In this document: piece after piece, positions 1 through 64,000 of the stretch
Layout: the number at the start of each line of letters is the position of its first letter
How positions within the stretch are numbered: position 1 is the stretch's first letter
Assembly: GCF_000092205.1 (NCBI RefSeq)
Contig: NC_014216.1
Span: forward strand, 124,001-188,000
From: Desulfurivibrio alkaliphilus AHT 2
GTDB taxonomy: Bacteria; Desulfobacterota; Desulfobulbia; Desulfobulbales; Desulfurivibrionaceae
DNA: 64,000 bases
Reading direction: 5' to 3'
The notes under the pieces: generated by a model
Database searches by the model: none
What the model was told of the DNA's origin: nothing
The model's input: the letters and a program-made list of their open reading frames with translations, nothing else
Translations under genes and position numbers: made by a program

Positions 1-889
1 TTTCCTGGTAGGTGACCAGCACCTCTTTTTGCGGGTGATCTGCAGGCAAGACGTCGGCCACCAGCAGGCGCCCGGCGGGGAAGATAATCCCTTCGGCGGC
101 GCGGCCGGCAGCCTCGACGTAGCGGATATTGCCAAAACCGTGGCTCTGGAAGAGGGGAACCTCCCAGCCGGCCTGGCGCATGTTGCGGGCCAGGATGGCC
201 TGGGCCGGCACGATGGACCAGTTGACCACCGCTTCCACTTCGCGGTTGGACATCAGCCGGGTGACCAGGGCCGAAAGATCGGTGGCGCGGCTGTCATAAA
301 CCTCGTTTTCCAGAATTTCAATGCCGTAATCCGGGGCGATCTGGGCGATCTGATTGCGGCCGGCCTGGCCGAAGCCGGTGTTACCGCTGACCACCGCGAT
401 CTTGCTGATGCCCATGTCGTTCATGGTCTTGAAGATCTGCATGGCGGCAAAGCGATCGTTCTGGGGGGTTTTGAAAACATAACGGGCCAGCGGGTTGACG
501 ATGGCCTCGGCGGCGGCCAGCGAGATCAGGATGGTGCGGCCGCCCTCGGCGATCTGCTTGATGCGCATGGTCTCGCCGCTGGTGGAGGGGCCGATGATGG
601 CAAAGACCCGCTGCTCCTCAATGAGCTGGCGGGTAAAAGACATCGCCCGCTCGGGGCTGCCGGCGGAGTCGCGAATGATCAGCTCAACCTTCTTGCCGTT
701 GATGCCGCCCTGTTCGTTGAGCTCCTCGGCCAGCATCTCCAGGGTCCGGGCCTCGGGGGCGCCCAGAAAGGAGGCGCCGCCGGTAACCGCCAGGATGGCG
801 CCGATCTTGATGGTTTCGGCCACCGCCGCAACCGCACTGAAGCCCAGCATGGCCAGGGCGATGATGGTGGTCAGCAGCAATTTTTTCAT
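1..889 (-). CDS. Branched-chain amino acid ABC transporter substrate-binding protein (LivK-like), 3' end outside window
   Basis: The reading frame starts at 889 behind a good ribosome site (GGAGGG, 6 bases upstream) and runs off the left edge, leaving about 296 residues. Residues 1-24 form a signal peptide with a probable AVA-E cleavage site and no lipobox, so the mature protein should be a soluble periplasmic receptor. The next residues (IKIGAILAVTGG) match the start of type I periplasmic binding proteins of the Leu/Ile/Val family. Conserved IIGPSTSGET-type and VVSGNTGFG-type segments follow. It lies directly upstream of the left edge, where permease and ATPase genes would be expected. The neighbouring PaaK/Ior genes suggest an amino acid or aromatic acid ligand; this is inference. 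Confidence 0.85.
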   Translation of the reverse strand, partial: MKKLLLTTIIALAMLGFSAVAAVAETIKIGAILAVTGGASFLGAPEARTLEMLAEELNEQGGINGKKVELIIRDSAGSPERAMSFTRQLIEEQRVFAIIGPSTSGETMRIKQIAEGGRTILISLAAAEAIVNPLARYVFKTPQNDRFAAMQIFKTMNDMGISKIAVVSGNTGFGQAGRNQIAQIAPDYGIEILENEVYDSRATDLSALVTRLMSNREVEAVVNWSIVPAQAILARNMRQAGWEVPLFQSHGFGNIRYVEAAGRAAEGIIFPAGRLLVADVLPADHPQKEVLVTYQE

Positions 890-922
890 AACTTTCCCTC
901 CGTTGTTTAATGTTGAAGCGCT

Positions 923-1354
923 CTAAAGCTTGTGAACCTCTTCGTCGGACAGCAGTTTGCAACCGTTCTCCTGCAGTACCCGGCAGGCCTTGTCCGGGTC
1001 GTCGAAGCGGAACAGCAGCAGCCCGGTTTCCCCGCTGTGCTGGGTGAAGGCGTACATGTATTCGACGTTGAGCTGGGCCTGCTGCACCACTTTCAAAATC
1101 GAGTCCAGGCTGCCCGGCTGATCGGGTACCGCCACCGCCACTACCTCGGTGATGCCGACGGTAAAGTTATCTTCTTTCAGCGCTTTAGCCGCCTGGTCGG
1201 TATCGCTGACCACCAGCCGCAGGATGCCGAAATCGGCGGTGTCGGCCAGCGACAGGGCCCGGATGTTGATGCCGTGCTTGGCCAGGGTGGCGGTGATATC
1301 GGCCAGCCGGCCGGACTTGTTCTCCAAAAAGATGGTGATCTGGCGAATTTTCAT
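923..1354 (-). CDS. Tandem ACT-domain protein, 143 aa
   Basis: Two ACT modules are visible, at about residues 1-70 (KIRQITIFLENKSGRLADI) and 72-143 (VVAVAVPDQPGSLDSI). Each carries the Gly-Arg/Ser-Leu turn that opens the ligand helix. ACT domains bind small molecules, usually amino acids. In anaerobes such stand-alone double-ACT proteins commonly sit beside indolepyruvate oxidoreductase and phenylacetate-CoA ligase, as here. The start at 1354 has a GGGAGG ribosome site. It lies 17 bases downstream of paaK and probably shares its transcript. A role as sensor of an aromatic or branched-chain amino acid is inferred from context only. Confidence 0.85.
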   Translation of the reverse strand: MKIRQITIFLENKSGRLADITATLAKHGINIRALSLADTADFGILRLVVSDTDQAAKALKEDNFTVGITEVVAVAVPDQPGSLDSILKVVQQAQLNVEYMYAFTQHSGETGLLLFRFDDPDKACRVLQENGCKLLSDEEVHKL

Positions 1355-1371
1355 TCCACAGTCCTCCCGGC

Positions 1372-2673
1372 TTAAATTTTTCTTTGATCAATCACCCTTT
1401 GCGCCTTGCCTTCGCTGCGCTGGATGCTTTTGGGTTCCACCAGGCTGACCTTGCAACTGATCCCCAGCAGGTCCTTGATGTTGCCCTGCAGCTTCTTCTG
1501 CAGGTTTTCCAGTTCCTTGACCCGGTCGGAGAAGATCGCCTCGCTGACCTCCACCTGCACCTCGATGTTATCCAGCGAACCCTGGCGGGTAACGATGATC
1601 TGGTAGTGGGGCTCCACCCCTTCGATGGCCATGATAACCTCTTCGATCTGCGAGGGGAAGACGTTGACCCCGCGAATGATCATCATGTCGTCGGTACGGC
1701 CGGTGACCTTGGGCATGCGGTGGAAGCTGCGGCCGCAGGTGCAGACATCGGGGATCAGTCGGGAGATATCCTTGGTGCGATAACGGATCACCGGGAAGGC
1801 TTCCTTGGTCAGGGTGGTAAAGACCAGTTCCCCTTCCTCGCCCACCGGCAGCGGCTCGAAGGTGTCACGATGGACGATTTCCGGCAGGAAATGATCTTCC
1901 ATGATGTGCAGCCCCCGCTGCTCTTCCCGGCATTCGGCGGCCACTCCCGGGCCGATGATCTCCGACAGGCCGTAAATGTCGATGGCCTTGATCTTCAGCC
2001 GGCTTTCAATTTCCGCCCGCATGGCCTCGCTCCAGGGTTCGGCCCCGAAGACCCCCACCCGCAGCTTGAGATCCGCCGGGTCAACCCCCATGGCGGCCAT
2101 GGTGTCGGCGATGTTCAACGCATAGGAGGGGGTGGAGAGCAGCACCGTGGTGCCGAAATCCTGCATGATCTGGATCTGGCGCTTGGTGTTGCCGCCGGAG
2201 ATGGGGATCACCGCGCAGCCCAGGTTTTCCGCCCCGTAGTGGGCGCCCAGGCCCCCGGTGAACAGCCCGTAGCCGTAAGCGTTTTGTACGATATCCCGGT
2301 GGCTGACCCCGGCGGCGGCCAGGGTCCGGCTCATCAGTTCGGCCCAGAGGCCCAGGTCGCGCTTGGTGTAACCCACCACCGTGGGTTTGCCGGTGGTGCC
2401 GGAGGAGGCGTGGATGCGGACAATCCGCTCCATGGGTACGGTGAAAAGGCCAAAAGGGTAATTCTGCCGCAGGTCTTCCTTGGTGGTGAAGGGCAAGCGC
2501 TTAATGTCGGTCAGCGAGCGGATATCGCCCGGGGAAACCCCCGCCTGGTCCATCTTTTGGCGATAGTAGGGCACGGTGGCATAAACCCGGGCCACGGTGT
2601 TCTGCAGCCGTCTGAGCTGGATGGTTTCCAGCTCTTCCCGGGGCATGGTTTCGGCTTGCTCGTTCCAGATCAT
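1372..2673 (-). CDS. paaK: Phenylacetate-CoA ligase (AMP-forming)
   Basis: The 433-residue length is normal for PaaK. The adenylate-forming signature [14 protein letters not shown] lies near residue 90, and [12 protein letters not shown] and YRTKDIS give the later core motifs of the ANL superfamily. The family converts phenylacetate or other aryl acetates to CoA thioesters with ATP. Downstream of IorAB it would activate acids or capture products of aromatic 2-oxoacid metabolism. A second possibility, discussed for archaeal and bacterial homologues, is that it acts as an aryl-acetate:CoA ligase conserving ATP in reverse. The start at 2673 has GGAGAAG upstream. The 39-base gap to iorB is very A/T-rich. 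Confidence 0.9.
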
Positions 2674-2712
2674 GGCAACTTCTCCACTGGCTGCTTATTT
2701 TTTTTATTTTTT

Positions 2713-3300
2713 TTAATCTTTTTCAATCGCCGCCCGCCCGGCCTTGAAGGCCTGCAGGTTGACCTCCTGGATCCTGGCCGGCAGCCGGGTGGCGATTACC
2801 TCATGGAAGGCCTCGGCCGGTAAAGGCAGGAAGGTGGACAGGGCCCCCACCAGGACCACGTTGGCGGCCTTGATGTTGCCCAATTCCTTGGCGATGGCAT
2901 AAGCGTCCACCGGGATCACGGCAATGCCTTGCCTGGTAAGGGCGTCCAGGCAGTTGTCCGGGTAGGTCGCCTTGCCGGTGGCCACCGAGGGGGGCATGAT
3001 CCGCTGGGTGTTGACGATTACCTTGCTGTTCCGGTTCAGGTAGGGCAGGTAACGGGCCGCTTCCATGGTTTCAAAGGCCAACTGAAAATCCACCGTCCCC
3101 GGCTCAATCAGCGGCGAATAGACCCTGGTCTGGTCGAAACGTAGATGGGCCTCCACCGAGCCGCCCCGCTGGGCCATGCCGTGTACTTCGCTTTTTTTGA
3201 GGTCGAAACCGGCGTTAATCAGTGCATACGCCGTCATCTCGCTGGCCAGCAGAATCCCCTGGCCGCCCACCCCGACAAAATGGATATTACCCTGGTTCAT
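2713..3300 (-). CDS. iorB: Indolepyruvate:ferredoxin oxidoreductase, beta subunit
   Basis: The chosen start at 3300 (195 residues) has GGAGGTG 5 bases upstream and overlaps the iorA stop as ATGA, showing translational coupling; a longer in-frame extension lacks support. The sequence opens with NIHFVGVGGQGILLASEM, the gamma-domain signature of 2-oxoacid:acceptor oxidoreductases. It continues with the conserved KKSEVHGMAQRGG segment. With IorA it would decarboxylate and oxidise indolepyruvate or phenylpyruvate to aryl-acetyl-CoA while reducing ferredoxin in the cytoplasm. Confidence 0.92.
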   Translation of the reverse strand: MNQGNIHFVGVGGQGILLASEMTAYALINAGFDLKKSEVHGMAQRGGSVEAHLRFDQTRVYSPLIEPGTVDFQLAFETMEAARYLPYLNRNSKVIVNTQRIMPPSVATGKATYPDNCLDALTRQGIAVIPVDAYAIAKELGNIKAANVVLVGALSTFLPLPAEAFHEVIATRLPARIQEVNLQAFKAGRAAIEKD

Positions 3301-5117
3301 CGGCTCACCTCCTCTTTGCTGATGGCTTCGAACTTGCACAGCTCATAGCACTGGCCGCAACCGATGCACATATCTTCGTTGATCAGGGCGTAACCCTTTT
3401 GCTTTTCCTTCTTGCCCATGGCTTTGGCCTCTTCCGGGGTCAGCGGCTGCCAGTTAATGGCCGGGCAACCCAGCCGCAGGCACATGGTGCAACCGGTGCA
3501 GTTTTCGGTCACGCTGTGGAAGGGCTTTTTGGGCCGCTTCTTTTCGTCCACGGTGAGCACGCAGGGGAAACGGGTGATCACCACCGAAACCTCAGGCCGG
3601 GCGATCTCTTCTTTCAGCACCTGGTAGGTGGCCTCGATCTCGTGGGGGTTGACGGTGCGCACATGCTTGACCCCCACCGCCCGGCAGAGCTCGGGAAAAT
3701 CGATGGTGGGGGACGGATCGTAGTTGATGGTGGTGCCCGAGGCCGGGTTGGGCTGCTGGCCGGTCATGCCGGTGATCCGGTTGTCTAGGATGATAATGGT
3801 GGAGCAGCCCTTGTTGTAGACCGAGTTGATCAGGCCGTTGAGGCCGGTGTGGAGAAAGGTGGAATCACCGATCACCGCCACTACCTTCCCTTGGGCCTCT
3901 TCGCCCAGAGCCTTGTCCATGCCGTGGGCCATGCCGACGCTGGCGCCCATGCAAACGCAGGCGTCCATGGCCGACAGGGGCGGCAGAAAGCCCAAGGTGT
4001 AGCAGCCGATATCGCCGGAAACAAAGACCTTGAGGCGGTTCAAGTTATAAAACAGCCCCCGGTGGGGGCAGCCGGGGCACATGTTGGGCGGCCGCGGCGG
4101 CAGTTCAACAGGTTCGAACAAATCGGCCGGGGCCTGGCCGGTTATGGCCCGGCGGACCACACTGGGGGTCAATTCGCCGATGGCGGGAATCACTTCCTTG
4201 CCGATGCAGGCAATCCCCATGGCCTTGATCCGGGTTTCCAGGAAGGGGTCGAGATCTTCCACCACGTAAAGCTTTTCCACCCGGGCGGCAAAGTCGCGAA
4301 TCAGTTGCTCCGGCAGCGGGTAGACCAGGCCCAGCTTGAGCACCGTGGCCTCGGGAAAGGCTTCCTTAACGTAGAGGTAAGAGGTGCCGGCGGCGATAAA
4401 GCCGATCTTGTTGTCTCCCGGCTCGATGCGATTCAGTTCGCTGGTTTCCGCCAGCTCCCGCAGGCGCTGCTGGCGCTTTTCCACCTCCACCCGCCGGTTG
4501 CGGGCGTTGGCCGGCAGCATCACCAGCTTGGCGGGCAGAAGTTCGATACCGGGGGTCAGGGCGGAGCTTTCCACCTGACCGGAGGTGACGATACCCTTAA
4601 CATGGGATACCCGGGTGCAACTGCGGAGCAGCACCGGGGTGTCGTATTCCTCGCTGAGATGGTAGGCGATTTTTAAAAAATCCTTGGCCTCGCCCGGGTC
4701 GGCGGGCTCCAGCATGGGCAGCTTGGCGGCATAAGCGTAGTTACGGCTGTCCTGCTCATTCTGCGAGCTGTACATGGAGGGATCGTCGGCCACCACAATG
4801 ACCAGCCCGCCGCGCACCCCGGTGTAGGAGGCGGTAAAAAGCGGATCGGCGGCCACGTTGAGGCCCACGTGCTTCATGGTGGCTAACGCCCGGACGCCGG
4901 CAAAAGAAGCGCCGATGGCCACTTCCAGTCCCACCTTTTCATTGGGGGCCCACTCGGTGTAGATCTCCGAATAGTTGACGACGTTTTCCAGAATTTCCGT
5001 GGAGGGGGTGCCGGGGTAGCCGGAGGCCACTTTCACCGAGGCCTCATGGGCCCCCAGGGCCAGGGCCTCGTTGCCTGAAAGCCAGAGTTTCTCCGGGGCG
5101 GATGGTTGCGAGGTCAA
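3297..5117 (-). CDS. iorA: Indolepyruvate:ferredoxin oxidoreductase, alpha subunit
   Basis: The open frame extends to 5318 but its first 67 codons overlap the porin gene and look unlike an IorA N-terminus. A TTG at 5117 preceded by GAGG at 8 bases gives a normal beginning (TSQPSAPEKLWLSGNEALALGA), so a 606-residue protein is proposed. Visible parts are the pyrimidine-binding domain (SGYPGTPSTEI), the TPP-binding core (NMCPGCPHRG, then GDIGCYTLG and the GDSTF..N stretch), and two C-terminal ferredoxin clusters (CTGCTMCLRLGCP and CIGCGQCYELC). It partners with IorB. Translation from a rare start codon is the odd point. Confidence 0.92.
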   Translation of the reverse strand: MTSQPSAPEKLWLSGNEALALGAHEASVKVASGYPGTPSTEILENVVNYSEIYTEWAPNEKVGLEVAIGASFAGVRALATMKHVGLNVAADPLFTASYTGVRGGLVIVVADDPSMYSSQNEQDSRNYAYAAKLPMLEPADPGEAKDFLKIAYHLSEEYDTPVLLRSCTRVSHVKGIVTSGQVESSALTPGIELLPAKLVMLPANARNRRVEVEKRQQRLRELAETSELNRIEPGDNKIGFIAAGTSYLYVKEAFPEATVLKLGLVYPLPEQLIRDFAARVEKLYVVEDLDPFLETRIKAMGIACIGKEVIPAIGELTPSVVRRAITGQAPADLFEPVELPPRPPNMCPGCPHRGLFYNLNRLKVFVSGDIGCYTLGFLPPLSAMDACVCMGASVGMAHGMDKALGEEAQGKVVAVIGDSTFLHTGLNGLINSVYNKGCSTIIILDNRITGMTGQQPNPASGTTINYDPSPTIDFPELCRAVGVKHVRTVNPHEIEATYQVLKEEIARPEVSVVITRFPCVLTVDEKKRPKKPFHSVTENCTGCTMCLRLGCPAINWQPLTPEEAKAMGKKEKQKGYALINEDMCIGCGQCYELCKFEAISKEEVSR

Positions 5118-5157
5118 GGTTTTTTCCTCAAGTCTGATAACAAGTTTGTCTTTAGAC

Positions 5158-5193
5158 AAAAGGGTGAGGGCAACCTGGTCGCCCCCACCCTTT
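5158..5193 (-). terminator. Probable terminator between porin and iorA
   Basis: On the minus strand AAAGGGTG(GGGGC) pairs with GCCCTCACCCTTT around a 9-base loop, followed by TTTTGTCT. It lies between the porin stop and the proposed iorA start. The stem has one bulge, so strength is uncertain. Confidence 0.5.
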
Positions 5194-5250
5194 GCCGGTT
5201 TAAGCTGAACAAGGTGCTTCCAAGTAATGATGGATGCACTTTTTGCAGTA

Positions 5251-6633
5251 CTAGAAACGGTACGCAACCTCCCAGAAGACCTCGGTGGCGCTGTCGTCGT
5301 TGTCCTCGAAAGCGTCACCCGGCTCGAGCATGGCAGCGTAAAGACCGAAGCTCAACTGCGGGGTGTATTGATACCTGAAAGTGGCCTGATAATAGTCGCC
5401 AAAATCCTTGTCTACCCCGGGGTCGGTCCGGTTGAACGAAAGATCGGAATAGGAGAGGTTGGCCGAAAGTTTCGGGGTTAACTGGGCCGAGGCGCCAACG
5501 GTGATTATCTGCAGGTTGGAATAGATGGCCTCGCCGGTTACGCCGCTGTAGTCACCAAAGCTGCTGTATGCCTGATTGAGGTTGTTGGGAGGCACATTGA
5601 GATATTTCCAGGCCAGCAGGTCGCCCCACTGCGGCCAGCCGCCGTAGAATACGTCCCACTGCTCGTTGTCGTCAGTGCCCCGTTTGTTACCGCTGAGGTA
5701 TGAGTAGTTGGCATAAAACCGGGGAGTGAAAGCGGTGTTTTGCAGGGTGTAACCGGCATCGAGTTTCATGCCGTAGGCTTTCTGGTCGACATCTTTGGTG
5801 GCGTCACCTCTCTGGATGGCGCCCTCCAGGGAGTAGTCCAGGCCGTTTTGCAGGCGGTCAGAGAACCGGGCGCCGTACATCCAGATATCTTTGTCCAGGG
5901 TCTCATCTTTACGGTTAAGGGCGTACAGCTCCTGGCGCATCCCGGTGAGCGGGCACTCCTGGTTGATCAGGTAGAAACCGGCCAGGGTGATATCGTCTCT
6001 TACGCTATGCCCTGGGGTGTTTTCCCGGTCTTTCATGTAGATGGCGTCCAGGCTGACCAGGTCGGTTAAGTGAAAGCGCAGCTTGATGCCGTCAAAGTAG
6101 ATGGAAGTTGAGCCGTACTGGGACTGACCGTCAAGGATCACGAAACCGCTGCCGTAAATCAAGTTCTGGCGGCCCAGGGTGGCGTCCACCGGCAGGCCGA
6201 ACAGGTTGTTGGCCTGTATGTATGCGTTATCGAGAAAAACCTTGTTGTCAACGTTGTCACCGGCGTCATCGGTTTCGCCCCAACTCTGGTTGGTGAACTG
6301 AATACGAACGCTGACGTCGTCGGTGGCCTGGTAGTTGGCCCAGAGGCTGCCTTTGAGCCGGAAGGCGTCGCGGTCGTCGCCTTTGTTGTCGTCGTCAAAA
6401 GTCCAGACATTGCGAATCCGGTAGCCACGGAAGATTACTTCGCCGCCCATACTCAACTGGTCGGAGCTTAGGCCCCCTTTGCCGCTCTCGTCCTGCTGCT
6501 TCAGCTCGGTGATTTCGGCCTGCATGGCCTGCATTTGGCCCTCGAGCTCGGCAATGCGGTCGGTGTCGGCCGCCGCCAGGGCCGGCCAGGCGACCAGTCC
6601 GGCCAAAGCCAAGGTAGAAATTTTTTTAATCAT
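5251..6633 (-). CDS. Outer-membrane porin-like beta-barrel with N-terminal coiled coil, 460 aa
   Basis: The start at 6633 follows a GGAGGGAGGAGGG tract. Residues 1-21 form a signal peptide ending ALA-A. A short heptad-like coiled coil follows (about 22-48, RIAELEGQMQAMQAEITELKQQ), a layout typical of trimeric or peptidoglycan-anchored porins. The rest is alternating hydrophobic/aromatic beta-strand sequence ending in a C-terminal Phe (EVAYRF), the signal recognised by the BAM complex. It resembles the DUF3373/alginate-type porin-like proteins of epsilon- and deltaproteobacteria, but the exact family is not certain. Substrate is unknown. It is the first gene upstream of iorA and is separated from it by a hairpin, so co-regulation is only possible. 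Confidence 0.8.
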   Translation of the reverse strand: MIKKISTLALAGLVAWPALAAADTDRIAELEGQMQAMQAEITELKQQDESGKGGLSSDQLSMGGEVIFRGYRIRNVWTFDDDNKGDDRDAFRLKGSLWANYQATDDVSVRIQFTNQSWGETDDAGDNVDNKVFLDNAYIQANNLFGLPVDATLGRQNLIYGSGFVILDGQSQYGSTSIYFDGIKLRFHLTDLVSLDAIYMKDRENTPGHSVRDDITLAGFYLINQECPLTGMRQELYALNRKDETLDKDIWMYGARFSDRLQNGLDYSLEGAIQRGDATKDVDQKAYGMKLDAGYTLQNTAFTPRFYANYSYLSGNKRGTDDNEQWDVFYGGWPQWGDLLAWKYLNVPPNNLNQAYSSFGDYSGVTGEAIYSNLQIITVGASAQLTPKLSANLSYSDLSFNRTDPGVDKDFGDYYQATFRYQYTPQLSFGLYAAMLEPGDAFEDNDDSATEVFWEVAYRF

Positions 6634-6864
6634 TACGCGCTCCCTCCTCCCTCCTGGATAATGGTTGGTGTCATGCAAACGGTTGAATTACTGTTCAATA
6701 ACAAATCAAGAAGGCTTCTTAACACGGATTTAATTTTTTGCAAAGTCAAAAATAAGAGCTTGATTATCCGGCAATAATTGTTTTGCATGAGTCTTTGAAA
6801 GGGGTGGTGGGAATTGTGGTAAAAATATTAAACGTTTCATTTTAGGCTGTTTTGGCGAGGTGTG

Positions 6865-7662
6865 ATGGATACTTCTTTGGTAAAAGCGGCTGAGGTTCTG
6901 GCCGGCTCCCGGTTTACCCTGGCGCTTACCGGGGCGGGAATTTCCGTGGAGTCCGGTATTCCGGACTTTCGCAGTGCCGGCGGGCTGTGGGCCCGCTTCA
7001 ACCCCGCCGAATATGCCACCATCGAGGCCTTCCGGCAGGATCCGCACAAGGTCTGGCGGATGCTGGCCGAGATGGATCGGCTGCTGGTACGCAGCCGGCC
7101 CAATCCGGCCCACCTGGGACTGGCGGAGTTGGAACGGTTGGGTTATCTGCAATTCGTGATTACCCAGAACGTGGACAACCTTCACCAGGCCGGCGGCTCG
7201 CAGCGGGTAATCGAGTTTCACGGCAACGCCGCCACCTTGGCCTGCCTGGCCTGCCATGCGGTCTACAGCCGGGCCGAGGTAAGCAACCAGGCGGTGCCGC
7301 CCAAATGCGTCTGCGGCCAGGTGCTGAAGCCGGAGGTGATCTTCTTCGGCGAGGAAATCCCGCCGCCGGTACTGGCCCAGGCCCATGACCTGGTCTCCCT
7401 GGCTCGGGTGCTGCTGGTGATCGGTACCTCGGCAGAGGTGGCGCCGGCCAGCATGTTGCCGCGGCTGGCCAAAGAGCATGGTGCCACGATTGTCGAAATC
7501 AACCCCGAAAAAACCCGGCTCACCGATGAGTTAACAGATATCCTGCTGCAGGGTCGGGCCGGTGAGATCATCCCGGCCTTGGTGGCCGAACTCAAACGCC
7601 GAACCACCGACGGCTGGCCGCCGGTCACCGGTTGCAGTCGATCGGCGCCGCGACCAGGGTAA
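6865..7662 (+). CDS. cobB: NAD-dependent protein deacylase, Sir2 family
   Basis: The 265-residue protein shows the sirtuin signatures in order: GAGISVESGIPDFR (NAD binding, about 24-37), TQNVDNLHQAGG (about 100), and the catalytic-base segment EFHGN. A zinc ribbon with CLACH and CVCG Cys pairs and the KPEVIFFGE segment complete the set. Such enzymes remove acyl groups from protein lysines using NAD in the cytoplasm. Two adjacent starts exist (GTG 6862, ATG 6865); ATG is preferred with GCGAGG upstream. No Tyr/Arg desuccinylase pair is evident in the loop after the GIPDFR motif, so acetyl-lysine is the likelier substrate; this is inference. Confidence 0.93.
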   Translation: MDTSLVKAAEVLAGSRFTLALTGAGISVESGIPDFRSAGGLWARFNPAEYATIEAFRQDPHKVWRMLAEMDRLLVRSRPNPAHLGLAELERLGYLQFVITQNVDNLHQAGGSQRVIEFHGNAATLACLACHAVYSRAEVSNQAVPPKCVCGQVLKPEVIFFGEEIPPPVLAQAHDLVSLARVLLVIGTSAEVAPASMLPRLAKEHGATIVEINPEKTRLTDELTDILLQGRAGEIIPALVAELKRRTTDGWPPVTGCSRSAPRPG

Positions 7663-7955
7663 CAGTCATTGGTTGTGGCACCGGGGTGGGGCCGCAAAAC
7701 CCGGTATCGACTCATTCTCGGCGGGCATCCTGCCCGCCTCCGAGGCGCCCGCCGCCTCCTGCGCATCCATGCGCCCGGCGGCGGGCGAACCCGTCGCTAC
7801 CGGGTTTTGCGCCCCCGTCCAGTTTCCCGGCGACTTTGACGTTGCCACCGAGCCGCGACAGGTTGTTATTGAGTCAACGGCCCGCCGTGTGTTATGCTTT
7901 GCAGCGAAAAGGAGTGAAGGGCATTGGGCGGGGGCGCCAGATTGGAGCCGGGCAT
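7663..7955 (+). other. Intergenic stretch with a large nested palindrome
   Basis: No convincing gene is present; open frames here are unsupported by ribosome sites or recognisable protein features. The region is dominated by the palindromic element described at 7688-7815 and then leads into the convergent terminator of the tRNA gene. Confidence 0.6.
7688..7815. repeat. Nested palindromic element with three stems
   Basis: Outer arms 7688-7711 and 7793-7815 pair almost perfectly (GGGGC-GCAAAACCCGGTA and its complement, then TCGAC against GTCGC). Inside are two further hairpins. The first is GGCGGGCA/TGCCCGCC at 7720-7738 with a 3-base loop. The second is GCCCGCCGCC/GGCGGCGGGC at 7747-7786, itself containing GCGCA/TGCGC around TCCA. 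The fold is a three-way junction. Function is unknown; candidates are a REP/BIME-type mobile repeat or a structured RNA at the end of the sirtuin transcript. Confidence 0.75.
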
Positions 7956-7990
7956 AAAAAAAGGGGCTGCGGAATCTTCCGCAACCCCTT
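7956..7990 (-). terminator. Rho-independent terminator of tRNA-Lys
   Basis: On the minus strand GGGGTTGCGG and CCGCAGCCCC form a 10-bp stem (one G-T mismatch region) around AAGATT, followed by a run of seven T. It lies 9 bases beyond the CCA end of the tRNA. Confidence 0.9.
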
Positions 7991-7998
7991 GCTTTTGC

Positions 7999-8074
7999 TG
8001 GTGGGCCGTCAGGGACTCGAACCCCGAACCTGCTGATTAAGAGTCAGATGCTCTACCAGTTGAGCTAACGGCCC
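7999..8074 (-). tRNA. tRNA-Lys (anticodon CUU)
   Basis: The 76-nt cloverleaf is complete: acceptor stem GGGCCGT/ACGGCCC, D arm TAGCTCA..TGGTAGAGC, and anticodon loop CTCTTAA read as CUU within stem CTGA/TCAG. The T arm is GGGGTTCGAGTCCC, the discriminator is A, and CCA is encoded. A strong terminator follows, so it is probably a single-gene transcript. Confidence 0.97.
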
Positions 8075-8232
8075 CATTGGGGCTGATCAAGCCGCAAAAA
8101 AGAGTTATTTAGCATACCGCCGGCCGGCCGTCAAGGATGATTGTCGTGCTGCTTGGCTGCTTCAATGATACAAAAATAATATTTTAAGTGCGATAGCCTG
8201 AACAGGCGCAAATTTGCAGGAGGTTTTCAGTT

Positions 8233-9420
8233 ATGGCGAAGGTTTTGATTATCGGCGCAGGTGGGGTGGGCAGCGTGGCGGCCCATAAATGTGCCCAGGT
8301 TCCGGAGGTGTTCAGCGAAATTGTGCTGGCCAGCCGGAGTGTGGACAAGTGTGAGGCCATCCGTGATTCAGTCAAGCAGCGCACCGGCCGCGAGATAGAA
8401 GTGGCCCAGGTGGATGCCGGGCAAAAGTCGGAACTGGTTGCGCTGCTGCAAAAGGTAAAGCCGGCGATGGTGCTGCATCTGGCCTTGCCCTATCAGGACC
8501 TGACCATTATGGAGGCCTGCCTGGAATGCGGGGTGGATTACCTGGATACCGCCAACTACGAATCCGAGGACAACCCTTGCTTTGATTATTCCAGGCAGTG
8601 GCCCTTTGACGAATCTTATCGCAACAAGGGCATCATGGGCCTGTTGGGCAGCGGTTTCGACCCCGGGGTGACCAACGTCTTTTGCGCCTACGCGGCCAAA
8701 CATTATTTCGATGAGATCCACTACATCGACATCCTGGACGCCAACGGCGGCGACCACGGTTACCCCTTTGCCACCAACTTCAACCCGGAGATCAACATCC
8801 GCGAGGTGACCGCCCGCGGGCGCTACTGGGAAAACGGCCAGTGGGTGGAAACCGAACCCATGGAGAAAAAATGGGTTTTTGACTTCCCCGGCATCGGCCC
8901 TAAAGATGCCTACCTGCTCTACCACGAGGAGCTGGAGTCGCTGGTGAAAAATATCAAGGGGCTCAAGCGGATCCGCTTTTGGATGACCTTTTCCGAGCAG
9001 TATCTCAAACACCTGGAGGTGCTGGGCAATGTCGGCATGACCTCCATCGAGCCGGTGATGTTTGAAGGCCGGGAGATTGTGCCCCTGCAATTTCTCAAGG
9101 CCCTGCTGCCCGACCCCGCCTCGCTGGGGCCGCGTACCAAGGGCAAGACCTGCATTGGTAACATCATGGAAGGGGTCAAGGACGGCAAGCCCCGCAAGAT
9201 CTACATCTACAACAACTGCGACCATGAAGAATGCTACCGTGAGGTGGGCAGCCAGGCGGTTTCCTATACCACCGGGGTGCCGGCGATGATCGGGGCCATG
9301 CTGATGGTCAATGGCGTGTGGCGAAAGCCCGGCATTTACAACATGGAGCAGCTTGACCCCGACCCCTTCATGGAACAGCTCAACCAGCACGGGCTGCCCT
9401 GGCAGGTCAAAGAGCTGTAA
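8233..9420 (+). CDS. Carboxynorspermidine synthase (saccharopine-dehydrogenase-like)
   Basis: The 395-residue protein begins with a Rossmann NADPH motif (VLIIGAGGVGSVAAHK) and carries the family segments SGFDPGVTNVF and DANGGDHGYPFATNF. The family joins aspartate semialdehyde to 1,3-diaminopropane (or putrescine) and reduces the imine to carboxynorspermidine (or carboxyspermidine). AGGAGG lies 9 bases before the start. The decarboxylase nspC follows after 2 bases, which confirms the pathway. A 10-bp palindrome GCAAATTTGC overlaps the leader at 8208-8217. Whether the product is norspermidine or spermidine cannot be read from sequence. Confidence 0.93.
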   Translation: MAKVLIIGAGGVGSVAAHKCAQVPEVFSEIVLASRSVDKCEAIRDSVKQRTGREIEVAQVDAGQKSELVALLQKVKPAMVLHLALPYQDLTIMEACLECGVDYLDTANYESEDNPCFDYSRQWPFDESYRNKGIMGLLGSGFDPGVTNVFCAYAAKHYFDEIHYIDILDANGGDHGYPFATNFNPEINIREVTARGRYWENGQWVETEPMEKKWVFDFPGIGPKDAYLLYHEELESLVKNIKGLKRIRFWMTFSEQYLKHLEVLGNVGMTSIEPVMFEGREIVPLQFLKALLPDPASLGPRTKGKTCIGNIMEGVKDGKPRKIYIYNNCDHEECYREVGSQAVSYTTGVPAMIGAMLMVNGVWRKPGIYNMEQLDPDPFMEQLNQHGLPWQVKEL

Positions 9421-9422
9421 GC

Positions 9423-10598
<1,176 letters not shown>

Positions 10599-10738
10599 AT
10601 AAGTACCACTATCGCAATATCATAACTGACCAGTCGGCCCCGCTGGCCGAACTTTTCCCGGCTAAGGTGCTGTCAATGCTAAAAAGTGAGGGCCGGATCG
10701 ACAAAACTTGCAAGGGCCCGTAAGGTGTCATAAAGCCT

Positions 10739-12835
10739 ATGAAACTGATGAAATTAACCATATTAATGGCGACCATCGGTCTGACAGTGGCAATCCTGTG
10801 GCAGCCGGTGGCCGAGGCGGTGGGCGACCCGACTGTCCATCATGATCTGGAGCTGGAGCTGTTTCCTGCCCAGGGGCGGCTGGAGGCCGTCAGTCAGCTG
10901 ACCCTGCCGCAGGCGGGGGCTTCGGCGCGGCTGTTCCTGTCGCCCCAGGCGCGGGTGAGTGAGGTTGCACTCAACGGCGCATCCTTGCCCCACAACTTCA
11001 CCGGCGGCATACTCGACATCAGGTTGCCCACCGAGGTGCGCGGGCGATCGGTTACCCTGGCGATCCATTACGCGGGACGCTTCACTGACCAGCCACCGCA
11101 GGATCCCGTCATGACCGAGGATCCGAGTTTCGGGGTGGCGGCGGCCATCTCCGAGCAGGGAACCTTTCTCTCCGGGGGCAGCGGCTGGTATCCCGATCCG
11201 CGCCTGGGTAAGGCCACCTGGCAGCTGAGCGTGACGGCTCCGCCGGGATACCTGGCGGTCACCGCCGGGCGGCTCGTCGAGCAGACCACCACCGCTGAAT
11301 ACAGCCGCTCGGTCTGGGAGGAGCACATTCCCCTGACCAACCTGACCGTCTCCGCCGGTCCTTACGAGGTGCGCTCCATTCAAGTCGGCGAGATCCCCGT
11401 CAGCACCTATTTCTATCCGCACAGCCAGGATCTGGCGGCAAACTACCTGGAAGCCACCCGCGAGTACCTGGAACTTTACCAGGAGTTGTTCGGGACTTAC
11501 CCTTTTGAAAAATTCGCGGTGGTGGAAAATTTCTTTCCGACAGGCTACGGTTTTCCCTCTTGGACGCTGCTCGGCAGCAGGGTGATTCGCCTGCCCTTCA
11601 TCCTCGAAACCAGCCTGGGCCATGAAATCGCCCATTCCTGGTGGGGCAACGGGGTGCGAGTCGACATCGCCCAAGGTAATTGGTCGGAAGGGCTCACCAC
11701 CTATGTGGCCGATTATCTCTACCTGGAACGCAGTTCCGCCGAGCAGGCCCGGGATTACCGCCTGCGAATCCTGCGTGATTATGCCGCCCTGGTCCCCCCG
11801 GAGCTTGATTTTCCCCTGGCCCGCTTTCTACGGCGCACCGACCGCCCGAGCCAGGCGGTGGGCTACGGTAAGGCAGCGATGATCTTTCACATGCTGCGCC
11901 ATAAAGTCGGCGAGGAGATCTTCTGGGGCGGCCTGCGCGAGATGGCTGAAACGCGCCTGTTCGACCGGGTAAACTGGGATGACTTCGCCAGCCTCTATTC
12001 CCGCTTGGGTGACACCGACCTGGGACCATTTTTCGAGCAATGGGTGCGACGCCCGGGCGCTCCGATCCTCTCCCTGGAGGATGTCCAGGTGCGGCGCGAC
12101 AAAGATCAATGGCACCTCAGCGGACGACTGAGCCAGCAGGAGCCCCCCTTTGTGCTGCAACTGCCTCTGACTCTGGAAACCGAGGGTGAGTCCGTGGTCC
12201 AGTGGATCACCCTGGATGACCACGAAACCCACTTTACCATGACTGTTGCCGATGCGCCCAGGCGGCTGCTGGTCGATCCCGATGCCCATCTTTTTCGCCG
12301 TCTCCATCCCACCGAAATTCCCGCCTCGGTCAACAGTATTCGTGGTTCTGGAAGACTGCTGGCGGTGCTGGCCGAGGATCTGCCGGCCCCCACCGCCGAA
12401 GCGGCCCGCCTGATCCTGCAGGCTTTGCGGCAGCAAGACGTGCGGATCTTCGAGGAAGGCGAGGTTTGCCCCGAGCAGTTGGTCGAACACGATGTGCTGT
12501 TTCTGGGATTACCGCGCCGCTTCGCCGACCCTCTGTTTGACGGCACGGAGCTGAGCGTCGACCGAGAGGGCTTCGCCTTTGCGGGCCAACGTTTCGACGG
12601 CGCCCAAGCCGCGCTTTTTGCCGCGGTCACGCCCCGTGATGCACCCGATACCCACTGGGCTTATTTCATCCCCAATTCGCCCGAATCCGCCAGCGATGCC
12701 GCACGGCGGATTCCTCACTACGGACGCGACAGCTATTTGATCTTCGACCAGGGGGAAAACCGTGCCCGCGGCACTTGGGATATTCGTGAGTCGCCGCTCA
12801 TTCGCAACTTCAATTTTTTGGAGGCAGCCCCATGA
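10739..12835 (+). CDS. M1-family zinc metallopeptidase, secreted, 698 aa
   Basis: A signal peptide covers about residues 1-27. The zinc site HEIAH (295-299) with the third ligand E317 in NWSEGLTTY is intact. The usual GAMEN exopeptidase motif is replaced by VVENFF (about 261-266), as in divergent M1 proteins. The first 200 residues form the beta-sandwich that precedes the catalytic domain. The last roughly 200 residues (about 500-698) are not recognised and may be a separate domain. The protein is probably periplasmic. Its stop overlaps the ChaN-like start (ATGA), so the two form an operon. Substrate is unknown. Confidence 0.85.
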   Translation: MKLMKLTILMATIGLTVAILWQPVAEAVGDPTVHHDLELELFPAQGRLEAVSQLTLPQAGASARLFLSPQARVSEVALNGASLPHNFTGGILDIRLPTEVRGRSVTLAIHYAGRFTDQPPQDPVMTEDPSFGVAAAISEQGTFLSGGSGWYPDPRLGKATWQLSVTAPPGYLAVTAGRLVEQTTTAEYSRSVWEEHIPLTNLTVSAGPYEVRSIQVGEIPVSTYFYPHSQDLAANYLEATREYLELYQELFGTYPFEKFAVVENFFPTGYGFPSWTLLGSRVIRLPFILETSLGHEIAHSWWGNGVRVDIAQGNWSEGLTTYVADYLYLERSSAEQARDYRLRILRDYAALVPPELDFPLARFLRRTDRPSQAVGYGKAAMIFHMLRHKVGEEIFWGGLREMAETRLFDRVNWDDFASLYSRLGDTDLGPFFEQWVRRPGAPILSLEDVQVRRDKDQWHLSGRLSQQEPPFVLQLPLTLETEGESVVQWITLDDHETHFTMTVADAPRRLLVDPDAHLFRRLHPTEIPASVNSIRGSGRLLAVLAEDLPAPTAEAARLILQALRQQDVRIFEEGEVCPEQLVEHDVLFLGLPRRFADPLFDGTELSVDREGFAFAGQRFDGAQAALFAAVTPRDAPDTHWAYFIPNSPESASDAARRIPHYGRDSYLIFDQGENRARGTWDIRESPLIRNFNFLEAAP

Positions 12836-13707
12836 AAACAGGTGCTTTGATCGCCTCGCTGACGATTGCTTTTTGGGTCTGTGCCGGTAATGCCTGGACG
12901 CACCCCCATATCCTCGATCTGTCCAGCAGTCAGGAAATCCCCTTTGAAGACCTCATCACCGACCTCGAGAACGCACGGGTCGTTTTCATCGGTGAATTGC
13001 ACGACCACGAAGGCCATCATCGCATGCAGCTTGAAATCATCCGCGCCTTGCAGGAACGCGGCAGGCCTGTTGCCATCGGCCTGGAGATGTTTCAAGCAGG
13101 TTACCAGGACGCCTTGGACCAATGGATCGCGGGAGAAATGCCCGAAGACAACTTCCTGCCGGTTTATCATCGGAACTGGAGCATGTGGCCTCTCTATCGG
13201 CCCATATTCATGTACGCCCGTGAAGAGGGGGTGCCGATGCTCGGCCTCAACATTCCGCGAGAGATCACCCGCCAGGTGGCGCGTCACGGATTTGCCAGTC
13301 TCGACCAGGAACAACTGCGGGACATGAACCTGGAAGGGTTTGCCTGTATCGTGGATCCAGCCTACAAACAATTCATCCGCAGGGCCCTAAACATGCATAA
13401 CCACGGAGAAGACAGAAGCTTCACCCGCTTCTGCGAAGCGCAACTGCTATGGGATGCGGCCATGGCCAACAATCTTCTGGCCTTCCTGGAAGAACATCCC
13501 GACCACACGGTGGTGGTCCTGGCCGGCAGTGGTCATTCCTGGAAGTACGGCATTCCCACCCAACTTGACAACCTGGTGGAGGTCGATTACCGGGTGCTGC
13601 TGCCGGAGCTCCCGGGGCGCATCAACCGCCGCAGCGCATCCAGTGCCGATGCCGACTACCTGTGGCTTGATTACGGACCAGACGGCTGGCAAGTCTCTAC
13701 CCAATAA
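12832..13707 (+). CDS. ChaN/DUF399-family haem-associated protein, 291 aa
   Basis: The start overlaps the upstream stop as ATGA and has GGAGG in the upstream gene. An N-terminal signal peptide of about 23 residues has no clear lipobox Cys, unlike classical ChaN lipoproteins. The family signatures are VVFIGELHDHEGHH (about 58-71), IGLEMF, and near the C-terminus VVVLAGSGHSWKYGIP. Known ChaN proteins bind haem dimers and are often Fur-regulated. Pairing with a secreted M1 peptidase suggests uptake or release of iron or haem from protein, or a periplasmic maturation role. That pairing argument is inference. Confidence 0.82.
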   Translation: MKTGALIASLTIAFWVCAGNAWTHPHILDLSSSQEIPFEDLITDLENARVVFIGELHDHEGHHRMQLEIIRALQERGRPVAIGLEMFQAGYQDALDQWIAGEMPEDNFLPVYHRNWSMWPLYRPIFMYAREEGVPMLGLNIPREITRQVARHGFASLDQEQLRDMNLEGFACIVDPAYKQFIRRALNMHNHGEDRSFTRFCEAQLLWDAAMANNLLAFLEEHPDHTVVVLAGSGHSWKYGIPTQLDNLVEVDYRVLLPELPGRINRRSASSADADYLWLDYGPDGWQVSTQ

Positions 13708-13966
13708 AGCGCTCAAGGAAAACGTCAACCAGGAGGCATCAGGAAAAGCTGGACAGGCAATCCCTTATCGAGCAAACCTTATTAAAAGTCGATGAGCTGC
13801 AGCGAGGTGTTGAATAGCCTTTGCCTGCCAGAATTTGCTGTTGACACTCCCCGCAGCAATTAACGACAGCGAAATATGATAACTTTTGAAAACCATTAGC
13901 AAATGTTGGACGGCGAGCATAAACAGTTTGACATCCGTTCCCCCGCGGAGGGAGGCTAATACAATA

Positions 13967-14551
13967 ATGAAACCCCTTAGAGCACTTCTTGGTTTACTGT
14001 TTATGGTGCCAGCCGGCCTGTGGCTGGCTGGCTGCGCCACTCAGGTTCCGGCCCCGATTCGTCAAGCCCCGGTCTTGGATCCGACCCCGGAAGAAGTCCG
14101 TGCAGCCCCCCTGCGCTTCGAGGAGGCAACCATCCGCTGGGGCGGCGGCATTGCCACAGTGGAAAACCGGATCGACCACGCCCTGATCCATGTGGTGTCT
14201 CGCCCCTTGGGCCGCAACGGTCGGCCCAGGGATACGGATGCTGGCTACGGTCGCTTCCTGGCCCGGGTGCCGGGTTTTGTCGATCCGGAGATATTTAAGC
14301 CCGGCCGGGAGTTGACGGTAAGTGGCCGGGTGGCGGGGATCAAGCATCTTGCGGTGGGAGAGTTTGAGTATCCTTACGTGCTGGTGGACGTGGAGGTAAA
14401 ATACTTGTGGCCCGTTCACGAACCTGTTCGTGATCCCTATCACCCATACCCGCACTACTATCCCTTCCACTACGACCCCTGGTGGTACGACCCCTGGTAT
14501 GACCCATGGTTTCCCCGACACTCCCCGTTTTTCAGGCCGCGCCATCGATGA
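13967..14551 (+). CDS. Slp-family outer-membrane lipoprotein with aromatic/His/Pro-rich tail
   Basis: The start at 13967 follows GGAGGGAGG; a longer frame from 13886 is unsupported. The lipobox LAGC (about residue 23) marks a lipoprotein of about 194 residues. The core matches the Slp/YeaY family: RWGGGIATVENR, then a YGRFLARVPGFVDPEIFKPGRELTVSGRV stretch whose parts are typical. The C-terminus (about 160-194) is an unusual tail of alternating His, Tyr, Trp, Pro and Asp (HPYPHYYPFHYDPWWYDP), which could bind metal or pack on the envelope. A paralogue follows about 100 bases downstream. Confidence 0.88.
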   Translation: MKPLRALLGLLFMVPAGLWLAGCATQVPAPIRQAPVLDPTPEEVRAAPLRFEEATIRWGGGIATVENRIDHALIHVVSRPLGRNGRPRDTDAGYGRFLARVPGFVDPEIFKPGRELTVSGRVAGIKHLAVGEFEYPYVLVDVEVKYLWPVHEPVRDPYHPYPHYYPFHYDPWWYDPWYDPWFPRHSPFFRPRHR

Positions 14552-14657
14552 TGAGCGGTTCTGTCCCGATGCCGGACCGCAAGCGGGCGGTGGAGGCCCG
14601 GTGGCCGAAGTGGCCGGGAATCGCCGGGGGCCATTGTTGGTCACAAGGAGAATTTGC

Positions 14658-15149
14658 ATGCGCCAATTAGCTCTGATGTTATTGTTGCCTATCCTGCTGG
14701 CCGGCTGCGCCACCGGGCCCCGCTATGACACCGGCCCGGTGGCGCTGGACCTGATGCCGGCGATGGTGTCCGCTAATCCGGAGCCTTACCGGGGCACCGA
14801 AGTGTTGTGGGGAGGGCTCATCGTGGCCACCCATAATCTGCCCGATTACACTGAGATCGAGGTGTTGAGCTATCCCCTCGACCGCGCCCAGCGCCCCCTT
14901 GCCGATCGTACGCCCCAGGGGCGATTTCTGCTGCGTCAGGCTGGCTACCTGGAAGAGTTGGATTTTGCATCCGGCCGGAGGGTTACCGTTAAGGGCGTTC
15001 TGGCTGCGCCCAAGCAAGGGCGAGTGGGTGAAGCACCTTATACCTACCCCGTGGTGGAGGCCAGCGACCTTCATCTGTGGCCGCCCGCCCGGCGTGAACC
15101 CGAGCGGACCCGTTTTCAAATCGGCATTGGCGTAATCTTTGGCCGGTAG
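14658..15149 (+). CDS. Second Slp-family outer-membrane lipoprotein
   Basis: The start at 14658 has AAGGAG 7 bases upstream, giving 163 residues; the longer frame from 14430 overlaps the neighbour. The lipobox LAGC is near residue 17. Segments EVLWGGLIVATHNLPDYTEIEVLSYPL and RRVTVKGVL (read in short parts) align with the preceding Slp paralogue. It lacks the aromatic tail of its neighbour and ends in a short beta-strand (IGIGVIFGR). The pair looks like a tandem duplication. Slp proteins respond to starvation or acid in enterics; no function is known here. Confidence 0.88.
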   Translation: MRQLALMLLLPILLAGCATGPRYDTGPVALDLMPAMVSANPEPYRGTEVLWGGLIVATHNLPDYTEIEVLSYPLDRAQRPLADRTPQGRFLLRQAGYLEELDFASGRRVTVKGVLAAPKQGRVGEAPYTYPVVEASDLHLWPPARREPERTRFQIGIGVIFGR

Positions 15150-15203
15150 GCCCTGGCCTTTTACATTATCCGCAACCCATTTGCGGTCAGCGAGAGCACC
15201 TGA

Positions 15204-16232
15204 TTAGAGATCATCGCTGAACTCGGCGTAACCCTGAGCCGCCAACTCATCTTTGGGGACAAAGCGCAGGGCGGCGGAGTTGATGCAGTAGCGAAGGCCG
15301 GTGGGGGGTGGCCCGTCGGGGAAGACGTGGCCCAGATGGGAGTCGCCCCGACGGCTGCGTACTTCGGTGCGGACCTGGAAGAGTCGGCGATCATGGTGCT
15401 CAACAATGTTTTCCGGCACCAGCGGGCGGCTGAAGCTGGGCCAGCCGGTGCCGGAATCGTATTTGTCTTTTGAACTGAACAGCGGTTCGCCGGAGACGAT
15501 GTCGACGTAGATCCCCTCCCGTTTATTATCCCAGTATTTATTGTTGAAAGCTGGCTCGGTGCCATCCTCCTGGGTGACATGGTATTGCAACGGGGTGAGC
15601 CGGTCCCGCAAGTTATCCTTCTCGTTGGTTTCCCTTTCGCGACCCCAGATGCGGGCCAGAAATCCCTCCCGGCCGGAGCCGATACGGTAGGCCTGGTAGT
15701 GGCGGGGGTTTTTACGATAATAAGCCTGGTGATACTCTTCGGCCGGGTAAAAGGGGCCAGCGGGGAGAATGGCCGTCACCAGAGGCCGGCTAAAGATGCC
15801 CTGCCGGGCCAGTTCCCGCTTGGATTCTTCCGCCTGGCGGCGTTGCTCTTCATCATGGTAAAAAATGGCCGTTGAGTAGCCCCGCCCCCGGTCGGCAAAC
15901 TGGCCGTCGGGGTCGGTGGGGTCGATCTGGCGCCAGAAGATATCCAGCAGTTGCCGGTAAGAGATTACCTGGGGGTCGAAGATGATTTCCACCGCCTCGA
16001 GATGACCGCCGGCGGCATAATCCTCATAGGTCGGGTCTGGGCTCTGCCCGCCGGTATAGCCGGCGGTCACCGCCAGCACTCCGGCCTGTTGAGCAAAAGG
16101 TTTTTCAAGGCACCAGAAACAGCCCCCGGCCAAAATAGCCCGGCCTGGGGCCGTTGCCGTCCGCCCGCCGGCCAGGGCCAGCGTGCTTACGAATACCAAT
16201 GAAATAAGCAAGACAATGAACAGTAGCTGCAT
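15204..16232 (-). CDS. msrAB: Periplasmic methionine sulfoxide reductase MsrA-MsrB fusion
   Basis: An N-terminal signal peptide or anchor (about 1-22) indicates export. The MsrA domain carries the catalytic GCFWC (C38). The MsrB domain shows SGTGWPSF, the [11 protein letters not shown] segment and the catalytic Cys in [11 protein letters not shown] (about 317). The 342 residues thus reduce both S and R methionine sulfoxide epimers in exported proteins. No Cys zinc-binding CxxC pairs of zinc-type MsrB are obvious. A single ORF with no redox-partner domain suggests an external reductant supplies electrons. Confidence 0.94.
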
Positions 16233-16479
16233 AGCCGGCCTCTTGTGGTGGAAGTTTAATCTTTGTGTCCGGTCTGTCTTGTGAATTTAAGCATTAATCC
16301 TGCTACCACAAGAGGGCCGTGATAAAGGAGTTTGGTGGTCCGCTATTTAATGTTTTTGCTTGCCGCCCAGGGTCGCATTGTATAGCCTTTATTAAAGAGG
16401 TTTCTTACCTGGTTGCTCGTGTTGCATTGAGCCGGGACGGCATCGGCCGGGAGATTTTTAACAACGTTTGAGGTTTGCC

Positions 16480-16680
16480 ATGACTGATCAACCCATCCCC
16501 AAGGCCACCCCCAAGGCCAAGCCCAATCCGCAGAAAGTGGCCTTTTTGCGCCAGCTTCCCCAGGAGATCAAGGAGCAGATCACCGGCGAGGAGGCCCAGG
16601 CCTTTATTTTTGATCAGGAAGTGCCGGATTCCATGCTGGATAAACTGAAAGATTATCTGGTGGATGACGAATCTCAGTGA
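16480..16680 (+). CDS. Small hypothetical protein, 66 aa
   Basis: The ATG at 16480 has TGAGG 7 bases upstream; an in-frame TTG at 16468 is a weaker alternative. The N-terminus is Lys/Pro-rich and probably disordered (PIPKATPKAKPNPQK). The remainder is an acidic amphipathic helix pair ending VDDESQ. No family is recognised. It is followed after about 30 bases by the DsrE-like gene and probably shares its transcript. Confidence 0.65.
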   Translation: MTDQPIPKATPKAKPNPQKVAFLRQLPQEIKEQITGEEAQAFIFDQEVPDSMLDKLKDYLVDDESQ

Positions 16681-16711
16681 TGAGAGGCGGCTTAATCAAG
16701 GGAGAGTTATG

Positions 16712-17062
16712 ATGGCTGAAAAACAGATCCTGTTTGCCTTTCGCGGTGATCCCCTCTGTTTTGTCCACGTGCTGTTAAACGCCCTGGACCTGCATGAGCA
16801 GGAGCTTGGAGGGTGGATTGTCATTGAGGGGGAGGCGGTTAAGCTGGTGGGGCAGATCAGCCGGCCGGAGCATTTTCTCAACGCCTTTTACCGCCAGGTA
16901 CGGGAAAAGGGGTTGATCGTGGCGGTCTGCAAGGCCTGCTCGGCCAAAATGGAGGTTACCGCCGAGGTGGAGGCCGAAGGGTTGCCACTGGTGGGCCATA
17001 TTGCCGGGCACCCTTCCATGGCCCACTACTTGAAGGAAGGCTATCGGGTGATCACTTTTTAA
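16712..17062 (+). CDS. DsrE-like cytoplasmic protein, about 116 aa
   Basis: Two consecutive ATG codons occur (16709, 16712); spacing from GGAG favours 16712. The pattern of strands and helices (ILFAFRGDPLCFVHVLLNAL, then WIVIEGEAVKLV) and the segment VAVCKACSAK recall DsrE/YchN-type proteins that handle sulfur or act in small oligomers. The catalytic Cys of true DsrE cannot be assigned with confidence, so sulfur transfer is not claimed. It converges on the 59-residue ORF at the end of the glutamate synthase operon, overlapping it by 11 bases. Confidence 0.75.
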   Translation: MAEKQILFAFRGDPLCFVHVLLNALDLHEQELGGWIVIEGEAVKLVGQISRPEHFLNAFYRQVREKGLIVAVCKACSAKMEVTAEVEAEGLPLVGHIAGHPSMAHYLKEGYRVITF

Positions 17063-17231
17063 AGATAATCCGGGTGACCGCCTGGTCGGCCAGTTCGGCC
17101 ACATCCATCAGTTTTTCCAGTTGGTCGAGCATTGTGAGCCGCTGCTGCTCCGGGGCGCAGGCAAACTCCTGCTCCATTCGGCCCGAGGCGATGTACTGTT
17201 CCAGTTCCCGCAGGTATTCTTCGTTTAGCAT
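17052..17231 (-). CDS. Small ORF at the end of the glutamate synthase operon, 59 aa
   Basis: The ATG at 17231-17229 overlaps the preceding stop as TGATG, a classic coupling arrangement. The predicted peptide is acidic and helical (MLNEEYLRELEQYIASGR, later LTMLDQLEKLMDVAEL) with a single Cys and ends RIIFKK. Its 3' end overlaps the convergent gene by 11 bases. No family is recognised. Length below usual calling thresholds may explain why such a gene is missed. Support comes from coupling and protein-like composition only. Confidence 0.6.
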   Translation of the reverse strand: MLNEEYLRELEQYIASGRMEQEFACAPEQQRLTMLDQLEKLMDVAELADQAVTRIIFKK

Positions 17232-19273
17232 CAGATATTTTCTTCCATTTCCCAGATCCCGCAGGGGCAGGTGCCGGCGCAGAAGCCGCAGCCGATGCAG
17301 CGGTCCGGGTCCACCACGTACTCGAACTCGCCCTCGCCCAGATCCCGGCGGGAGATGGCGCCGTAGTGGCAGGTGTTTTCACAGATGTGACAGTCCCGGC
17401 AAAGTCCGCAGGAGACACAGCGTATGGCCTCGCTTTCCGGGGTGGCGGCGGGGGGAGCGGTGGGGATGACGGGGCCGATGATGGGGTTGCCATTGCCGCT
17501 CCCCCGGCCGTCGGCGGTGGTGCATTCGCCGCGCTGGAAGGCGAAATATTCCAGCTTCAGCCCGGCGTAGGGAATGGTGGGGCGGCTTTCCGGGTGATAC
17601 TGGCTGTCGGTGAGCAGGGCATTCAAGGCCAAGGCGGCCCGGCGACCACTACCGATGAGGTGGGTGGGCAGGCCGCGGCTGACCACGTCGCCGGCGGCAA
17701 AGACCTTCAGCTCGTCGGTCTGGCCATGCTGGTTGGTTTTGATCTTGCCCTGTTGGTGGTGAATTTCCGGGCCGACAAAGGCCAGTCCCGTACCCTCCTT
17801 GTCCTGGGCGCCGCAGGCGATGATGATGCCGTCATGTTCCTGCCGCAGGCTCTTAAAGCGGTCGGCGTCCACGGTGGTGTCCAGGTGGATGGTCATGCCG
17901 CCGGCGCTGATCCGGCCCAGGTCCTCTTCCAGGATGTCGGCGGCCACCTTGCCCTGTTCCACACTCTGCCAGAGCCGTCCGCCCAAGCGGGAGCCGGCTT
18001 CATACAGGGTCACCCGGTGGCCCTTGAGCCATAACTGCCAGGTTGCCGACAGCCCGGCAGGACCGCCGCCGATCACCGCCACCTGCTTACCACTGGCCGT
18101 CGCCGGCTTGGGTAAGGTCAGGTTGCGGCTGGCTCGGCCCAGGCCCTTGATGTCCAGGGGCTGATCCACCACCTTGCGGCTGCAGGCCTTCATGCAGATA
18201 TTGGGGCAAAGCTCGCCGCAGACCGTGGCCGCCAGGGGGCTGTACTGCAGCACCAGGTCCAGGGCCTCCTGCCGCTTGCCCTGGCGCAGGAGCTGAAAAC
18301 GGCGGTGGGAGGGGATATCGGAAGGGCAGACTGCCACGCAGGGGGGCAGTTGCTTTTCGTTGTTCCACACCGGCTTGAAGCGCCGCTCCTGGCCGGTGGT
18401 GATGAAGGGCAGCAGGGTGAAGGGCCGCTCGATCATATCGCCGAAAATGCCCCCTTTACCCACCGCCGGTTCCCACTGGCTGCGGCGGAATTCCCAGGTG
18501 GCCAGGCGGTGGCTGCTGCGCTGTTTCTTCTCTGCCGGGGTGTAAGCGATCAGCTTGTGCCAGTCGGCGGCGGACTTGGTAAGCTCGGGCAGGTAGTCCA
18601 GCCGATCAATGGCCGCCAGATAGGGTTTGATGTGGTCAGTCAGCCATTGCCAGTCGGCCTCGGTCAACTCCAGCAGCTGCACGTCTTTTTCGCTGTAGCC
18701 TTTGGTGTTGCCGCGAAAATAGACCACCCCGCCCACCATCCCCACGCAGGGGCGATAGCCCAGCACATTTTCCGGATGCCGGGGGTTGACCCCGCAGACC
18801 ACGGCAATGCCGCCGGCCTTGAATTCGGCGAAGGAATCGCCCACATCACGGAAATACCAGGACTGCAGGGGCTCGAAACGGGGATTGTGTTTGGTCATGG
18901 TGTCGCACCGCGCCCCGCCGCCGCCCTGCACGTACAGCACCCCCTGGGCGCCGGCATTGTGGGCACCGTTGGTGACATCCCCCAGCACGGTAATCTTGGC
19001 GCCACAGTTGAGCCATCCCACGTCATCGGAAGCGCCGCCCTCGGCCACGATCTCGGTGCCCATCATCCCCATGGCCCCCAGCCGCTGCCCGATGGGACCC
19101 TGCACCCGGAGCTTAACCGGGGCATGCTTGGGCCAGATCCGCCCGCCGATGCCGTGCTGGCCCCGGGCCTCGATCTCCAGTTCATGGGCACCGCCATTAA
19201 CCGCGGCCTGCACCCGCTCTTCCAACTCCCGGGAAGAAACCCGCTTGCCATCTATACTGCCAACAATTTTCAT
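17231..19273 (-). CDS. Glutamate synthase, GXGXG domain fused to flavoprotein and ferredoxin domains
   Basis: The start at 19273 (680 residues) begins MKIVGSIDGKRVSSRELEE. About residues 1-230 form the GXGXG beta-helix domain of glutamate synthase. From about 310 follow the GltD-like Cys clusters (CVAVCPSD, CGELCPNICMKAC) and the FAD motif VAVIGGGPAGLSA. The second FAD segment KVFAAGDVVSRG comes only about 140 residues later. The NAD(P)H-binding Rossmann insert of normal GltD is therefore apparently absent. The C-terminus carries two ferredoxin-type clusters (CVSCGLCRDCHICENTC, CIGCGFCAGTCPCG). It probably acts with the two upstream subunits, with ferredoxin as plausible donor (inference). 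Confidence 0.88.
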   Translation of the reverse strand: MKIVGSIDGKRVSSRELEERVQAAVNGGAHELEIEARGQHGIGGRIWPKHAPVKLRVQGPIGQRLGAMGMMGTEIVAEGGASDDVGWLNCGAKITVLGDVTNGAHNAGAQGVLYVQGGGGARCDTMTKHNPRFEPLQSWYFRDVGDSFAEFKAGGIAVVCGVNPRHPENVLGYRPCVGMVGGVVYFRGNTKGYSEKDVQLLELTEADWQWLTDHIKPYLAAIDRLDYLPELTKSAADWHKLIAYTPAEKKQRSSHRLATWEFRRSQWEPAVGKGGIFGDMIERPFTLLPFITTGQERRFKPVWNNEKQLPPCVAVCPSDIPSHRRFQLLRQGKRQEALDLVLQYSPLAATVCGELCPNICMKACSRKVVDQPLDIKGLGRASRNLTLPKPATASGKQVAVIGGGPAGLSATWQLWLKGHRVTLYEAGSRLGGRLWQSVEQGKVAADILEEDLGRISAGGMTIHLDTTVDADRFKSLRQEHDGIIIACGAQDKEGTGLAFVGPEIHHQQGKIKTNQHGQTDELKVFAAGDVVSRGLPTHLIGSGRRAALALNALLTDSQYHPESRPTIPYAGLKLEYFAFQRGECTTADGRGSGNGNPIIGPVIPTAPPAATPESEAIRCVSCGLCRDCHICENTCHYGAISRRDLGEGEFEYVVDPDRCIGCGFCAGTCPCGIWEMEENI

Positions 19274-19289
19274 AACTCGTCTCGTTATG
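19271..19289 (-). promoter_or_regulatory. Small hairpin overlapping the start codon of the GXGXG subunit
   Basis: CATAAC and GTTATG pair across a 7-base loop that contains the weak ribosome site (GAG), and the second arm includes the ATG itself. It could limit initiation on this subunit unless upstream translation opens it. Confidence 0.35.
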
Positions 19290-19324
19290 TTGGTTGTCAA
19301 ATTCTGTAAATTAACTGCACCCTC

Positions 19325-19434
19325 GGAAAACGTTCAGCAGTGCCGCAGATTGCGGCAAGCGGACCGGCGCCGCGTACCCCAGGTACGCAAGCCGGGCCGA
19401 TCGCCGCAAGGTGCGGTGCTGCTGGACGTTTTCC
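19325..19434. repeat. Hairpin repeat element, copy 1
   Basis: Arms of about 32 bases (GGAAAACGTTCAGCAGTGCC.. and its near complement) enclose a second stem (CCGGC/GCCGG) and a tip GCGTAC-CCCAG-GTACGC. It occupies most of the gap between two glutamate synthase genes and touches the upstream stop codon. The tip and 3' arm are shared with copy 2 at 52213-52319. Confidence 0.85.
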
Positions 19435-21089
19435 TAGCAGACGTAGCTGATTGATAAACGATCGGCGATGGCCTGGTCGCCTACCCCCAGGCCGTCGGAC
19501 ATGCCGATGGGCAACTGGGTGCTGCGCCCCATGGGGGCGAAGATCTTTTTCAGCTCCACCTCCGCTGTCTTGAACACGTCCACCACCCGTTCGGCCACCC
19601 GGTCGGCGTCCAGCCGCCGGTACAGGCGGGGGTCCTGGGTGGTGATGCCGCGGGGGCAGCGGCCCAGGTTGCAGAGGTTGCAGCGGTTGCGTTCATCGCC
19701 GTAACACTCCGCCGCCGCCTGCATGATGTACTTGCCGATATCCACCCCGGAGGCGCCCAGCAGGATCAGGGAGGCGGCGTTGGCCGCCAGATTGGCCTCC
19801 TTGCCCACCCCGCCGGCGGCAAAGAGCGGCAACTCGTTCTGCTTACCGGATTTAACCAGCTCCAGATAGCAATCCCGCAGGTTACTGGCAATGGGGTGGC
19901 CCATCTTGTCCATCGACACGTTGTAGGCCGCGCCGGTGGCGCCGTCCTCGCCGTCGATGGTCAGCGCCGCCGCGTAAGGGTTGCGGGCCAGGTTGTTGAG
20001 CACCGCCAGGGCCGTCTTGGTGCCGGAGATTTTCGGGTAGACCGGCACCCTAAAGCCCCAGGCCATGCTCACCGACTGGATCATCTTGGCCACCGCCTCC
20101 TCAATGGAGTACTTGGTTTGATGGGTCGGCGGCGAGGCCAGATCGACGTACATGGGCACCCCGCGGATCTTGGCGATCAACTTGAGCACCTTGTAGGCCA
20201 TCAGCAGGCCGCCATCGCCCGGCTTGGCCCCCTGGCCGTACTTGATCTCGATGGCCGCCGGCTCTTCGATCATCTCCGGCAGGGCGTGGATAATCTCGTC
20301 CCAGCCGAAGTAGCCCGAGGCGATCTGGGGAATAAAATATTTCAGGTAGCGGGACTTGAGCAGCCTGGGCGGCAGGCCCCCTTCGCCGGAGCACATCACC
20401 ACCGGGATATTTTCCACTTCGTTCAGATAGGCTACCCCCATGGCCAGCCCTTCCCACATGGGCGGGGAGAGCGCGCCGATGGACATGCCGCCGATGCGAA
20501 TGGGAAAGATTTCCCGCACCGGCGGGATGAAACCGCCGGGGGCAAGCTGCAGCAACTCGCCGTCGCGCTGTATGGGAAGCTGTTCGGCGGGCAGGATGCG
20601 GCCCATCAGGGTGCGGATGTGAAATTCGTGCCGGCCGGCATCCAGCGACGGGTCGGTGAGCATGGAGATCCGGGTGAATTTCAGCTTGTCCAGGGTGGAG
20701 GTGGCCGGATCGTTGCGCCGCCCGCCCCGGGCGTAAGGAACGCCGCCCCGGTTTTTGTGAAAGAGAAATTTGTGGTTGGGGTTGTACTCCGGCATGATGG
20801 CCATGTTGGGGCAGACCAGGCTGCAGGTGCCGCACCCCACGCAATGGCGGTCGATATCGTTGACCTGGCGGATCACCTGGCTGACCCGCCGGATGGTGCG
20901 GGGCAGCGGGGTAGAGCCTTCGGAATCGACCAAACGCCGGGCCATCACCGAGGCCTCGATGGCCCGGGTAGGGCAGACCGCGGTGCAGCGGCCGCAGCGG
21001 CTGCAGCGATCCTCGCGCCAGCGGATAATAAAGGGAAACTCCAGCAGGGTCAGTTCGGAGTTGTGATCGAGCCGTTGAGCTGATTCCAT
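19434..21089 (-). CDS. Glutamate synthase, FMN/central domain with two N-terminal ferredoxin clusters
   Basis: The 551-residue protein starts at 21089 behind AGGAGG and overlaps the upstream gene by 40 bases. Two 4Fe-4S motifs occupy the N-terminus (CSRCGRCTAVCP, CVGCGTCSLVCP). The FMN-binding barrel shows MSIGALSPP, the IEIKYGQGAKPGDGG region, ISGTKTA, IDGEDGATGAA and the 3Fe-4S-type Cys cluster CNLCNLGRCP. This is the archaeal-type split organisation of glutamate synthase, in which amidotransferase, FMN and GXGXG parts are separate polypeptides. It condenses 2-oxoglutarate with ammonia channelled from the amidotransferase subunit. Confidence 0.93.
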   Translation of the reverse strand: MESAQRLDHNSELTLLEFPFIIRWREDRCSRCGRCTAVCPTRAIEASVMARRLVDSEGSTPLPRTIRRVSQVIRQVNDIDRHCVGCGTCSLVCPNMAIMPEYNPNHKFLFHKNRGGVPYARGGRRNDPATSTLDKLKFTRISMLTDPSLDAGRHEFHIRTLMGRILPAEQLPIQRDGELLQLAPGGFIPPVREIFPIRIGGMSIGALSPPMWEGLAMGVAYLNEVENIPVVMCSGEGGLPPRLLKSRYLKYFIPQIASGYFGWDEIIHALPEMIEEPAAIEIKYGQGAKPGDGGLLMAYKVLKLIAKIRGVPMYVDLASPPTHQTKYSIEEAVAKMIQSVSMAWGFRVPVYPKISGTKTALAVLNNLARNPYAAALTIDGEDGATGAAYNVSMDKMGHPIASNLRDCYLELVKSGKQNELPLFAAGGVGKEANLAANAASLILLGASGVDIGKYIMQAAAECYGDERNRCNLCNLGRCPRGITTQDPRLYRRLDADRVAERVVDVFKTAEVELKKIFAPMGRSTQLPIGMSDGLGVGDQAIADRLSISYVC

Positions 21090-22183
21090 ACCTTAACCTC
21101 CTGCGCACCGGGGGGGATGATCACCATATCGGCGCGCATGGGAATTATATCGTTTTCACGCCGGCGCTGGGGCAGCACTTGCTCCAGGCCGCACTCTTCA
21201 CTCATCAGGCCGTATTTGCCGGGAACGCCGCCGACAATGCCGGGCCGCAATTTCTTAGAATCCTGGGTTAAAAAGATGGTGCCGTCGGGCAGGAAACCGA
21301 TGATGCAGTTGGGCCCGTCGATGCATAACTGGCGCAGGGAACGCTTCAGCAGCCCCAGCACCTGGCCATCTTGGCGCCCCGCCAGTTCACCGTCCTGGAT
21401 GGGGGTGATGACATCCTTATAGTAAGTCAGGGGGTATTTAAGCTGATGGTGTACGTAATGCAGGGTATGACAAAAAACCTCGGAGTCGGAACTGTAGCCG
21501 GTATAGCCCTCCACCTCGCGGCCGGTGAGGTAATCCCGGTTGGGGATAAAGGCGGTGTTCTCGCCGTTGGTCATGGTGCAGTAGCCCTGCAGGAAGAAGG
21601 GGTGGCAGGCGTAGAGCTGGATGGCGTAATTGGTGTTCTGCCGCCCCTGGGCCAGGATCACCTTGGCGGTAAGGGGGTGGGTGTCGAAGCCGAAAAAGAG
21701 CCCCACCTCCAGCGGGTCGCCCACTTCCTTCAAGGTGATGACATCGGGCCAGAAGGAGAAAACATAGAGGGAGTCGTCACCGGCCCCCTGGCGGCGCAGC
21801 TCCAGGCGGGTGCGGGTGAGCAGCTCCTCTTTTTCCGCCTGGGGCCGGTCCAGGTAATGATCCGGGTACTGGTAGGCGGTGGCCAGGTAGTGGCCCCGCT
21901 TTTTGACGTTGATCCCCGGCCCCTCCTTAATCCGCGGCTCCCACATGAACTTGACCTTGAAGCCCAGCGATTCCATGTAGTCGTCGATCTTGCGGCGCCC
22001 GGCATCGGTGCAGATGCCGGACAAAATGGGGTATTCCTTGAGATGCTCAAATTCGCCGCCCAGGTTCTGCAAGGTCACGCCCAGGCCCGAGCCGTCATGG
22101 CCCTCCTTCATGGTGTCCAGGGCCAGGATGTTCTCCATGACGGAAAAATATTCGCCGGCGGCGATGGCGCTTAAGCGGCACAT
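21050..22183 (-). CDS. Glutamate synthase amidotransferase subunit (class II)
   Basis: The 377-residue protein starts MCRLSAIAAG; the Cys at position 2 becomes the N-terminal nucleophile after Met removal. Internal segments DGSGLGVTLQNLGG, LYACHPFF and GYSSDSEVF fit the Ntn amidotransferase fold of glutamate synthase. It hydrolyses glutamine and passes ammonia to the FMN subunit encoded immediately downstream, whose start lies inside this gene. CAGGAG precedes the start. It follows the PEP-synthase-like gene after 15 bases. Confidence 0.92.
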   Translation of the reverse strand: MCRLSAIAAGEYFSVMENILALDTMKEGHDGSGLGVTLQNLGGEFEHLKEYPILSGICTDAGRRKIDDYMESLGFKVKFMWEPRIKEGPGINVKKRGHYLATAYQYPDHYLDRPQAEKEELLTRTRLELRRQGAGDDSLYVFSFWPDVITLKEVGDPLEVGLFFGFDTHPLTAKVILAQGRQNTNYAIQLYACHPFFLQGYCTMTNGENTAFIPNRDYLTGREVEGYTGYSSDSEVFCHTLHYVHHQLKYPLTYYKDVITPIQDGELAGRQDGQVLGLLKRSLRQLCIDGPNCIIGFLPDGTIFLTQDSKKLRPGIVGGVPGKYGLMSEECGLEQVLPQRRRENDIIPMRADMVIIPPGAQEVKVWNQLNGSITTPN

Positions 22184-22198
22184 GGGTTACTCCTGCAA

Positions 22199-24874
22199 TC
22201 ATGGAACATTGTCGAAATCCTCTTTGCCTGCGGGAACGCGGTAGAGCTGGTAACTCTGCCCCACGATGTCGGCGGCCAGCACCAGCTCGTCACGGGAAAA
22301 ATCCACCACCGTGATGATCTCGGCCAGGGCGCGGTACTCCGGCTCGGGCACCAGGTCGAGGTAGCGGTTGCGAAAACCGGCCAGCAGTTCCCGGTTGAGT
22401 TCGCTGCCCTCTTTGCCGGGGTAGAAGGCCAGGTACATGATGTCGAATTCCACCAGGTCGTTGAAAAAATGGGTACCCAGCGAGACGTCGGGGATCAGCC
22501 CTTCGTGCATGGCAACCACTTCAATAACACAGGCGGCCTGGCAAATCTCGGAAAAGGTGACCGGAATCCCCAGCGACACGGTGGTGGTGCCCCAGCGTCC
22601 GGGGCCGACGAGCACCGCCGGCAGCTCTTCCGGGGTGACTTTCATGATCTTGCCGATGGCCCGGGCCGCCAGATGCTTCTGGCTCACCGGCAGGGCGCCG
22701 TAGTGGTCCGGCGAAACCAGCACCAGGCGGCGGGGGTTCAGGGCCCGGCTGCGGCCGATCACCGTGCCCTGGCGGGCGGCCAGCAGCACCTGCTTGTCTT
22801 TATCTTCGGCGAAATCCAGGCTCACCTCTTCACTTTTGCGGACTTCAAAGGGGCGGCATTGGACCAGGTTGATCCGGTAGTTGGCCGCCGGGTCGCAGGC
22901 CATCACCTCTTCCCCCCGGCTATCCTGGGAGGCGGCCAGGCTGCGGCAGCCTTCCTCGCCGGTGAAATTCAGGGTGAACTCGATATCCACCGGGTACTGG
23001 TAGGCGCTGTCCAGGGTGCCGAGCAGCTTTTGCATGTGCGCCACAAAAGGGGTGTTTTTGAACAACCCGTTGAAGCTGATGTAAGGCGCGTTGGTCTGGG
23101 GATCCTGGGAAGCGGCCAGGCGCAACTCCTGGGGGGGGCTGTATTTGGCGATTTCGTCAAAGTCCACCGGCAGCAAGCGGTTGGCGGTAAGATCAATGGC
23201 GTCCACCCGTTTCTGGGCGAACTTGCGCAACTCGTCAATGCTCGACTCCGGCCGCTTGTCCGGGGCGCTCAGGGCGGCGATGCGGGTGTAGTCGTCGTCG
23301 GCCCGATCCACCGCCCGGGTGCCCATGCCGTAAACAATGCGGATTAAGCCGGATTCGGGCTTGATCTCCGGGTGCCAGGCGTAAGGGTTGTAAGAGTAAC
23401 CAACCCCGCCCACGGCGGGAAAAAAGTAATTGCCGTGCAGATCGCCGCTTACCCGCTGGATCAGCAGCGACATCTGTTCGTCTTTGTCCAAAATCCCCAT
23501 CTGCTCCCGGTAGTGCAGGGCCTTTTCGCTCAGGGTGGAGGCGTAGACCAGCTTGATGGCGGTGAGCAGATTCTCCAGCCGCCGCTGGCTGGAACCCTGG
23601 TTGGGGCAGAAGACCGACTCGTACTTGCCGGAAAAGGCGTTGCCGTAGTTGTCTTCCAGCAGGCTTGAGGAGCGGACGATGATCGGCGACTGGCCGAAGT
23701 AGTCCAGCATGTCGGAAAGTTTTCTGACGATATCCTCGGGGAAATGGCCGGTTAAGATCACCCGTCGGGCGTACTCGGCCACCCCCAGCAGAGTCTCGGT
23801 GTCCTTTTGCTGACGGCGGATCCACCAGCAGCCGTTGATCACCATGTAGGTGTAAAAGACATCGGAGCCGACGTAAAAGGAGTCATGCACCTCCACCACG
23901 TCTCTCAACTCCGGCGCGTCTTTTTGCAAAATGGCCCGGGAGAGCAGCATGCCGGTGGCCTTGCCGCCGATCAGGCCGGTGCCGATCATCCGCTTGCCAA
24001 TCTCCAGCAGGTTTTCGATCTCCAGGTAACGGGCGGCCAGCTCCTGCATTCGCTCACTGCGGGTGACCACCATTTCCAGCAGGCGCCGCAGGTGACGTTG
24101 CCGGGTTTCCGGGTCGATTTCAACTTCCCTGCTTTGTTGCACCGCCAGGGCCGCCTCCTGGAAATAGCGGTTCCAGCGGTCCCGCTCCTCAAAGGCGTGG
24201 TCGGTGCTGTGAAAGGGGGTGAAGGCCAGGATCTCGGAGTTCAGCGCGCTGTTGGTCACCGGCACGAACTCGTTCTCCCGCATGGCGTGCAGCATGTACA
24301 TGGTGGCGGAGTAACGCTGCTGAGCCTTGAGGGGGTGGACGTAAATATTGTCCCGGCTCTTGTAGATATCAAAAATCACCTGGGCTGTTTCATGCACCGG
24401 GGTCAGGGCGCTGTATGAGTGCTGGTCCCGCAGCAGGGCAAAAAAGGCCAGGGCCTCCATGTCCAGCAGATAGGGGCAGGTTAGCATGAAGAAGTTGCCC
24501 AGCATCCGGTCGCTGTACCAGGCGTTGGCCAAGTCGCTTAATGAATCGAAGACGTAGTAGCCGCCCCGGCCGTGTTGCTTGATGGTCTCGTGAATCTGGG
24601 TGATGAAGGGTTCGAAACCCTCTTCGGGGTCGGGGTGATGAATTTCGGCGGCGGGGAATTCTTCGGGGTCCAGCAGGGGAGGGTGGGAGGCGTAGCGAAA
24701 ATATACCAGGCGCTGGTTTTTGAGATCGGCGAACTTGGCGTAACGTTGTACGAAATAGCGGTAGTCGTCGATCTCCCGGACCTGCCAGACAATATTATCC
24801 CCCGGCATCACCCCTTTGATGACGCGGTCCAGACCCCGGATACCGGTGGATAGATGGCTGTAATTGTATGACAT
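22199..24874 (-). CDS. Degenerate KaiC/RecA-like domain fused to PEP-synthase-type nucleotide-binding domain, 891 aa
   Basis: Residues 8-32 (STGIRGLDRVIKGVMPGD then NIVWQV) match the opening of KaiC-type ATPases, but the Walker A loop that should follow is replaced by VREIDDYRYF. A Walker B-like YYVFDSLSDL is kept at 106-115. From about 290 the protein matches the PEP/pyruvate-binding domain of PPDK and PEP synthase: LIGGKATGM (301-309) and IIVRSSSLLEDN (398-409). The phosphohistidine and PEP-barrel domains are absent. It cannot be a complete PEP synthase. Position inside the gdhA-glutamate synthase operon suggests carbon/nitrogen sensing or phosphotransfer; that is inference. Confidence 0.85.
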   Translation of the reverse strand: MSYNYSHLSTGIRGLDRVIKGVMPGDNIVWQVREIDDYRYFVQRYAKFADLKNQRLVYFRYASHPPLLDPEEFPAAEIHHPDPEEGFEPFITQIHETIKQHGRGGYYVFDSLSDLANAWYSDRMLGNFFMLTCPYLLDMEALAFFALLRDQHSYSALTPVHETAQVIFDIYKSRDNIYVHPLKAQQRYSATMYMLHAMRENEFVPVTNSALNSEILAFTPFHSTDHAFEERDRWNRYFQEAALAVQQSREVEIDPETRQRHLRRLLEMVVTRSERMQELAARYLEIENLLEIGKRMIGTGLIGGKATGMLLSRAILQKDAPELRDVVEVHDSFYVGSDVFYTYMVINGCWWIRRQQKDTETLLGVAEYARRVILTGHFPEDIVRKLSDMLDYFGQSPIIVRSSSLLEDNYGNAFSGKYESVFCPNQGSSQRRLENLLTAIKLVYASTLSEKALHYREQMGILDKDEQMSLLIQRVSGDLHGNYFFPAVGGVGYSYNPYAWHPEIKPESGLIRIVYGMGTRAVDRADDDYTRIAALSAPDKRPESSIDELRKFAQKRVDAIDLTANRLLPVDFDEIAKYSPPQELRLAASQDPQTNAPYISFNGLFKNTPFVAHMQKLLGTLDSAYQYPVDIEFTLNFTGEEGCRSLAASQDSRGEEVMACDPAANYRINLVQCRPFEVRKSEEVSLDFAEDKDKQVLLAARQGTVIGRSRALNPRRLVLVSPDHYGALPVSQKHLAARAIGKIMKVTPEELPAVLVGPGRWGTTTVSLGIPVTFSEICQAACVIEVVAMHEGLIPDVSLGTHFFNDLVEFDIMYLAFYPGKEGSELNRELLAGFRNRYLDLVPEPEYRALAEIITVVDFSRDELVLAADIVGQSYQLYRVPAGKEDFDNVP

Positions 24875-24909
24875 TTAAAACATGTCCAAAAGGACCGGGC
24901 GGCAAGGCG

Positions 24910-24932
24910 GCCCGGCGGCAAATCCGCCGGGC
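24910..24932 (-). other. Intercistronic hairpin between gdhA and the KaiC/PPDK-like gene
   Basis: GCCCGGCGG and CCGCCGGGC form a perfect 9-bp stem around a 5-base loop, with no T-run after it. It may act as an mRNA stabiliser or weak attenuator in the operon. Confidence 0.5.
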
Positions 24933-24959
24933 AACCCGCAACCATTTACATAACTCCGA

Positions 24960-26294
24960 TCAAATAACACCCTGCTCGATCATCGCATCGGCCACCTTGA
25001 CAAAGCCGGCGATGTTGGCGCCCTTGACGTAATTGACATAGTCGCCTTCTTTGCCGAACTTGTAGCAGGATTCGTGGATGCCTTCCATGATCTGCTTGAG
25101 CCGGCCTTCCACTTCGTCCCGGGTCCAGGAAAGCTTGAGGCTGTTCTGGCTCATCTCCAGGCCGCTGGTGGCCACCCCGCCGGCGTTGGCCGCCTTGCCG
25201 GGGCCGTACATGATCCTGGCCTTCTGGAAAACCCGCACCGCGTCGCTGGTGGAGGGCATGTTGGCCCCTTCCGAAACGCAGACGCAGCCGTTCTTGACCA
25301 GGGTTTCGGCGTCGTTGGCGTCGATCTCGTTCTGGGTGGCGCTGGGGAAGGCGGCGTCGCAGGGAATCCCCCAGGGGCGCTCGCCGGAGTAGTATTTGCA
25401 GTCGTATTTTTCCGCGTACTCGGAAATCCGGCCCCGCTTGACGTTCTTCAGTTCCATGACGTAGGCCAGCTTGTCGGCGTCGATCCCTGCCGGGTCATGG
25501 ACAAAACCGCCGGAGTCGGAGAGGGTGACGCACTTGCCGCCCAGCTCGTTGACCTTTTCAATGGTGTACTGGGCCACGTTGCCGGAGCCGGAAACCACGC
25601 AGGTTTTGCCGTCCAGGGAGGTGCCCCGCACCTTGAACATCTCCTCGGCGAAGTAAACCGCGCCGTAGCCGGTGGCCTCGGGCCGGATCAGGCTGCCGCC
25701 CCAGTTGCGGCTCTTGCCGGTGAGCACGCCGGTGAATTCATTGGTGATCCGCCGGTACTGGCCGTACATGAAGCCGATCTCGCGGGCGCCGACGCCGATA
25801 TCACCGGCGGGTACGTCGGTTTCGGCCCCGATGTGCTTGCACAGCTCGGTCATGAAGCTCTGGCAGAAGCGCATCACTTCCTGGTCGCTCTTGCCCTTGG
25901 GGTCGAAGTCCGAACCGCCCTTGCCGCCGCCCATGGGCAGGGTGGTGAGGCTGTTCTTGAACACCTGCTCAAAGGCCAGGAATTTCAAAATGCTCAGGTT
26001 AACGCTGGGGTGGAAGCGCAGGCCGCCTTTGTAAGGGCCGATGGCGCTGTTCATCTGGATGCGGATGCCGCGGTTGACCTGGACCTCGCCCCGGTCATCA
26101 ACCCAGGGTACCCGGAAGATGATCACCCGCTCGGGCTCCACCATCCGCTCCAGGATCTTGGCTTCCTGGTACTTGGGGTGCTTGTCGATGAAGGGCATCA
26201 GGGTTTCCACGACCTCCAGTACCGCCTGGTGGAATTCGCTTTCCCCGGGGTTCTTCTCGATGACCTTGTTCATGAACTCGGTGACCTTTTCCAT
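24960..26294 (-). CDS. gdhA: Glutamate dehydrogenase, hexameric NADP type
   Basis: The 444-residue length is typical of NADP-dependent GDH. Motifs include GPYKGGLRFHPSV, the catalytic lysine region LPMGGGKGGSDFDPKG, and PAGDIGVGAREIG. A Rossmann fingerprint VVSGSGNVAQYT and the segment GPGKAANAGGVATSGLEM complete the family. It aminates 2-oxoglutarate with free ammonia. It appears to be the first gene of a minus-strand operon leading into glutamate synthase, an unusual coupling of the high- and low-ammonia routes. The start at 26294 has GGAGGG upstream. Confidence 0.96.
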   Translation of the reverse strand: MEKVTEFMNKVIEKNPGESEFHQAVLEVVETLMPFIDKHPKYQEAKILERMVEPERVIIFRVPWVDDRGEVQVNRGIRIQMNSAIGPYKGGLRFHPSVNLSILKFLAFEQVFKNSLTTLPMGGGKGGSDFDPKGKSDQEVMRFCQSFMTELCKHIGAETDVPAGDIGVGAREIGFMYGQYRRITNEFTGVLTGKSRNWGGSLIRPEATGYGAVYFAEEMFKVRGTSLDGKTCVVSGSGNVAQYTIEKVNELGGKCVTLSDSGGFVHDPAGIDADKLAYVMELKNVKRGRISEYAEKYDCKYYSGERPWGIPCDAAFPSATQNEIDANDAETLVKNGCVCVSEGANMPSTSDAVRVFQKARIMYGPGKAANAGGVATSGLEMSQNSLKLSWTRDEVEGRLKQIMEGIHESCYKFGKEGDYVNYVKGANIAGFVKVADAMIEQGVI

Positions 26295-26601
26295 TCGCGT
26301 ACTTCCCTCCAGAATTTAGAATTTTTGATGACCACCGAACCCGGTGCCCAAATATCTTGCAGATCGTCGGCCTGCAGATCAGCAACGGCGCCAGCGGCAG
26401 TAGCGGATTGCCCCGGTCCTGTGTTGAGATTAGAGCGAAAAAAAACACCGAAGCCCCGGAAAACTGCGGCGGATGAATTTACCAGTTTTTTCGGTTCAGT
26501 GCAAATTATTATCGACAAAAATAGCCGCTGCCGTGGTGCGCAGTGGTAGGGGGGAGAGGGTTGCATAAATGTAAAACCGCCCCCAGGTTACGTGGCTTTG
26601 A

Positions 26602-26615
26602 TTACAAAATTGTAA
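26602..26615. promoter_or_regulatory. Palindromic operator-like site
   Basis: TTACAA and TTGTAA are separated by AA, about 110 bases upstream of the sigma-54-type promoter of glnK. Position and symmetry suit a dimeric regulator; identity unknown. Confidence 0.35.
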
Positions 26616-26714
26616 TAACCGTCAAGGGTGAAACCGCTTTCCCGGATTAGCCGGCAAGCTGTTTTTGTTGTTAAAGCAATGGCATAAATGGCAACATTGC
26701 TTGCTGCTCCATCT

Positions 26715-27173
<459 letters not shown>

Positions 27174-27228
27174 GGCCGGCGACCATAACCTGAACCGTTT
27201 TTAACCATATTTTTAAAAGGAGTACGTC

Positions 27229-28548
27229 ATGAAAAGCAAATCAATCATCGCGGCCGCCGTCTGCGGCCTGGTTGCCACCGCCCTGCCGGTCGCCGGATGG
27301 GCCGGTGAGCAGGCGGTAAGCGGTGGGGATGCCATCTTTACCGCCAACAACACCTGGATGCTGGTGGCCACCTTTTTGGTCTTTTTGATGCACCTGGGCT
27401 TTGCCTCCCTTGAGGCGGGGATGACCCGGGCCAAGAACACCGTCAACATCCTTTATAAAAACACCGCCATTATCGCCATCGGCATCCTTACCTATGCCGT
27501 GGTGGGTTTCAACCTGATGTACCCGGAGAGCTTCGCTTTGGGCTCCTGGTTTGGTTTTGCCGGCTTCGGGGTGGGAACTTCCCCGGAAGATCTGAAAATT
27601 CTTGAAGACGGGGTGGGGGTCTATACCTACTGGACCGATTTCATCTTCCAGGCGATGTTTGCCGCCACCGCCGCCACCATTGTTTCCGGGGCGGTGGCCG
27701 AGCGGATCAAGCTGCCGAGTTTCCTGGTCTTTACCACCCTTTACGTGGCCTTTGTCTACCCCTGGCTGGGCAGTTGGCAGTGGGGCGGCGGCTGGCTGGA
27801 TGAGATGGGCTTTTATGACTTTGCCGGTTCCACCCTGGTGCACTCGGTGGGCGGCTGGGCGGCCCTGGCCGGGGTAATTGTACTGGGCCCGCGCCTGGGT
27901 AAATATATCGATGGCAAGATCCGGCCCATTCCCGGCCACAATATGCCGCTGGCCACCATCGGGGTCTTTCTCCTCTGGCTGGGCTGGTTTGGCTTCAACG
28001 GTGGTTCGGTGCTCTCCGCCGACCCAGGTCTGGTCTCCTTTGTCTTTGTCACCACGGCCCTGGCCGCTGCCGCCGGGGTGGTCAGCGCCATGTTCGCCTC
28101 CTGGACGGTGACCAAAAAGCCCGATCTTACCATGGCTTTGAACGGCGCCCTGGCCGGCCTGGTGGGGATCACCGCCGGGGCCGACGTGGTGAGCGTGGGG
28201 GCGGCGGTAATCATCGGCCTGGTGGCCGGGACCCTGGTGGTCTTTTCGATCATGGCCCTGGACCGGTTAAAACTGGACGACCCGGTGGGCGCCATCTCGG
28301 TGCACCTTACCTGTGGCATCTGGGGCACCCTGGCAGTAGGCATCTTCGCCGCCGAGTTCTCGCTGATGATCCAGTTGCTGGGGGTAGTGGCCTACGGGGT
28401 AGTGGCCTTCGGCGCCGCCATGGTGCTCTTCTACGCCATCAAAAGCAGCATCGGGCTGCGGGTGGATGAGGAAGAAGAGCGGCTGGGGCTGGATATCACC
28501 GAGCACGGCATGGAGGCCTATGCCGGCTTTGAGATGAACACCAAGTAA
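27229..28548 (+). CDS. amtB: Ammonium transporter
   Basis: The 439-residue protein has a cleavable signal peptide (about 1-23, ending GWAGE) followed by about 11 membrane helices. The twin pore histidines lie in TLVHSVGGWAAL and SVHLTCGIWG. ASLEAGMTRAKNTVNI and WLGWFGFNGGS are further Amt signatures. AAGGAG precedes the start, 55 bases downstream of glnK. It conducts ammonium across the inner membrane under GlnK control. Confidence 0.96.
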   Translation: MKSKSIIAAAVCGLVATALPVAGWAGEQAVSGGDAIFTANNTWMLVATFLVFLMHLGFASLEAGMTRAKNTVNILYKNTAIIAIGILTYAVVGFNLMYPESFALGSWFGFAGFGVGTSPEDLKILEDGVGVYTYWTDFIFQAMFAATAATIVSGAVAERIKLPSFLVFTTLYVAFVYPWLGSWQWGGGWLDEMGFYDFAGSTLVHSVGGWAALAGVIVLGPRLGKYIDGKIRPIPGHNMPLATIGVFLLWLGWFGFNGGSVLSADPGLVSFVFVTTALAAAAGVVSAMFASWTVTKKPDLTMALNGALAGLVGITAGADVVSVGAAVIIGLVAGTLVVFSIMALDRLKLDDPVGAISVHLTCGIWGTLAVGIFAAEFSLMIQLLGVVAYGVVAFGAAMVLFYAIKSSIGLRVDEEEERLGLDITEHGMEAYAGFEMNTK

Positions 28549-28560
28549 ACCGGCGGATTC

Positions 28561-28621
28561 ACCCGAACGGCACCGCAGCCAGCCCATGGAGACAGTGGGC
28601 TGGCTGCGGTGCCGTTCGGGT
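28561..28621. repeat. Perfect 26-bp inverted repeat downstream of amtB
   Basis: Positions 28561-28586 and 28596-28621 are exact reverse complements around a 9-base loop. No T-run follows on the plus strand, so it is not a standard intrinsic terminator. It starts 12 bases after the amtB stop. Confidence 0.9.
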
Positions 28622-28645
28622 GGGTTGCCCAAAGGACTTCAAGCT

Positions 28646-29365
28646 ATGAACTTTCTGGTTTTGCAGCATGCTCCCTGGGAGGGGCCGGGGCAATTTCTGC
28701 TGGCGGCGGCCCGCAAGCTGAAAATCAGGTTGCAGGTCACCAGGGTCTGGCAGGAGGCGATTCCCGATCCGTTGAACTTTGACGCCCTGCTGATTCTGGG
28801 GGGTGGCGCCAATGTCGACCAGGAGAAGCAGTTTCCCTACCTGCGGGAAGAAAAGGAAGTGATTCGCCGGGTGGTGGCTGCCGATCTGCCTTGTTTAGGA
28901 ATTTGCCTGGGGCATCAGCTGCTGGCCGAGGCCCTGGGCGCCCGGGTGGGTCCCAATTTCTGCAGCAGCGTGGGGTTTGTCGAGGGCTACCTGACCAGTC
29001 ACGGCCGGCAGCACCCCGCCTTTGCCGGGATGAAAAGCCCGCTGCCGCTCTTCAAGTGGCACGGTTACACGGTGCTGGAACCGTTGCCGGGTCATTTGCA
29101 GGTGTTGATGACCTCGGATCACTGCCAGGTGGAGGCGTTGTCGGTGGCCGGGCGGCCCCATCTGCTGGGGTTGCAGTCCGACAACCACGCCGCCGACCCC
29201 CGCGATGTCGGTCTATGGCTGGAGCAGGACCGTCAGTGGCTGGCCTCGCTCCGTGATCAGAGGGTTGACCCCTCCTGGGTGCTGGCCCAGAGTCGACGCT
29301 ACCGGGCGGCAATCGCCGCCGATTTCCAGCGCCTGTTGGGTAATTATTTGCGTATGCTGGTGTAA
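28646..29365 (+). CDS. GMP-synthase-like class I amidotransferase domain protein, 239 aa
   Basis: The start at 28646 has AAAGGAC upstream. The fold begins MNFLVLQHAPWEGPG and has LILGGGANV and the nucleophile elbow CLGICLGHQLL. The segment that should read QFHPE is instead LQSDNHAAD, so the catalytic His and Glu are not in their usual place. It may be inactive as a glutaminase or act on another substrate. Stand-alone proteins of this type are annotated loosely as GMP synthase glutamine amidotransferase. Its place after amtB suggests glutamine or gamma-glutamyl metabolism. Confidence 0.82.
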   Translation: MNFLVLQHAPWEGPGQFLLAAARKLKIRLQVTRVWQEAIPDPLNFDALLILGGGANVDQEKQFPYLREEKEVIRRVVAADLPCLGICLGHQLLAEALGARVGPNFCSSVGFVEGYLTSHGRQHPAFAGMKSPLPLFKWHGYTVLEPLPGHLQVLMTSDHCQVEALSVAGRPHLLGLQSDNHAADPRDVGLWLEQDRQWLASLRDQRVDPSWVLAQSRRYRAAIAADFQRLLGNYLRMLV

Positions 29366-29409
29366 GCGCCGGCTTCCGGCCGTGACGATGGGGCAAAAGC
29401 TGTCAGCCG

Positions 29410-32406
29410 TTAAGACTGAGAAACCAGGGGGTCGGGGGTATCAACGCAGAGCGAGATCTTGTCCAGAATCGTCGAAATCTGTTCCAGTTCGTCTTCAATT
29501 TTGGCCATGTTGCCGTCCCCCTCCTGCCAGCACTGGGAGATGATCCGGGCCCCGGCGCTGATTCGCAGGGCGGCGGTTTTTTTGCCAGGTATTTCAGTTG
29601 GCTGGCCAATGTGGCAGCACTGGGCGGCCAGCTCCTTTTCGGCGGCCGGGATTCCCGGCTCATCCCCGATGTCGCAGTTGAGCTTCTCGTACAGGGTGCG
29701 GGCCTCTTCCGGGGTCAGGTAACTGCCGTCGTGGTGGCGCACCAAAAAAGGAAAAATGGTGCGTCGGATGGAGAGTTCGTCGCCCAGCATGTCGGTTCTG
29801 GCAAAGCAGGGGTGCGAGGGTTCGACCAGGAGATCCAGCAGCGGATGGGCGGCAATGCGGCTCATTACCTCTTCGCAGAACCGTCCCAGGCCCTGCAGTC
29901 GCTGTTCTTTGGGCACCAGGTAATAGCGCCGGGCCTCATCCAGGGCCGCCTGCCAGCGCAGGTACATGCCGGTGTTGGGGGGATGCTGGGCTTCGGGGAG
30001 GCATTCCTGCCAGCTTCCCAGGTCGGCCTGGGGAATGTAGTCCGCCAGGCCCCGGGGCAATGAATGCCGGGAGCAGTCCAGGCGGTCGGCAAAACTTTTG
30101 GGGAACACCGCCACCCCGCTGAAGGTAGGGCCGGTGAAAAACTTGGAGCCGGTGAGCAGCAGGATGTCGCCTTTCTGAATATGGTCGCGCAGGTCTTCGG
30201 CGTCCAGCCTTAACTGGCAGGCATCGACAATAACCTGAACCGACTCGCCGAAATGGCGGCGAATGCGGTCCAGCATGGGGGGGGAGGGAGCCCAACTGCC
30301 CATCCGGGACTGGTCCATGGCGTGCAAAATCACCCGCCGGCCGGCGGCCACCGTGTCGCTTACCCCTTGCCAGATCATTTCATCCACCCGCTCCAGGTGG
30401 TGTAGCTCACCCTGCTCGTCGCGGAAGGGGATACCGAGAAAAGCCACCTCCGGCATTCCTTCCAGCCGGCTGCCTTTTTCCACCTCGACTCCTAAGCAGG
30501 TGGTTTCGTCGAAGTGGCAGCCGGTGACCGCCAGTTCGGTGCCGCTGCCGGTTTCATCGGAGCCGCAGACGATACTGGTCCACGGTGCATCCGGCCTGGT
30601 GGCCACAATGGCGGCCACGGCCTGCATCTGCGAGTCGGTGCCCGACGGAGACAGGTGCAAATCGCCCTCCAGATCGTGAAAGCCGAAGGTGGTGGCGATG
30701 GCATCGGCCAGTTCCTGGCTGTAGCGGCGCAGGGGGGCCAAGGAGCCGGCCAGGGCGCAGTCGTGCAGCAGGCGCTGGCGGCACTGCTCGGCTTCGGCGT
30801 ATGCCTGGGATGAAACCGAAGTGGCGGTGGAGGCGGAAAAGGTAATCGCTTCGTCGCGCGGATAAGGCAGCGAGCCGTAGCGGTTGAAGCCGGTTTCCTG
30901 GTCCAGTTCCAGGCGGGTATCGCCCCCTTTAACCAGGTGCCAGCGGGTGGGTTTCAGCAGCGGCTTGAGGGTGGTGTCGAACAGCCGTCCCAACTCCAGG
31001 ACGTGATCGATCAGATCGTGCAGCTCTTTTGCTTCGGTGCGGTGGTTGACCAGGGCCACCCGGATCGCCGCCCGGTCGTTGAGGGTGGTGCTGGAGGGGG
31101 CGGCCAGCCCGCGCAGTTGCAGCTGGGTTACAATGGCCCGGTTAAGGGCGTCGCCGACGCCGGGATCGGTGGCCTGATAACGGAAACAGACAATGTTCAG
31201 GGTTACCGGGGCCAGGCGCTCCAGTTGCGGCTCGCGGTCGACCCGCTGGGCCAGTTCCCGGGCCAGGCGGCAGTGCTTGCGGACCACCGCCGCCAGTCGT
31301 TCGGTGCCCAGCGCCTGGAAGGTGAACCAGACTTTCAGGGCCAGGAAGCTGCGGGACAGCTCGGGGCCCAGTTCGCAGAACCAGGGGGCGCCGCCGGCCA
31401 GTCCCAGGCTGGCCGGGGCCAGATATTCCTTGCGTTCGGAAAAGGTGGCCTGGTGTAATTCGCCGTCTTTGACCAGCAGGCCGCCCACGGAATAGGGAAC
31501 CTGGAACCACTTGTGAAAATCGAAGGCAACGGAGTCGGCCTGCGCCATAGGGGCCAGGGCCTCCCGGTACTCTTCCAGCAGGATCGCCGTGCCGCCGAAG
31601 GCGGCGTCGATATGCAACCACAGTTGCTCCTGGTCGCATATGGCCTTGATGGCGGTCAGGTCGTCGATGGCCCCGGTGTTGACCGTACCCGCCGTGGCAA
31701 TTACACAGAAGGGGGTCAGGCCTTGTTGGCGGTCGGCGCTGATTTGCGCCGCCAGCGCTCCGGTATCCATGGTGAAGTCGTTGTTAACCGGGATCGAGCG
31801 CAAAAACTCCTCGCCCAGGCCCAGCAGTTGGAAGGCTTTCAGGACCGAGTTGTGGCTCTGGGCCGAGGCATAGCCCACCAGGGGTGAATCCTGTCTTTGC
31901 AGCCCCCGCGCCTTGACCTCATCCCCCGCCGCCTGCTGGCGGGCCACCGCCAGGGCCAGCAGGGTGGCCATGGAGGTGCCGGTGGTGAGAATCCCCGAGG
32001 AGGAGAGGGGAAAGCTGAACAACTGGCGGCACCATTGCAGCACCTGGCGTTCGATATACACCGCCACATGGTCGCGCCCACCCAGGTTGCTGTTCAGCAG
32101 GGCGGCGCACATCTCGCCCAAAGCCCCGTATAGGTTGCCCCCGCCGTGAACCCAGCCGAAGAAGCTTGGGTGGGTGTTGCCGTTGCCGTAGGGCAGCATC
32201 TGGTCGCGAAATTGTCCCACCAGCTCTGCAACGGGGCGGCCCTGGCGCGGCAAGGGGGTGCGGAAGGAATCTTTGACCTCTTCGGGGCAGGGGCGCCAGA
32301 CTGGTTTTTCGGACAAAGTTTGGTAATGCTCGATGCCGGCCTGCATGGCCTGTTGCCAGGCGGCTTCCAGCTCCGCCCAACTGTCGGGATCAAGATTGTC
32401 GGTCAT
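29410..32406 (-). CDS. Fusion of two PLP-dependent enzyme domains (group II decarboxylase plus second fold-type I domain), 998 aa
   Basis: Residues 1-480 match group II aromatic amino acid/glutamate decarboxylases: NGNTHPSFFGWV, GILTTGTSMATLLAL, IATAGTVNTGAIDD, HIDAAFGG with D267, and the PLP lysine K299 in FDFHKWFQVP. Residues about 505-960 form a second fold-type I domain: SPSGTDSQMQAVAA (PLP phosphate cup), VIVDACQLRL with D728, and a probable PLP lysine K755 in LTGSKFFTGPTFSG. The extreme C-terminus (about 960-998) is a short acidic helix. A single uninterrupted frame covers both. Substrates are unknown. It converges on the amidotransferase-like gene, 44 bases away. Confidence 0.88.
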   Translation of the reverse strand: MTDNLDPDSWAELEAAWQQAMQAGIEHYQTLSEKPVWRPCPEEVKDSFRTPLPRQGRPVAELVGQFRDQMLPYGNGNTHPSFFGWVHGGGNLYGALGEMCAALLNSNLGGRDHVAVYIERQVLQWCRQLFSFPLSSSGILTTGTSMATLLALAVARQQAAGDEVKARGLQRQDSPLVGYASAQSHNSVLKAFQLLGLGEEFLRSIPVNNDFTMDTGALAAQISADRQQGLTPFCVIATAGTVNTGAIDDLTAIKAICDQEQLWLHIDAAFGGTAILLEEYREALAPMAQADSVAFDFHKWFQVPYSVGGLLVKDGELHQATFSERKEYLAPASLGLAGGAPWFCELGPELSRSFLALKVWFTFQALGTERLAAVVRKHCRLARELAQRVDREPQLERLAPVTLNIVCFRYQATDPGVGDALNRAIVTQLQLRGLAAPSSTTLNDRAAIRVALVNHRTEAKELHDLIDHVLELGRLFDTTLKPLLKPTRWHLVKGGDTRLELDQETGFNRYGSLPYPRDEAITFSASTATSVSSQAYAEAEQCRQRLLHDCALAGSLAPLRRYSQELADAIATTFGFHDLEGDLHLSPSGTDSQMQAVAAIVATRPDAPWTSIVCGSDETGSGTELAVTGCHFDETTCLGVEVEKGSRLEGMPEVAFLGIPFRDEQGELHHLERVDEMIWQGVSDTVAAGRRVILHAMDQSRMGSWAPSPPMLDRIRRHFGESVQVIVDACQLRLDAEDLRDHIQKGDILLLTGSKFFTGPTFSGVAVFPKSFADRLDCSRHSLPRGLADYIPQADLGSWQECLPEAQHPPNTGMYLRWQAALDEARRYYLVPKEQRLQGLGRFCEEVMSRIAAHPLLDLLVEPSHPCFARTDMLGDELSIRRTIFPFLVRHHDGSYLTPEEARTLYEKLNCDIGDEPGIPAAEKELAAQCCHIGQPTEIPGKKTAALRISAGARIISQCWQEGDGNMAKIEDELEQISTILDKISLCVDTPDPLVSQS

Positions 32407-32566
32407 GGTCTAATTTCCAGGTTTACGACGGTCTGCTTGGTGGTGGGCCCGGTGCGCCAACGGTTGAGTGGCCTGCGAACAACAACCATAACCAGTGTTG
32501 CCCGGCTTGTAAACAGGGGAGAGGGTAACTTTCGTGGCGGAGAGTGCCGAATTTACTGTCGAAGCA

Positions 32567-33865
32567 TTAAATTTCTTCAATCCGGCTGCGGAACCAGCGG
32601 ATCAGGGCTTCTTTTTTTTCGCCGATGTCGATTTCGTAGATGTCGCGGGGGAAGAGCAGGTCGGCCACCCCGGAGTCGAAGATGCGCCGCACCTCGTATT
32701 CGTCGTGGGAAACCCCCCGCTGGTAGATGTAATTGAGGAAAGAGCGGTTGGTGTGAACGATGAACTCCACCCGCATACCGCCCATGCGGGCGAAAAATTT
32801 GTACATCGCGGTGCCGCTGGAGCTGCCCGGGGTGCTGCTCCGGTAGCCACCGCCGGCCAGGGTGTCGCTGAGGTCTTCCAGGGTCATCAGGGAGCCGGCT
32901 CGGGCGGCGCTGGCGGTGAGGTGTTGCTGAAAGATTTTGACCTCCATGGGGGAATCCACCACCGCCATCAGGCCCAGTTCGTCATCCACCGCCACCGCCG
33001 GGTTTTCCTCCCCTTTGCGCAGCAGTTTGAGCACCTTGGCCTCGGGCGGTTTTTTACGGATGCTGACGTAAACCGGAACCTCCTGCTCCCCCCAGGGAAA
33101 GCAGCGGCGCTTGATCATGGTGATTTTTTCATGCGGTCCGGTTTGGGGCGGCAGCTCCTGCCGGCGTTTGATGGCTACTTCCTGGCAGGCAAAGCTCTCC
33201 GGGTGGTGGTGACTGTGCAGATAGACGATGTCCAGCTCACCGATTTTGGCCTTGCGGCTCCAGACCTCATCGTTGAGAAAGTCCAGAAAACGGAGGAATT
33301 TCTGTTCCACTTCGGTTTCCCGCTCCCGCTGGTCGATGGCGCCGGCCAGGCTCATCAGGATCAGCTTGCGCTTGGCCTCGAAACGGGCCTTGCGGTGGTA
33401 GCGGTCGTCGAAGAGGATCAGCAGCAGATCGATGGGGCTGCGGGTGGAGTCGATCTCGTTGGTCATCTCGATGTAGGAGGCGTAATTGGCCAGCACCCGG
33501 TTACGCAGGTAGTTGATGACCCCGTCGGCAATCCTGGAATAGGAGTTGATGTGGGCGATGACCTCCCGCTCGCTGCCGTCCAGCCCGAACATGTTGCCCA
33601 GCAGCCGGTAAGCGCGTTTTTCCACCACCCGCCGGCGGGCAGCATCCTGCAGCAGCGCCGGGATCTCGGCAAAGGAGCGGACCTGCAGCAACTCGAAAAG
33701 CTGGCTGCGGGTAACCCGGTATTTGCTGAGCAGCCCCCGTTGTTTCAGTTCGGTGAAACGGCGCCGGGAGGAGCCTGCCAGCAGGTGCTCCTCCCGGACG
33801 CTTTTTTCCACCCGAAACGGGCCCTCCTGGTCAAGGAGGGCAAAGATGTTTCTGCTGCGGTCCAT
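32567..33865 (-). CDS. Uncharacterised protein with possible RelA/SpoT-like C-terminal domain, 432 aa
   Basis: The N-terminal 250 residues are mostly helical and charged, with a His cluster YLHSHHHPESF at about 215-225. From about 265 the order SIRKKPPEAKVLKLLRKG, then DDELGLMAVVDS, then MRVEFIVHTNRSF and the segment GVSHDEYEVRR recalls RelA/SpoT nucleotidyltransferases (basic strand, D-LG-R-VVD, EVQIRT, GVAAHW-YK). The match is weak and several catalytic residues are altered, so an alarmone role is only a hypothesis. The outer-membrane protein gene lies 13 bases upstream and probably shares its transcript. Confidence 0.75.
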   Translation of the reverse strand: MDRSRNIFALLDQEGPFRVEKSVREEHLLAGSSRRRFTELKQRGLLSKYRVTRSQLFELLQVRSFAEIPALLQDAARRRVVEKRAYRLLGNMFGLDGSEREVIAHINSYSRIADGVINYLRNRVLANYASYIEMTNEIDSTRSPIDLLLILFDDRYHRKARFEAKRKLILMSLAGAIDQRERETEVEQKFLRFLDFLNDEVWSRKAKIGELDIVYLHSHHHPESFACQEVAIKRRQELPPQTGPHEKITMIKRRCFPWGEQEVPVYVSIRKKPPEAKVLKLLRKGEENPAVAVDDELGLMAVVDSPMEVKIFQQHLTASAARAGSLMTLEDLSDTLAGGGYRSSTPGSSSGTAMYKFFARMGGMRVEFIVHTNRSFLNYIYQRGVSHDEYEVRRIFDSGVADLLFPRDIYEIDIGEKKEALIRWFRSRIEEI

Positions 33866-33878
33866 GTGTTGGTCCGGG

Positions 33879-34634
33879 TTAAAATTCCATGCTCAGGGAA
33901 AGGCCGCCGTAAACAAAGTTTGCCCGGTCGCGACCGATGGCGGCGTCGTTGGCCGCTTCCAGCTCGTCCTTGGCGTCGCTGCTCAAGGCAAAAGAGTAGG
34001 CCAGTACCGGGGCAACCGTGAAGTAATCGCCGAACTGGTAGGGCAGGGCGGCGGAAATCACCCCGTCGTGGAGGGCATCGTAATCGCTGGTGTAAACATA
34101 GCCGGCTTCGGCGCCCAAATCCAGGGAAAGATTGTCGGCCAGCGCTATGCTGTGGCCCACCGCCAGGCTGACATACCAGCCGGGAGCGGCGTCGGTGTCG
34201 CGATAGATGGTGAGGCTGGGCGACAAAAAGGTGTCGTAGCCGACGGCCAGATAGAACTCCTGGGTGTCGTCTTCACCGCCCAGGCCGTAGTAGATATAGC
34301 CGATGCCGAGGTCCAGGGGACCGAAACTGTGATCATAGGCCAGGGTCAGGTCGGTCTCGTTCCAGACGCTGGTGTCGGCGCCGTAAAGGTCGGTGTCCAG
34401 GTTGCCCCAGAGATTGACCGAAAAACCTTGCCAACCGACGGTCATCGAGGGTTGGATGACCAGGCTGTCCCGGCTGAAGGCGTAACCCCGCCAGATGTAC
34501 TGGCTGTAGGCGTCCACCGCCAGTTCGGCCCAGGGTTCTTCCGGCTGGGCCATGGCGCTGGTGGCGGTGGCGGCCAGCAGTCCACATCCCAGCAACCCAC
34601 CGGTGATTCCTTGCAGATAACGTTTTGCTTTCAT
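33879..34634 (-). CDS. Small outer-membrane beta-barrel (TorF-like putative porin), 251 aa
   Basis: The signal peptide covers about residues 1-29 (ending SAMAQ). The mature N-terminus ELAVDAYSQYIWRGYAFSRD matches the conserved opening of the TorF/gcw_chp family of putative porins. The remaining sequence alternates aromatic and polar residues in about 10-12 strands and ends with Phe (LSLSMEF). AGGAG lies 8 bases before the start at 34634. It precedes the uncharacterised 432-residue protein by 13 bases. Confidence 0.82.
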   Translation of the reverse strand: MKAKRYLQGITGGLLGCGLLAATATSAMAQPEEPWAELAVDAYSQYIWRGYAFSRDSLVIQPSMTVGWQGFSVNLWGNLDTDLYGADTSVWNETDLTLAYDHSFGPLDLGIGYIYYGLGGEDDTQEFYLAVGYDTFLSPSLTIYRDTDAAPGWYVSLAVGHSIALADNLSLDLGAEAGYVYTSDYDALHDGVISAALPYQFGDYFTVAPVLAYSFALSSDAKDELEAANDAAIGRDRANFVYGGLSLSMEF

Positions 34635-34999
34635 TTTTGTTGCTCCTGTGTTGAAGATTAAGGCGATGGCCTCACCGCGAGGCCCGGTCTTGGGCTGATT
34701 GTTTTACATAATTCGTGCCAATGGCTGGCGACGTTTAAAAATCGCTTGATCACGGGTAGATGGCTGGACTGGGTAAGGGTTGGTCGGCTTGGCCCCAATT
34801 ACATTTTTGTTAGCGTGACCTGGCCGGTTTTGGGTTAATGCACAAAAATGTAACTTTTCGGGCGGGCTTGCGCTGATGCATCGCATGAGGTAGTAGATTT
34901 TAAGGTGATTGCTGGGGCGCCCAGGCTTATATTGATTTTCGCAGATGGTGTACAAGACGGTTGGATGGGCGATGTCGGCCGAGACAGAGGAGCGTGATG
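34635..34999. other. Divergent intergenic region
   Basis: This 365-base region separates the outer-membrane protein and the autotransporter protease. It carries a long-spaced inverted repeat (34799-34853). No gene or clear -35/-10 pair was identified. Confidence 0.5.
34799..34853. repeat. Inverted repeat in divergent promoter region
   Basis: TTACATTTTTGT (34799-34810) and ACAAAAATGTAA (34842-34853) are exact reverse complements, 31 bases apart. They could be paired half-sites of one regulator controlling both flanking genes, or a hairpin. Confidence 0.6.
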
Positions 35000-37900
35000 A
35001 TGCGATGGGTTTGCGGCAGGCGTTTGCTGGCCGGGGCGATGGCCTTCGGAATGCTGTTTCACGGTGGCGGCGTGGTCGCTCAGCCCATGGTTGGCGACGA
35101 GCAACCGGCTCCGGCGGTGGAGGCGGCGGCGCCAAAGGATGTCGCTCAGCGGCTTTTGGGGCCGCCGGTGTTGTCGGACTGGTGGCTGACGTTGGGCGAG
35201 TCGGCACCAGCGGCGGCCGCCGGCAGCGCGGGCGGTATGAGCAAGGGGCTGAAGATTGGGGCGCTGGTTACCGGCGGGGTGGTGGTTACCGGGGCAACCG
35301 TGGTCATCCTGGCGAGCAGCGAAGACAAAAACAGTAACAATGATACAGATGACCAGCCGGGTAACGCTGTTCCTCCGGATGATGTTCAAGCTCCGCTTTC
35401 CTGGCACCAGCAGCAATCGCAGCAGCAGCCGGATGAATGGCTGGCGGCGGAGATCAGGGCACGAGACGATTATCGTTTCATCAATGAATGGTGGACGGAT
35501 AAGTACGGGGGCGAAATGCCCCGGATCAACCCCTACGACCTGATGGGCCTCTCTTACGCCCACGCCGCCGGTTATCGCGGCGAGGAAATCATTATCGGCC
35601 TGCTGGACGATACCTTTCAGCTTGACCACCCGATGTTGCAAGGGCAGGTGGCTGGGGACTCCGGCACCTTGCCGGGGGTTAATTCCAACACTTATCACGG
35701 CACCCACGTGGCCGGCCTGGCGGCGGGCCACAGCGCCACCATGATCGGCGTGGCCCCGGAGGCCAAACTCTTTCTCGCCTCTTTTAAAAATTCCACTCTC
35801 AATGGTTGGGCCACCAAATTTCAGGATGCCCGCCAAGCCGGAGCCCGAGTCCACAGCAACAGTTGGGGCTGGGATGCTGATGGCCTGCTTGATACCAGGT
35901 TGGCGGTGGAGTTGCTTGCCGATCCGGTGGCGGCGCTGGCAAACTGGCAAGAAACGGAGGACTTTAACCACTGGTACCTGGGATTCACCGACTATGCTGC
36001 GGACCAGGAATTTAAGCTTTCCGCATATCAAGACAATCCAGGGCTGGTCCTGGAGGCCTATTTTAACATTGCTTATAACAGCCCCAGCCCCGCCGCCAGT
36101 TGGAATAACCTGGCCGCCGCCATGCACGATTTTCAGACTCAGGGCAACGGGGTGATCCTCTGGGCGTTGGAAAATCACCGGCTGGAGGCGCCCGATGGGA
36201 CGTTTTATGCCGATGCCCCGGCCGCTTTGCCGGAACTTTACCCCGACTTGCAGGGGGCCTGGCTGACCGTGGCCAATGTCAATGTCTTCAGCCACAGTGA
36301 CGGCCAGGATTACGCCGTCCTCTACTCTTCCGGCTGCCACCAGACGGCGAGCTACTGCCTCTCCCACAACGGCGGTTTTGTCAACTCGGCGGTTCCCTTT
36401 AATGATTATGATCAGCTCACCGGCACCTCCATGGCCACCCCCCAAGTGGCGGGGGCGGTGGCCATTCTGGCCCAGGCCTTTCCCGGCCACAGCGGTGAGC
36501 AACTGGTCAACCGGCTACTGGCCACCGCCAGCAATTTCGATGATTGGCAGGCGGTGGAGGAGCGTGATGGCAGCTGGTACGGCACCCTGACCCTGCCCGA
36601 CAACAGCAGCCGGGAGGTGGAATTTATGGTGCTGCCCGTCGAGGCCAATCAGGAGTCGCCTCTTGACCCCGGGGAAATCGGGGTGGTGGATTTCGGCAAC
36701 GGCATTACCCACGCCTACTCGGAGTTGCTGGGCCATGGTTTTGTCAATCTGCGGGCGGCCCTGCAGCCGGTGGGCGAGGTGGCGGTACCGGTGGGGCAGC
36801 AACTTGATACCGTCCGGCGAGAAGATCTGCAGGCCAGCCGGGTGTTGCTGGGGCCGGCCTTTGGCGATTCCCTGACCGCCGGGCTGGCCGGGCGCACGGT
36901 GGCGGTGCTGGATGGCCTGGATGGCGCCTTCCAGGTGCCGCTGGGGCACTTTGTGCAAGCCGCCGATCCCGGCAGCGATCTTGGCGGGCTGTTGGCCGGT
37001 TTTGGGCCGCCGCCGCTGGGGCCGGAAATTAAACTGGGGCGTGGTGGCCGGTTGGCAGCCGCCTTTAGGTCGGCTGAAAATGGGCCGCCGGCGGGATTGA
37101 CGGCGGCGAAGGAGCGCCAGAGTAAGGTGGCGGAACTGAGCTGGCGCCAGGAGCTGGGTCGCGACTCGCTGCTGCGGTTCGACTACAACCGCAATCCCGG
37201 CCTGGCTTTCGGTTTGCCCGCCGCCGGCACGGTGCAGCCGGAATGGATGGTCAGCCGGCAGGCCTTTGTCAATCCGCTGCTGAGTCTGGTCGAACGGGGT
37301 GAAAGCCTGGGGGCCGATGTGGCGCTTAATCGCTGGGCCACCCTGCGCCTGGGCGCTTTCCAGGGCAGCCAGAGCCAACAATGGCAACAAAACGAACTGG
37401 CGCCGCAAGAAGATCACCGGCGCGCCCGGCTCCGGGGGGCTGCCACCGAGTTGGCCCTGGGTTTGGGCCCCGCTGCCGCCCCGGCCGCCGGTCTGGCCCT
37501 GCAGGCGGCCCTGGTGCAGGAAGAAAACACCTTGCTGGGCAGCCACAGCGGCGGGGCCTTTGAACTGGCCCAGGGCACCTCGAGCTACACCGTGGGCCTG
37601 TCCGGCGAGCTGGCCTTGGGGGAGTGGTCGGGGGGCGGTGATTTGCGCCTGGCGGCCAATGTCTTTGCCGCCTATGCCCAGCCTCAGGCCGCTGCCGATT
37701 CCCTGTTTACCGAGGTGTCCACCGTTGCCGGCAGGGCCTGGAGCGTGGGTTTGCTGGCCCAACGGCTGCTCACCCCGGCCGACCGCTGGGGGCTGGTGCT
37801 GCATCAGCCCCTGCGGGTGGTTGACGGCCAGGCCGAGCTGCGTTTGCCGGTGGGGCACGACGGCACTGAATTAAGGCACGATACGGTAAGGGTCGATCTG

Positions 37901-38062
37901 CGCCCCACCGGCCGGGAAACCCGGCTGGAAATGTTCTACGGCCGGCCGCTGATGGCCGGCGCCGACCTGCGCGGCAGCCTGATGCTGCGCCGCCAGCCCG
38001 GTCATGTCCACCAGGCCCCCTCGGAGGGGGTCGCCCTGCTTCGCACAACCGTCACTTTTTAA
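35000..38062 (+). CDS. Subtilisin-family autotransporter serine protease, 1020 aa
   Basis: Tandem ATG codons occur at 34997 and 35000; spacing from AGAGGAG favours 35000. A signal peptide spans about 1-28. A second hydrophobic stretch (about 84-105, GALVTGGVVVTGATVVILAS) follows an Ala-rich linker, then a low-complexity Gln/Asp region. The S8 triad is D203 or D204 (IIIGLLDDTF), H233 (YHGTHVAGLAAG) and S477 (GTSMATPQVAG). The last 280 residues read as a beta-barrel ending in Phe (LLRTTVTF), as in type V autotransporters. It is probably displayed or released at the surface. Target is unknown. Confidence 0.87.
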   Translation: MRWVCGRRLLAGAMAFGMLFHGGGVVAQPMVGDEQPAPAVEAAAPKDVAQRLLGPPVLSDWWLTLGESAPAAAAGSAGGMSKGLKIGALVTGGVVVTGATVVILASSEDKNSNNDTDDQPGNAVPPDDVQAPLSWHQQQSQQQPDEWLAAEIRARDDYRFINEWWTDKYGGEMPRINPYDLMGLSYAHAAGYRGEEIIIGLLDDTFQLDHPMLQGQVAGDSGTLPGVNSNTYHGTHVAGLAAGHSATMIGVAPEAKLFLASFKNSTLNGWATKFQDARQAGARVHSNSWGWDADGLLDTRLAVELLADPVAALANWQETEDFNHWYLGFTDYAADQEFKLSAYQDNPGLVLEAYFNIAYNSPSPAASWNNLAAAMHDFQTQGNGVILWALENHRLEAPDGTFYADAPAALPELYPDLQGAWLTVANVNVFSHSDGQDYAVLYSSGCHQTASYCLSHNGGFVNSAVPFNDYDQLTGTSMATPQVAGAVAILAQAFPGHSGEQLVNRLLATASNFDDWQAVEERDGSWYGTLTLPDNSSREVEFMVLPVEANQESPLDPGEIGVVDFGNGITHAYSELLGHGFVNLRAALQPVGEVAVPVGQQLDTVRREDLQASRVLLGPAFGDSLTAGLAGRTVAVLDGLDGAFQVPLGHFVQAADPGSDLGGLLAGFGPPPLGPEIKLGRGGRLAAAFRSAENGPPAGLTAAKERQSKVAELSWRQELGRDSLLRFDYNRNPGLAFGLPAAGTVQPEWMVSRQAFVNPLLSLVERGESLGADVALNRWATLRLGAFQGSQSQQWQQNELAPQEDHRRARLRGAATELALGLGPAAAPAAGLALQAALVQEENTLLGSHSGGAFELAQGTSSYTVGLSGELALGEWSGGGDLRLAANVFAAYAQPQAAADSLFTEVSTVAGRAWSVGLLAQRLLTPADRWGLVLHQPLRVVDGQAELRLPVGHDGTELRHDTVRVDLRPTGRETRLEMFYGRPLMAGADLRGSLMLRRQPGHVHQAPSEGVALLRTTVTF

Positions 38063-38152
38063 GCTGTACTCAAACATATTGATAGGTTTGGGGGCTTGAC
38101 AAGCTGGTTGTTGGCTGATACAAGGTGATATAGTAGTGCAGGCTGGGGTTAC

Positions 38153-38190
38153 ACGGGGTGTCATGCCATTGGTCATGACACCCCGTTTTT
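38153..38190 (+). terminator. Rho-independent terminator of the autotransporter gene
   Basis: ACGGGGTGTCATG and CATGACACCCCGT form a perfect 13-bp stem around 8 bases, followed by TTTT. It is 90 bases past the stop. Confidence 0.92.
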
Positions 38191-38244
38191 GCCAGTGCCG
38201 ACAAAAGCGGCGAAAAACGCCTATGTACCGACTGGAGGGTAAAC

Positions 38245-39507
38245 ATGAAAGAACAAAGCAAAATGAAATGGCTGGGGCTTGCGGTGGTTGTAACCTTTGC
38301 GCTGGGGCTGGCTGGTTGCAGCAGCAGTAGCAGTGGTGGAGGGGGCGGCAACGGGGAGATCGACGAGACCGAGGTGGGGGCGGATCAGGGGGAAACCACC
38401 AGTGAAACCTATGTTTTGAACGAAAAAGAGCAAGCCTTTGTCGCTGCCTTGGCCGGCCCGGGCATCATGGAAATGGCGCAGAATTTTGCCACCACCGCCG
38501 CCGAGGTGCCGGATGATCCCTCCGGCCAGCCCGACGAAGATAGTAGCGGCACCAGCAGTGTTTATTCTTTGAACGCCACCACCCGAGTAATTGTAGACGG
38601 TGAGGTGCCGGTGCTGTTCGAGTGTCCCCACCCGGATGCCGAAGGCTTTGTCGGCGAGGGGGCGTTGCGTTTTGCCGAAGGCAACTTGATTGCCATTAAT
38701 CAAATTGAGTTTCCGAATCTTTTCAGCAATGCCGGCTCGTTGCTGGCGGGGCAGCATGCCGATGAATCGGGGCCAGATTATGCCCACGATATTTACCTGC
38801 GGGCCGATTGCCAGGTCAGCGCCGAAGATTACGACTTGGGGCTGCTTTTTCGGGGCGGTATGGATGCCGCCCAGCTTGCCAATGTAAGCGGCAGCGGCGG
38901 CCAGGTGGTGGCGGCGGTGATCGGCGACTTCACCGGCACCGGGGTGGACGACCGGCCCGATGCCAGTGAATTTATGGAATCAACTTTTAACTATGATTTG
39001 AGTGGTGAGCCCCAGAGCCTGACCTCTCTGTACCGGGGCGAGATTTATGCCTGTACCGGCTGCGTGGCTGGTAATCTTGCCGATTTCAGCGGTAATCCCG
39101 GCTTCGACGGCACCTCCCAGAGCTTTTTGGAGATGAGCCTCCAGCTTCCCGGTGGGTTAGAGTTTGAGTTTCAGGTCGGCGAGGATGTGAATAATCCTTT
39201 TACCATGCAGGCTGCCGCTGCGGGTAATGATCAGGCCACGGTCACCATGGATGGCCGTCTGGCTTATCTGGAGCCGTCCACCGGTTGCGGGTTCGATGTT
39301 ACTTACCAAACGGTGGAGCCGCTGCTGATCCAGGATTACGACCAGGACAACCCGGTGACCTTGAGCGGAACCTTGCAGGTAACCGTTAACGAAACCGGCA
39401 ACACCTACACGGTCGAGTTCCTCAACGACCAGGCCACGGTCTACGACGCCGCCGGCAATGAGGTTACCCCGGACACCGACCCCGATGCTTTGGGTTGCAG
39501 CGTGTAG
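38245..39507 (+). CDS. Uncharacterised lipoprotein, 420 aa
   Basis: GGAGGG precedes the start. The lipobox LAGC lies near residue 25 and is followed by a Ser run and a Gly run, a flexible tether common in surface or periplasmic lipoproteins of this group. The mature part is acidic, contains scattered Cys pairs (YACTGCVAG, STGCGFDV) and reads as beta-rich sequence ending ALGCSV. No family is recognised. It follows a strong terminator and is itself followed by one, so it is a single-gene unit. Confidence 0.8.
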   Translation: MKEQSKMKWLGLAVVVTFALGLAGCSSSSSGGGGGNGEIDETEVGADQGETTSETYVLNEKEQAFVAALAGPGIMEMAQNFATTAAEVPDDPSGQPDEDSSGTSSVYSLNATTRVIVDGEVPVLFECPHPDAEGFVGEGALRFAEGNLIAINQIEFPNLFSNAGSLLAGQHADESGPDYAHDIYLRADCQVSAEDYDLGLLFRGGMDAAQLANVSGSGGQVVAAVIGDFTGTGVDDRPDASEFMESTFNYDLSGEPQSLTSLYRGEIYACTGCVAGNLADFSGNPGFDGTSQSFLEMSLQLPGGLEFEFQVGEDVNNPFTMQAAAAGNDQATVTMDGRLAYLEPSTGCGFDVTYQTVEPLLIQDYDQDNPVTLSGTLQVTVNETGNTYTVEFLNDQATVYDAAGNEVTPDTDPDALGCSV

Positions 39508-39616
39508 CCACGGCGGCTAACTTTAGCACTATAAAAACCAGGCGGTTGGCAGCGGCCAGCCTTGTGGCCGCCGTAACCGGCCATGGGACGCGGCAGAACC
39601 GCCGTCTGGCAAGCCC

Positions 39617-39656
39617 AAAAAGGCGGCACCCGCGGGTCGGCGGGTGCCGCCTTTTT
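39617..39656. terminator. Bidirectional terminator
   Basis: AAGGCGGCACCCGC and GCGGGTGCCGCCTT form a 14-bp stem. It is flanked by AAAAA on the left and TTTTT on the right, so it can end both the lipoprotein gene (plus) and the DUF6448-like gene (minus). Confidence 0.93.
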
Positions 39657-39713
39657 GAATTTGGCAGCCGGCGCTTTTGCCGGCGCCGCCTTAGCCATGG
39701 GCAGGAAGTCGAA

Positions 39714-40304
39714 TCAATGGGCGTGATCGCCGCTGATCACGCCCACGATGCCCTCTACAAAATGGACGTAATGCACGTAAGCTTCGACAAACGCTCGTCC
39801 GGCTTCCGCATTTTGCCCCGCCTGTTCTTTCTTGGCCAGGGCCTGCTGAAAACGCTCCAGCATTTCCCGCTTTACATGGTTGGCCACGTGGGCCGCCAGT
39901 TCATCAACCGAGCCTTCGTTTAGGGCGGCATCCGCCCGGGCAATGTGACCGGGGATGGTGCCGGCGGGCTTAATGCCGGTGTAGGACGCCCCTTCGCTTT
40001 CCCGATGCAGCCTCACCAGGGCTTCCAGAAAGTACTGGTCGGCCACTTCCCGGGCCTCCGGGCTTAGCTTGCGCACCTGCATGGTTTGGGCGAAAGTCCG
40101 CCGAATTTGCTCTTCGTGTTCCGGCATCACCCACTTTAACAGGGACTGCGGGTCGCCGGCGGCAATTGCCTGGCGGGCTTCAACCACCACCGGACCATCC
40201 ATGGCGTCACAGTGGGCGGCGGCGGTTTGCGGTGCCAGCAGGCCGGCGGCCAGCAGCAGGGTCAGGGCGAGGTTTTTCCAGTTAAGCGTTTTTGCGAAGT
40301 TCAT
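39714..40304 (-). CDS. DUF6448-like secreted protein, 196 aa
   Basis: GGAGGAAG lies upstream of the start at 40304. A signal peptide of about 34 residues ends TAAAHCDAMDGPVV. The AHCD-MDGPV N-terminus and the helical remainder match the DUF6448 pattern as I recall it. There are several His residues, including the ends HYVHFVEG and GDHAH, so metal binding is possible. Function is unknown. It is transcribed away from yedF and ends at the bidirectional terminator. Confidence 0.75.
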   Translation of the reverse strand: MNFAKTLNWKNLALTLLLAAGLLAPQTAAAHCDAMDGPVVVEARQAIAAGDPQSLLKWVMPEHEEQIRRTFAQTMQVRKLSPEAREVADQYFLEALVRLHRESEGASYTGIKPAGTIPGHIARADAALNEGSVDELAAHVANHVKREMLERFQQALAKKEQAGQNAEAGRAFVEAYVHYVHFVEGIVGVISGDHAH

Positions 40305-40678
40305 CGTTGTTCTTCCTCCATGTTTAATAAACTGAGAGATTGGTTAAAAGCGGCAACTTATAAGAGCAAAACGGTGCAACTGGCGGTTTTGTGACAACCG
40401 TAAACAAAAAATATTTTCTGTTTTCCTCTGAGTCCCACGGGCGTCCCATAGATAATGCCTATACCAACACACTTCTTGGTTCAAAATTACCTATTAGACA
40501 TTCGCCCCCCGGCGCGGCAGTCTTTAGCAGACTGGCGGCGCCTGGTCGCCGTCGTCCCGGCCCGGGACAGGCAGATATTCTTCAATATCTTCCGCCGGCC
40601 GGGCGACGGACCTGGACACCCGGGCCGAAAGCGGTGCGCCGGGGAACATTTCGGAAAACAAAGATGAGGTGTGCAACA
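40305..40678 (+). other. Intergenic region and probable yedF leader
   Basis: The 374 bases between the DUF6448-like gene and yedF contain no supported gene. The right two thirds hold the branched structure at 40507-40644. The left part is A/T-richer and should contain the divergent promoters, though no consensus pair is obvious. Confidence 0.55.
40507..40644 (+). promoter_or_regulatory. Branched structured leader upstream of yedF
   Basis: A closing stem pairs CCCCGGCGC (40507-40515) with GCGCCGGGG (40636-40644). Inside are hairpin CAGTCT/AGACTG (40518-40534) and a long arm. The long arm is CCGTCGTCCCGGC (40549-40561) with GCCGGGCGACGG (40598-40609), capped by GATATT-CTTC-AATATC (40574-40589). 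It ends 22 bases before the ribosome site of yedF. The layout resembles a riboswitch or attenuator, but no known class is recognised. Confidence 0.6.
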
Positions 40679-41281
40679 ATGCAAGAACTCAACTGCCGGG
40701 GGCTGGCCTGTCCGGCGCCGGTGACGCAGGTGCGTGACCTGCTCGTGCAGGGCAAGCCCTCGACCCTTGCGGTACTGGTGGACAACGAGGCGGCCAGGGA
40801 AAACGTCAGCCGTTTTCTTGCCTACCAGGGCTATCAAGTGATGGTGGAGGAGGTCGACGAGGGTTTCAAGGTGATCGGCACCGGCGGCGACCAAGCCTGC
40901 GAGGTGATGGACGAAAAGGAATTGGCCGCGGCGGCGGGTGCGGGAGGGAAAATCCTGGTGATGATCACCACCGATCGCCTGGGCCACGGTGATGACCAAC
41001 TGGGCAGCGGTTTGATGCTGAACTTTTTGAAAACCCTCAAGGAGATGGGGCCGGAACTCTGGCGCCTGGTCTTCATTAATGCCGGGGTCAAGCTGACCGT
41101 GGCCGGAGCCGAGACCCTGGCCCCCCTGCAGGAGCTGGCCACCGGCGGGGTTTCCATCTTGGTCTGCGGCACCTGCCTTAACCATTTTAACTTGCTCGAC
41201 CAGAAACAGGTGGGCGAGACCACCAATATGCTGGATATCGTCACATCCCTGCAACTGGCCGACAAAGTCATCAACGTCTGA
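40679..41281 (+). CDS. yedF: Selenium-metabolism/sulfurtransferase-like protein YedF
   Basis: The start at 40679 has GAGGTG 6 bases upstream; a longer frame from 40391 is unsupported. The 200-residue protein has an N-terminal TusA-like domain with the CPxP motif (C11-P-A-P14 in CRGLACPAPV). The C-terminal DsrE-like half contains ILVMITTDRLGHGDDQLG and VCGTCLNHFNLLD. This two-domain arrangement is the YedF family, often linked to selenium metabolism in anaerobes. No selenophosphate synthetase gene is in view. The structured leader implies post-transcriptional control. Confidence 0.9.
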   Translation: MQELNCRGLACPAPVTQVRDLLVQGKPSTLAVLVDNEAARENVSRFLAYQGYQVMVEEVDEGFKVIGTGGDQACEVMDEKELAAAAGAGGKILVMITTDRLGHGDDQLGSGLMLNFLKTLKEMGPELWRLVFINAGVKLTVAGAETLAPLQELATGGVSILVCGTCLNHFNLLDQKQVGETTNMLDIVTSLQLADKVINV

Positions 41282-41407
41282 GTAAAAGAAACCAAAAAAA
41301 TGCTTTACACCGCCGCCTGATTCCACCAGCATGGCAATAGCAGGCAGTTGAAAAGAACATTCTTTTTCCTGCCGACATATTAATGCCTTTCTGGCAAGGA
41401 GGCTGTC

Positions 41408-42712
41408 ATGAAAAGAGCAAAGCTTTGGCCGATGTTTGCGCTGCTGGTGTGTGTCGCCTTTGGCGGGTGGAGCGGGTTTGCCGTCTTTTCGGCCGTGGCG
41501 GGGGAAAAAGAGCAGGTGTTTGCCGCCGGTTCCTTTGAAGACCCGGAGGTCTGCGCCCGTTGTCACCGCGACATTTACCAGGAATGGTCGCATTCCATGC
41601 ACGCCTATGCCTGGGACAACCAGTGGTTCCGGGCTGATTATGAACAGGCCCACCGGGAGACCGGCGGGGCCACGGATATGCTGTGCGGTCCCTGTCATGC
41701 GCCGGTGGCCGCGCGAACCGGGCAACTGCCGCCCCATGACGGCAGCGAGTTCGATGCCGTTTCCCAGCGTGGCGTTTCCTGTGATTTTTGCCACACCGTA
41801 ACTGGCCTGGAACAGGTTTACAACATGGGGCATGTGTCTGAGCCGGGCCGGGTCAAGCGGGGCCCCCGGGGAGACGGTCGGGAAATGTACCATGCGGTTG
41901 AATTCTCCGAGCTTCATACCAGGGCCGAATTCTGTGGCTCCTGTCATCAAGTGATCCATCCCGCCACTGGCGTGGCCATTATCGATACCTACCAGGACTG
42001 GCAGAACAACGAATACGGGCAAAAAAACATCCGCTGCCAGGATTGTCACATGACTCCCACCCCGGGGGTTGGCCAGAGGCGGGGGCGTGCGGCAACGATG
42101 GGGGAAAACCGGTCAAACGTGGCGTTTCATGCTTTCAGCGGCGGCAGTGTCTATGTGCAGGAGTTTCTTGGCCACCGCGAACAGGCCCGCATGGCCAGGG
42201 AAATGCTGCGGGCTGCGGCGGTGGTCGAACTTTCCCCCCGGGTGACCAATGACGCCACCCTGGAGTTGACGGTGGATGTACGGAATGTGGGGGCGGGGCA
42301 CAAGATTCCCACCGGGGTGACCTATATCCGCAAGATGTGGCTGCAGGTGGAGGTGCTCAACGGAGCGGGAGAAAAGGTTTACAGTTCCGGCCATCTGGTC
42401 GAGGGCAACCATGTCGATCCCGAGGCGGTTTTCTTCCGTTTGCTTTTTGTGGATGAGCAGGGCGAGTTGACCGGCAAGAGCTGGCGGGCCCAGGGTATCG
42501 GCTACGATCGGCGGATTGCGGCCAATTCCAGCGAGCGGGAAGTGTACCGGATCGGGCTGCCGGCCCGCAGCGATTATACCATCAACACTCGGCTGATGTA
42601 CCGCTCCTTCAGCCAGGCCACCATAGAGCGCCTGGAAGGAATACTGGATAAAGCACTGCCGCCCCTGGGAAGCGTGGAAATGGCGAAGGCGACGGCAAAG
42701 GTCAGTTATTGA
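41408..42712 (+). CDS. Secreted pentaheme cytochrome c, 434 aa
   Basis: GGAGG precedes the ATG. A signal peptide spans about residues 1-35. Five CxxCH haem sites occur: CARCH, CGPCH, CDFCH, CGSCH and CQDCH, all in the first 220 residues, arranged as in cytochrome c554-type multiheme proteins. The remaining 210 residues have beta-sandwich character (LELTVDVRNVGAGHKIPTG), a feature of haem proteins of this family in metal- or sulfur-respiring bacteria. It is probably periplasmic. Terminal acceptor is unknown. Confidence 0.9.
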   Translation: MKRAKLWPMFALLVCVAFGGWSGFAVFSAVAGEKEQVFAAGSFEDPEVCARCHRDIYQEWSHSMHAYAWDNQWFRADYEQAHRETGGATDMLCGPCHAPVAARTGQLPPHDGSEFDAVSQRGVSCDFCHTVTGLEQVYNMGHVSEPGRVKRGPRGDGREMYHAVEFSELHTRAEFCGSCHQVIHPATGVAIIDTYQDWQNNEYGQKNIRCQDCHMTPTPGVGQRRGRAATMGENRSNVAFHAFSGGSVYVQEFLGHREQARMAREMLRAAAVVELSPRVTNDATLELTVDVRNVGAGHKIPTGVTYIRKMWLQVEVLNGAGEKVYSSGHLVEGNHVDPEAVFFRLLFVDEQGELTGKSWRAQGIGYDRRIAANSSEREVYRIGLPARSDYTINTRLMYRSFSQATIERLEGILDKALPPLGSVEMAKATAKVSY

Positions 42713-42739
42713 AGCAGGCATGAAATGTGTGAGCAATCA

Positions 42740-42780
42740 CCCGCACCCGGGAAATTAACGACCGGGGGCGGGTTTTGTTT
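42740..42780 (+). terminator. Terminator of the pentaheme cytochrome gene
   Basis: CCCGCACCCGG pairs with CCGGGGGCGGG around 10-11 bases, then TTTTGTTT. One internal mismatch. Confidence 0.85.
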
Positions 42781-42871
42781 CGAATACACGGCTTAGCACC
42801 GCCGACAGGCGGCACCGTATCTGCTGCAAACAGCCAGTATTTGCCCAGGGTAAATTAATTTTAAAAAATCC

Positions 42872-42900
42872 TTGACGTTGTTTTGTGCTTTTAATAGTAT
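42872..42900 (+). promoter_or_regulatory. Sigma-70-type promoter of the peroxidase gene
   Basis: TTGACG (-35), 17-base spacer, TAGTAT (-10). The gene starts 78 bases downstream with AAGGAG as ribosome site. The surrounding sequence is unusually A/T-rich for this genome. Confidence 0.65.
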
Positions 42901-42977
42901 TGGTTACTATATCTAAAAAGGTGGCCGCCTAAGAAAACATGGAAGCACAAACAAATTTTATGCAAGGAGAATGAATT

Positions 42978-44021
42978 ATGAAGCGTTTTTATGCCCTGTT
43001 TGTCGGGGGAGCTCTACTGTTGGCCGGCGCCGTCGGTGTGGCCATGGCTTCCGGTCATGGTCTGGCTAGCTACAAGGACAACTTCGAGCCCATTACCGTG
43101 ATGTATGTCGACAATCCCGATAACCCGGTGACCCCTGAAAAAGTTGAGCTGGGGCGCAAGCTCTACCATGACCCTCGGCTTTCCAAGAGCGGCCTTTTCA
43201 GTTGCAACACCTGCCATAACATCGCCACCTGGGGCATGAGCAAGCTGCCGGTGGATATTGGCCACCAGTGGCGGCTGGGGCCGGTCAACTCCGGTACCGT
43301 GTTCAACGCCGCCTTTTACGAGGCACAATTTTGGGATGGCCGGGCCGCAGACCTGGAAGAGCAGGCCAAAGGACCGATTCTTGCCCATGAGGAAATGGCC
43401 ATGCCCAGCGAAGAACTGGCGGTGGAGCGGATCGCCTCCATCCCTGAGTATGTCAGCCGCTTTAAAGTCTCTTTCCCCGAGGACGCGGAACCCTTGACCT
43501 ACGATAACATCGCCAACGCCATCGCTGCTTTCGAGCGTACCCTGCTGACTCCCGGCCGTTGGGACCGCTTCCTGCTGGGAGATAATGACTCCCTGAGCCG
43601 GGCCGAACATGAAGGCATGAAGGCCTTTGTCGACATGGGCTGCGCCCGTTGCCATAATGGAGTAGCCTTGGGCGGCGGTTTTGAAAAAATGGGCCTGGTC
43701 AACAATTACCCCTCGGAAAGTCCCAGCCAGGGGCGCTATGACGTCACCGGTAAGCAGGAGGATAAAAATGTTTTCAAGATGACCACCCTGCGCAACATCG
43801 AGCACACCTACCCCTACTTCCACGACGGGGCGGTCTGGGAGCTGGAGGAAGCGGTACGGATCATGGCCCGGCTCCAGTTGGGCCGCCAGCTGAACGATGC
43901 TGAGACCAAAAGCATTGTCACCTTCCTTAAGGCGCTGACCGGCGAAATCCCCGAGCACGCCCTGCGGCTGCCGGTGCTGCCGGCCTCCACCGCCGCCACC
44001 CCACGCCCCGATCCCAGCTAA
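42978..44021 (+). CDS. Dihaem cytochrome c peroxidase, CcpA/MauG family
   Basis: The 347-residue protein has a signal peptide (about 1-24). Two haem sites occur, CNTCH near residue 75 and CARCH near 224. The segments ELGRKLYHDPRLSKSG, the GRWDRFLLGD region and TLRNIEHTYPYFHDG are typical of bacterial dihaem peroxidases. They reduce hydrogen peroxide in the periplasm using small cytochromes. The upstream pentaheme cytochrome could donate electrons, but a terminator and separate promoter divide the genes. Confidence 0.94.
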   Translation: MKRFYALFVGGALLLAGAVGVAMASGHGLASYKDNFEPITVMYVDNPDNPVTPEKVELGRKLYHDPRLSKSGLFSCNTCHNIATWGMSKLPVDIGHQWRLGPVNSGTVFNAAFYEAQFWDGRAADLEEQAKGPILAHEEMAMPSEELAVERIASIPEYVSRFKVSFPEDAEPLTYDNIANAIAAFERTLLTPGRWDRFLLGDNDSLSRAEHEGMKAFVDMGCARCHNGVALGGGFEKMGLVNNYPSESPSQGRYDVTGKQEDKNVFKMTTLRNIEHTYPYFHDGAVWELEEAVRIMARLQLGRQLNDAETKSIVTFLKALTGEIPEHALRLPVLPASTAATPRPDPS

Positions 44022-44050
44022 GGCTAAAATGCCTGTAAGACAGCACCCAC

Positions 44051-44092
44051 GCCGGACCGGCCGGGCTTTCGCCCCGGCCGGTCCGGCTTTTT
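44051..44092 (+). terminator. Terminator of the peroxidase gene
   Basis: GCCGGACCGGCCGGG pairs perfectly with CCCGGCCGGTCCGGC around 7 bases, followed by TTTTT. Confidence 0.95.
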
Positions 44093-44193
44093 GCGCTTTG
44101 CTAAACCAACCTGCGCGATGAAGCCGGCGCCGGCAACCAGGCGGGCCATTGAGAGCGGTGACTTCATCTTCATGGAGCGGTATCGCCGGGCGT

Positions 44194-45030
44194 TCAGGGC
44201 GAGTTGATCACCTGGCGGATGGCCTGGTGGAGCAGGCTGTTTGAGGCCAGCAGTTGCGGGACAAAAGGAGAAAAATCGCCACCGGCGAAGTCGGTGGCCA
44301 GGCCGCCGGCCTCTTTGAGCAGGGCGATGCCCGCCGCCGTGTCCCAGGGTTTGAGGTTGATTTCCCAGAAACCGTCCAGGCGGCCACAGGCCACGTAGGC
44401 CAGATCCAGGGCTGCCGCCCCGGCCCGCCTGATGCCCTGGGCCTTGGGCAGCATGGCCCGCAGCACCTCCACCACCTTCGCCACCTCATCACCTTTTTCC
44501 ACGACGCTGTAAGGAAAGCCGGTGGCCAACAGGGCCTGCTCCAGGCTGTTGGTCCGGGAAACCCGGATGGGCCGGCCGTTGAGCCAGGCCCCGGCCCCTG
44601 CGGCGGCACAGAAAAACTCTTCGCTAACCGGGTTGTAGATTACCCCGGCCCGGCATTCACCATCCTCCAGATAACCGATGGAAACCGCGAACCAGGGAAA
44701 GGCGTGGGCGAAGTTGGTGGTGCCGTCCAGGGGGTCGATTACCCACAGGGGACCACTGATGGCGGTTTTTTCGGTAACGGGCGCGGATTCCTCGGCCAGC
44801 ACGGCGATGCCCGGGTGGTCGCGCTGCAATACCTTTAACACAGCCTGCTCCGAGGCCAGATCGGCTTCGGTGACCAGATCGATCCGCCCTTTATGATTGA
44901 TCTTGAGGGGGGTGTCATATTTGCGGCGCAGAACCTCGCCGGCGGCAAAGGCGGCCCGGCCGGCACTGTCCAGGATGGCCGCCAGCCGGCGATCACGGCA
45001 GCGGGCCAGCGAATGTTGCAGACGATCCAT
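44194..45030 (-). CDS. suhB: Inositol-1-monophosphatase family protein
   Basis: The 278-residue protein carries the metal-binding motifs in order: DLVTEAD (about 51-57), AEES (about 79), WVIDPLDGTTNFAHAFP (about 96-112) and the C-terminal KPWDTAAG segment. Such enzymes dephosphorylate inositol phosphates, and SuhB also affects ribosome biogenesis in enterics. Other family members act on 3'-phosphoadenosine phosphate or fructose bisphosphate, which cannot be excluded. The ribosome site is weak. Confidence 0.9.
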   Translation of the reverse strand: MDRLQHSLARCRDRRLAAILDSAGRAAFAAGEVLRRKYDTPLKINHKGRIDLVTEADLASEQAVLKVLQRDHPGIAVLAEESAPVTEKTAISGPLWVIDPLDGTTNFAHAFPWFAVSIGYLEDGECRAGVIYNPVSEEFFCAAAGAGAWLNGRPIRVSRTNSLEQALLATGFPYSVVEKGDEVAKVVEVLRAMLPKAQGIRRAGAAALDLAYVACGRLDGFWEINLKPWDTAAGIALLKEAGGLATDFAGGDFSPFVPQLLASNSLLHQAIRQVINSP

Positions 45031-45535
45031 GGCTGATTTTTCCCTTTACAGTAGTTTTGATTTCTCGCCTGGTAATCTTACTCAGCCGTGGCAAGGCTGT
45101 CCAGCATGTAGATGGGCGGGCGGTAGGCGGGGTGGTCTACTCTTTTTCCGGGTGGTCCCGAAAAGAGGCGGAATTTCTCGGAACCCGTTATGAAAGCGAG
45201 CTCGCCCGGCGCCTCGATCGGCTGAGCGCTTATCTCTCCGGGGGGAAAAGGCCAGCCGGCGGCATTGAGTCGCTCGCCAAATAGACGATCAAGGACGGCG
45301 GCAAAAACAGGACCAAGGTAAAAGCCGCTTGAATTTGATTTTCTAATCTGCGTATCCTGTAGAAAAGTGACGAAAACAAACCGATGGCGCCCGGGAGGAC
45401 AGTTATGCAAACCTGCGTTATGCTGACCCGCCGCCGAAGGGCAACATTGCAAGGACCTGATCCGGACCTTGCCGCCGGAGCGAGGAGTCTCCTTTTGGGG
45501 AGAAGGTAAGCAATTTAGCAAATCGGAGGTGTATC
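45031..45535. other. Intergenic region upstream of dodecin
   Basis: These 505 bases contain no supported gene. A 34-codon frame at 45405-45509 has a good ribosome site (GGGAGG, 6 bases) but an Arg-rich composition unlike its neighbours. An imperfect hairpin GCAAGG..CCTTGC lies at about 45450-45475. Confidence 0.45.
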
Positions 45536-45739
45536 ATGGGAACAGTGGCAAAAATCATTGAGTTAAGCGCCGATTCGGAAAAATCCTTTGAAGACGCCTT
45601 GGCCGTGGGCATTGCCCGGGCCACGAAGACCTTGAAAAATGTCAAAAGCGTCTGGATACAGGACCAGGAGGTAATGATCGAGAACAACGCCCCCAAAAAA
45701 TACCGGATCCACCTGAAGGTTACCTTCGTGCTCGAATGA
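45536..45739 (+). CDS. Dodecin-family flavin-binding protein, 67 aa
   Basis: GGAGGTG lies 5 bases before the ATG. The sequence VAKIIELSADSEKSFEDA, then IARATKTLKNVKSVWIQ and the C-terminal strand YRIHLKVTFVLE, is typical of dodecins. These assemble into 12-mers that store or scavenge flavin. The flavin-stacking Trp is present (SVWIQDQ). It appears monocistronic. Confidence 0.93.
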   Translation: MGTVAKIIELSADSEKSFEDALAVGIARATKTLKNVKSVWIQDQEVMIENNAPKKYRIHLKVTFVLE

Positions 45740-45875
45740 AGGCTCCCAACCAGCAGCTGCACCCGGGGCCGAATGCGGCCGCCCCGTATGTTGGCGCCGT
45801 ATAAGCTTTCGGCCAAGGGCGCCATCATTTTCCAGCGCGCTGCAGGTCCGGTCGGTCCAGCTCTGGCATCCAGGG

Positions 45876-48344
45876 TTACGGCAATACTGTTTTGCCCTGC
45901 CTGGCTCGGTTTTCGTCGCGGTCGCGCTCTCCCGGCTTGAGCAATCGGAACTGGCAGGAATCGCCGGGCGCGACTTGGTGAAAGCGGCCACGGTAGGCAA
46001 CGGTGACCAGGTTGGCGGTGAAGGCGCAACTGGAAATCTTGAGCAGATCGTGGTCGGCCTCAACGGCCAGGATCTGCCGCCGATAGCGTAACCGAACCTT
46101 CAGGCAGCCGAGGTCGGCGGGCAGCGACGGGTCGAAATGGAGAATATTGGCTCGCATCTCGATGCCGAGATAGCAACGCTGCACCAGATCGATCGTCCCG
46201 GCCATCGCCCCGACATGAATACCCTCCGGGGTGGTGCCGCCTTGAATATCGGCGATATCGCTGTCCAGGGCCCGCTGGAAAAGGTCCCAGGACCCGGCTC
46301 GGTCGGAGCGGGCCAGTACCCAGGAGTGGGCGATCTGGCTCAGGGTTGAACCGTGCGAGGTGCGGGCGAGATAGTAATCCACGTTGCGGGGGATGGTATC
46401 GTAGGCAAAAGGATAACCCAGTTGCTCGAAGAGGAGTTTCAGCTCGTCGGCGGAGAAGAGATAAAAAAGCATCAGCACATCGGCCTGCTTGGAGACTTTG
46501 TAGCGATTGGGGGTGTCCTCTTCGGCCTCCAGAATACGGTCGAGGCGCTGGATGTCACCGTATTTCTTTTTGTAGCCCGTCCAGTCGAACTCCTTAAGAT
46601 CGCCGTAGCCCTCAAACTGGCTGATAATTCCCCCATCGTGAAACGGCACCCGGATTTTGCGGCTGATCTCGTGCCAGAGTTCGACCTCTTCGGGTCGCAG
46701 TCCGATGCGTTCACAAAGCATGTGGCCATGAAATTTGGGGAGCATTTCAAGAACATCCAAAGCTCGACTCAATACCCAGGCCGCCATGATATTGGTATAG
46801 GCATTGTTGTCGAGCCCCCCTTCGGCTTCGGGGTCGCGATCGGGATAAGCGGTGTGATATTCGTCGGGCCCCATGACGCCCTTGATCTCATAACGGTCGA
46901 GAGCTTCGTTGTGGGTGGCGATGCTGGCCCAGAAGCGGGCGATTTCCAGCAGCATCTCGGCGCCGTAGTAATAAAGGAACTCGTGGTCGTCGGTGGCCTG
47001 GCAGTAACTCCAGATGTTGTAGGCAATGGCCGCGTTGATGTGGTGCTGGCGCTGGCTATTATCGGGCAACCAGCGGCCCGAGTGAGGATTGAGATGCAGG
47101 CGCTGGGTTTCCTCCCGGCCGGTGCTGCCGCTTTGCCAGGGATACATGGCCCCGGCATAACCCGCCTCCTGGGCCGCCCGCCGCGCCTCGGGCAGGCGCC
47201 GGTAGCGATAGCGCAACAGCGCCCGGGTCAGCACCGGCATTCGCAGGGTCAGGAAAGGGAAGATAAAGAGCTCGTCCCAGAAGATATGGCCGCGATAGGC
47301 TTCGCCGTGCCAGCCCCGGGCCGGAACCCCGACATCGCGGTCGGCGGTATGGAAGGACACCGTCTGCAATAGATGAAAAATATGGACCCGGAGCTTTAAG
47401 CCGCTCTCTCCCCTGGTCTGCTCCTCCAGCCTGATATCGCCGTCTTCCCAAAGATGTTTCCAGACCAGGGCATGGGCCGTCAGCAGATCATCGAAGCGGC
47501 CGGCCGCGCTCAGGGCGTGCCGGGCGGCCAGGCCCGGTTCGGAGATCGCCTGATCGAGCGAACAGTAGAGCGCCAGAATCTTTTCAACCACCACCCCCTC
47601 CCCTGCGGACAGCGGCATGGTAATTTCCTGGCTGATCCGGTCCCGGTCCGCCTGGTGGCGGCGCTGGGCGTCAAGTTCGGTTCCGTCCCGGTAGAGCCGG
47701 GTACGGGCGGCCTGGGCCACCTGGATCAGGGACTGGTTGGTGCGAACCCGGAGAAACATGGTGTCCGGATCGGGATGATCCAGTTCCAGGGTTTCGAGAT
47801 GTTGGTTGGCCAAGTCGCGATAACGCTCCACCCCGCTGTTGGTTACGGAGCCGTCGAGAGCGCTGCGAACCGTCAGTCGTCCCGACCAGTCTTCGGCCCG
47901 CAGCTCGACCGCAAGCCCGGCCAGATGGGGGTCGGCCATGCTGACCAGCCGCCGTTCACGCCAACGCGTGGTTCGGCCCTGCCCGTCCCGGAACCGCAGG
48001 TCGCGGTGGAGCAGGCCGCTCTTCAGGTCCAGCTCCTGGCGGCAGGAAAGGATCTCGACCTGGTCGATTCGGAACCATTCTCCGTCGTCGATCCGGAAAG
48101 TCAGGGGCAGCCAGTTGGGGAGGTTGACCAGATCCTCGTTCTCCACCTCTCGTCCGGCGATCTTGGTCTTCAGGCGATTGTACCCCCCCGCCAGGTAGGT
48201 TCCCGGATAGTGAACCCCGTCGGCGGCGCTGTCGGGAGCGGCCCCCCGAGTGGCGAAATAACCGTTGCCCAAGGTGCAAAGCGCTTCGCGCAGGCCCTCC
48301 TGGTCGGGCTGATAATCCTCGTAAACAAAGCGCCAGGAATCCAT
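45876..48344 (-). CDS. Glycoside hydrolase family 65 disaccharide phosphorylase, 822 aa
   Basis: The protein starts at 48344 and contains an N-terminal beta-sandwich, then the (alpha/alpha)6 barrel with FWDELFIFPFL, KGVMGPDEYH (catalytic Glu about 493) and the phosphate-binding C-terminal TSHGSTLSQIAHSW. GH65 enzymes phosphorolyse maltose, trehalose, kojibiose or related alpha-glucosides to beta-glucose-1-phosphate and a sugar. Operon partners support this: a beta-phosphoglucomutase-like HAD domain lies immediately upstream. Which disaccharide is used cannot be decided from motifs alone. Confidence 0.92.
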   Translation of the reverse strand: MDSWRFVYEDYQPDQEGLREALCTLGNGYFATRGAAPDSAADGVHYPGTYLAGGYNRLKTKIAGREVENEDLVNLPNWLPLTFRIDDGEWFRIDQVEILSCRQELDLKSGLLHRDLRFRDGQGRTTRWRERRLVSMADPHLAGLAVELRAEDWSGRLTVRSALDGSVTNSGVERYRDLANQHLETLELDHPDPDTMFLRVRTNQSLIQVAQAARTRLYRDGTELDAQRRHQADRDRISQEITMPLSAGEGVVVEKILALYCSLDQAISEPGLAARHALSAAGRFDDLLTAHALVWKHLWEDGDIRLEEQTRGESGLKLRVHIFHLLQTVSFHTADRDVGVPARGWHGEAYRGHIFWDELFIFPFLTLRMPVLTRALLRYRYRRLPEARRAAQEAGYAGAMYPWQSGSTGREETQRLHLNPHSGRWLPDNSQRQHHINAAIAYNIWSYCQATDDHEFLYYYGAEMLLEIARFWASIATHNEALDRYEIKGVMGPDEYHTAYPDRDPEAEGGLDNNAYTNIMAAWVLSRALDVLEMLPKFHGHMLCERIGLRPEEVELWHEISRKIRVPFHDGGIISQFEGYGDLKEFDWTGYKKKYGDIQRLDRILEAEEDTPNRYKVSKQADVLMLFYLFSADELKLLFEQLGYPFAYDTIPRNVDYYLARTSHGSTLSQIAHSWVLARSDRAGSWDLFQRALDSDIADIQGGTTPEGIHVGAMAGTIDLVQRCYLGIEMRANILHFDPSLPADLGCLKVRLRYRRQILAVEADHDLLKISSCAFTANLVTVAYRGRFHQVAPGDSCQFRLLKPGERDRDENRARQGKTVLP

Positions 48345-48362
48345 GCGAGGCCTCCTTTGTTT

Positions 48363-50021
48363 TCAGCCGCGGCCTGGCGGCTGCCCCTGTCGGCCTGCCA
48401 CCAGCGTGGTCAAAAATTCCAGAAACCGCCTGACCTCTTCGGGGTCTGCCAGGGTGCAGTCGGCGGCGGTGGGCCTGGATTCATGGTCGCGCACCGCAAT
48501 GGCCAGTCCGCAGCCGGCAAGCACCCGGAAGGCATCCTCGTCGGTGATGTCGTCGCCGATATAAAGCGGCACGACGTCAGAGTGTTCAAGGTCGAGCTGC
48601 TCCAGCAGCCAGAGCACGGCCCGGCCCTTGTTCCAGGCGATTTCAGGCTGGATCTCGAACACCTTCTTACCGTGTCCCAGTTTCAGGCTCCGGTGATCGG
48701 CCAACACTCGCTCGACCGCCTCTTCAAGCCTTGGCAGATCAGCATCGGCCACCCGCCGGTAATGGACGGCAATCGAGAAGCGCTTGCGCTCGACGGCGTG
48801 GTCCTTAATGCCGGCCAGTTCCGACTGCAAGCTTTTTTCCGCGCGGTCGAGCTCGGGCAGAAACTCGGCTCCCTTCTCCAGGGTTTTGTTCCAGCCATCG
48901 GGGCCAACGATCTCAAAACCATGGCTGCCGGCATAAAAAACCGATTCGATCCCGACCAGTTGCTTAAGCATCGCAAGGTCGCGGCCGCTGACCACGGCTA
49001 CCTTGCAGTGCCGGGCAAGCTCGGCCACGGCGGCTCGCATTCCTTCGCCGAGCAGGGCTTTGGTATGATCCTCCACGATCGGGGTCAGGGTTCCATCGTA
49101 ATCAAGAAACACCGCCGGTTTTTTCGCCGTCAGCCGCTCCCGGATCCCTTCACGCGCCTCAGCGACCGAGGGCAGGTCCGCCAGGGTTTTGACGAACAGG
49201 GTATTGTCGCCGTCCAGGGCCAGTTCAGCCAAATCGTGGACCACCATCCGGGCCCCCGCTTTTTGCAACTCTTCGCCGTAATCGCCGCGGGCGACCCCGA
49301 TCACCAGGCCGAATCCGCCCCGGGCCCCAGCCTCGACGCCGGCGATGGCGTCCTCCAGCACCGCCGCCTGTTCCGGCGCCACCCCCAGCCGGGCCGCGGC
49401 CTCGAGCAGCATCGCCGGTTCAGGCTTGCCGGGCAGGCCGAGGGCGGCCAGATCACGGCCGTCAACTTTGGTGTCGAACAGCTTGTCCACCCCGGCATTG
49501 GCCAGCACTTCGGCCGCGTTGCGGCTGGCCGAAAAGATCGCGGTCTTAAGCCCGCGGCTGCTAAGCTCATCGATCAGTCGGCGGCTGCCGGGATAGACCG
49601 TGACCCGGTTTTCGGCCAGCCAAGAACGAAAATAGCGGTCCTTGCGCTTAGCCAGTCCCCAGATGCTCTCCCGTTCCGGCGGATCACTCTCATCCCCGTA
49701 AGGGATTTCGATGCCGCGAGCCTCAAGAAAGCTCCGCACCCCGGCCTCCCGGGGCTTGCCGTCGACATAGCGGCGATAATCACGGTCGGGATCAAAGGGC
49801 GGCAACTTTTCCTCCCCGCGCTCCGCCCGTTGTCGCAGATAATCGTCGAACAGGCGCTGCCAGGCCTCCGCATGCGCCCCGGCCGTATCGGTGACCACCC
49901 CGTCCATATCGAACAGGACCGCAGCAAGGGTCGGTGAGGAAACGTTGGCCCTTACGGCCTCTTTGCGGACGGTGCCGGAGCGATCCCGGCGCTGCCCCGA
50001 ATTTCGCGGCTCAGGAGGCAT
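48363..50021 (-). CDS. Fusion of beta-phosphoglucomutase-like and trehalose-6-phosphatase-like HAD domains, 552 aa
   Basis: The chosen start at 50021 overlaps the glgX stop by 11 bases and has GGGAG upstream; the frame extending to 50159 lies inside glgX and is rejected. Domain 1 carries FDMDGVVTD (D38, D40) and the VLEDAIAGVEAG segment of beta-phosphoglucomutases. Domain 2 carries FLDYDGTLTP (about D307, D309), VAVVSGRD and YIGDDITDEDAF of OtsB-type phosphatases. It could convert beta-glucose-1-phosphate from GH65 to glucose-6-phosphate and also dephosphorylate trehalose-6-phosphate. No OtsA gene is in view. Confidence 0.9.
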   Translation of the reverse strand: MPPEPRNSGQRRDRSGTVRKEAVRANVSSPTLAAVLFDMDGVVTDTAGAHAEAWQRLFDDYLRQRAERGEEKLPPFDPDRDYRRYVDGKPREAGVRSFLEARGIEIPYGDESDPPERESIWGLAKRKDRYFRSWLAENRVTVYPGSRRLIDELSSRGLKTAIFSASRNAAEVLANAGVDKLFDTKVDGRDLAALGLPGKPEPAMLLEAAARLGVAPEQAAVLEDAIAGVEAGARGGFGLVIGVARGDYGEELQKAGARMVVHDLAELALDGDNTLFVKTLADLPSVAEAREGIRERLTAKKPAVFLDYDGTLTPIVEDHTKALLGEGMRAAVAELARHCKVAVVSGRDLAMLKQLVGIESVFYAGSHGFEIVGPDGWNKTLEKGAEFLPELDRAEKSLQSELAGIKDHAVERKRFSIAVHYRRVADADLPRLEEAVERVLADHRSLKLGHGKKVFEIQPEIAWNKGRAVLWLLEQLDLEHSDVVPLYIGDDITDEDAFRVLAGCGLAIAVRDHESRPTAADCTLADPEEVRRFLEFLTTLVAGRQGQPPGRG

Positions 50022-52119
50022 GGCGCAATACTCCCAGGCTGCGGGCTTCAACCTCGAATTCACCGCCGGGATCAAGTTTTTTATCCTCATCTCTCCAGCC
50101 TTCGGCCGTATCGAACACTCTGACCCAGCCCGCCGCCCACTCCGGTCCGGGAAGGGCAAAGGTCAGGGCTTCATGGTGGGCATTGAAGACAAGATAGAAG
50201 CGATCATCGCCGATCCGCTCGCCGCGGGGGCCCTTGGTGACCAGGCTCTCGCCGTTGAGAAAAACGGCGAACGATTTGGCGTAACCCTCGCCCCAGTTTT
50301 CTTCCTCCATCTCGTGCCCTTCGGGGGTGAACCAGGCGATATCCGCGACTTCGGCGCCATGGATCGGCCGGCCCTGGAACCAGCGCCGGCGATGAAAAAC
50401 CGGATGTTCGCGATAGAAACTGATCAGTCGTTGACTGAAAGCAAGCAGCTCGCGGTCGGCCTGATCCCAGTTAAACCAGGAAATCTCATTGTCCTGGCAA
50501 TAGGCGTTGTTGTTGCCGCCCTGGCTGCGGCCGATCTCGTCACCGCCGAGCAGCATCGGCACCCCCTGGGACAGAAACAGGGTGGCGAGGAAGTTGCGCT
50601 GCTGGCGGGCGCGCAGGGCATTGACGGCGGGATCGTCGCTGGGTCCCTCGGTCCCGCAGTTCCAGGAGTGATTGTCGTCGCTGCCGTCCCGGTTTTCCTC
50701 GCCGTTGGCCTCATTGTGCTTGTCGTTGTATGAGACGAGATCCCGGAGGGTAAAGCCGTCGTGAGCGGTGACGAAATTGATGCTGGCGTATGGGCGGCGG
50801 CCGGTGTTTTCGTAAAGATCGGAACTGCCGGTCAGGCGGCCGGCGAACTCGGCCAGGGTCCGATCCTGCCCCCGCCAATAGTCCCGCACACAATCTCGGT
50901 ACTTGCCGTTCCACTCCGACCACAACGGCGGGAAATTGCCCACTTGATAACCCCCTTCGCCCAGGTCCCAGGGTTCGGCGATGAGCTTGACCTGACTGAT
51001 TACCGGATCCTGCTGGATGATATCGAAAAAGGCCGAGAGACGGTCCACCTCGTGGAGTTCACGGGCCAGGGTGGCGGCAAGATCGAAGCGGAAGCCGTCA
51101 ACGTGCATTTCCAGCACCCAGTAGCGAAGGCTGTCCATGATCAGCTGGAGCACGTGGGGGTGGAGCATGTTAAGGCTGTTGCCGGTTCCGGTGTAGTCCA
51201 TGTAGTACCGGGGGTCTTCGGCCGTCAGGCGGTAGTAGGCGGCATTGTCGATCCCTTTCAAGCCCAGCATGGGACCAAGGTGGTTGCCCTCCGAGGTGTG
51301 GTTGTAAACCACGTCCAGGATGACCTCGATTCCTGCCTGGTGCAGGGCCTTGACCATCCCCTTGAACTCCTCAACCTGGCGGCCGGGTTCGGAGGCGGCC
51401 CCATATTCGTTGTGGGGGGCGAAGAAGGCTATGGTGCTGTAGCCCCAGTAGTTGCGGAGCTGCTTTTCCACCAGGTGGGCATAGTGGATAAACTGATGGA
51501 CCGGCATCAGCTCAACGGCGGTGATCCCGAGTTCCTGGAGGTAGCCGATGGCCGCGGGATGGGCCAGACCGGCGTAAGTGCCCCGCAATTCCGGCGGGAT
51601 GTCGGGATGGTTTTTGGTAAAACCCTTGACGTGCAACTCGTAGATGATGGTCTGGTGCCAGGGAGTGGCGGGATGGCGATCGTCTCCCCAGTCGAAACCC
51701 GGCTCGATCACCACCGAACAGGGAACGAAAGGGGCGCTGTCATGATCGTTGCGGCTTTCGGGCTCGCCGAAACGGTATGGATACACCGCTTCTTTCCATT
51801 GGACCTGGCCGCTTACGGCCTTGGCGTAGGGGTCGAGGAGCAACTTGGCGGGATTGCAGCGCCGGCCCTGCTCCGGCTCCCAGGGGCCATGCACCCGGTA
51901 GCCATAATGTTGTCCCGGCCTGATCCCGGGAATATAGCCGTGCCAGCAGTAAGCGGTGACCTCGGGCAGTTCAAGGCGGGTTTCGCCTCCCTGGCCGTCG
52001 CAGAGGCACAGTTCAACCCGCTCGGCAACGCTCGAAAACAGGGAGAAGTTGGTGCCCTCGCCGTCAAAGGTGGCTCCCAGGGGATAGGGTTTGCCGGGCC
52101 ATACTTTGAGATCACTCAT
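50011..52119 (-). CDS. glgX: Glycogen debranching enzyme (isoamylase type)
   Basis: The 702-residue protein has an N-terminal CBM48-like domain (KPYPLGATFDGEGTNFSLFS) and the GH13 regions: DVVYNHTSEG (I), DGFRFDLAATL (II, nucleophile about D345), ELLIAEPWD-type KLIAEPWD (III, about E381) and FVTAHDGFTL (IV). It cleaves alpha-1,6 branches of glycogen or dextrins. It is the first gene of the glgX, HAD-HAD, GH65 operon, with overlapping gene ends. The hairpin repeat copy 2 lies upstream of its start. Confidence 0.95.
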   Translation of the reverse strand: MSDLKVWPGKPYPLGATFDGEGTNFSLFSSVAERVELCLCDGQGGETRLELPEVTAYCWHGYIPGIRPGQHYGYRVHGPWEPEQGRRCNPAKLLLDPYAKAVSGQVQWKEAVYPYRFGEPESRNDHDSAPFVPCSVVIEPGFDWGDDRHPATPWHQTIIYELHVKGFTKNHPDIPPELRGTYAGLAHPAAIGYLQELGITAVELMPVHQFIHYAHLVEKQLRNYWGYSTIAFFAPHNEYGAASEPGRQVEEFKGMVKALHQAGIEVILDVVYNHTSEGNHLGPMLGLKGIDNAAYYRLTAEDPRYYMDYTGTGNSLNMLHPHVLQLIMDSLRYWVLEMHVDGFRFDLAATLARELHEVDRLSAFFDIIQQDPVISQVKLIAEPWDLGEGGYQVGNFPPLWSEWNGKYRDCVRDYWRGQDRTLAEFAGRLTGSSDLYENTGRRPYASINFVTAHDGFTLRDLVSYNDKHNEANGEENRDGSDDNHSWNCGTEGPSDDPAVNALRARQQRNFLATLFLSQGVPMLLGGDEIGRSQGGNNNAYCQDNEISWFNWDQADRELLAFSQRLISFYREHPVFHRRRWFQGRPIHGAEVADIAWFTPEGHEMEEENWGEGYAKSFAVFLNGESLVTKGPRGERIGDDRFYLVFNAHHEALTFALPGPEWAAGWVRVFDTAEGWRDEDKKLDPGGEFEVEARSLGVLRHAS

Positions 52120-52212
52120 AGCAACATGCCTCCGAAGCCTTGGATGAAAATTACCGCTGCGCCTGCGAGGTAACCGTTCACCAGGGGTACTAACCTTTCA
52201 GTATAACGGGCC

Positions 52213-52319
52213 GTAAGCGAACAGCCGCGCCGCAGGTTCGGGCAAGCAGCCAGGCGCAGCGTACCCCTGTACGTAAGCCTGGCTGATCGCCCGAAGATGC
52301 GGTGCTGCTGAACGCTTAC
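52213..52319. repeat. Hairpin repeat element, copy 2
   Basis: Arms of about 31 bases (GTAAGCGAACAGCCGCGCCG.. with ..GAACGCTTAC) enclose a second stem AGCCAGGC/GCCTGGCT and a tip CGTAC-CCCT-GTACG. It shares with copy 1 at 19325-19434 the tip, the sequence GTACGNAAGCC and the 3' arm TGCGGTGCTGCTG-ACG. It lies between the truncated oxidoreductase and glgX. Confidence 0.85.
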
Positions 52320-52377
52320 CCCGCGAGGAAGGCGCCCGGACCAGTGCATTCATCATCGCTTAAGCGACCGGGAGAAA

Positions 52378-53700
52378 TCAACGTGGTTTTTTGATTCCCA
52401 GTTCAGCTCCCTGCCGCAACAGTTCCGCCTGCACTTCCCCCGCCGGCAGAGACCGCGGTATCCGGCCGGTTTTGACGGCCAAAGCGGCGCAAACCCCGGC
52501 GGCCTGACCGGTGGCCACCGAAACCGGCATCACCCGGTAGGAGGAATGGGCCTCATGGGTGCCGGAGATGCAGCGGCCCGCCACGATCAGGTTGTCGATT
52601 TTTCGGGGCAACAGGCAGCGCAGAGGGATATCGTAGGCCTCGCCCTGGGGTACTCTCTTGATGACCGTGCCCATCCCTTCGGGGTTGTGAATGTCGATGG
52701 GATAGGTATTGGGGGCCACCACATCGGGAAACTTGCGGGCCGTCAGCACATCATCGGCGGTCAGTTGATATTCACCGATGATCCTTCTGGTCTCCCGAAC
52801 CCCGGCCTGAGCCCCGCTCTGTAACACGTAGGCCTGCTCGAAACCGGGGACGTATTTGCGCAAAAAAGCTGAAATCTGACGCATCTGGGCCCGGCTCTGC
52901 CATTCGGCATAGGACCAGTCCCACACATCGCTGCCCAGCACCCGATTGACCCGGGTGCTGTTGACGACGACCTCCTTTTCGTGGGGGGTGCCGAAGAAGA
53001 GAATATCTTCCCTCGGCAACCGCAGATCTCCCTTTAGGGTGGCCTGCTGCACCAGATCCCACAGGCCGTGAACCCCACGCCACTGCTCGGGATGCTCTTT
53101 GACATAATTTTCAAAGGCCGTTCGTTCGAAATCCGCCATCCGGAACATCAAGGTCATGGGCTGAACCAGCCGGTCATCTTCGCGACCGGTTTCATAGGGC
53201 GCTCCGGCACTGGCAGCCACATCGCCGTCGCCGGTACCGTCCACCACCGCCTTGGCGCGAATAACCACCGGGCCCGATTTGGTTTCAAAAACCACACCTT
53301 TAATGGTGTTCCTGGTGACGATGGTCTCTCCGGCAAGGGCGTGAAAAAGGAAGTGAACCCCCGCTTCGTCCAGCATCTCCATGGCAACCAGCTTGAAAGT
53401 CTCGGGATCAAAAGGCACCGTGTAGCCGGTTTTGAGCGTAGGGGCGGCGGCTCCGCCCGCCTGGGTCAGGCGTTGCAGAAAACTGTTGAGTACTCCGGCA
53501 ATGACCGGTTCGCCGGGACCGTGATCGGTACGGAAAAGGGTGGTCGCCCCCTCCTTTTCCCGGCGCGGTTTATCGGTATCAAAAGACATCAGTGGCATGA
53601 CCAGGGCCGCCGTGGCGTTGCCGCCCAGAAACCCGTAGCGCTCCACCAGAATCACATCAACTCCCGTCGCGGCCGCGCCCAAAGCCGCGCCAAACCCGGG
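52378..53700 (-). pseudogene. FAD-dependent oxidoreductase lacking its N-terminal FAD motif
   Basis: The coding sequence resembles FAD-dependent oxidoreductases that begin GGGPAGxAAAxGAARLG then ILVERYGFLGGNATAAL. Here the frame begins with a stop just upstream of PPPGFGAALGAAATGVDVIL; the first beta strand and the Gly-rich turn are missing, and the only in-frame starts are a TTG at 53682 or later codons. The remaining 434 residues are intact with VVDGTGDGDVAASAGAPYETG and NLIVAGRCISGTHEAHSS. It is therefore probably a truncated, inactive gene joined at about 53700 to foreign sequence. A functional alternative start cannot be fully excluded. Confidence 0.65.
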
Positions 53701-53708
53701 CGGAGGTC

Positions 53709-53873
53709 ATGGGCCTCCTGCTTACCATGATTCCGGTACCGGTGCTCACGCCCAAAATTTCCTCATATTGGCTGGAGTTCGACGCCCTGTGCAACCTTGA
53801 AATAGAGGAAATTCCTCCCCAACTGATCAAAGCCCTGCGCGAACAGGTCAAAGTTCCAGCAAGCGTTGGTTGA
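53709..53873 (+). pseudogene. C-terminal fragment of an NAD(P)-binding (NmrA/SDR-type) protein
   Basis: A 54-codon frame reads LLTMIPVPVLTPKISSYWL, then EIEEIPPQLIKALREQVKV. This pattern recalls the C-terminal half of NmrA/YbjT-like NAD(P)-binding proteins (VPVLTPRLSSYWL, then a PLIEGLR segment). The N-terminal Rossmann part is missing. It ends 26 bases inside the 3' end of the convergent reductase gene. Family assignment is tentative, from memory of the motif. Confidence 0.45.
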
Positions 53874-54744
53874 TCTCAATTCCCACCATGGCCCCCTGGC
53901 CGGCGGCGATAATGGCTTGGGCGTTGCCCGCCCGGAGGGCCCCCAGGGCGAAAAGATTTTTAGTCGAGGTTTCGCAATTATGATCGGTGGCCAGCTTCTT
54001 GCCGTCGGCTTCCCGCTGCAGGGAAAGTTCGGTTAGGAAAGAATCATTCAGGATATAGCTGTAACTCAACATGACCACCTGGCAGGAAAGTTGCCGGCCG
54101 TCGGTCAGCTTAACCCCGGTCAGCTCGCCATCGCCCAGAAATTCCTCCGCTTCACCCTCGATGAACCGGATTTCATCTTCGGCCAGCAGCTCGGCGTGGT
54201 CGTCGGGCAGGCGGCCGGCGGGCATGACCAGGGTGATATTCGGGGTAAACATCTGTTTCATGGCCAGGGCCAGCCGGACGGTTTGTAGCGATCGCCCCAG
54301 GATAACGAGTTTCTTGCCCGTGGTGTGGTAACCGTCGCAATCGACACAGGTGAAGATCGAGCGGCCGAAAAATCTGTTCATCCCCATAATCCGGGGCAAA
54401 TTTTCGGCTCCCCCAGTGGACAGTATAAGGTAGGGGGCCCGGTAGTCGGCCCCTTTGCCGGTGCCGACCACGAAAAAATCATGATCTCTTTGGACTGAAC
54501 TCACCTGATCGTGCCGGAAGGTCACCCCAAAGGACTGGATCTGTTTGATCCCGGTGTCTACCAGGGCCTTGCCCGAACCGGCGATCAGCCCGAGATAGTT
54601 TTCCAGGTGCAGGGCATGGCGGGTGCGGCCGCCGCCCTGGTCGATCAGGATGACCCGGCGGTTGAAGCGGGCCAGGTGGATGGCGGCCTGAAGGCCACCG
54701 GGGCCGGCCCCGATGATGATACAATCGTAGTCCTGTTCTGGCAT
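53848..54744 (-). CDS. Thioredoxin-reductase-like FAD/NAD(P) oxidoreductase, 298 aa
   Basis: The start at 54744 has AGGA upstream; a longer frame to 54804 is unsupported. The FAD motif DCIIIGAGPGGLQAAI opens the protein. The redox pair is CVDC (about 134-137 in FTCVDCDGYH), matching the CxxC position of TrxB. LVILGRSLQTVRLAL replaces the classic second GxGxxA and may not bind NADPH tightly, and the C-terminus has LFALGALRAGNAQAI. It could reduce a thioredoxin-like or other disulfide partner. No thioredoxin gene is adjacent. Confidence 0.82.
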   Translation of the reverse strand: MPEQDYDCIIIGAGPGGLQAAIHLARFNRRVILIDQGGGRTRHALHLENYLGLIAGSGKALVDTGIKQIQSFGVTFRHDQVSSVQRDHDFFVVGTGKGADYRAPYLILSTGGAENLPRIMGMNRFFGRSIFTCVDCDGYHTTGKKLVILGRSLQTVRLALAMKQMFTPNITLVMPAGRLPDDHAELLAEDEIRFIEGEAEEFLGDGELTGVKLTDGRQLSCQVVMLSYSYILNDSFLTELSLQREADGKKLATDHNCETSTKNLFALGALRAGNAQAIIAAGQGAMVGIEINQRLLEL

Positions 54745-55001
54745 AAAATCCTGTCCGTTCAGTCTTTTTATGACTACGATATCAGGCTCATAGATTGGCG
54801 TCAAACTTTTATTCTGTGTTTATCTCCTTTTATTTTATTGTTTTAGCGTTGTTGCTGAAGGTCGGGCGTGGGGGGGAGCTGCGCCGCCTTGACGGCGTAA
54901 ATCTGAATGACTACTACTATGTAACAGAGGAAGATTTTCTTTGTCTGAATGAGGCAGGCAGGAACAAGGCGTTTGCATGATTTAGAAAAGGAGGCAGAAC
55001 A

Positions 55002-55514
55002 ATGAAAAGTGTAAAATTGACCATAATGGCGATGGCGATGGCGATGTTCTGGGGCTTATTAACCTTGGTTCCCGGCGCTATGGCGGCTGAAGTGTCCGTC
55101 GCCAAGTTGCATGCCGTAATGTCCGACGCACCGGCTCAGGGATTCTGGCAAATAAGAGCCGATGAGTTGCATGAGTGGATCAAGCAGGAGAGGACTGACT
55201 TCGTGGTTGTTGATGTCCGGCCCAATCCGGCCGAATTTGCCGCCGGCCATATCCCCGGCGCCATCCAGATTCCGGTGCAGGGTATCTTGAGTCCGGAAAG
55301 CCTGGCTAAACTGCCCAAGGACAAGAAGTTAATTCTGATCTGTGTTACCGGGCAGACCCAGAATCTGCCGGTGGTTCCCCTGCGGGCCCTCGGTTATGAC
55401 GCTTATACCATGTCTTTTGGGTATTCCGCCTGGATTCACGATTATCATGGCGCCCATACGATGCAGCAGGCGATTGAGAACGCCGCGCCTGGAAAATTCC
55501 CGCTGTTTAAGTAG
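55002..55514 (+). CDS. Periplasmic rhodanese-domain protein, 170 aa
   Basis: AAGGAGG lies upstream. A signal peptide spans about 1-28 (ending GAMAAE). The rhodanese domain shows VVVDVRPNPAEFAAGHIPGA and the active-site loop LILICVTGQTQN with Cys near 114. Six-residue active-site loops suit sulfur transfer from thiosulfate or polysulfide. Secretion suggests periplasmic sulfur handling, consistent with a sulfur-metabolising host. The upstream 257 bases hold no gene. Confidence 0.92.
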   Translation: MKSVKLTIMAMAMAMFWGLLTLVPGAMAAEVSVAKLHAVMSDAPAQGFWQIRADELHEWIKQERTDFVVVDVRPNPAEFAAGHIPGAIQIPVQGILSPESLAKLPKDKKLILICVTGQTQNLPVVPLRALGYDAYTMSFGYSAWIHDYHGAHTMQQAIENAAPGKFPLFK

Positions 55515-55518
55515 TTCG

Positions 55519-56121
55519 TCAAGGGGAATAACTTTTACCCCGGCATGGTGGCACCAGATGACTTGAGGTTAGGCAGGGACGCCGCCAGGGCAGAGGGGCC
55601 GGCTCCAGGCCGGCTAAGGCCGCCTGGAGCCGGGGAAGGTCGGGAAAGGGGGGCAGGTTGGACTGCTGCCAGAGGTTCAGCCCGCTGATCGCCTTGGCGG
55701 CCATGGAAGCAGCGGAATCGCGTCGGTTCGCCGCCAGGAAAACATAAACCCCGGCGGCCCGGATCATCCCCTGCAGGGCGATTTTGTCCGGCCCGGCCGG
55801 AGCCCGGTACCAGGGGGGCTCCAGAAGTTCGTGGACCTCGAAAAACAGCTCCTCGTCCCAAAGCACCAGGGCCCGGTGAAAGGGCTCCACCAGCTCGCGC
55901 TGGTGGATAATCACCAGCACTCGCTCATAGGCCGCCAGGCGTTGTTCCAGGTAATGGCGGTGGACCTCCTGTAGGGGCCGTTGCCGGAAAACGGCGGCCA
56001 CCTGGGGGCTCCGTTCCAACCTTAGCAGATCAAGATCGACCGCCAGAGCTTCGGACAGCTCGTTGCGCAGGTCCCGGGCCAGCCGGTCGTTGAAAGGGTC
56101 AAAATGTTGGGTGGCAGTCAT
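55519..56121 (-). CDS. DUF309-family protein, 200 aa
   Basis: The core ALVLWDEELFFEVHELLEPPWY followed by DKIALQGMIRAAGVYVF matches DUF309, whose hallmark is a helical FEAHE..LE..W motif and a Q-G-[LM]-I helix. The N-terminal 70 residues add charged helices. The C-terminus ends in a basic, Pro-rich tail. Function is unknown. It is 20 bases downstream of the flavoprotein gene and converges on the rhodanese gene with only 4 bases between them. Confidence 0.85.
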   Translation of the reverse strand: MTATQHFDPFNDRLARDLRNELSEALAVDLDLLRLERSPQVAAVFRQRPLQEVHRHYLEQRLAAYERVLVIIHQRELVEPFHRALVLWDEELFFEVHELLEPPWYRAPAGPDKIALQGMIRAAGVYVFLAANRRDSAASMAAKAISGLNLWQQSNLPPFPDLPRLQAALAGLEPAPLPWRRPCLTSSHLVPPCRGKSYSP

Positions 56122-56141
56122 TTGCTTCGCTTTCTGAAGGC

Positions 56142-56741
56142 CTAATCCTGCATCAGGGCGGCCACCTCGGCCATGCGCCGGCCCAGGTTTCTGGCGGTGG
56201 TGATACCCATGGTGTCGCCTTGGTAGCCATCGGGATGGTTGGCCCAGCCGGTGCCGCCGAAATGATCGCCGTCACCGATGATGATCATGTCGTGGATCAT
56301 CATGGCTGCGTGCACTGCCTGAATGGTCAACTCCTGGCCGCCGCTGCGCGAACCTCCCACCGCGATGGCACCGCCCAACTTGTTCTTAAACATAAAACCG
56401 TTGCGCCTGAAGAGCACGGTGCGGTCAAGAAAGGCCTTGGCCTGACTGGACATGCAGCCCATATAAACCGGGGTAGCCACGATGATGCCTCTTACCTCGG
56501 GGGCGGCGAGCTTGGGGATCAGCTCCTGGAAATCGTCCTGCTGGCTGCATTGCACCCCCTTTTTGCAGGTGTCGCAGGCCAGGCAGCCTTGAAAACGCAG
56601 CGCTGCCAGGTCAATGAGCTCTACCTCCAGGCTTTTGCCGGCGGTGGCGGCACTCTCTTTGAGCTGGTCAAGGCATTGCTCCAGGAGAAAACAGGTGGAT
56701 TTATTCTTTCTGGCGCTGGCTGAAACACCGATTATCTTCAT
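56142..56741 (-). CDS. NADPH-dependent FMN reductase / iron-sulfur flavoprotein-like, 199 aa
   Basis: The protein starts MKIIGVSASARKNKSTCFLLE, the FMN phosphate loop of the flavodoxin-like reductases. A Cys cluster CLACDTCKKGVQC (about 54-66) resembles the compact cluster motif of iron-sulfur flavoproteins. VATPVYMGCMSSQAKAFLDR forms the second flavin contact. It should carry FMN and possibly a 4Fe-4S cluster and act in electron transfer or oxidative defence. GGAAACG precedes the start at 56741. Confidence 0.88.
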   Translation of the reverse strand: MKIIGVSASARKNKSTCFLLEQCLDQLKESAATAGKSLEVELIDLAALRFQGCLACDTCKKGVQCSQQDDFQELIPKLAAPEVRGIIVATPVYMGCMSSQAKAFLDRTVLFRRNGFMFKNKLGGAIAVGGSRSGGQELTIQAVHAAMMIHDMIIIGDGDHFGGTGWANHPDGYQGDTMGITTARNLGRRMAEVAALMQD

Positions 56742-56861
56742 AATAACGTTTCCTTTTGTGGGTAATTTTTGCAGGTAAGTCCAGGCCTTGGTGGTGGCCT
56801 GGGGGCAATATGCAGGAGAAGTCGAAAAAAAACGGCCAAAGGTTAATCGGGCATGCGGTGG

Positions 56862-58511
56862 TCAGTATTTTGAGGCGCGTAAGATACTTATCACCAGGTA
56901 GATGGCCAGTGCCATAGCCAACAGAAAACCGATCATCCCCAAATAGGGATAACCCCATAGGGGAGGGCCGATATCGGCGAAGATGATCAGCCCCGAGGTG
57001 ACGAACAGAGAAGCGGTGATCAGGCCTAAAATCATCCGATTAGTGATCCGCTCCAAGGTATGTTGAAGGCCTTCCAGCCTTTCGTGCCGGAAGCGGATAG
57101 CCAGTTCGTCGTGTTCGATTTTATCGGTGATGGCCAAAATGCTGCCTGGCAGTTTCCGCTGTATTTTGAAAAAATATTTAAGGTTGCGCATGAAACCTCG
57201 CCGCAGATTGGCGAATTTGTAGCGCTCCTCGGTCAGACGGCTGACAAATGGCTTAATCTCTTCAATGGTGTTCAGATCCGGACAGATCTGTTGAGCTGTG
57301 CTTTCCACGGTTACCAGGGCCTTGATCATGATTGCCGGTTCAGCCGACAGAACCAGGCCCTGTTCCCGTAATATCCGGGTGGTGTCGTTCAGGATCAGGC
57401 CCAGGTTGATCTCTTTGAGCGGCAGGTGATGGAATAGATTGATCACCTCCATTACTTCATTCTGCAGAGATCGCTTATCCGCCTTTTCAGCGCCGGAAAC
57501 GAACTCCAGCATGATGTTGACGATCTCTTCGGTGTCTTTCTCCACGAAAGAACTCACCAGATCTATCATGTTGTAACGCATTTCCGCCGGTAAACGACCG
57601 ACCATGCCCCAATCGAGCAGCGAAATGGTGCCATCTTTATCGATCAGGAAATTACCCGGATGCGGGTCGGCATGAAAAAAACCGTTTTCGAGCACCTGGC
57701 TGATCACCATGGACATTCCACGCCGGGCCAGCTCATGGCGATCAGCCAACTTTTCCAGATCAATATCTTTTAACTTTTGACCCCGGGCCAACTCCATGGT
57801 CAGCACCCGGGAGTTGCTGTAGTCGGGAAAAACAGCCGGCACAAAAAAACCTGGCTCAACCAGGATGCTGCGCATAATGCGCATGTTGCGCATCTCCCGG
57901 TTGAAATCGATCTCCTTGAGCATGAGCCGGTGAATCTGTTGCGCGAGCTTGGGAAGATTGTAAACCCGCAAGCTTTCCACGCGCTCATTGATCTGCCGGG
58001 CAATAATTTCCAGAATTTCCAGGTCTTTACGTACGAGTTCCAAGGTGTTGGGGCGCTGAACTTTGACCGCCACCACCTGTCGTTGCTCAAGCAGTACGGC
58101 TCGATGGACCTGGGCCAGGGAGGCCGCCGCCAGGGGTTCTTCTTCGAAATGGCTGAAAACTTCCGGGATTGGCCTGCCCAGGCTGTTCTCTAAGACCTCG
58201 CGGATGGCGGGGAATGGTGTGGGGGGGACTTCATCCTGGAGCTTTCGCAGTTCCCGGAGCACCGCCGGCGGAAAAATATCGTGCCGCATGGAGAGAAACT
58301 GACCGATCTTGATAAAGGCCGGTCCCAGTTCTTCCATGGCCTTGCGAATACGGGTGCCGGTATCCAGTTCACTGCTTTGGGTATGGATCCTGCCCAGCAG
58401 ATGGTGTCCGGGAAACTCAAGACGTTCCACCACCTCATTGAAACCATACCGCCAAAGTATGGTGACAATTTCCTTGTAGCGCCCCATGTGGGCGAATGTC
58501 CGAAGGTCCAT
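56862..58511 (-). CDS. ubiB: UbiB/ABC1-family atypical kinase, membrane-anchored
   Basis: The 549-residue protein has the KxGQ-type N-terminal motif (AFIKIGQFLSMRHDI), the Ala-rich loop LAAASLAQVHRAVL, the catalytic lysine region VAVKVQRP, and FHADPHPGNFLI with LLDWGMVGRL. Two C-terminal hydrophobic helices anchor it. UbiB proteins support quinone biosynthesis or lipid handling through an unusual ATPase. The phasin-like gene is immediately upstream with 3 bases between, so the two form an operon. Confidence 0.94.
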   Translation of the reverse strand: MDLRTFAHMGRYKEIVTILWRYGFNEVVERLEFPGHHLLGRIHTQSSELDTGTRIRKAMEELGPAFIKIGQFLSMRHDIFPPAVLRELRKLQDEVPPTPFPAIREVLENSLGRPIPEVFSHFEEEPLAAASLAQVHRAVLLEQRQVVAVKVQRPNTLELVRKDLEILEIIARQINERVESLRVYNLPKLAQQIHRLMLKEIDFNREMRNMRIMRSILVEPGFFVPAVFPDYSNSRVLTMELARGQKLKDIDLEKLADRHELARRGMSMVISQVLENGFFHADPHPGNFLIDKDGTISLLDWGMVGRLPAEMRYNMIDLVSSFVEKDTEEIVNIMLEFVSGAEKADKRSLQNEVMEVINLFHHLPLKEINLGLILNDTTRILREQGLVLSAEPAIMIKALVTVESTAQQICPDLNTIEEIKPFVSRLTEERYKFANLRRGFMRNLKYFFKIQRKLPGSILAITDKIEHDELAIRFRHERLEGLQHTLERITNRMILGLITASLFVTSGLIIFADIGPPLWGYPYLGMIGFLLAMALAIYLVISILRASKY

Positions 58512-58514
58512 GGG

Positions 58515-58850
58515 TCAGTGGCTTTTCTCTTCTTTATGCCGCAAATCCTCAAGCAAAGTTATCCGCTCTTCCAGGTTTTTGACCTTGGCTGACAGCTCAT
58601 CGACTTTCTGCTTGTCGGCAATTTCCATCCGATCGAAGGTGGTGCGTGCTATGTCGGTAAGCCATTGTTGGAATTCTTTTTGTTGTTTTTCTCCCTTGGT
58701 GGACAGTTCGTTGATCAGGGCCTCGCTGTCTTCCGCGCTCATCTTGCCCGCTTCCACGAAGCGATCCACGGTTTTTCGAATCTCCTCGCAGGTGACCACC
58801 GCTACACCCAGGCCGGCATAAAGGCTTTTGCGAATAGTATCGCGTACCAT
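58515..58850 (-). CDS. Phasin-like coiled-coil protein, 111 aa
   Basis: Two ATG codons (58853, 58850) are present; spacing from GGAG favours 58850. A short hydrophobic helix (SLYAGLGVAVVTCEEI) is followed by a long amphipathic coiled coil ending DELSAKVKNLEERITLLEDL. This matches the small phasin-like/polyhydroxyalkanoate-regulator proteins often encoded next to UbiB-type kinases. A regulatory or scaffold role for the kinase is plausible, not shown. Confidence 0.85.
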   Translation of the reverse strand: MVRDTIRKSLYAGLGVAVVTCEEIRKTVDRFVEAGKMSAEDSEALINELSTKGEKQQKEFQQWLTDIARTTFDRMEIADKQKVDELSAKVKNLEERITLLEDLRHKEEKSH

Positions 58851-59118
58851 CATCGCTCCTCCATTTTTCTTTTAAGTTAATTGGAAAACTTTTAACTGTA
58901 TGCTAGCTTTTTCCCTGGGCCTGGTCAACACCTGCCTGGTCCCAATTCGGTTCACCTCGTTGGCGATAGATTTGGTCTGCAAACATCATTATATCTTGCC
59001 GTTTAATCGGCGCTAACGAGGGTTTTGGTGGGCGGTCAGGGCTTTCTGTTTTACAGGAAGCCCGCGGGTGGAAATGACGGGCGCAAAGAGTTCAGGGCCA
59101 AAAAAGCGGAGATTTGGC

Positions 59119-60123
59119 ATGACGGCACTTGGCGGTAAGCCGACCGGACCGGAAAGAGTTTGCGCGGTGCGGGTCGAGGCCGGTCAGGCCGGGGGGACGG
59201 TGCTGGATTTTGTCGCCGGCCGGTTTACCTATCTGACCCGGGAGCAGTGGCAGCAGGAGTTGGTCGACGGGCGCCTGCGGGTAAACGGCGAGCCGGTGCC
59301 ACCGGAACGGCTTCTTGCCGCTGCCGACCGGGTTTCCTACCGGGGTCGGGAGTTGGCGGAACCTCCGGTGGCCTCGCACTTCAGCGTGGTTTATGAGGAC
59401 GATGATCTGCTGGTGGTGAACAAGCCGGCCCCGTTGCCCTGTCATCCCGGCGGGCGTTATTTCCGCCATACCCTATGGAGGCTGCTGCAGGAGAGATGCG
59501 GGGTACCCAAGCCGCTTTTGGTCAACCGGCTGGACCGGGAAACCTCCGGCCTGGTGGTGGTGGCCAAAAAACGGGCGGCGGCCAGGGATTGCGCCCGTCA
59601 ATGGCAGGAGCAGCAAGTTGAGAAAAGATACCTGGTCCTGGTGGAGGGCGAGTTTCCCCTTGGCGCACAGGCGGTCGCCGGCTTTTTGGCCCCGGATCCG
59701 GCCAGCCTGGTTCGCAAGAAAAGCCGCTTTTTCCCCGCCGACCAAGCCGCTCCGGCAGGGGCTGTCTCGTGTGCCACCGCTTTCCGGCTTCTGGCGCTGC
59801 AGGGGGGGATCAGCCTGCTTGAAGCCCGGCCGCTGACCGGGCGTTGCCATCAGATTCGCGCCACCCTTTGCAGTTTGGGTTTCCCGGTGGTGGGCGACAA
59901 AATATATGGCCTGGACGAAGAACTTTTTCTCCGCTTCCTGGCCGACCGCCTGAGCTCCGACGACCGCCGCCGGTTGCGGCTGCCTCGCCAGGCCCTGCAC
60001 AGTGCCGGTCTGAAAATGCGCCACCCCGCCGACCATCGCCCCCTGGAGTTTACCTGCCCGCTACCGCCGGAAATGGCCGGGCTGCTCCCGCAGGCCCTCC
60101 CGGTCGGCGCCATGGAATCATAA
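59119..60123 (+). CDS. RluA-family pseudouridine synthase
   Basis: The start at 59119 has GGAG 7 bases upstream; GTG 59068 and ATG 59074 are alternatives that add 15-17 residues. An S4-like N-terminal region precedes the catalytic domain. The motif LLVNRLDRETSGLVVV carries the catalytic Asp, and ARPLTGRCHQIRATL is the third RluA motif. It isomerises uridine in rRNA or tRNA; the exact target is unknown. Length (334 residues) fits RluC/RluD-type enzymes. Confidence 0.9.
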   Translation: MTALGGKPTGPERVCAVRVEAGQAGGTVLDFVAGRFTYLTREQWQQELVDGRLRVNGEPVPPERLLAAADRVSYRGRELAEPPVASHFSVVYEDDDLLVVNKPAPLPCHPGGRYFRHTLWRLLQERCGVPKPLLVNRLDRETSGLVVVAKKRAAARDCARQWQEQQVEKRYLVLVEGEFPLGAQAVAGFLAPDPASLVRKKSRFFPADQAAPAGAVSCATAFRLLALQGGISLLEARPLTGRCHQIRATLCSLGFPVVGDKIYGLDEELFLRFLADRLSSDDRRRLRLPRQALHSAGLKMRHPADHRPLEFTCPLPPEMAGLLPQALPVGAMES

Positions 60124-60136
60124 CCCAACACCAAGC

Positions 60137-60150
60137 TTGACCTGGGTCAA
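60137..60150. promoter_or_regulatory. HcpR/FNR-like operator
   Basis: TTGACC-TG-GGTCAA is a perfect palindrome (extended by one more pair, C/G). The HcpR consensus of sulfate-reducing deltaproteobacteria is of this TTGAC-N4-GTCAA type. It lies 120 bases upstream of the sigma-factor start. Confidence 0.5.
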
Positions 60151-60270
60151 GGCTTGCCCTTCTCTTCACTGCTACAATCATGTTCGTTTTGTTTTTTTGC
60201 CGCTTGTTTTTGTCACCAAAACAGCGGCAAGAGCGTTTTAAATGGTTGAAGAGGAGGGAGTTGGCCGGCA

Positions 60271-60822
60271 ATGAGGTTTGAGGATCGTAGTGATGAAGAG
60301 TTGATGGCGGCCTATGCCGCCGGCGATCTGGATGCCTTTGCCGTGCTGTATGACAGGCACCGGGGCAGGATTCTGGGTTATTTGTTCAGCCGCCTGGCCG
60401 GTCGGGACGAGGCCGAAGAGGTCTTCCAGAAAGTTTTTGCCCGGTTGCATGAGTCGCGTCAAAAATATAGGGCCGGCACCCCCTTCCTGCCCTGGATGTT
60501 TGTGCTGATGCGCAACGTGCTGATCGACCATGTGCGCCAGGTGCAGCGACGTCGGCGGCGGTTGGTCTATTCGGAAGAGGCGGTGCTGGGGGCCGTGGCC
60601 CCGGAAACTGTGGCGGGGAGCGGTCGGCTGCGGGATGGCGGTTACCTTGATGGCCTTGACGCCCGGCAGCGCCGCGCCCTGGAGTTGCGTTTCGAGCAGG
60701 GTTTTTCCTTTGCTGAAATTTCCGCCCGTCTGGGGCTTTCCACCGTTAATGCCCGCCAGATCATCAGTCGGGCACTGCGGCGCCTGCGCCAAACCTTTGG
60801 TGAACAGGGGAACCAGCGATGA
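60271..60822 (+). CDS. ECF-type sigma-70 factor, 183 aa
   Basis: Region 2 (ELMAAYAAGDLDAFAVLYDRH, then AEEVFQKVFARLHES) and region 4 (RALELRFEQGFSFAEISARLGLSTVNARQ) are clear, with a basic linker of Arg repeats between them. The length suits ECF sigma factors. The downstream gene overlaps its stop as ATGA and encodes a multi-pass membrane protein, the normal place for a cognate anti-sigma factor. A palindromic HcpR-like box lies upstream. Confidence 0.93.
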   Translation: MRFEDRSDEELMAAYAAGDLDAFAVLYDRHRGRILGYLFSRLAGRDEAEEVFQKVFARLHESRQKYRAGTPFLPWMFVLMRNVLIDHVRQVQRRRRRLVYSEEAVLGAVAPETVAGSGRLRDGGYLDGLDARQRRALELRFEQGFSFAEISARLGLSTVNARQIISRALRRLRQTFGEQGNQR

Positions 60823-61418
60823 GCAACCACAAGTTGAGCCGCGAGTCGTCCCAAAAGTTAAGCCTCGATTGGTCCCATGAGGCGCGGTGCGAGTTTTCCG
60901 CTTTTGTTGAGGCCAGGCCGATCATGCCGCGCCCGGCCACCGAAGCGGCGATTTTTCGCCTGGTGCGGGAGCGGTCTTTATTCAACCTGCAAGCTTTTTC
61001 GGCTCGTTTCCTGCCGGTGCAGGCGGTGTCGGGCCTGGCCACCCTGGCGGTCTGCCCGCAGTTCGGGATCGGCGGTCATTGGGGCGGGCGGCTGGAAGCG
61101 TTGCTGCATGTCTCGGCGAATCCGTGGCTGTTTTACGCCACCTGTGGCCTGTTTTTCGTCCTTTTTGGCGCCCTGTTAAGCGGCCTGCTGATCGGGCTGC
61201 GGCCCCGGGGCGCTGGGGGGCTGGGGGCCTACAGCCTGTTTGCCGTCTACAGCCTGGTCGCTTATCTGTTGCTCAGCCTGTTGGGTGGCGAGGCCTTTGT
61301 GCTGGTTTCCCTGGCCTGGCTGGTGGGGGCGCTGGCGGGTAATATCCTGGGTTTCGAACTGGGCGGCCGGCTGCGACGGACCCTGGGCCGCTTCCGTCCG
61401 GCGTTGGGCTCGGCCTGA
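60819..61418 (+). CDS. Multi-pass membrane protein, putative anti-sigma factor
   Basis: The start overlaps the sigma-factor stop (ATGA). A cytoplasmic N-terminus of about 70 residues precedes hydrophobic segments at about 68-85, 105-128, 134-152 and 157-180, so four helices are likely. No zinc ASD motif (HxxxCxxC) is visible, so it is not a ZAS protein; NrsF/DUF1109-type membrane anti-sigma factors are an alternative. Function is inferred from position and topology. Confidence 0.8.
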   Translation: MSNHKLSRESSQKLSLDWSHEARCEFSAFVEARPIMPRPATEAAIFRLVRERSLFNLQAFSARFLPVQAVSGLATLAVCPQFGIGGHWGGRLEALLHVSANPWLFYATCGLFFVLFGALLSGLLIGLRPRGAGGLGAYSLFAVYSLVAYLLLSLLGGEAFVLVSLAWLVGALAGNILGFELGGRLRRTLGRFRPALGSA

Positions 61419-61533
61419 TCTTAAGCGGCCACGGCCTGGCCGGTTTATCTGCCGCAATGAGCGGCCTGCTGTTTTGGCGTGGTGTTGGAGAACAGACATA
61501 AAATCATTGCTGGTAGCGGCTCAGCAGTACCTC

Positions 61534-62469
61534 CTAGAGGATCCAGGGTGAAGTCAGGCAACTGCAGCCGTGGCCGCTTTCGTTGATCAGTGAGCAGAAG
61601 GCGACAAATTCCTGCATCAGGCCGGTCATCGCTTTGTTCTTGTAATGGATGATCTGGAGGGTGCGTCGCATGTCCAGCCCCTTGACGCTTAAGCTGGCCA
61701 GCCAACCCTCCTCGACTTCACGGCAGACGGTGAGGCTGGAGAGGCAAGCCACCCCGCCGCCGGCCTCCACCGCCTTTTTGATCGCCTCGGTGTGTCCCAG
61801 TTCCATGGCCACCCGTAAGCCGGGTAGGTGGCGGCCGAGCTTTTTCTTGAACACCTGGCCGGTTCCCGAGCCCTTTTCCCGTATAATCCACTCGCAAAGT
61901 TCAAGGTCGCCGGGCAATTCGAAGTTTTCTTTGCCGGCAAGGGGGTTGGTCGGGCCAGCGATTACCACCAACTCATCCTCCAGCCAGGGGATGATTCTGA
62001 CCTGGTCGTTGGTAACCTCGCCTTCGACAAAGCCCAGGCCCGCCTCGCCCTCGGCGATCATGGTTTCGGCATGCCGGGTATTGCAAACCAGCATATCCAG
62101 TGATACCTGAGGGTGCAGCTTCTTGAAAACTCCGATAAAATAAGGAAGTACGTAATTGCCGATGGTTGAGCTGGCCACGATCTTGAGTGAGCCGGCCACA
62201 CTTCCCGACTTCTCGCCCAGTAAAGATTCAATATTGTTGATTTGCCCCAGAATCTCCTTGGCCAGTGGCAACAGATAGCGGCCCCGGTCGTTGAACAGCA
62301 GGTTACGCCCCTTGCGGTCGAAAAGAGGGCCATCCAGCTGATTCTGCAGCTCGTTCAAGGCCATACTCACCGCCGACTGGGTAAGGTGCAATTTGGCGCT
62401 GGCCTTGGTTACCTGGCTGGTTTCCGCCACTGCGACAAAGATCTCGAGCTGCCGCAAAGTAATCGCCAT
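61534..62469 (-). CDS. LysR-family transcriptional regulator, 311 aa
   Basis: The N-terminal helix-turn-helix reads LRQLEIFVAVAETSQVTKASAKLHLTQSAVS in parts, with the following LFDRKGRNLLFNDRGRYLL wing region. The C-terminal effector domain resembles CysB/YeiE-type LysR proteins (SSTIGNYVLPYFIGVFKK). It is divergent from the PilZ-like gene, with an FNR-like palindrome and A/T-rich DNA between, where it probably binds. Effector unknown. Confidence 0.94.
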   Translation of the reverse strand: MAITLRQLEIFVAVAETSQVTKASAKLHLTQSAVSMALNELQNQLDGPLFDRKGRNLLFNDRGRYLLPLAKEILGQINNIESLLGEKSGSVAGSLKIVASSTIGNYVLPYFIGVFKKLHPQVSLDMLVCNTRHAETMIAEGEAGLGFVEGEVTNDQVRIIPWLEDELVVIAGPTNPLAGKENFELPGDLELCEWIIREKGSGTGQVFKKKLGRHLPGLRVAMELGHTEAIKKAVEAGGGVACLSSLTVCREVEEGWLASLSVKGLDMRRTLQIIHYKNKAMTGLMQEFVAFCSLINESGHGCSCLTSPWIL

Positions 62470-62522
62470 CCTGCCTTCTCTTTTTTCCGGTATCGCTACA
62501 GCACAGGCCTGGTTAAATGTAA

Positions 62523-62536
62523 TTGATGTTTATCAT
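62523..62536. promoter_or_regulatory. FNR/CRP-like site between lysR and the PilZ-like gene
   Basis: TTGAT-GTTT-ATCAT matches the FNR consensus TTGAT-N4-ATCAA at all but the last base. It lies 54 bases upstream of the LysR start and 101 bases upstream of the PilZ-like start. Confidence 0.35.
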
Positions 62537-62636
62537 TAATATAATGCATTTTTATTTATCAATAGCTTTCGCTAAAGTGACAACTGAGATAATGGCCAGA
62601 GCAGCCCGTTGCAGATCAAAGAAGCAGGAGGAAGCC

Positions 62637-63188
62637 ATGAGCGGTCAAGAGTACTTTGCTGATTACTCAGTCCCCATCACCCTGAAGGAAGCGGTCCGGG
62701 CGCGATCGGATTTTGCCCGTAACCGTTGGCAACACCGGTTTGAACCGCCTTTTTTTTCCGGTACACCCGGTGGCGGATCGCCGTTGGCGATAACAGGACC
62801 AAAAGCCTGCCGCCGAAAAAAGTTTCCCCGTTTCGCCCCCCGGCGGGATTTTTATGTGCTGCACCGGGAGGTTGGTCGGGTAATCAATGTCGGCATGGGT
62901 GGTCTTTGTTTCACTTATTTCGATGACCCGAGCCGGCAAGGCGAATTACCCGAGGAGGGTCTGCTGCTGGCCGGCACCGGTCAGTGCGTTAAAGGGGTGC
63001 CGTTTGAAACCATGGCCGACCAGGTGGTTGTTCCGCTTTTAGCCGGGAAATACCGGGTCAAAAGACGCTGTGTTCAGTTCGGTGAACTGACTGAGCACCA
63101 GATCGAGGAGTTGGAGCGTTTTATTCTTGATAACGCTTATGTCCCACAATTGGCAGGGGCGCCGGGGCGGCGTACGTGCTGGAAATGA
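62637..63188 (+). CDS. PilZ-like domain protein, 183 aa
   Basis: CAGGAGG lies upstream of ATG 62637. The N-terminal 60 residues are unrecognised. RRKKFPRFAPRRDFYV followed by RVINVGMGGLCFTYF resembles the RxxxR ... (D/N)xSxxG cyclic-di-GMP site of PilZ domains, with Gly in place of Ser. The end (RRCVQFGELTEHQIEELERFI) is typical of PilZ. Binding of cyclic-di-GMP is uncertain because the key Ser is replaced. Confidence 0.75.
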   Translation: MSGQEYFADYSVPITLKEAVRARSDFARNRWQHRFEPPFFSGTPGGGSPLAITGPKACRRKKFPRFAPRRDFYVLHREVGRVINVGMGGLCFTYFDDPSRQGELPEEGLLLAGTGQCVKGVPFETMADQVVVPLLAGKYRVKRRCVQFGELTEHQIEELERFILDNAYVPQLAGAPGRRTCWK

Positions 63189-63201
63189 GAGGGCGTGAAA
63201 C

Positions 63202-63678
63202 ATGAGCTACCGGCACGACATGACAAACCAAACAAGTTGGCTGCCAAAGCGGCTGGACCAATTCGATGTCCGCACCTCCGCCTGGTTGGATCGGCATTGC
63301 CAGGTGGTGTTGCGACTCTCCCTGGCCATCATTTTTCTCTGGTTCGGGGGGCTCAAGCTTTTGGGGCTGAGCCCCGAAGAGGAACTGATCAAAAATACTG
63401 TTTACTGGATAGAACCTTCGTCATTTATCCCGATTCTGGGCTGGTGGGAGATGGCCATCGGCCTCGGATTGCTCTACCGCCCCCTGATTCGCGTTGCCTT
63501 GCTGCTGCTTATTCTGCAAATACCCGGCACCATGCTGCCCCTGGTACTGCTGCCCGAAGTCTGCTTCACCCGCATCCCTTTCGGGGTCAGTCTGGAGGGG
63601 CAGTACATCATTAAAAATCTTTTCCTGGTAAGCGCAGCTTTCGTGATTGGCGGCAAGGTCCGCCATACGGGGAGATGA
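63202..63678 (+). CDS. DoxX/DUF417-like inner-membrane protein, 158 aa
   Basis: Four hydrophobic segments are visible (about 35-52, 72-92, 94-116, 135-152). VVLRLSLAIIFLWFGGLKLLG matches in parts the conserved first helix of DUF417/DoxX-type proteins. An alternative ATG at 63220 exists. It lies 13 bases after the PilZ-like gene and probably forms an operon with it. Function is unknown; DoxX proteins act with thiol or sulfur oxidation in some species. Confidence 0.75.
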   Translation: MSYRHDMTNQTSWLPKRLDQFDVRTSAWLDRHCQVVLRLSLAIIFLWFGGLKLLGLSPEEELIKNTVYWIEPSSFIPILGWWEMAIGLGLLYRPLIRVALLLLILQIPGTMLPLVLLPEVCFTRIPFGVSLEGQYIIKNLFLVSAAFVIGGKVRHTGR

Positions 63679-63756
63679 TCACCGTCGCTGGCCTTGCTTT
63701 TTTCCCGGCCTGGTTTTTGTTGATTCTTGCGTGCGCCAAGTGTTTTTTTTCGGCTT

Positions 63757-64000
63757 TCAGCCCACCAGCGGCAACTCGTGCCAGGAAGTGGTGTAGGCCG
63801 GTGATTTTCTGTTCTGCCGGTTCTTCCAGTCCCGCAGCAGCCCGGTGGCGGCGCTGTGCAGCGTTTCGCGGCCCCATTTGTGGTTGATGGTGTCCATCGC
63901 CGCCATCAACGCCTCCTGGCGCTGATCCGGCTGGGCCTGGAAAAGGTTGGGCTGCAAGCGGCCGGCCGGGGTCAATTCCAGCAGAATTACGCCCACTTTC
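63757..64000 (-). CDS. umuC: DNA polymerase V catalytic subunit, C-terminal end
   Basis: The frame enters from the right edge and ends at 63757. The visible 80 residues match the C-terminus of UmuC: GVILLELTPAGRLQPNLF, then QEALMAAMDTINHKWGRETL and the final KSPAYTTSWHELPLV. UmuC, with UmuD', carries out error-prone translesion synthesis during the SOS response. The start and any umuD partner lie beyond the window. Confidence 0.9.
   Translation of the reverse strand, partial: KVGVILLELTPAGRLQPNLFQAQPDQRQEALMAAMDTINHKWGRETLHSAATGLLRDWKNRQNRKSPAYTTSWHELPLVG

Follow-up and report, generated by a model that had tools for sequence, protein, structure and literature searches.

A 998-residue protein joining a group II PLP decarboxylase to a divergent, putatively class-V-like PLP domain in Desulfurivibrio alkaliphilus AHT 2

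The window analyzed here is a stretch of 64,000 nucleotides from the genome of D. alkaliphilus AHT 2, a single contig of 3,097,763 bases. On its minus strand, one uninterrupted open reading frame of 998 codons runs from ATG to stop (32406..29410), and it is the sole Pyridoxal_deC gene of the host genome. An earlier note on this DNA, which gave no strand, had described a single 998-codon frame with two full fold-type I PLP sites, and the frame and all of the residues it named are indeed present. The gene, its active-site residues and the adjoining genes are as follows, in window coordinates.

29410..32406, minus strand: gene for the 998-aa fusion (group II PLP decarboxylase, then class-V-like PLP domain)
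30973..32406, minus strand: residues 1-478, N-terminal half, group II decarboxylase (Pyridoxal_deC at 41-410)
31852..31854, minus strand: H185, counterpart of the group II PLP-stacking His (alignments to solved relatives)
31606..31608, minus strand: D267 of HIDAAFGG (WLHIDAAFG), pyridine-nitrogen binder by alignment
31510..31512, minus strand: K299 of DFHKW (FDFHKWFQV), decarboxylase PLP Schiff-base Lys by alignment
29413..30972, minus strand: residues 479-998, C-terminal half, predicted fold-type I class-V-like PLP domain (AF2, Foldseek, hhalign, motifs)
30625..30651, minus strand: phosphate-cup motif SPSGTDSQM (586-594), its SGTD invariant in 19/19
30541..30555, minus strand: ETGSG, residues 618-622 (E, G and G invariant)
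30223..30225, minus strand: D728 of VDACQ (QVIVDACQL), putative pyridine-nitrogen binder, with Q731 after it (compare class V VDAVQ)
30142..30144, minus strand: K755 of TGSKFFTGP (LTGSKFFTG), putative second PLP Schiff-base Lys (invariant)
29563..29565, minus strand: R948 of ALRISAGA, counterpart of the class V carboxylate-binding Arg (19/19 family members)
24960-26294: glutamate dehydrogenase
26766-27173: PII protein
27229-28548: ammonium transporter
28586-29365: glutamine amidotransferase

The last four genes belong to a block of nitrogen-assimilation genes that adjoins the fusion (19434-29365) and also includes glutamate-synthase-like genes. In another carrier (L020, below), a different gene lies downstream of the fusion, so the link to nitrogen genes may be due to chance. 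On the other side, a 432-aa protein without a Pfam or NCBIfam match is encoded upstream of the fusion (32567-33865, minus strand), and it is also found upstream in two further carriers (L002 and L020).

The N-terminal half (N-half) is an ordinary group II decarboxylase, as judged from its sequence. It matches Pfam Pyridoxal_deC (PF00282) with an E-value of 3.7e-65 over residues 41-410, scoring 220.5 bits against a curated cut-off of 27 and spanning model positions 1-374 of 375, and the PLP-stacking His, the Asp and the Schiff-base Lys are all retained (H185, D267, K299), in agreement with the earlier assignment of the first domain and its two named residues; the stacking role of H185 is one that we take from known group II decarboxylase structures. 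The nearest solved relative is 4obu (2.8e-66), followed by 7xin and DfoJ (5o5c), with which the N-half shares the family match, HIDAAFGG, DFHKW and His185, whereas the chains of these decarboxylases have about 480-530 residues and lack a second PLP domain. In alignments, the N-half lacks Tyr where the loop of animal and plant decarboxylases has its catalytic one, but so do the bacterial relatives 4obu, 7xin and 4rit, so this position does not bear on an aldehyde-synthase reading of the N-half, which was considered but not retained. No NCBIfam equivalog cut-off was reached, the best model being that of DABA decarboxylase (NF052646; 190.6 against 900 bits). A stand-alone relative with 51% identity occurs in a genome of the same order (G055), and relatives in Ensifer show about 38-39% identity.

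The C-terminal half (C-half) was searched against Pfam and structure databases, as the earlier note had proposed, and its sequence matched no Pfam, NCBIfam or PDB entry. Its AF2 model, built from 59 sequences, reached a pLDDT of 81 and a pTM of 0.86, while the model of the full-length fusion was too poor to use for domain packing or channeling (pLDDT 66, pTM 0.63). Foldseek aligned the C-half model with 931 solved chains at E<=0.001, and the 50 matches listed were all fold-type I PLP enzymes, at 10-14% identity and with no single nearest subfamily. The C-half is thus confidently predicted to adopt the PLP fold-type I fold, and the second domain described in the earlier note, with a phosphate cup, D728 and K755 of its own, is upheld by the residues present and by this predicted fold.

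Several observations suggest which class of fold-type I enzymes the C-half resembles. D728, Q731, K755 and R948 are invariant in 19/19 diverse members of the family defined by the C-half (hereafter the C-family), and the C-half contains the class V motif set VDAxQ, S/H-K..GP and (L/V)R(I/L)S. The R948 motif, ALRIS, resembles the LRIS and VRLS of the host's own class V proteins (L110, L111), and by eye, ETGSG appears to occupy the place of the class V EH..(V)P region. When the C-half family was compared by hhalign with five profiles, built mostly with proteins of the host's own genome, class V came out best (P 0.031 over 220 columns, with the motifs aligned in sequence). Class III followed at 0.18, class I/II at 0.26 and decarboxylases at 0.68, and an unrelated control gave 0.79. 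Taken alone, this ranking weakly suggests a likeness to class V. Class V folds such as 8iry, 4isy, 5f9s and 6mfb are similar to the C-half model (TM to target 0.61-0.66). The likeness to PF00266 and to the NifS-IscS enzymes therein lies in VDACQ, S-K..GP and LRIS occurring in the same order, together with the weak profile match, but the C-half has Ser-Lys where class V has His-Lys, shares 10-14% identity, and does not match PF00266 (aminotransferase class V) at its cut-off. The motifs point to a very divergent class-V-like enzyme of the NifS/aminotransferase-V type, in which R948 would presumably bind the substrate alpha-carboxylate, as in IscS-type enzymes. A cysteine desulfurase was considered and rejected, as there was no match at cut-off level and the candidate catalytic Cys is not universal; the conserved C931 of the fusion and flavobacterial branch is missing in the G133/G098 branch, which leaves the family without a universal catalytic Cys at this position.

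The fusion recurs outside the host, in L002, L020 and L021. A congener (G002) has a fusion protein of equal length, 998 aa, that is 90% identical to the host's, and dN/dS between the two is 0.11 overall, 0.145 in the N-half, 0.076 in the C-half and 0.46 in the short linker. The values for the halves indicate purifying selection on both, and the higher value of the linker fits a loose connection between two functional domains. An unbroken fusion is also present in Desulfurivibrio sp. AMeS2 (L020), whose two halves match the query at identities equal to those of the G002 halves; AMeS2 and G002 may therefore be one genome. The gammaproteobacterium Ectothiorhodospira marina DSM 241 carries a version of 1012 aa whose N-half is 56% and whose C-half is 50% identical. 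These unbroken copies rule out a hidden stop or frameshift between two genes, which the earlier note had named as a way in which its reading could fail. Both pieces are present in G001, on separate contigs, and the fusion is absent from two other congeners, one of which is rated 100% complete. Horizontal transfer is likely, given the patchy distribution and the occurrence in two genera of different phyla. A phage origin was rejected, relatives being absent from viral contigs and phage records.

The C-family is widespread and nameless in standard databases, with neither a Pfam or NCBIfam model nor a solved structure. One scan of genome contigs returned at least 307 relatives, of which 80 were kept. 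A C-family match that lacks the decarboxylase half occurs in four genomes of the host's phylum, none of them close relatives. Flavobacteriaceae and a few other bacteria have the C-family domain behind another N-terminal domain, of about 172 residues and without a Pfam match, so that the whole protein has about 690. Such fusions to an unrelated 172-residue domain were seen at L040:8485-10557 and at about 75 similar loci (L022-L099), and a segment of the domain gives the impression of a degenerate metallopeptidase motif, which it loosely recalls. The flavobacterial neighborhoods are syntenic at the genus level only and lack a decarboxylase, except in one Polaribacter MAG, which indicates that the C-half needs none. 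A cysteine-synthase-like neighbor was rejected as an operon partner there because the gene is convergent, and an unrelated Polaribacter decarboxylase was left out of the joint alignment.

On rhizobial plasmids, as in S. meliloti and R. jaguaris, the C-family gene stands alone directly behind NRPS genes or overlaps them, and a phosphopantetheinyl transferase is encoded nearby; Rhizobium sp. 007 has an annotated NRPS gene further upstream. At the loci that follow NRPS genes (L100:14022-15557, L101:11977-13473, L104:14022-15557), the C-family gene is followed by an uncharacterized gene (about 220-249 aa), to which two of the loci add a phosphopantetheinyl transferase. This apparently represents an undescribed peptide cluster on conjugative plasmids. 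Among the four genomes of the host's phylum mentioned above, an ATP-grasp-like gene lies upstream of the C-family gene in each of the three neighborhoods read (G098, G133, G344), and an ATP-grasp ligase-like gene with a TPR-like N-terminus adjoins it at L019:8149-9861, L014:2155-3438, L013 and L016. From its sequence, the Rhizobium version of this ligase gives the impression of an extra C-terminal stretch resembling a Cys protease; a search of the host genome for the ATP-grasp partner gave no match. The position of the C-family beside NRPS and ATP-grasp genes fits an amino-acid-handling enzyme. In Neorhizobium (L102:7837-11419), the C-family gene directly follows genes for a D-aminopeptidase and a D-amino-acid aminotransferase, a context that hints at action on D-amino acids or at epimerase activity.

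The pairing of the two families is not confined to the fusion. Two Rhizobium species, R. tumorigenes and R. rhododendri, have the gene order TPR/ATP-grasp gene, C-family gene and decarboxylase, the last two overlapping, and the decarboxylase is of the same type as the N-half. In the tree of the C-family, the C-halves of the fusions are monophyletic (99/98) and stand beside a Bacteroidota branch, apart from the branch of the Rhizobium operon, so the pairing exists in two different forms. The fusion N-halves are likewise monophyletic (100/100) in the decarboxylase tree, which leaves the placement of the Rhizobium decarboxylases relative to them undecided. The two families were possibly linked on two occasions, as far as these trees and gene orders suggest.

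We tentatively favor a bifunctional enzyme whose halves are linked by an unusual alpha-amino acid: the C-half would make or modify it, and the N-half would then convert it to an amine by decarboxylation. At its own PLP site, the C-half would produce or alter the alpha-amino acid by transamination, epimerization or side-chain lyase chemistry; the N-half would strip the alpha-carboxylate from this product, or from a closely related one, and the resulting amine would be destined for a specialized metabolite or for a cell-surface or osmotic compound, with the joining of both halves keeping the intermediate local. We infer the activity of both sites, the reaction order and any channeling, along with an amino-acid substrate for the C-half, the latter from the invariance of R948 and from the family members in peptide-building clusters without a decarboxylase. 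It is rather doubtful, though conceivable, that the C-half founds an unnamed PLP family with a chemistry of its own, present in sulfur bacteria and Flavobacteriaceae as well as in rhizobial peptide clusters, and that in the fusion the amino acid it produces goes straight to the site of the decarboxylase.

Other readings of the fusion are unlikely to differing degrees. The two halves may not act consecutively, working instead on different substrates and being joined for one pathway or for shared assembly or regulation, which we consider unlikely; the C-family often occurs alone, or fused to the 172-aa domain in Flavobacteriaceae, yet the overlapping neighbor genes of the same two families in Rhizobium suggest a closer link. 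The earlier note had suggested decarboxylation of a standard amino acid by the N-half followed by chemistry on the amine, with the C-half transaminating or otherwise converting it, for example to an aldehyde. This order would agree with the N-to-C arrangement of two intact sites and with the aromatic amino acid decarboxylases among the nearest solved relatives of the N-half, but it now appears distinctly unlikely, as an Arg of the carboxylate-binding type (R948) is invariant in the C-family, the C-family occurs in NRPS and ATP-grasp clusters without a decarboxylase, and the C-type gene leads in the Rhizobium operon. Decarboxylation as the last step would fit these patterns better than decarboxylation first. 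It is more improbable still that only one half is catalytic and the other plays a structural or regulatory part, like the N-terminal half of the glycine decarboxylase P-protein. The P-protein is also a decarboxylating chain of about 1000 residues with two fold-type I halves, and it has only one PLP site; a sequence relation to the 998-aa fusion was not seen, and against an idle half stand the Lys, Asp and phosphate cup kept in both halves, the invariance of K755, D728, Q731 and R948 (19/19) and the low dN/dS of both. A spurious joining of two genes in assembly or sequencing, for which nothing speaks except that group II decarboxylases usually occur as proteins of their own, is ruled out by the same fusion in separate assemblies from two genera and two phyla.

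Group II decarboxylases form a textbook family, as do class V enzymes. The earlier note treated the fusion as unfamiliar, which holds for this particular combination but not for the joining of a decarboxylase to a second PLP enzyme, known from the DABA aminotransferase/decarboxylase of Vibrio (PMC10914755, PMC3969229). There, VC1625 combines DABA aminotransferase and DABA decarboxylase in the norspermidine pathway (PMC10914755, PMC3969229), the aminotransferase making DABA and the decarboxylase converting it to 1,3-diaminopropane (PMC3969229). Both fusions join a group II PLP decarboxylase to a second fold-type I PLP enzyme, and elsewhere the two are encoded by separate adjacent genes. In Vibrio, a class III aminotransferase is the first of the two domains, whereas here the decarboxylase comes first, the partner matches no aminotransferase family, and the N-half falls far below the DABA decarboxylase cut-off (190.6 of 900 bits on NF052646); PF00202 (class III aminotransferase) has no match anywhere in the 998-aa protein. 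A double-PLP decarboxylase fusion is therefore not unprecedented, and the present one differs in partner, order and source. By analogy, the Vibrio sequence of making and then decarboxylating would support the same order in the D. alkaliphilus protein. Type I PLP domains, including Pyridoxal_deC, are also embedded in NRPS/PKS chains (PMC3870968), which are alike in carrying PLP domains within larger chains, and the rhizobial C-family adjoins NRPS genes; here, by contrast, two PLP domains are joined without a carrier or adenylation domain.

We found no paper on this fusion or on the C-family in a literature search that covered few subscription journals. The 998-aa fusion would add a second double-PLP decarboxylase architecture beside that of Vibrio, and its most interesting part is the partner family, which has no name, profile or structure. 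The fusion and the separate operon together offer a first handle on the role of the C-family, in that the amine or amino acid linking the two activities can now be sought. In Ensifer adhaerens (L105:5835-8443), a cysteine-synthase-like PLP gene is followed by a related group II decarboxylase, and this pair may be another make-then-decarboxylate pairing, a candidate two-gene route to an amine.
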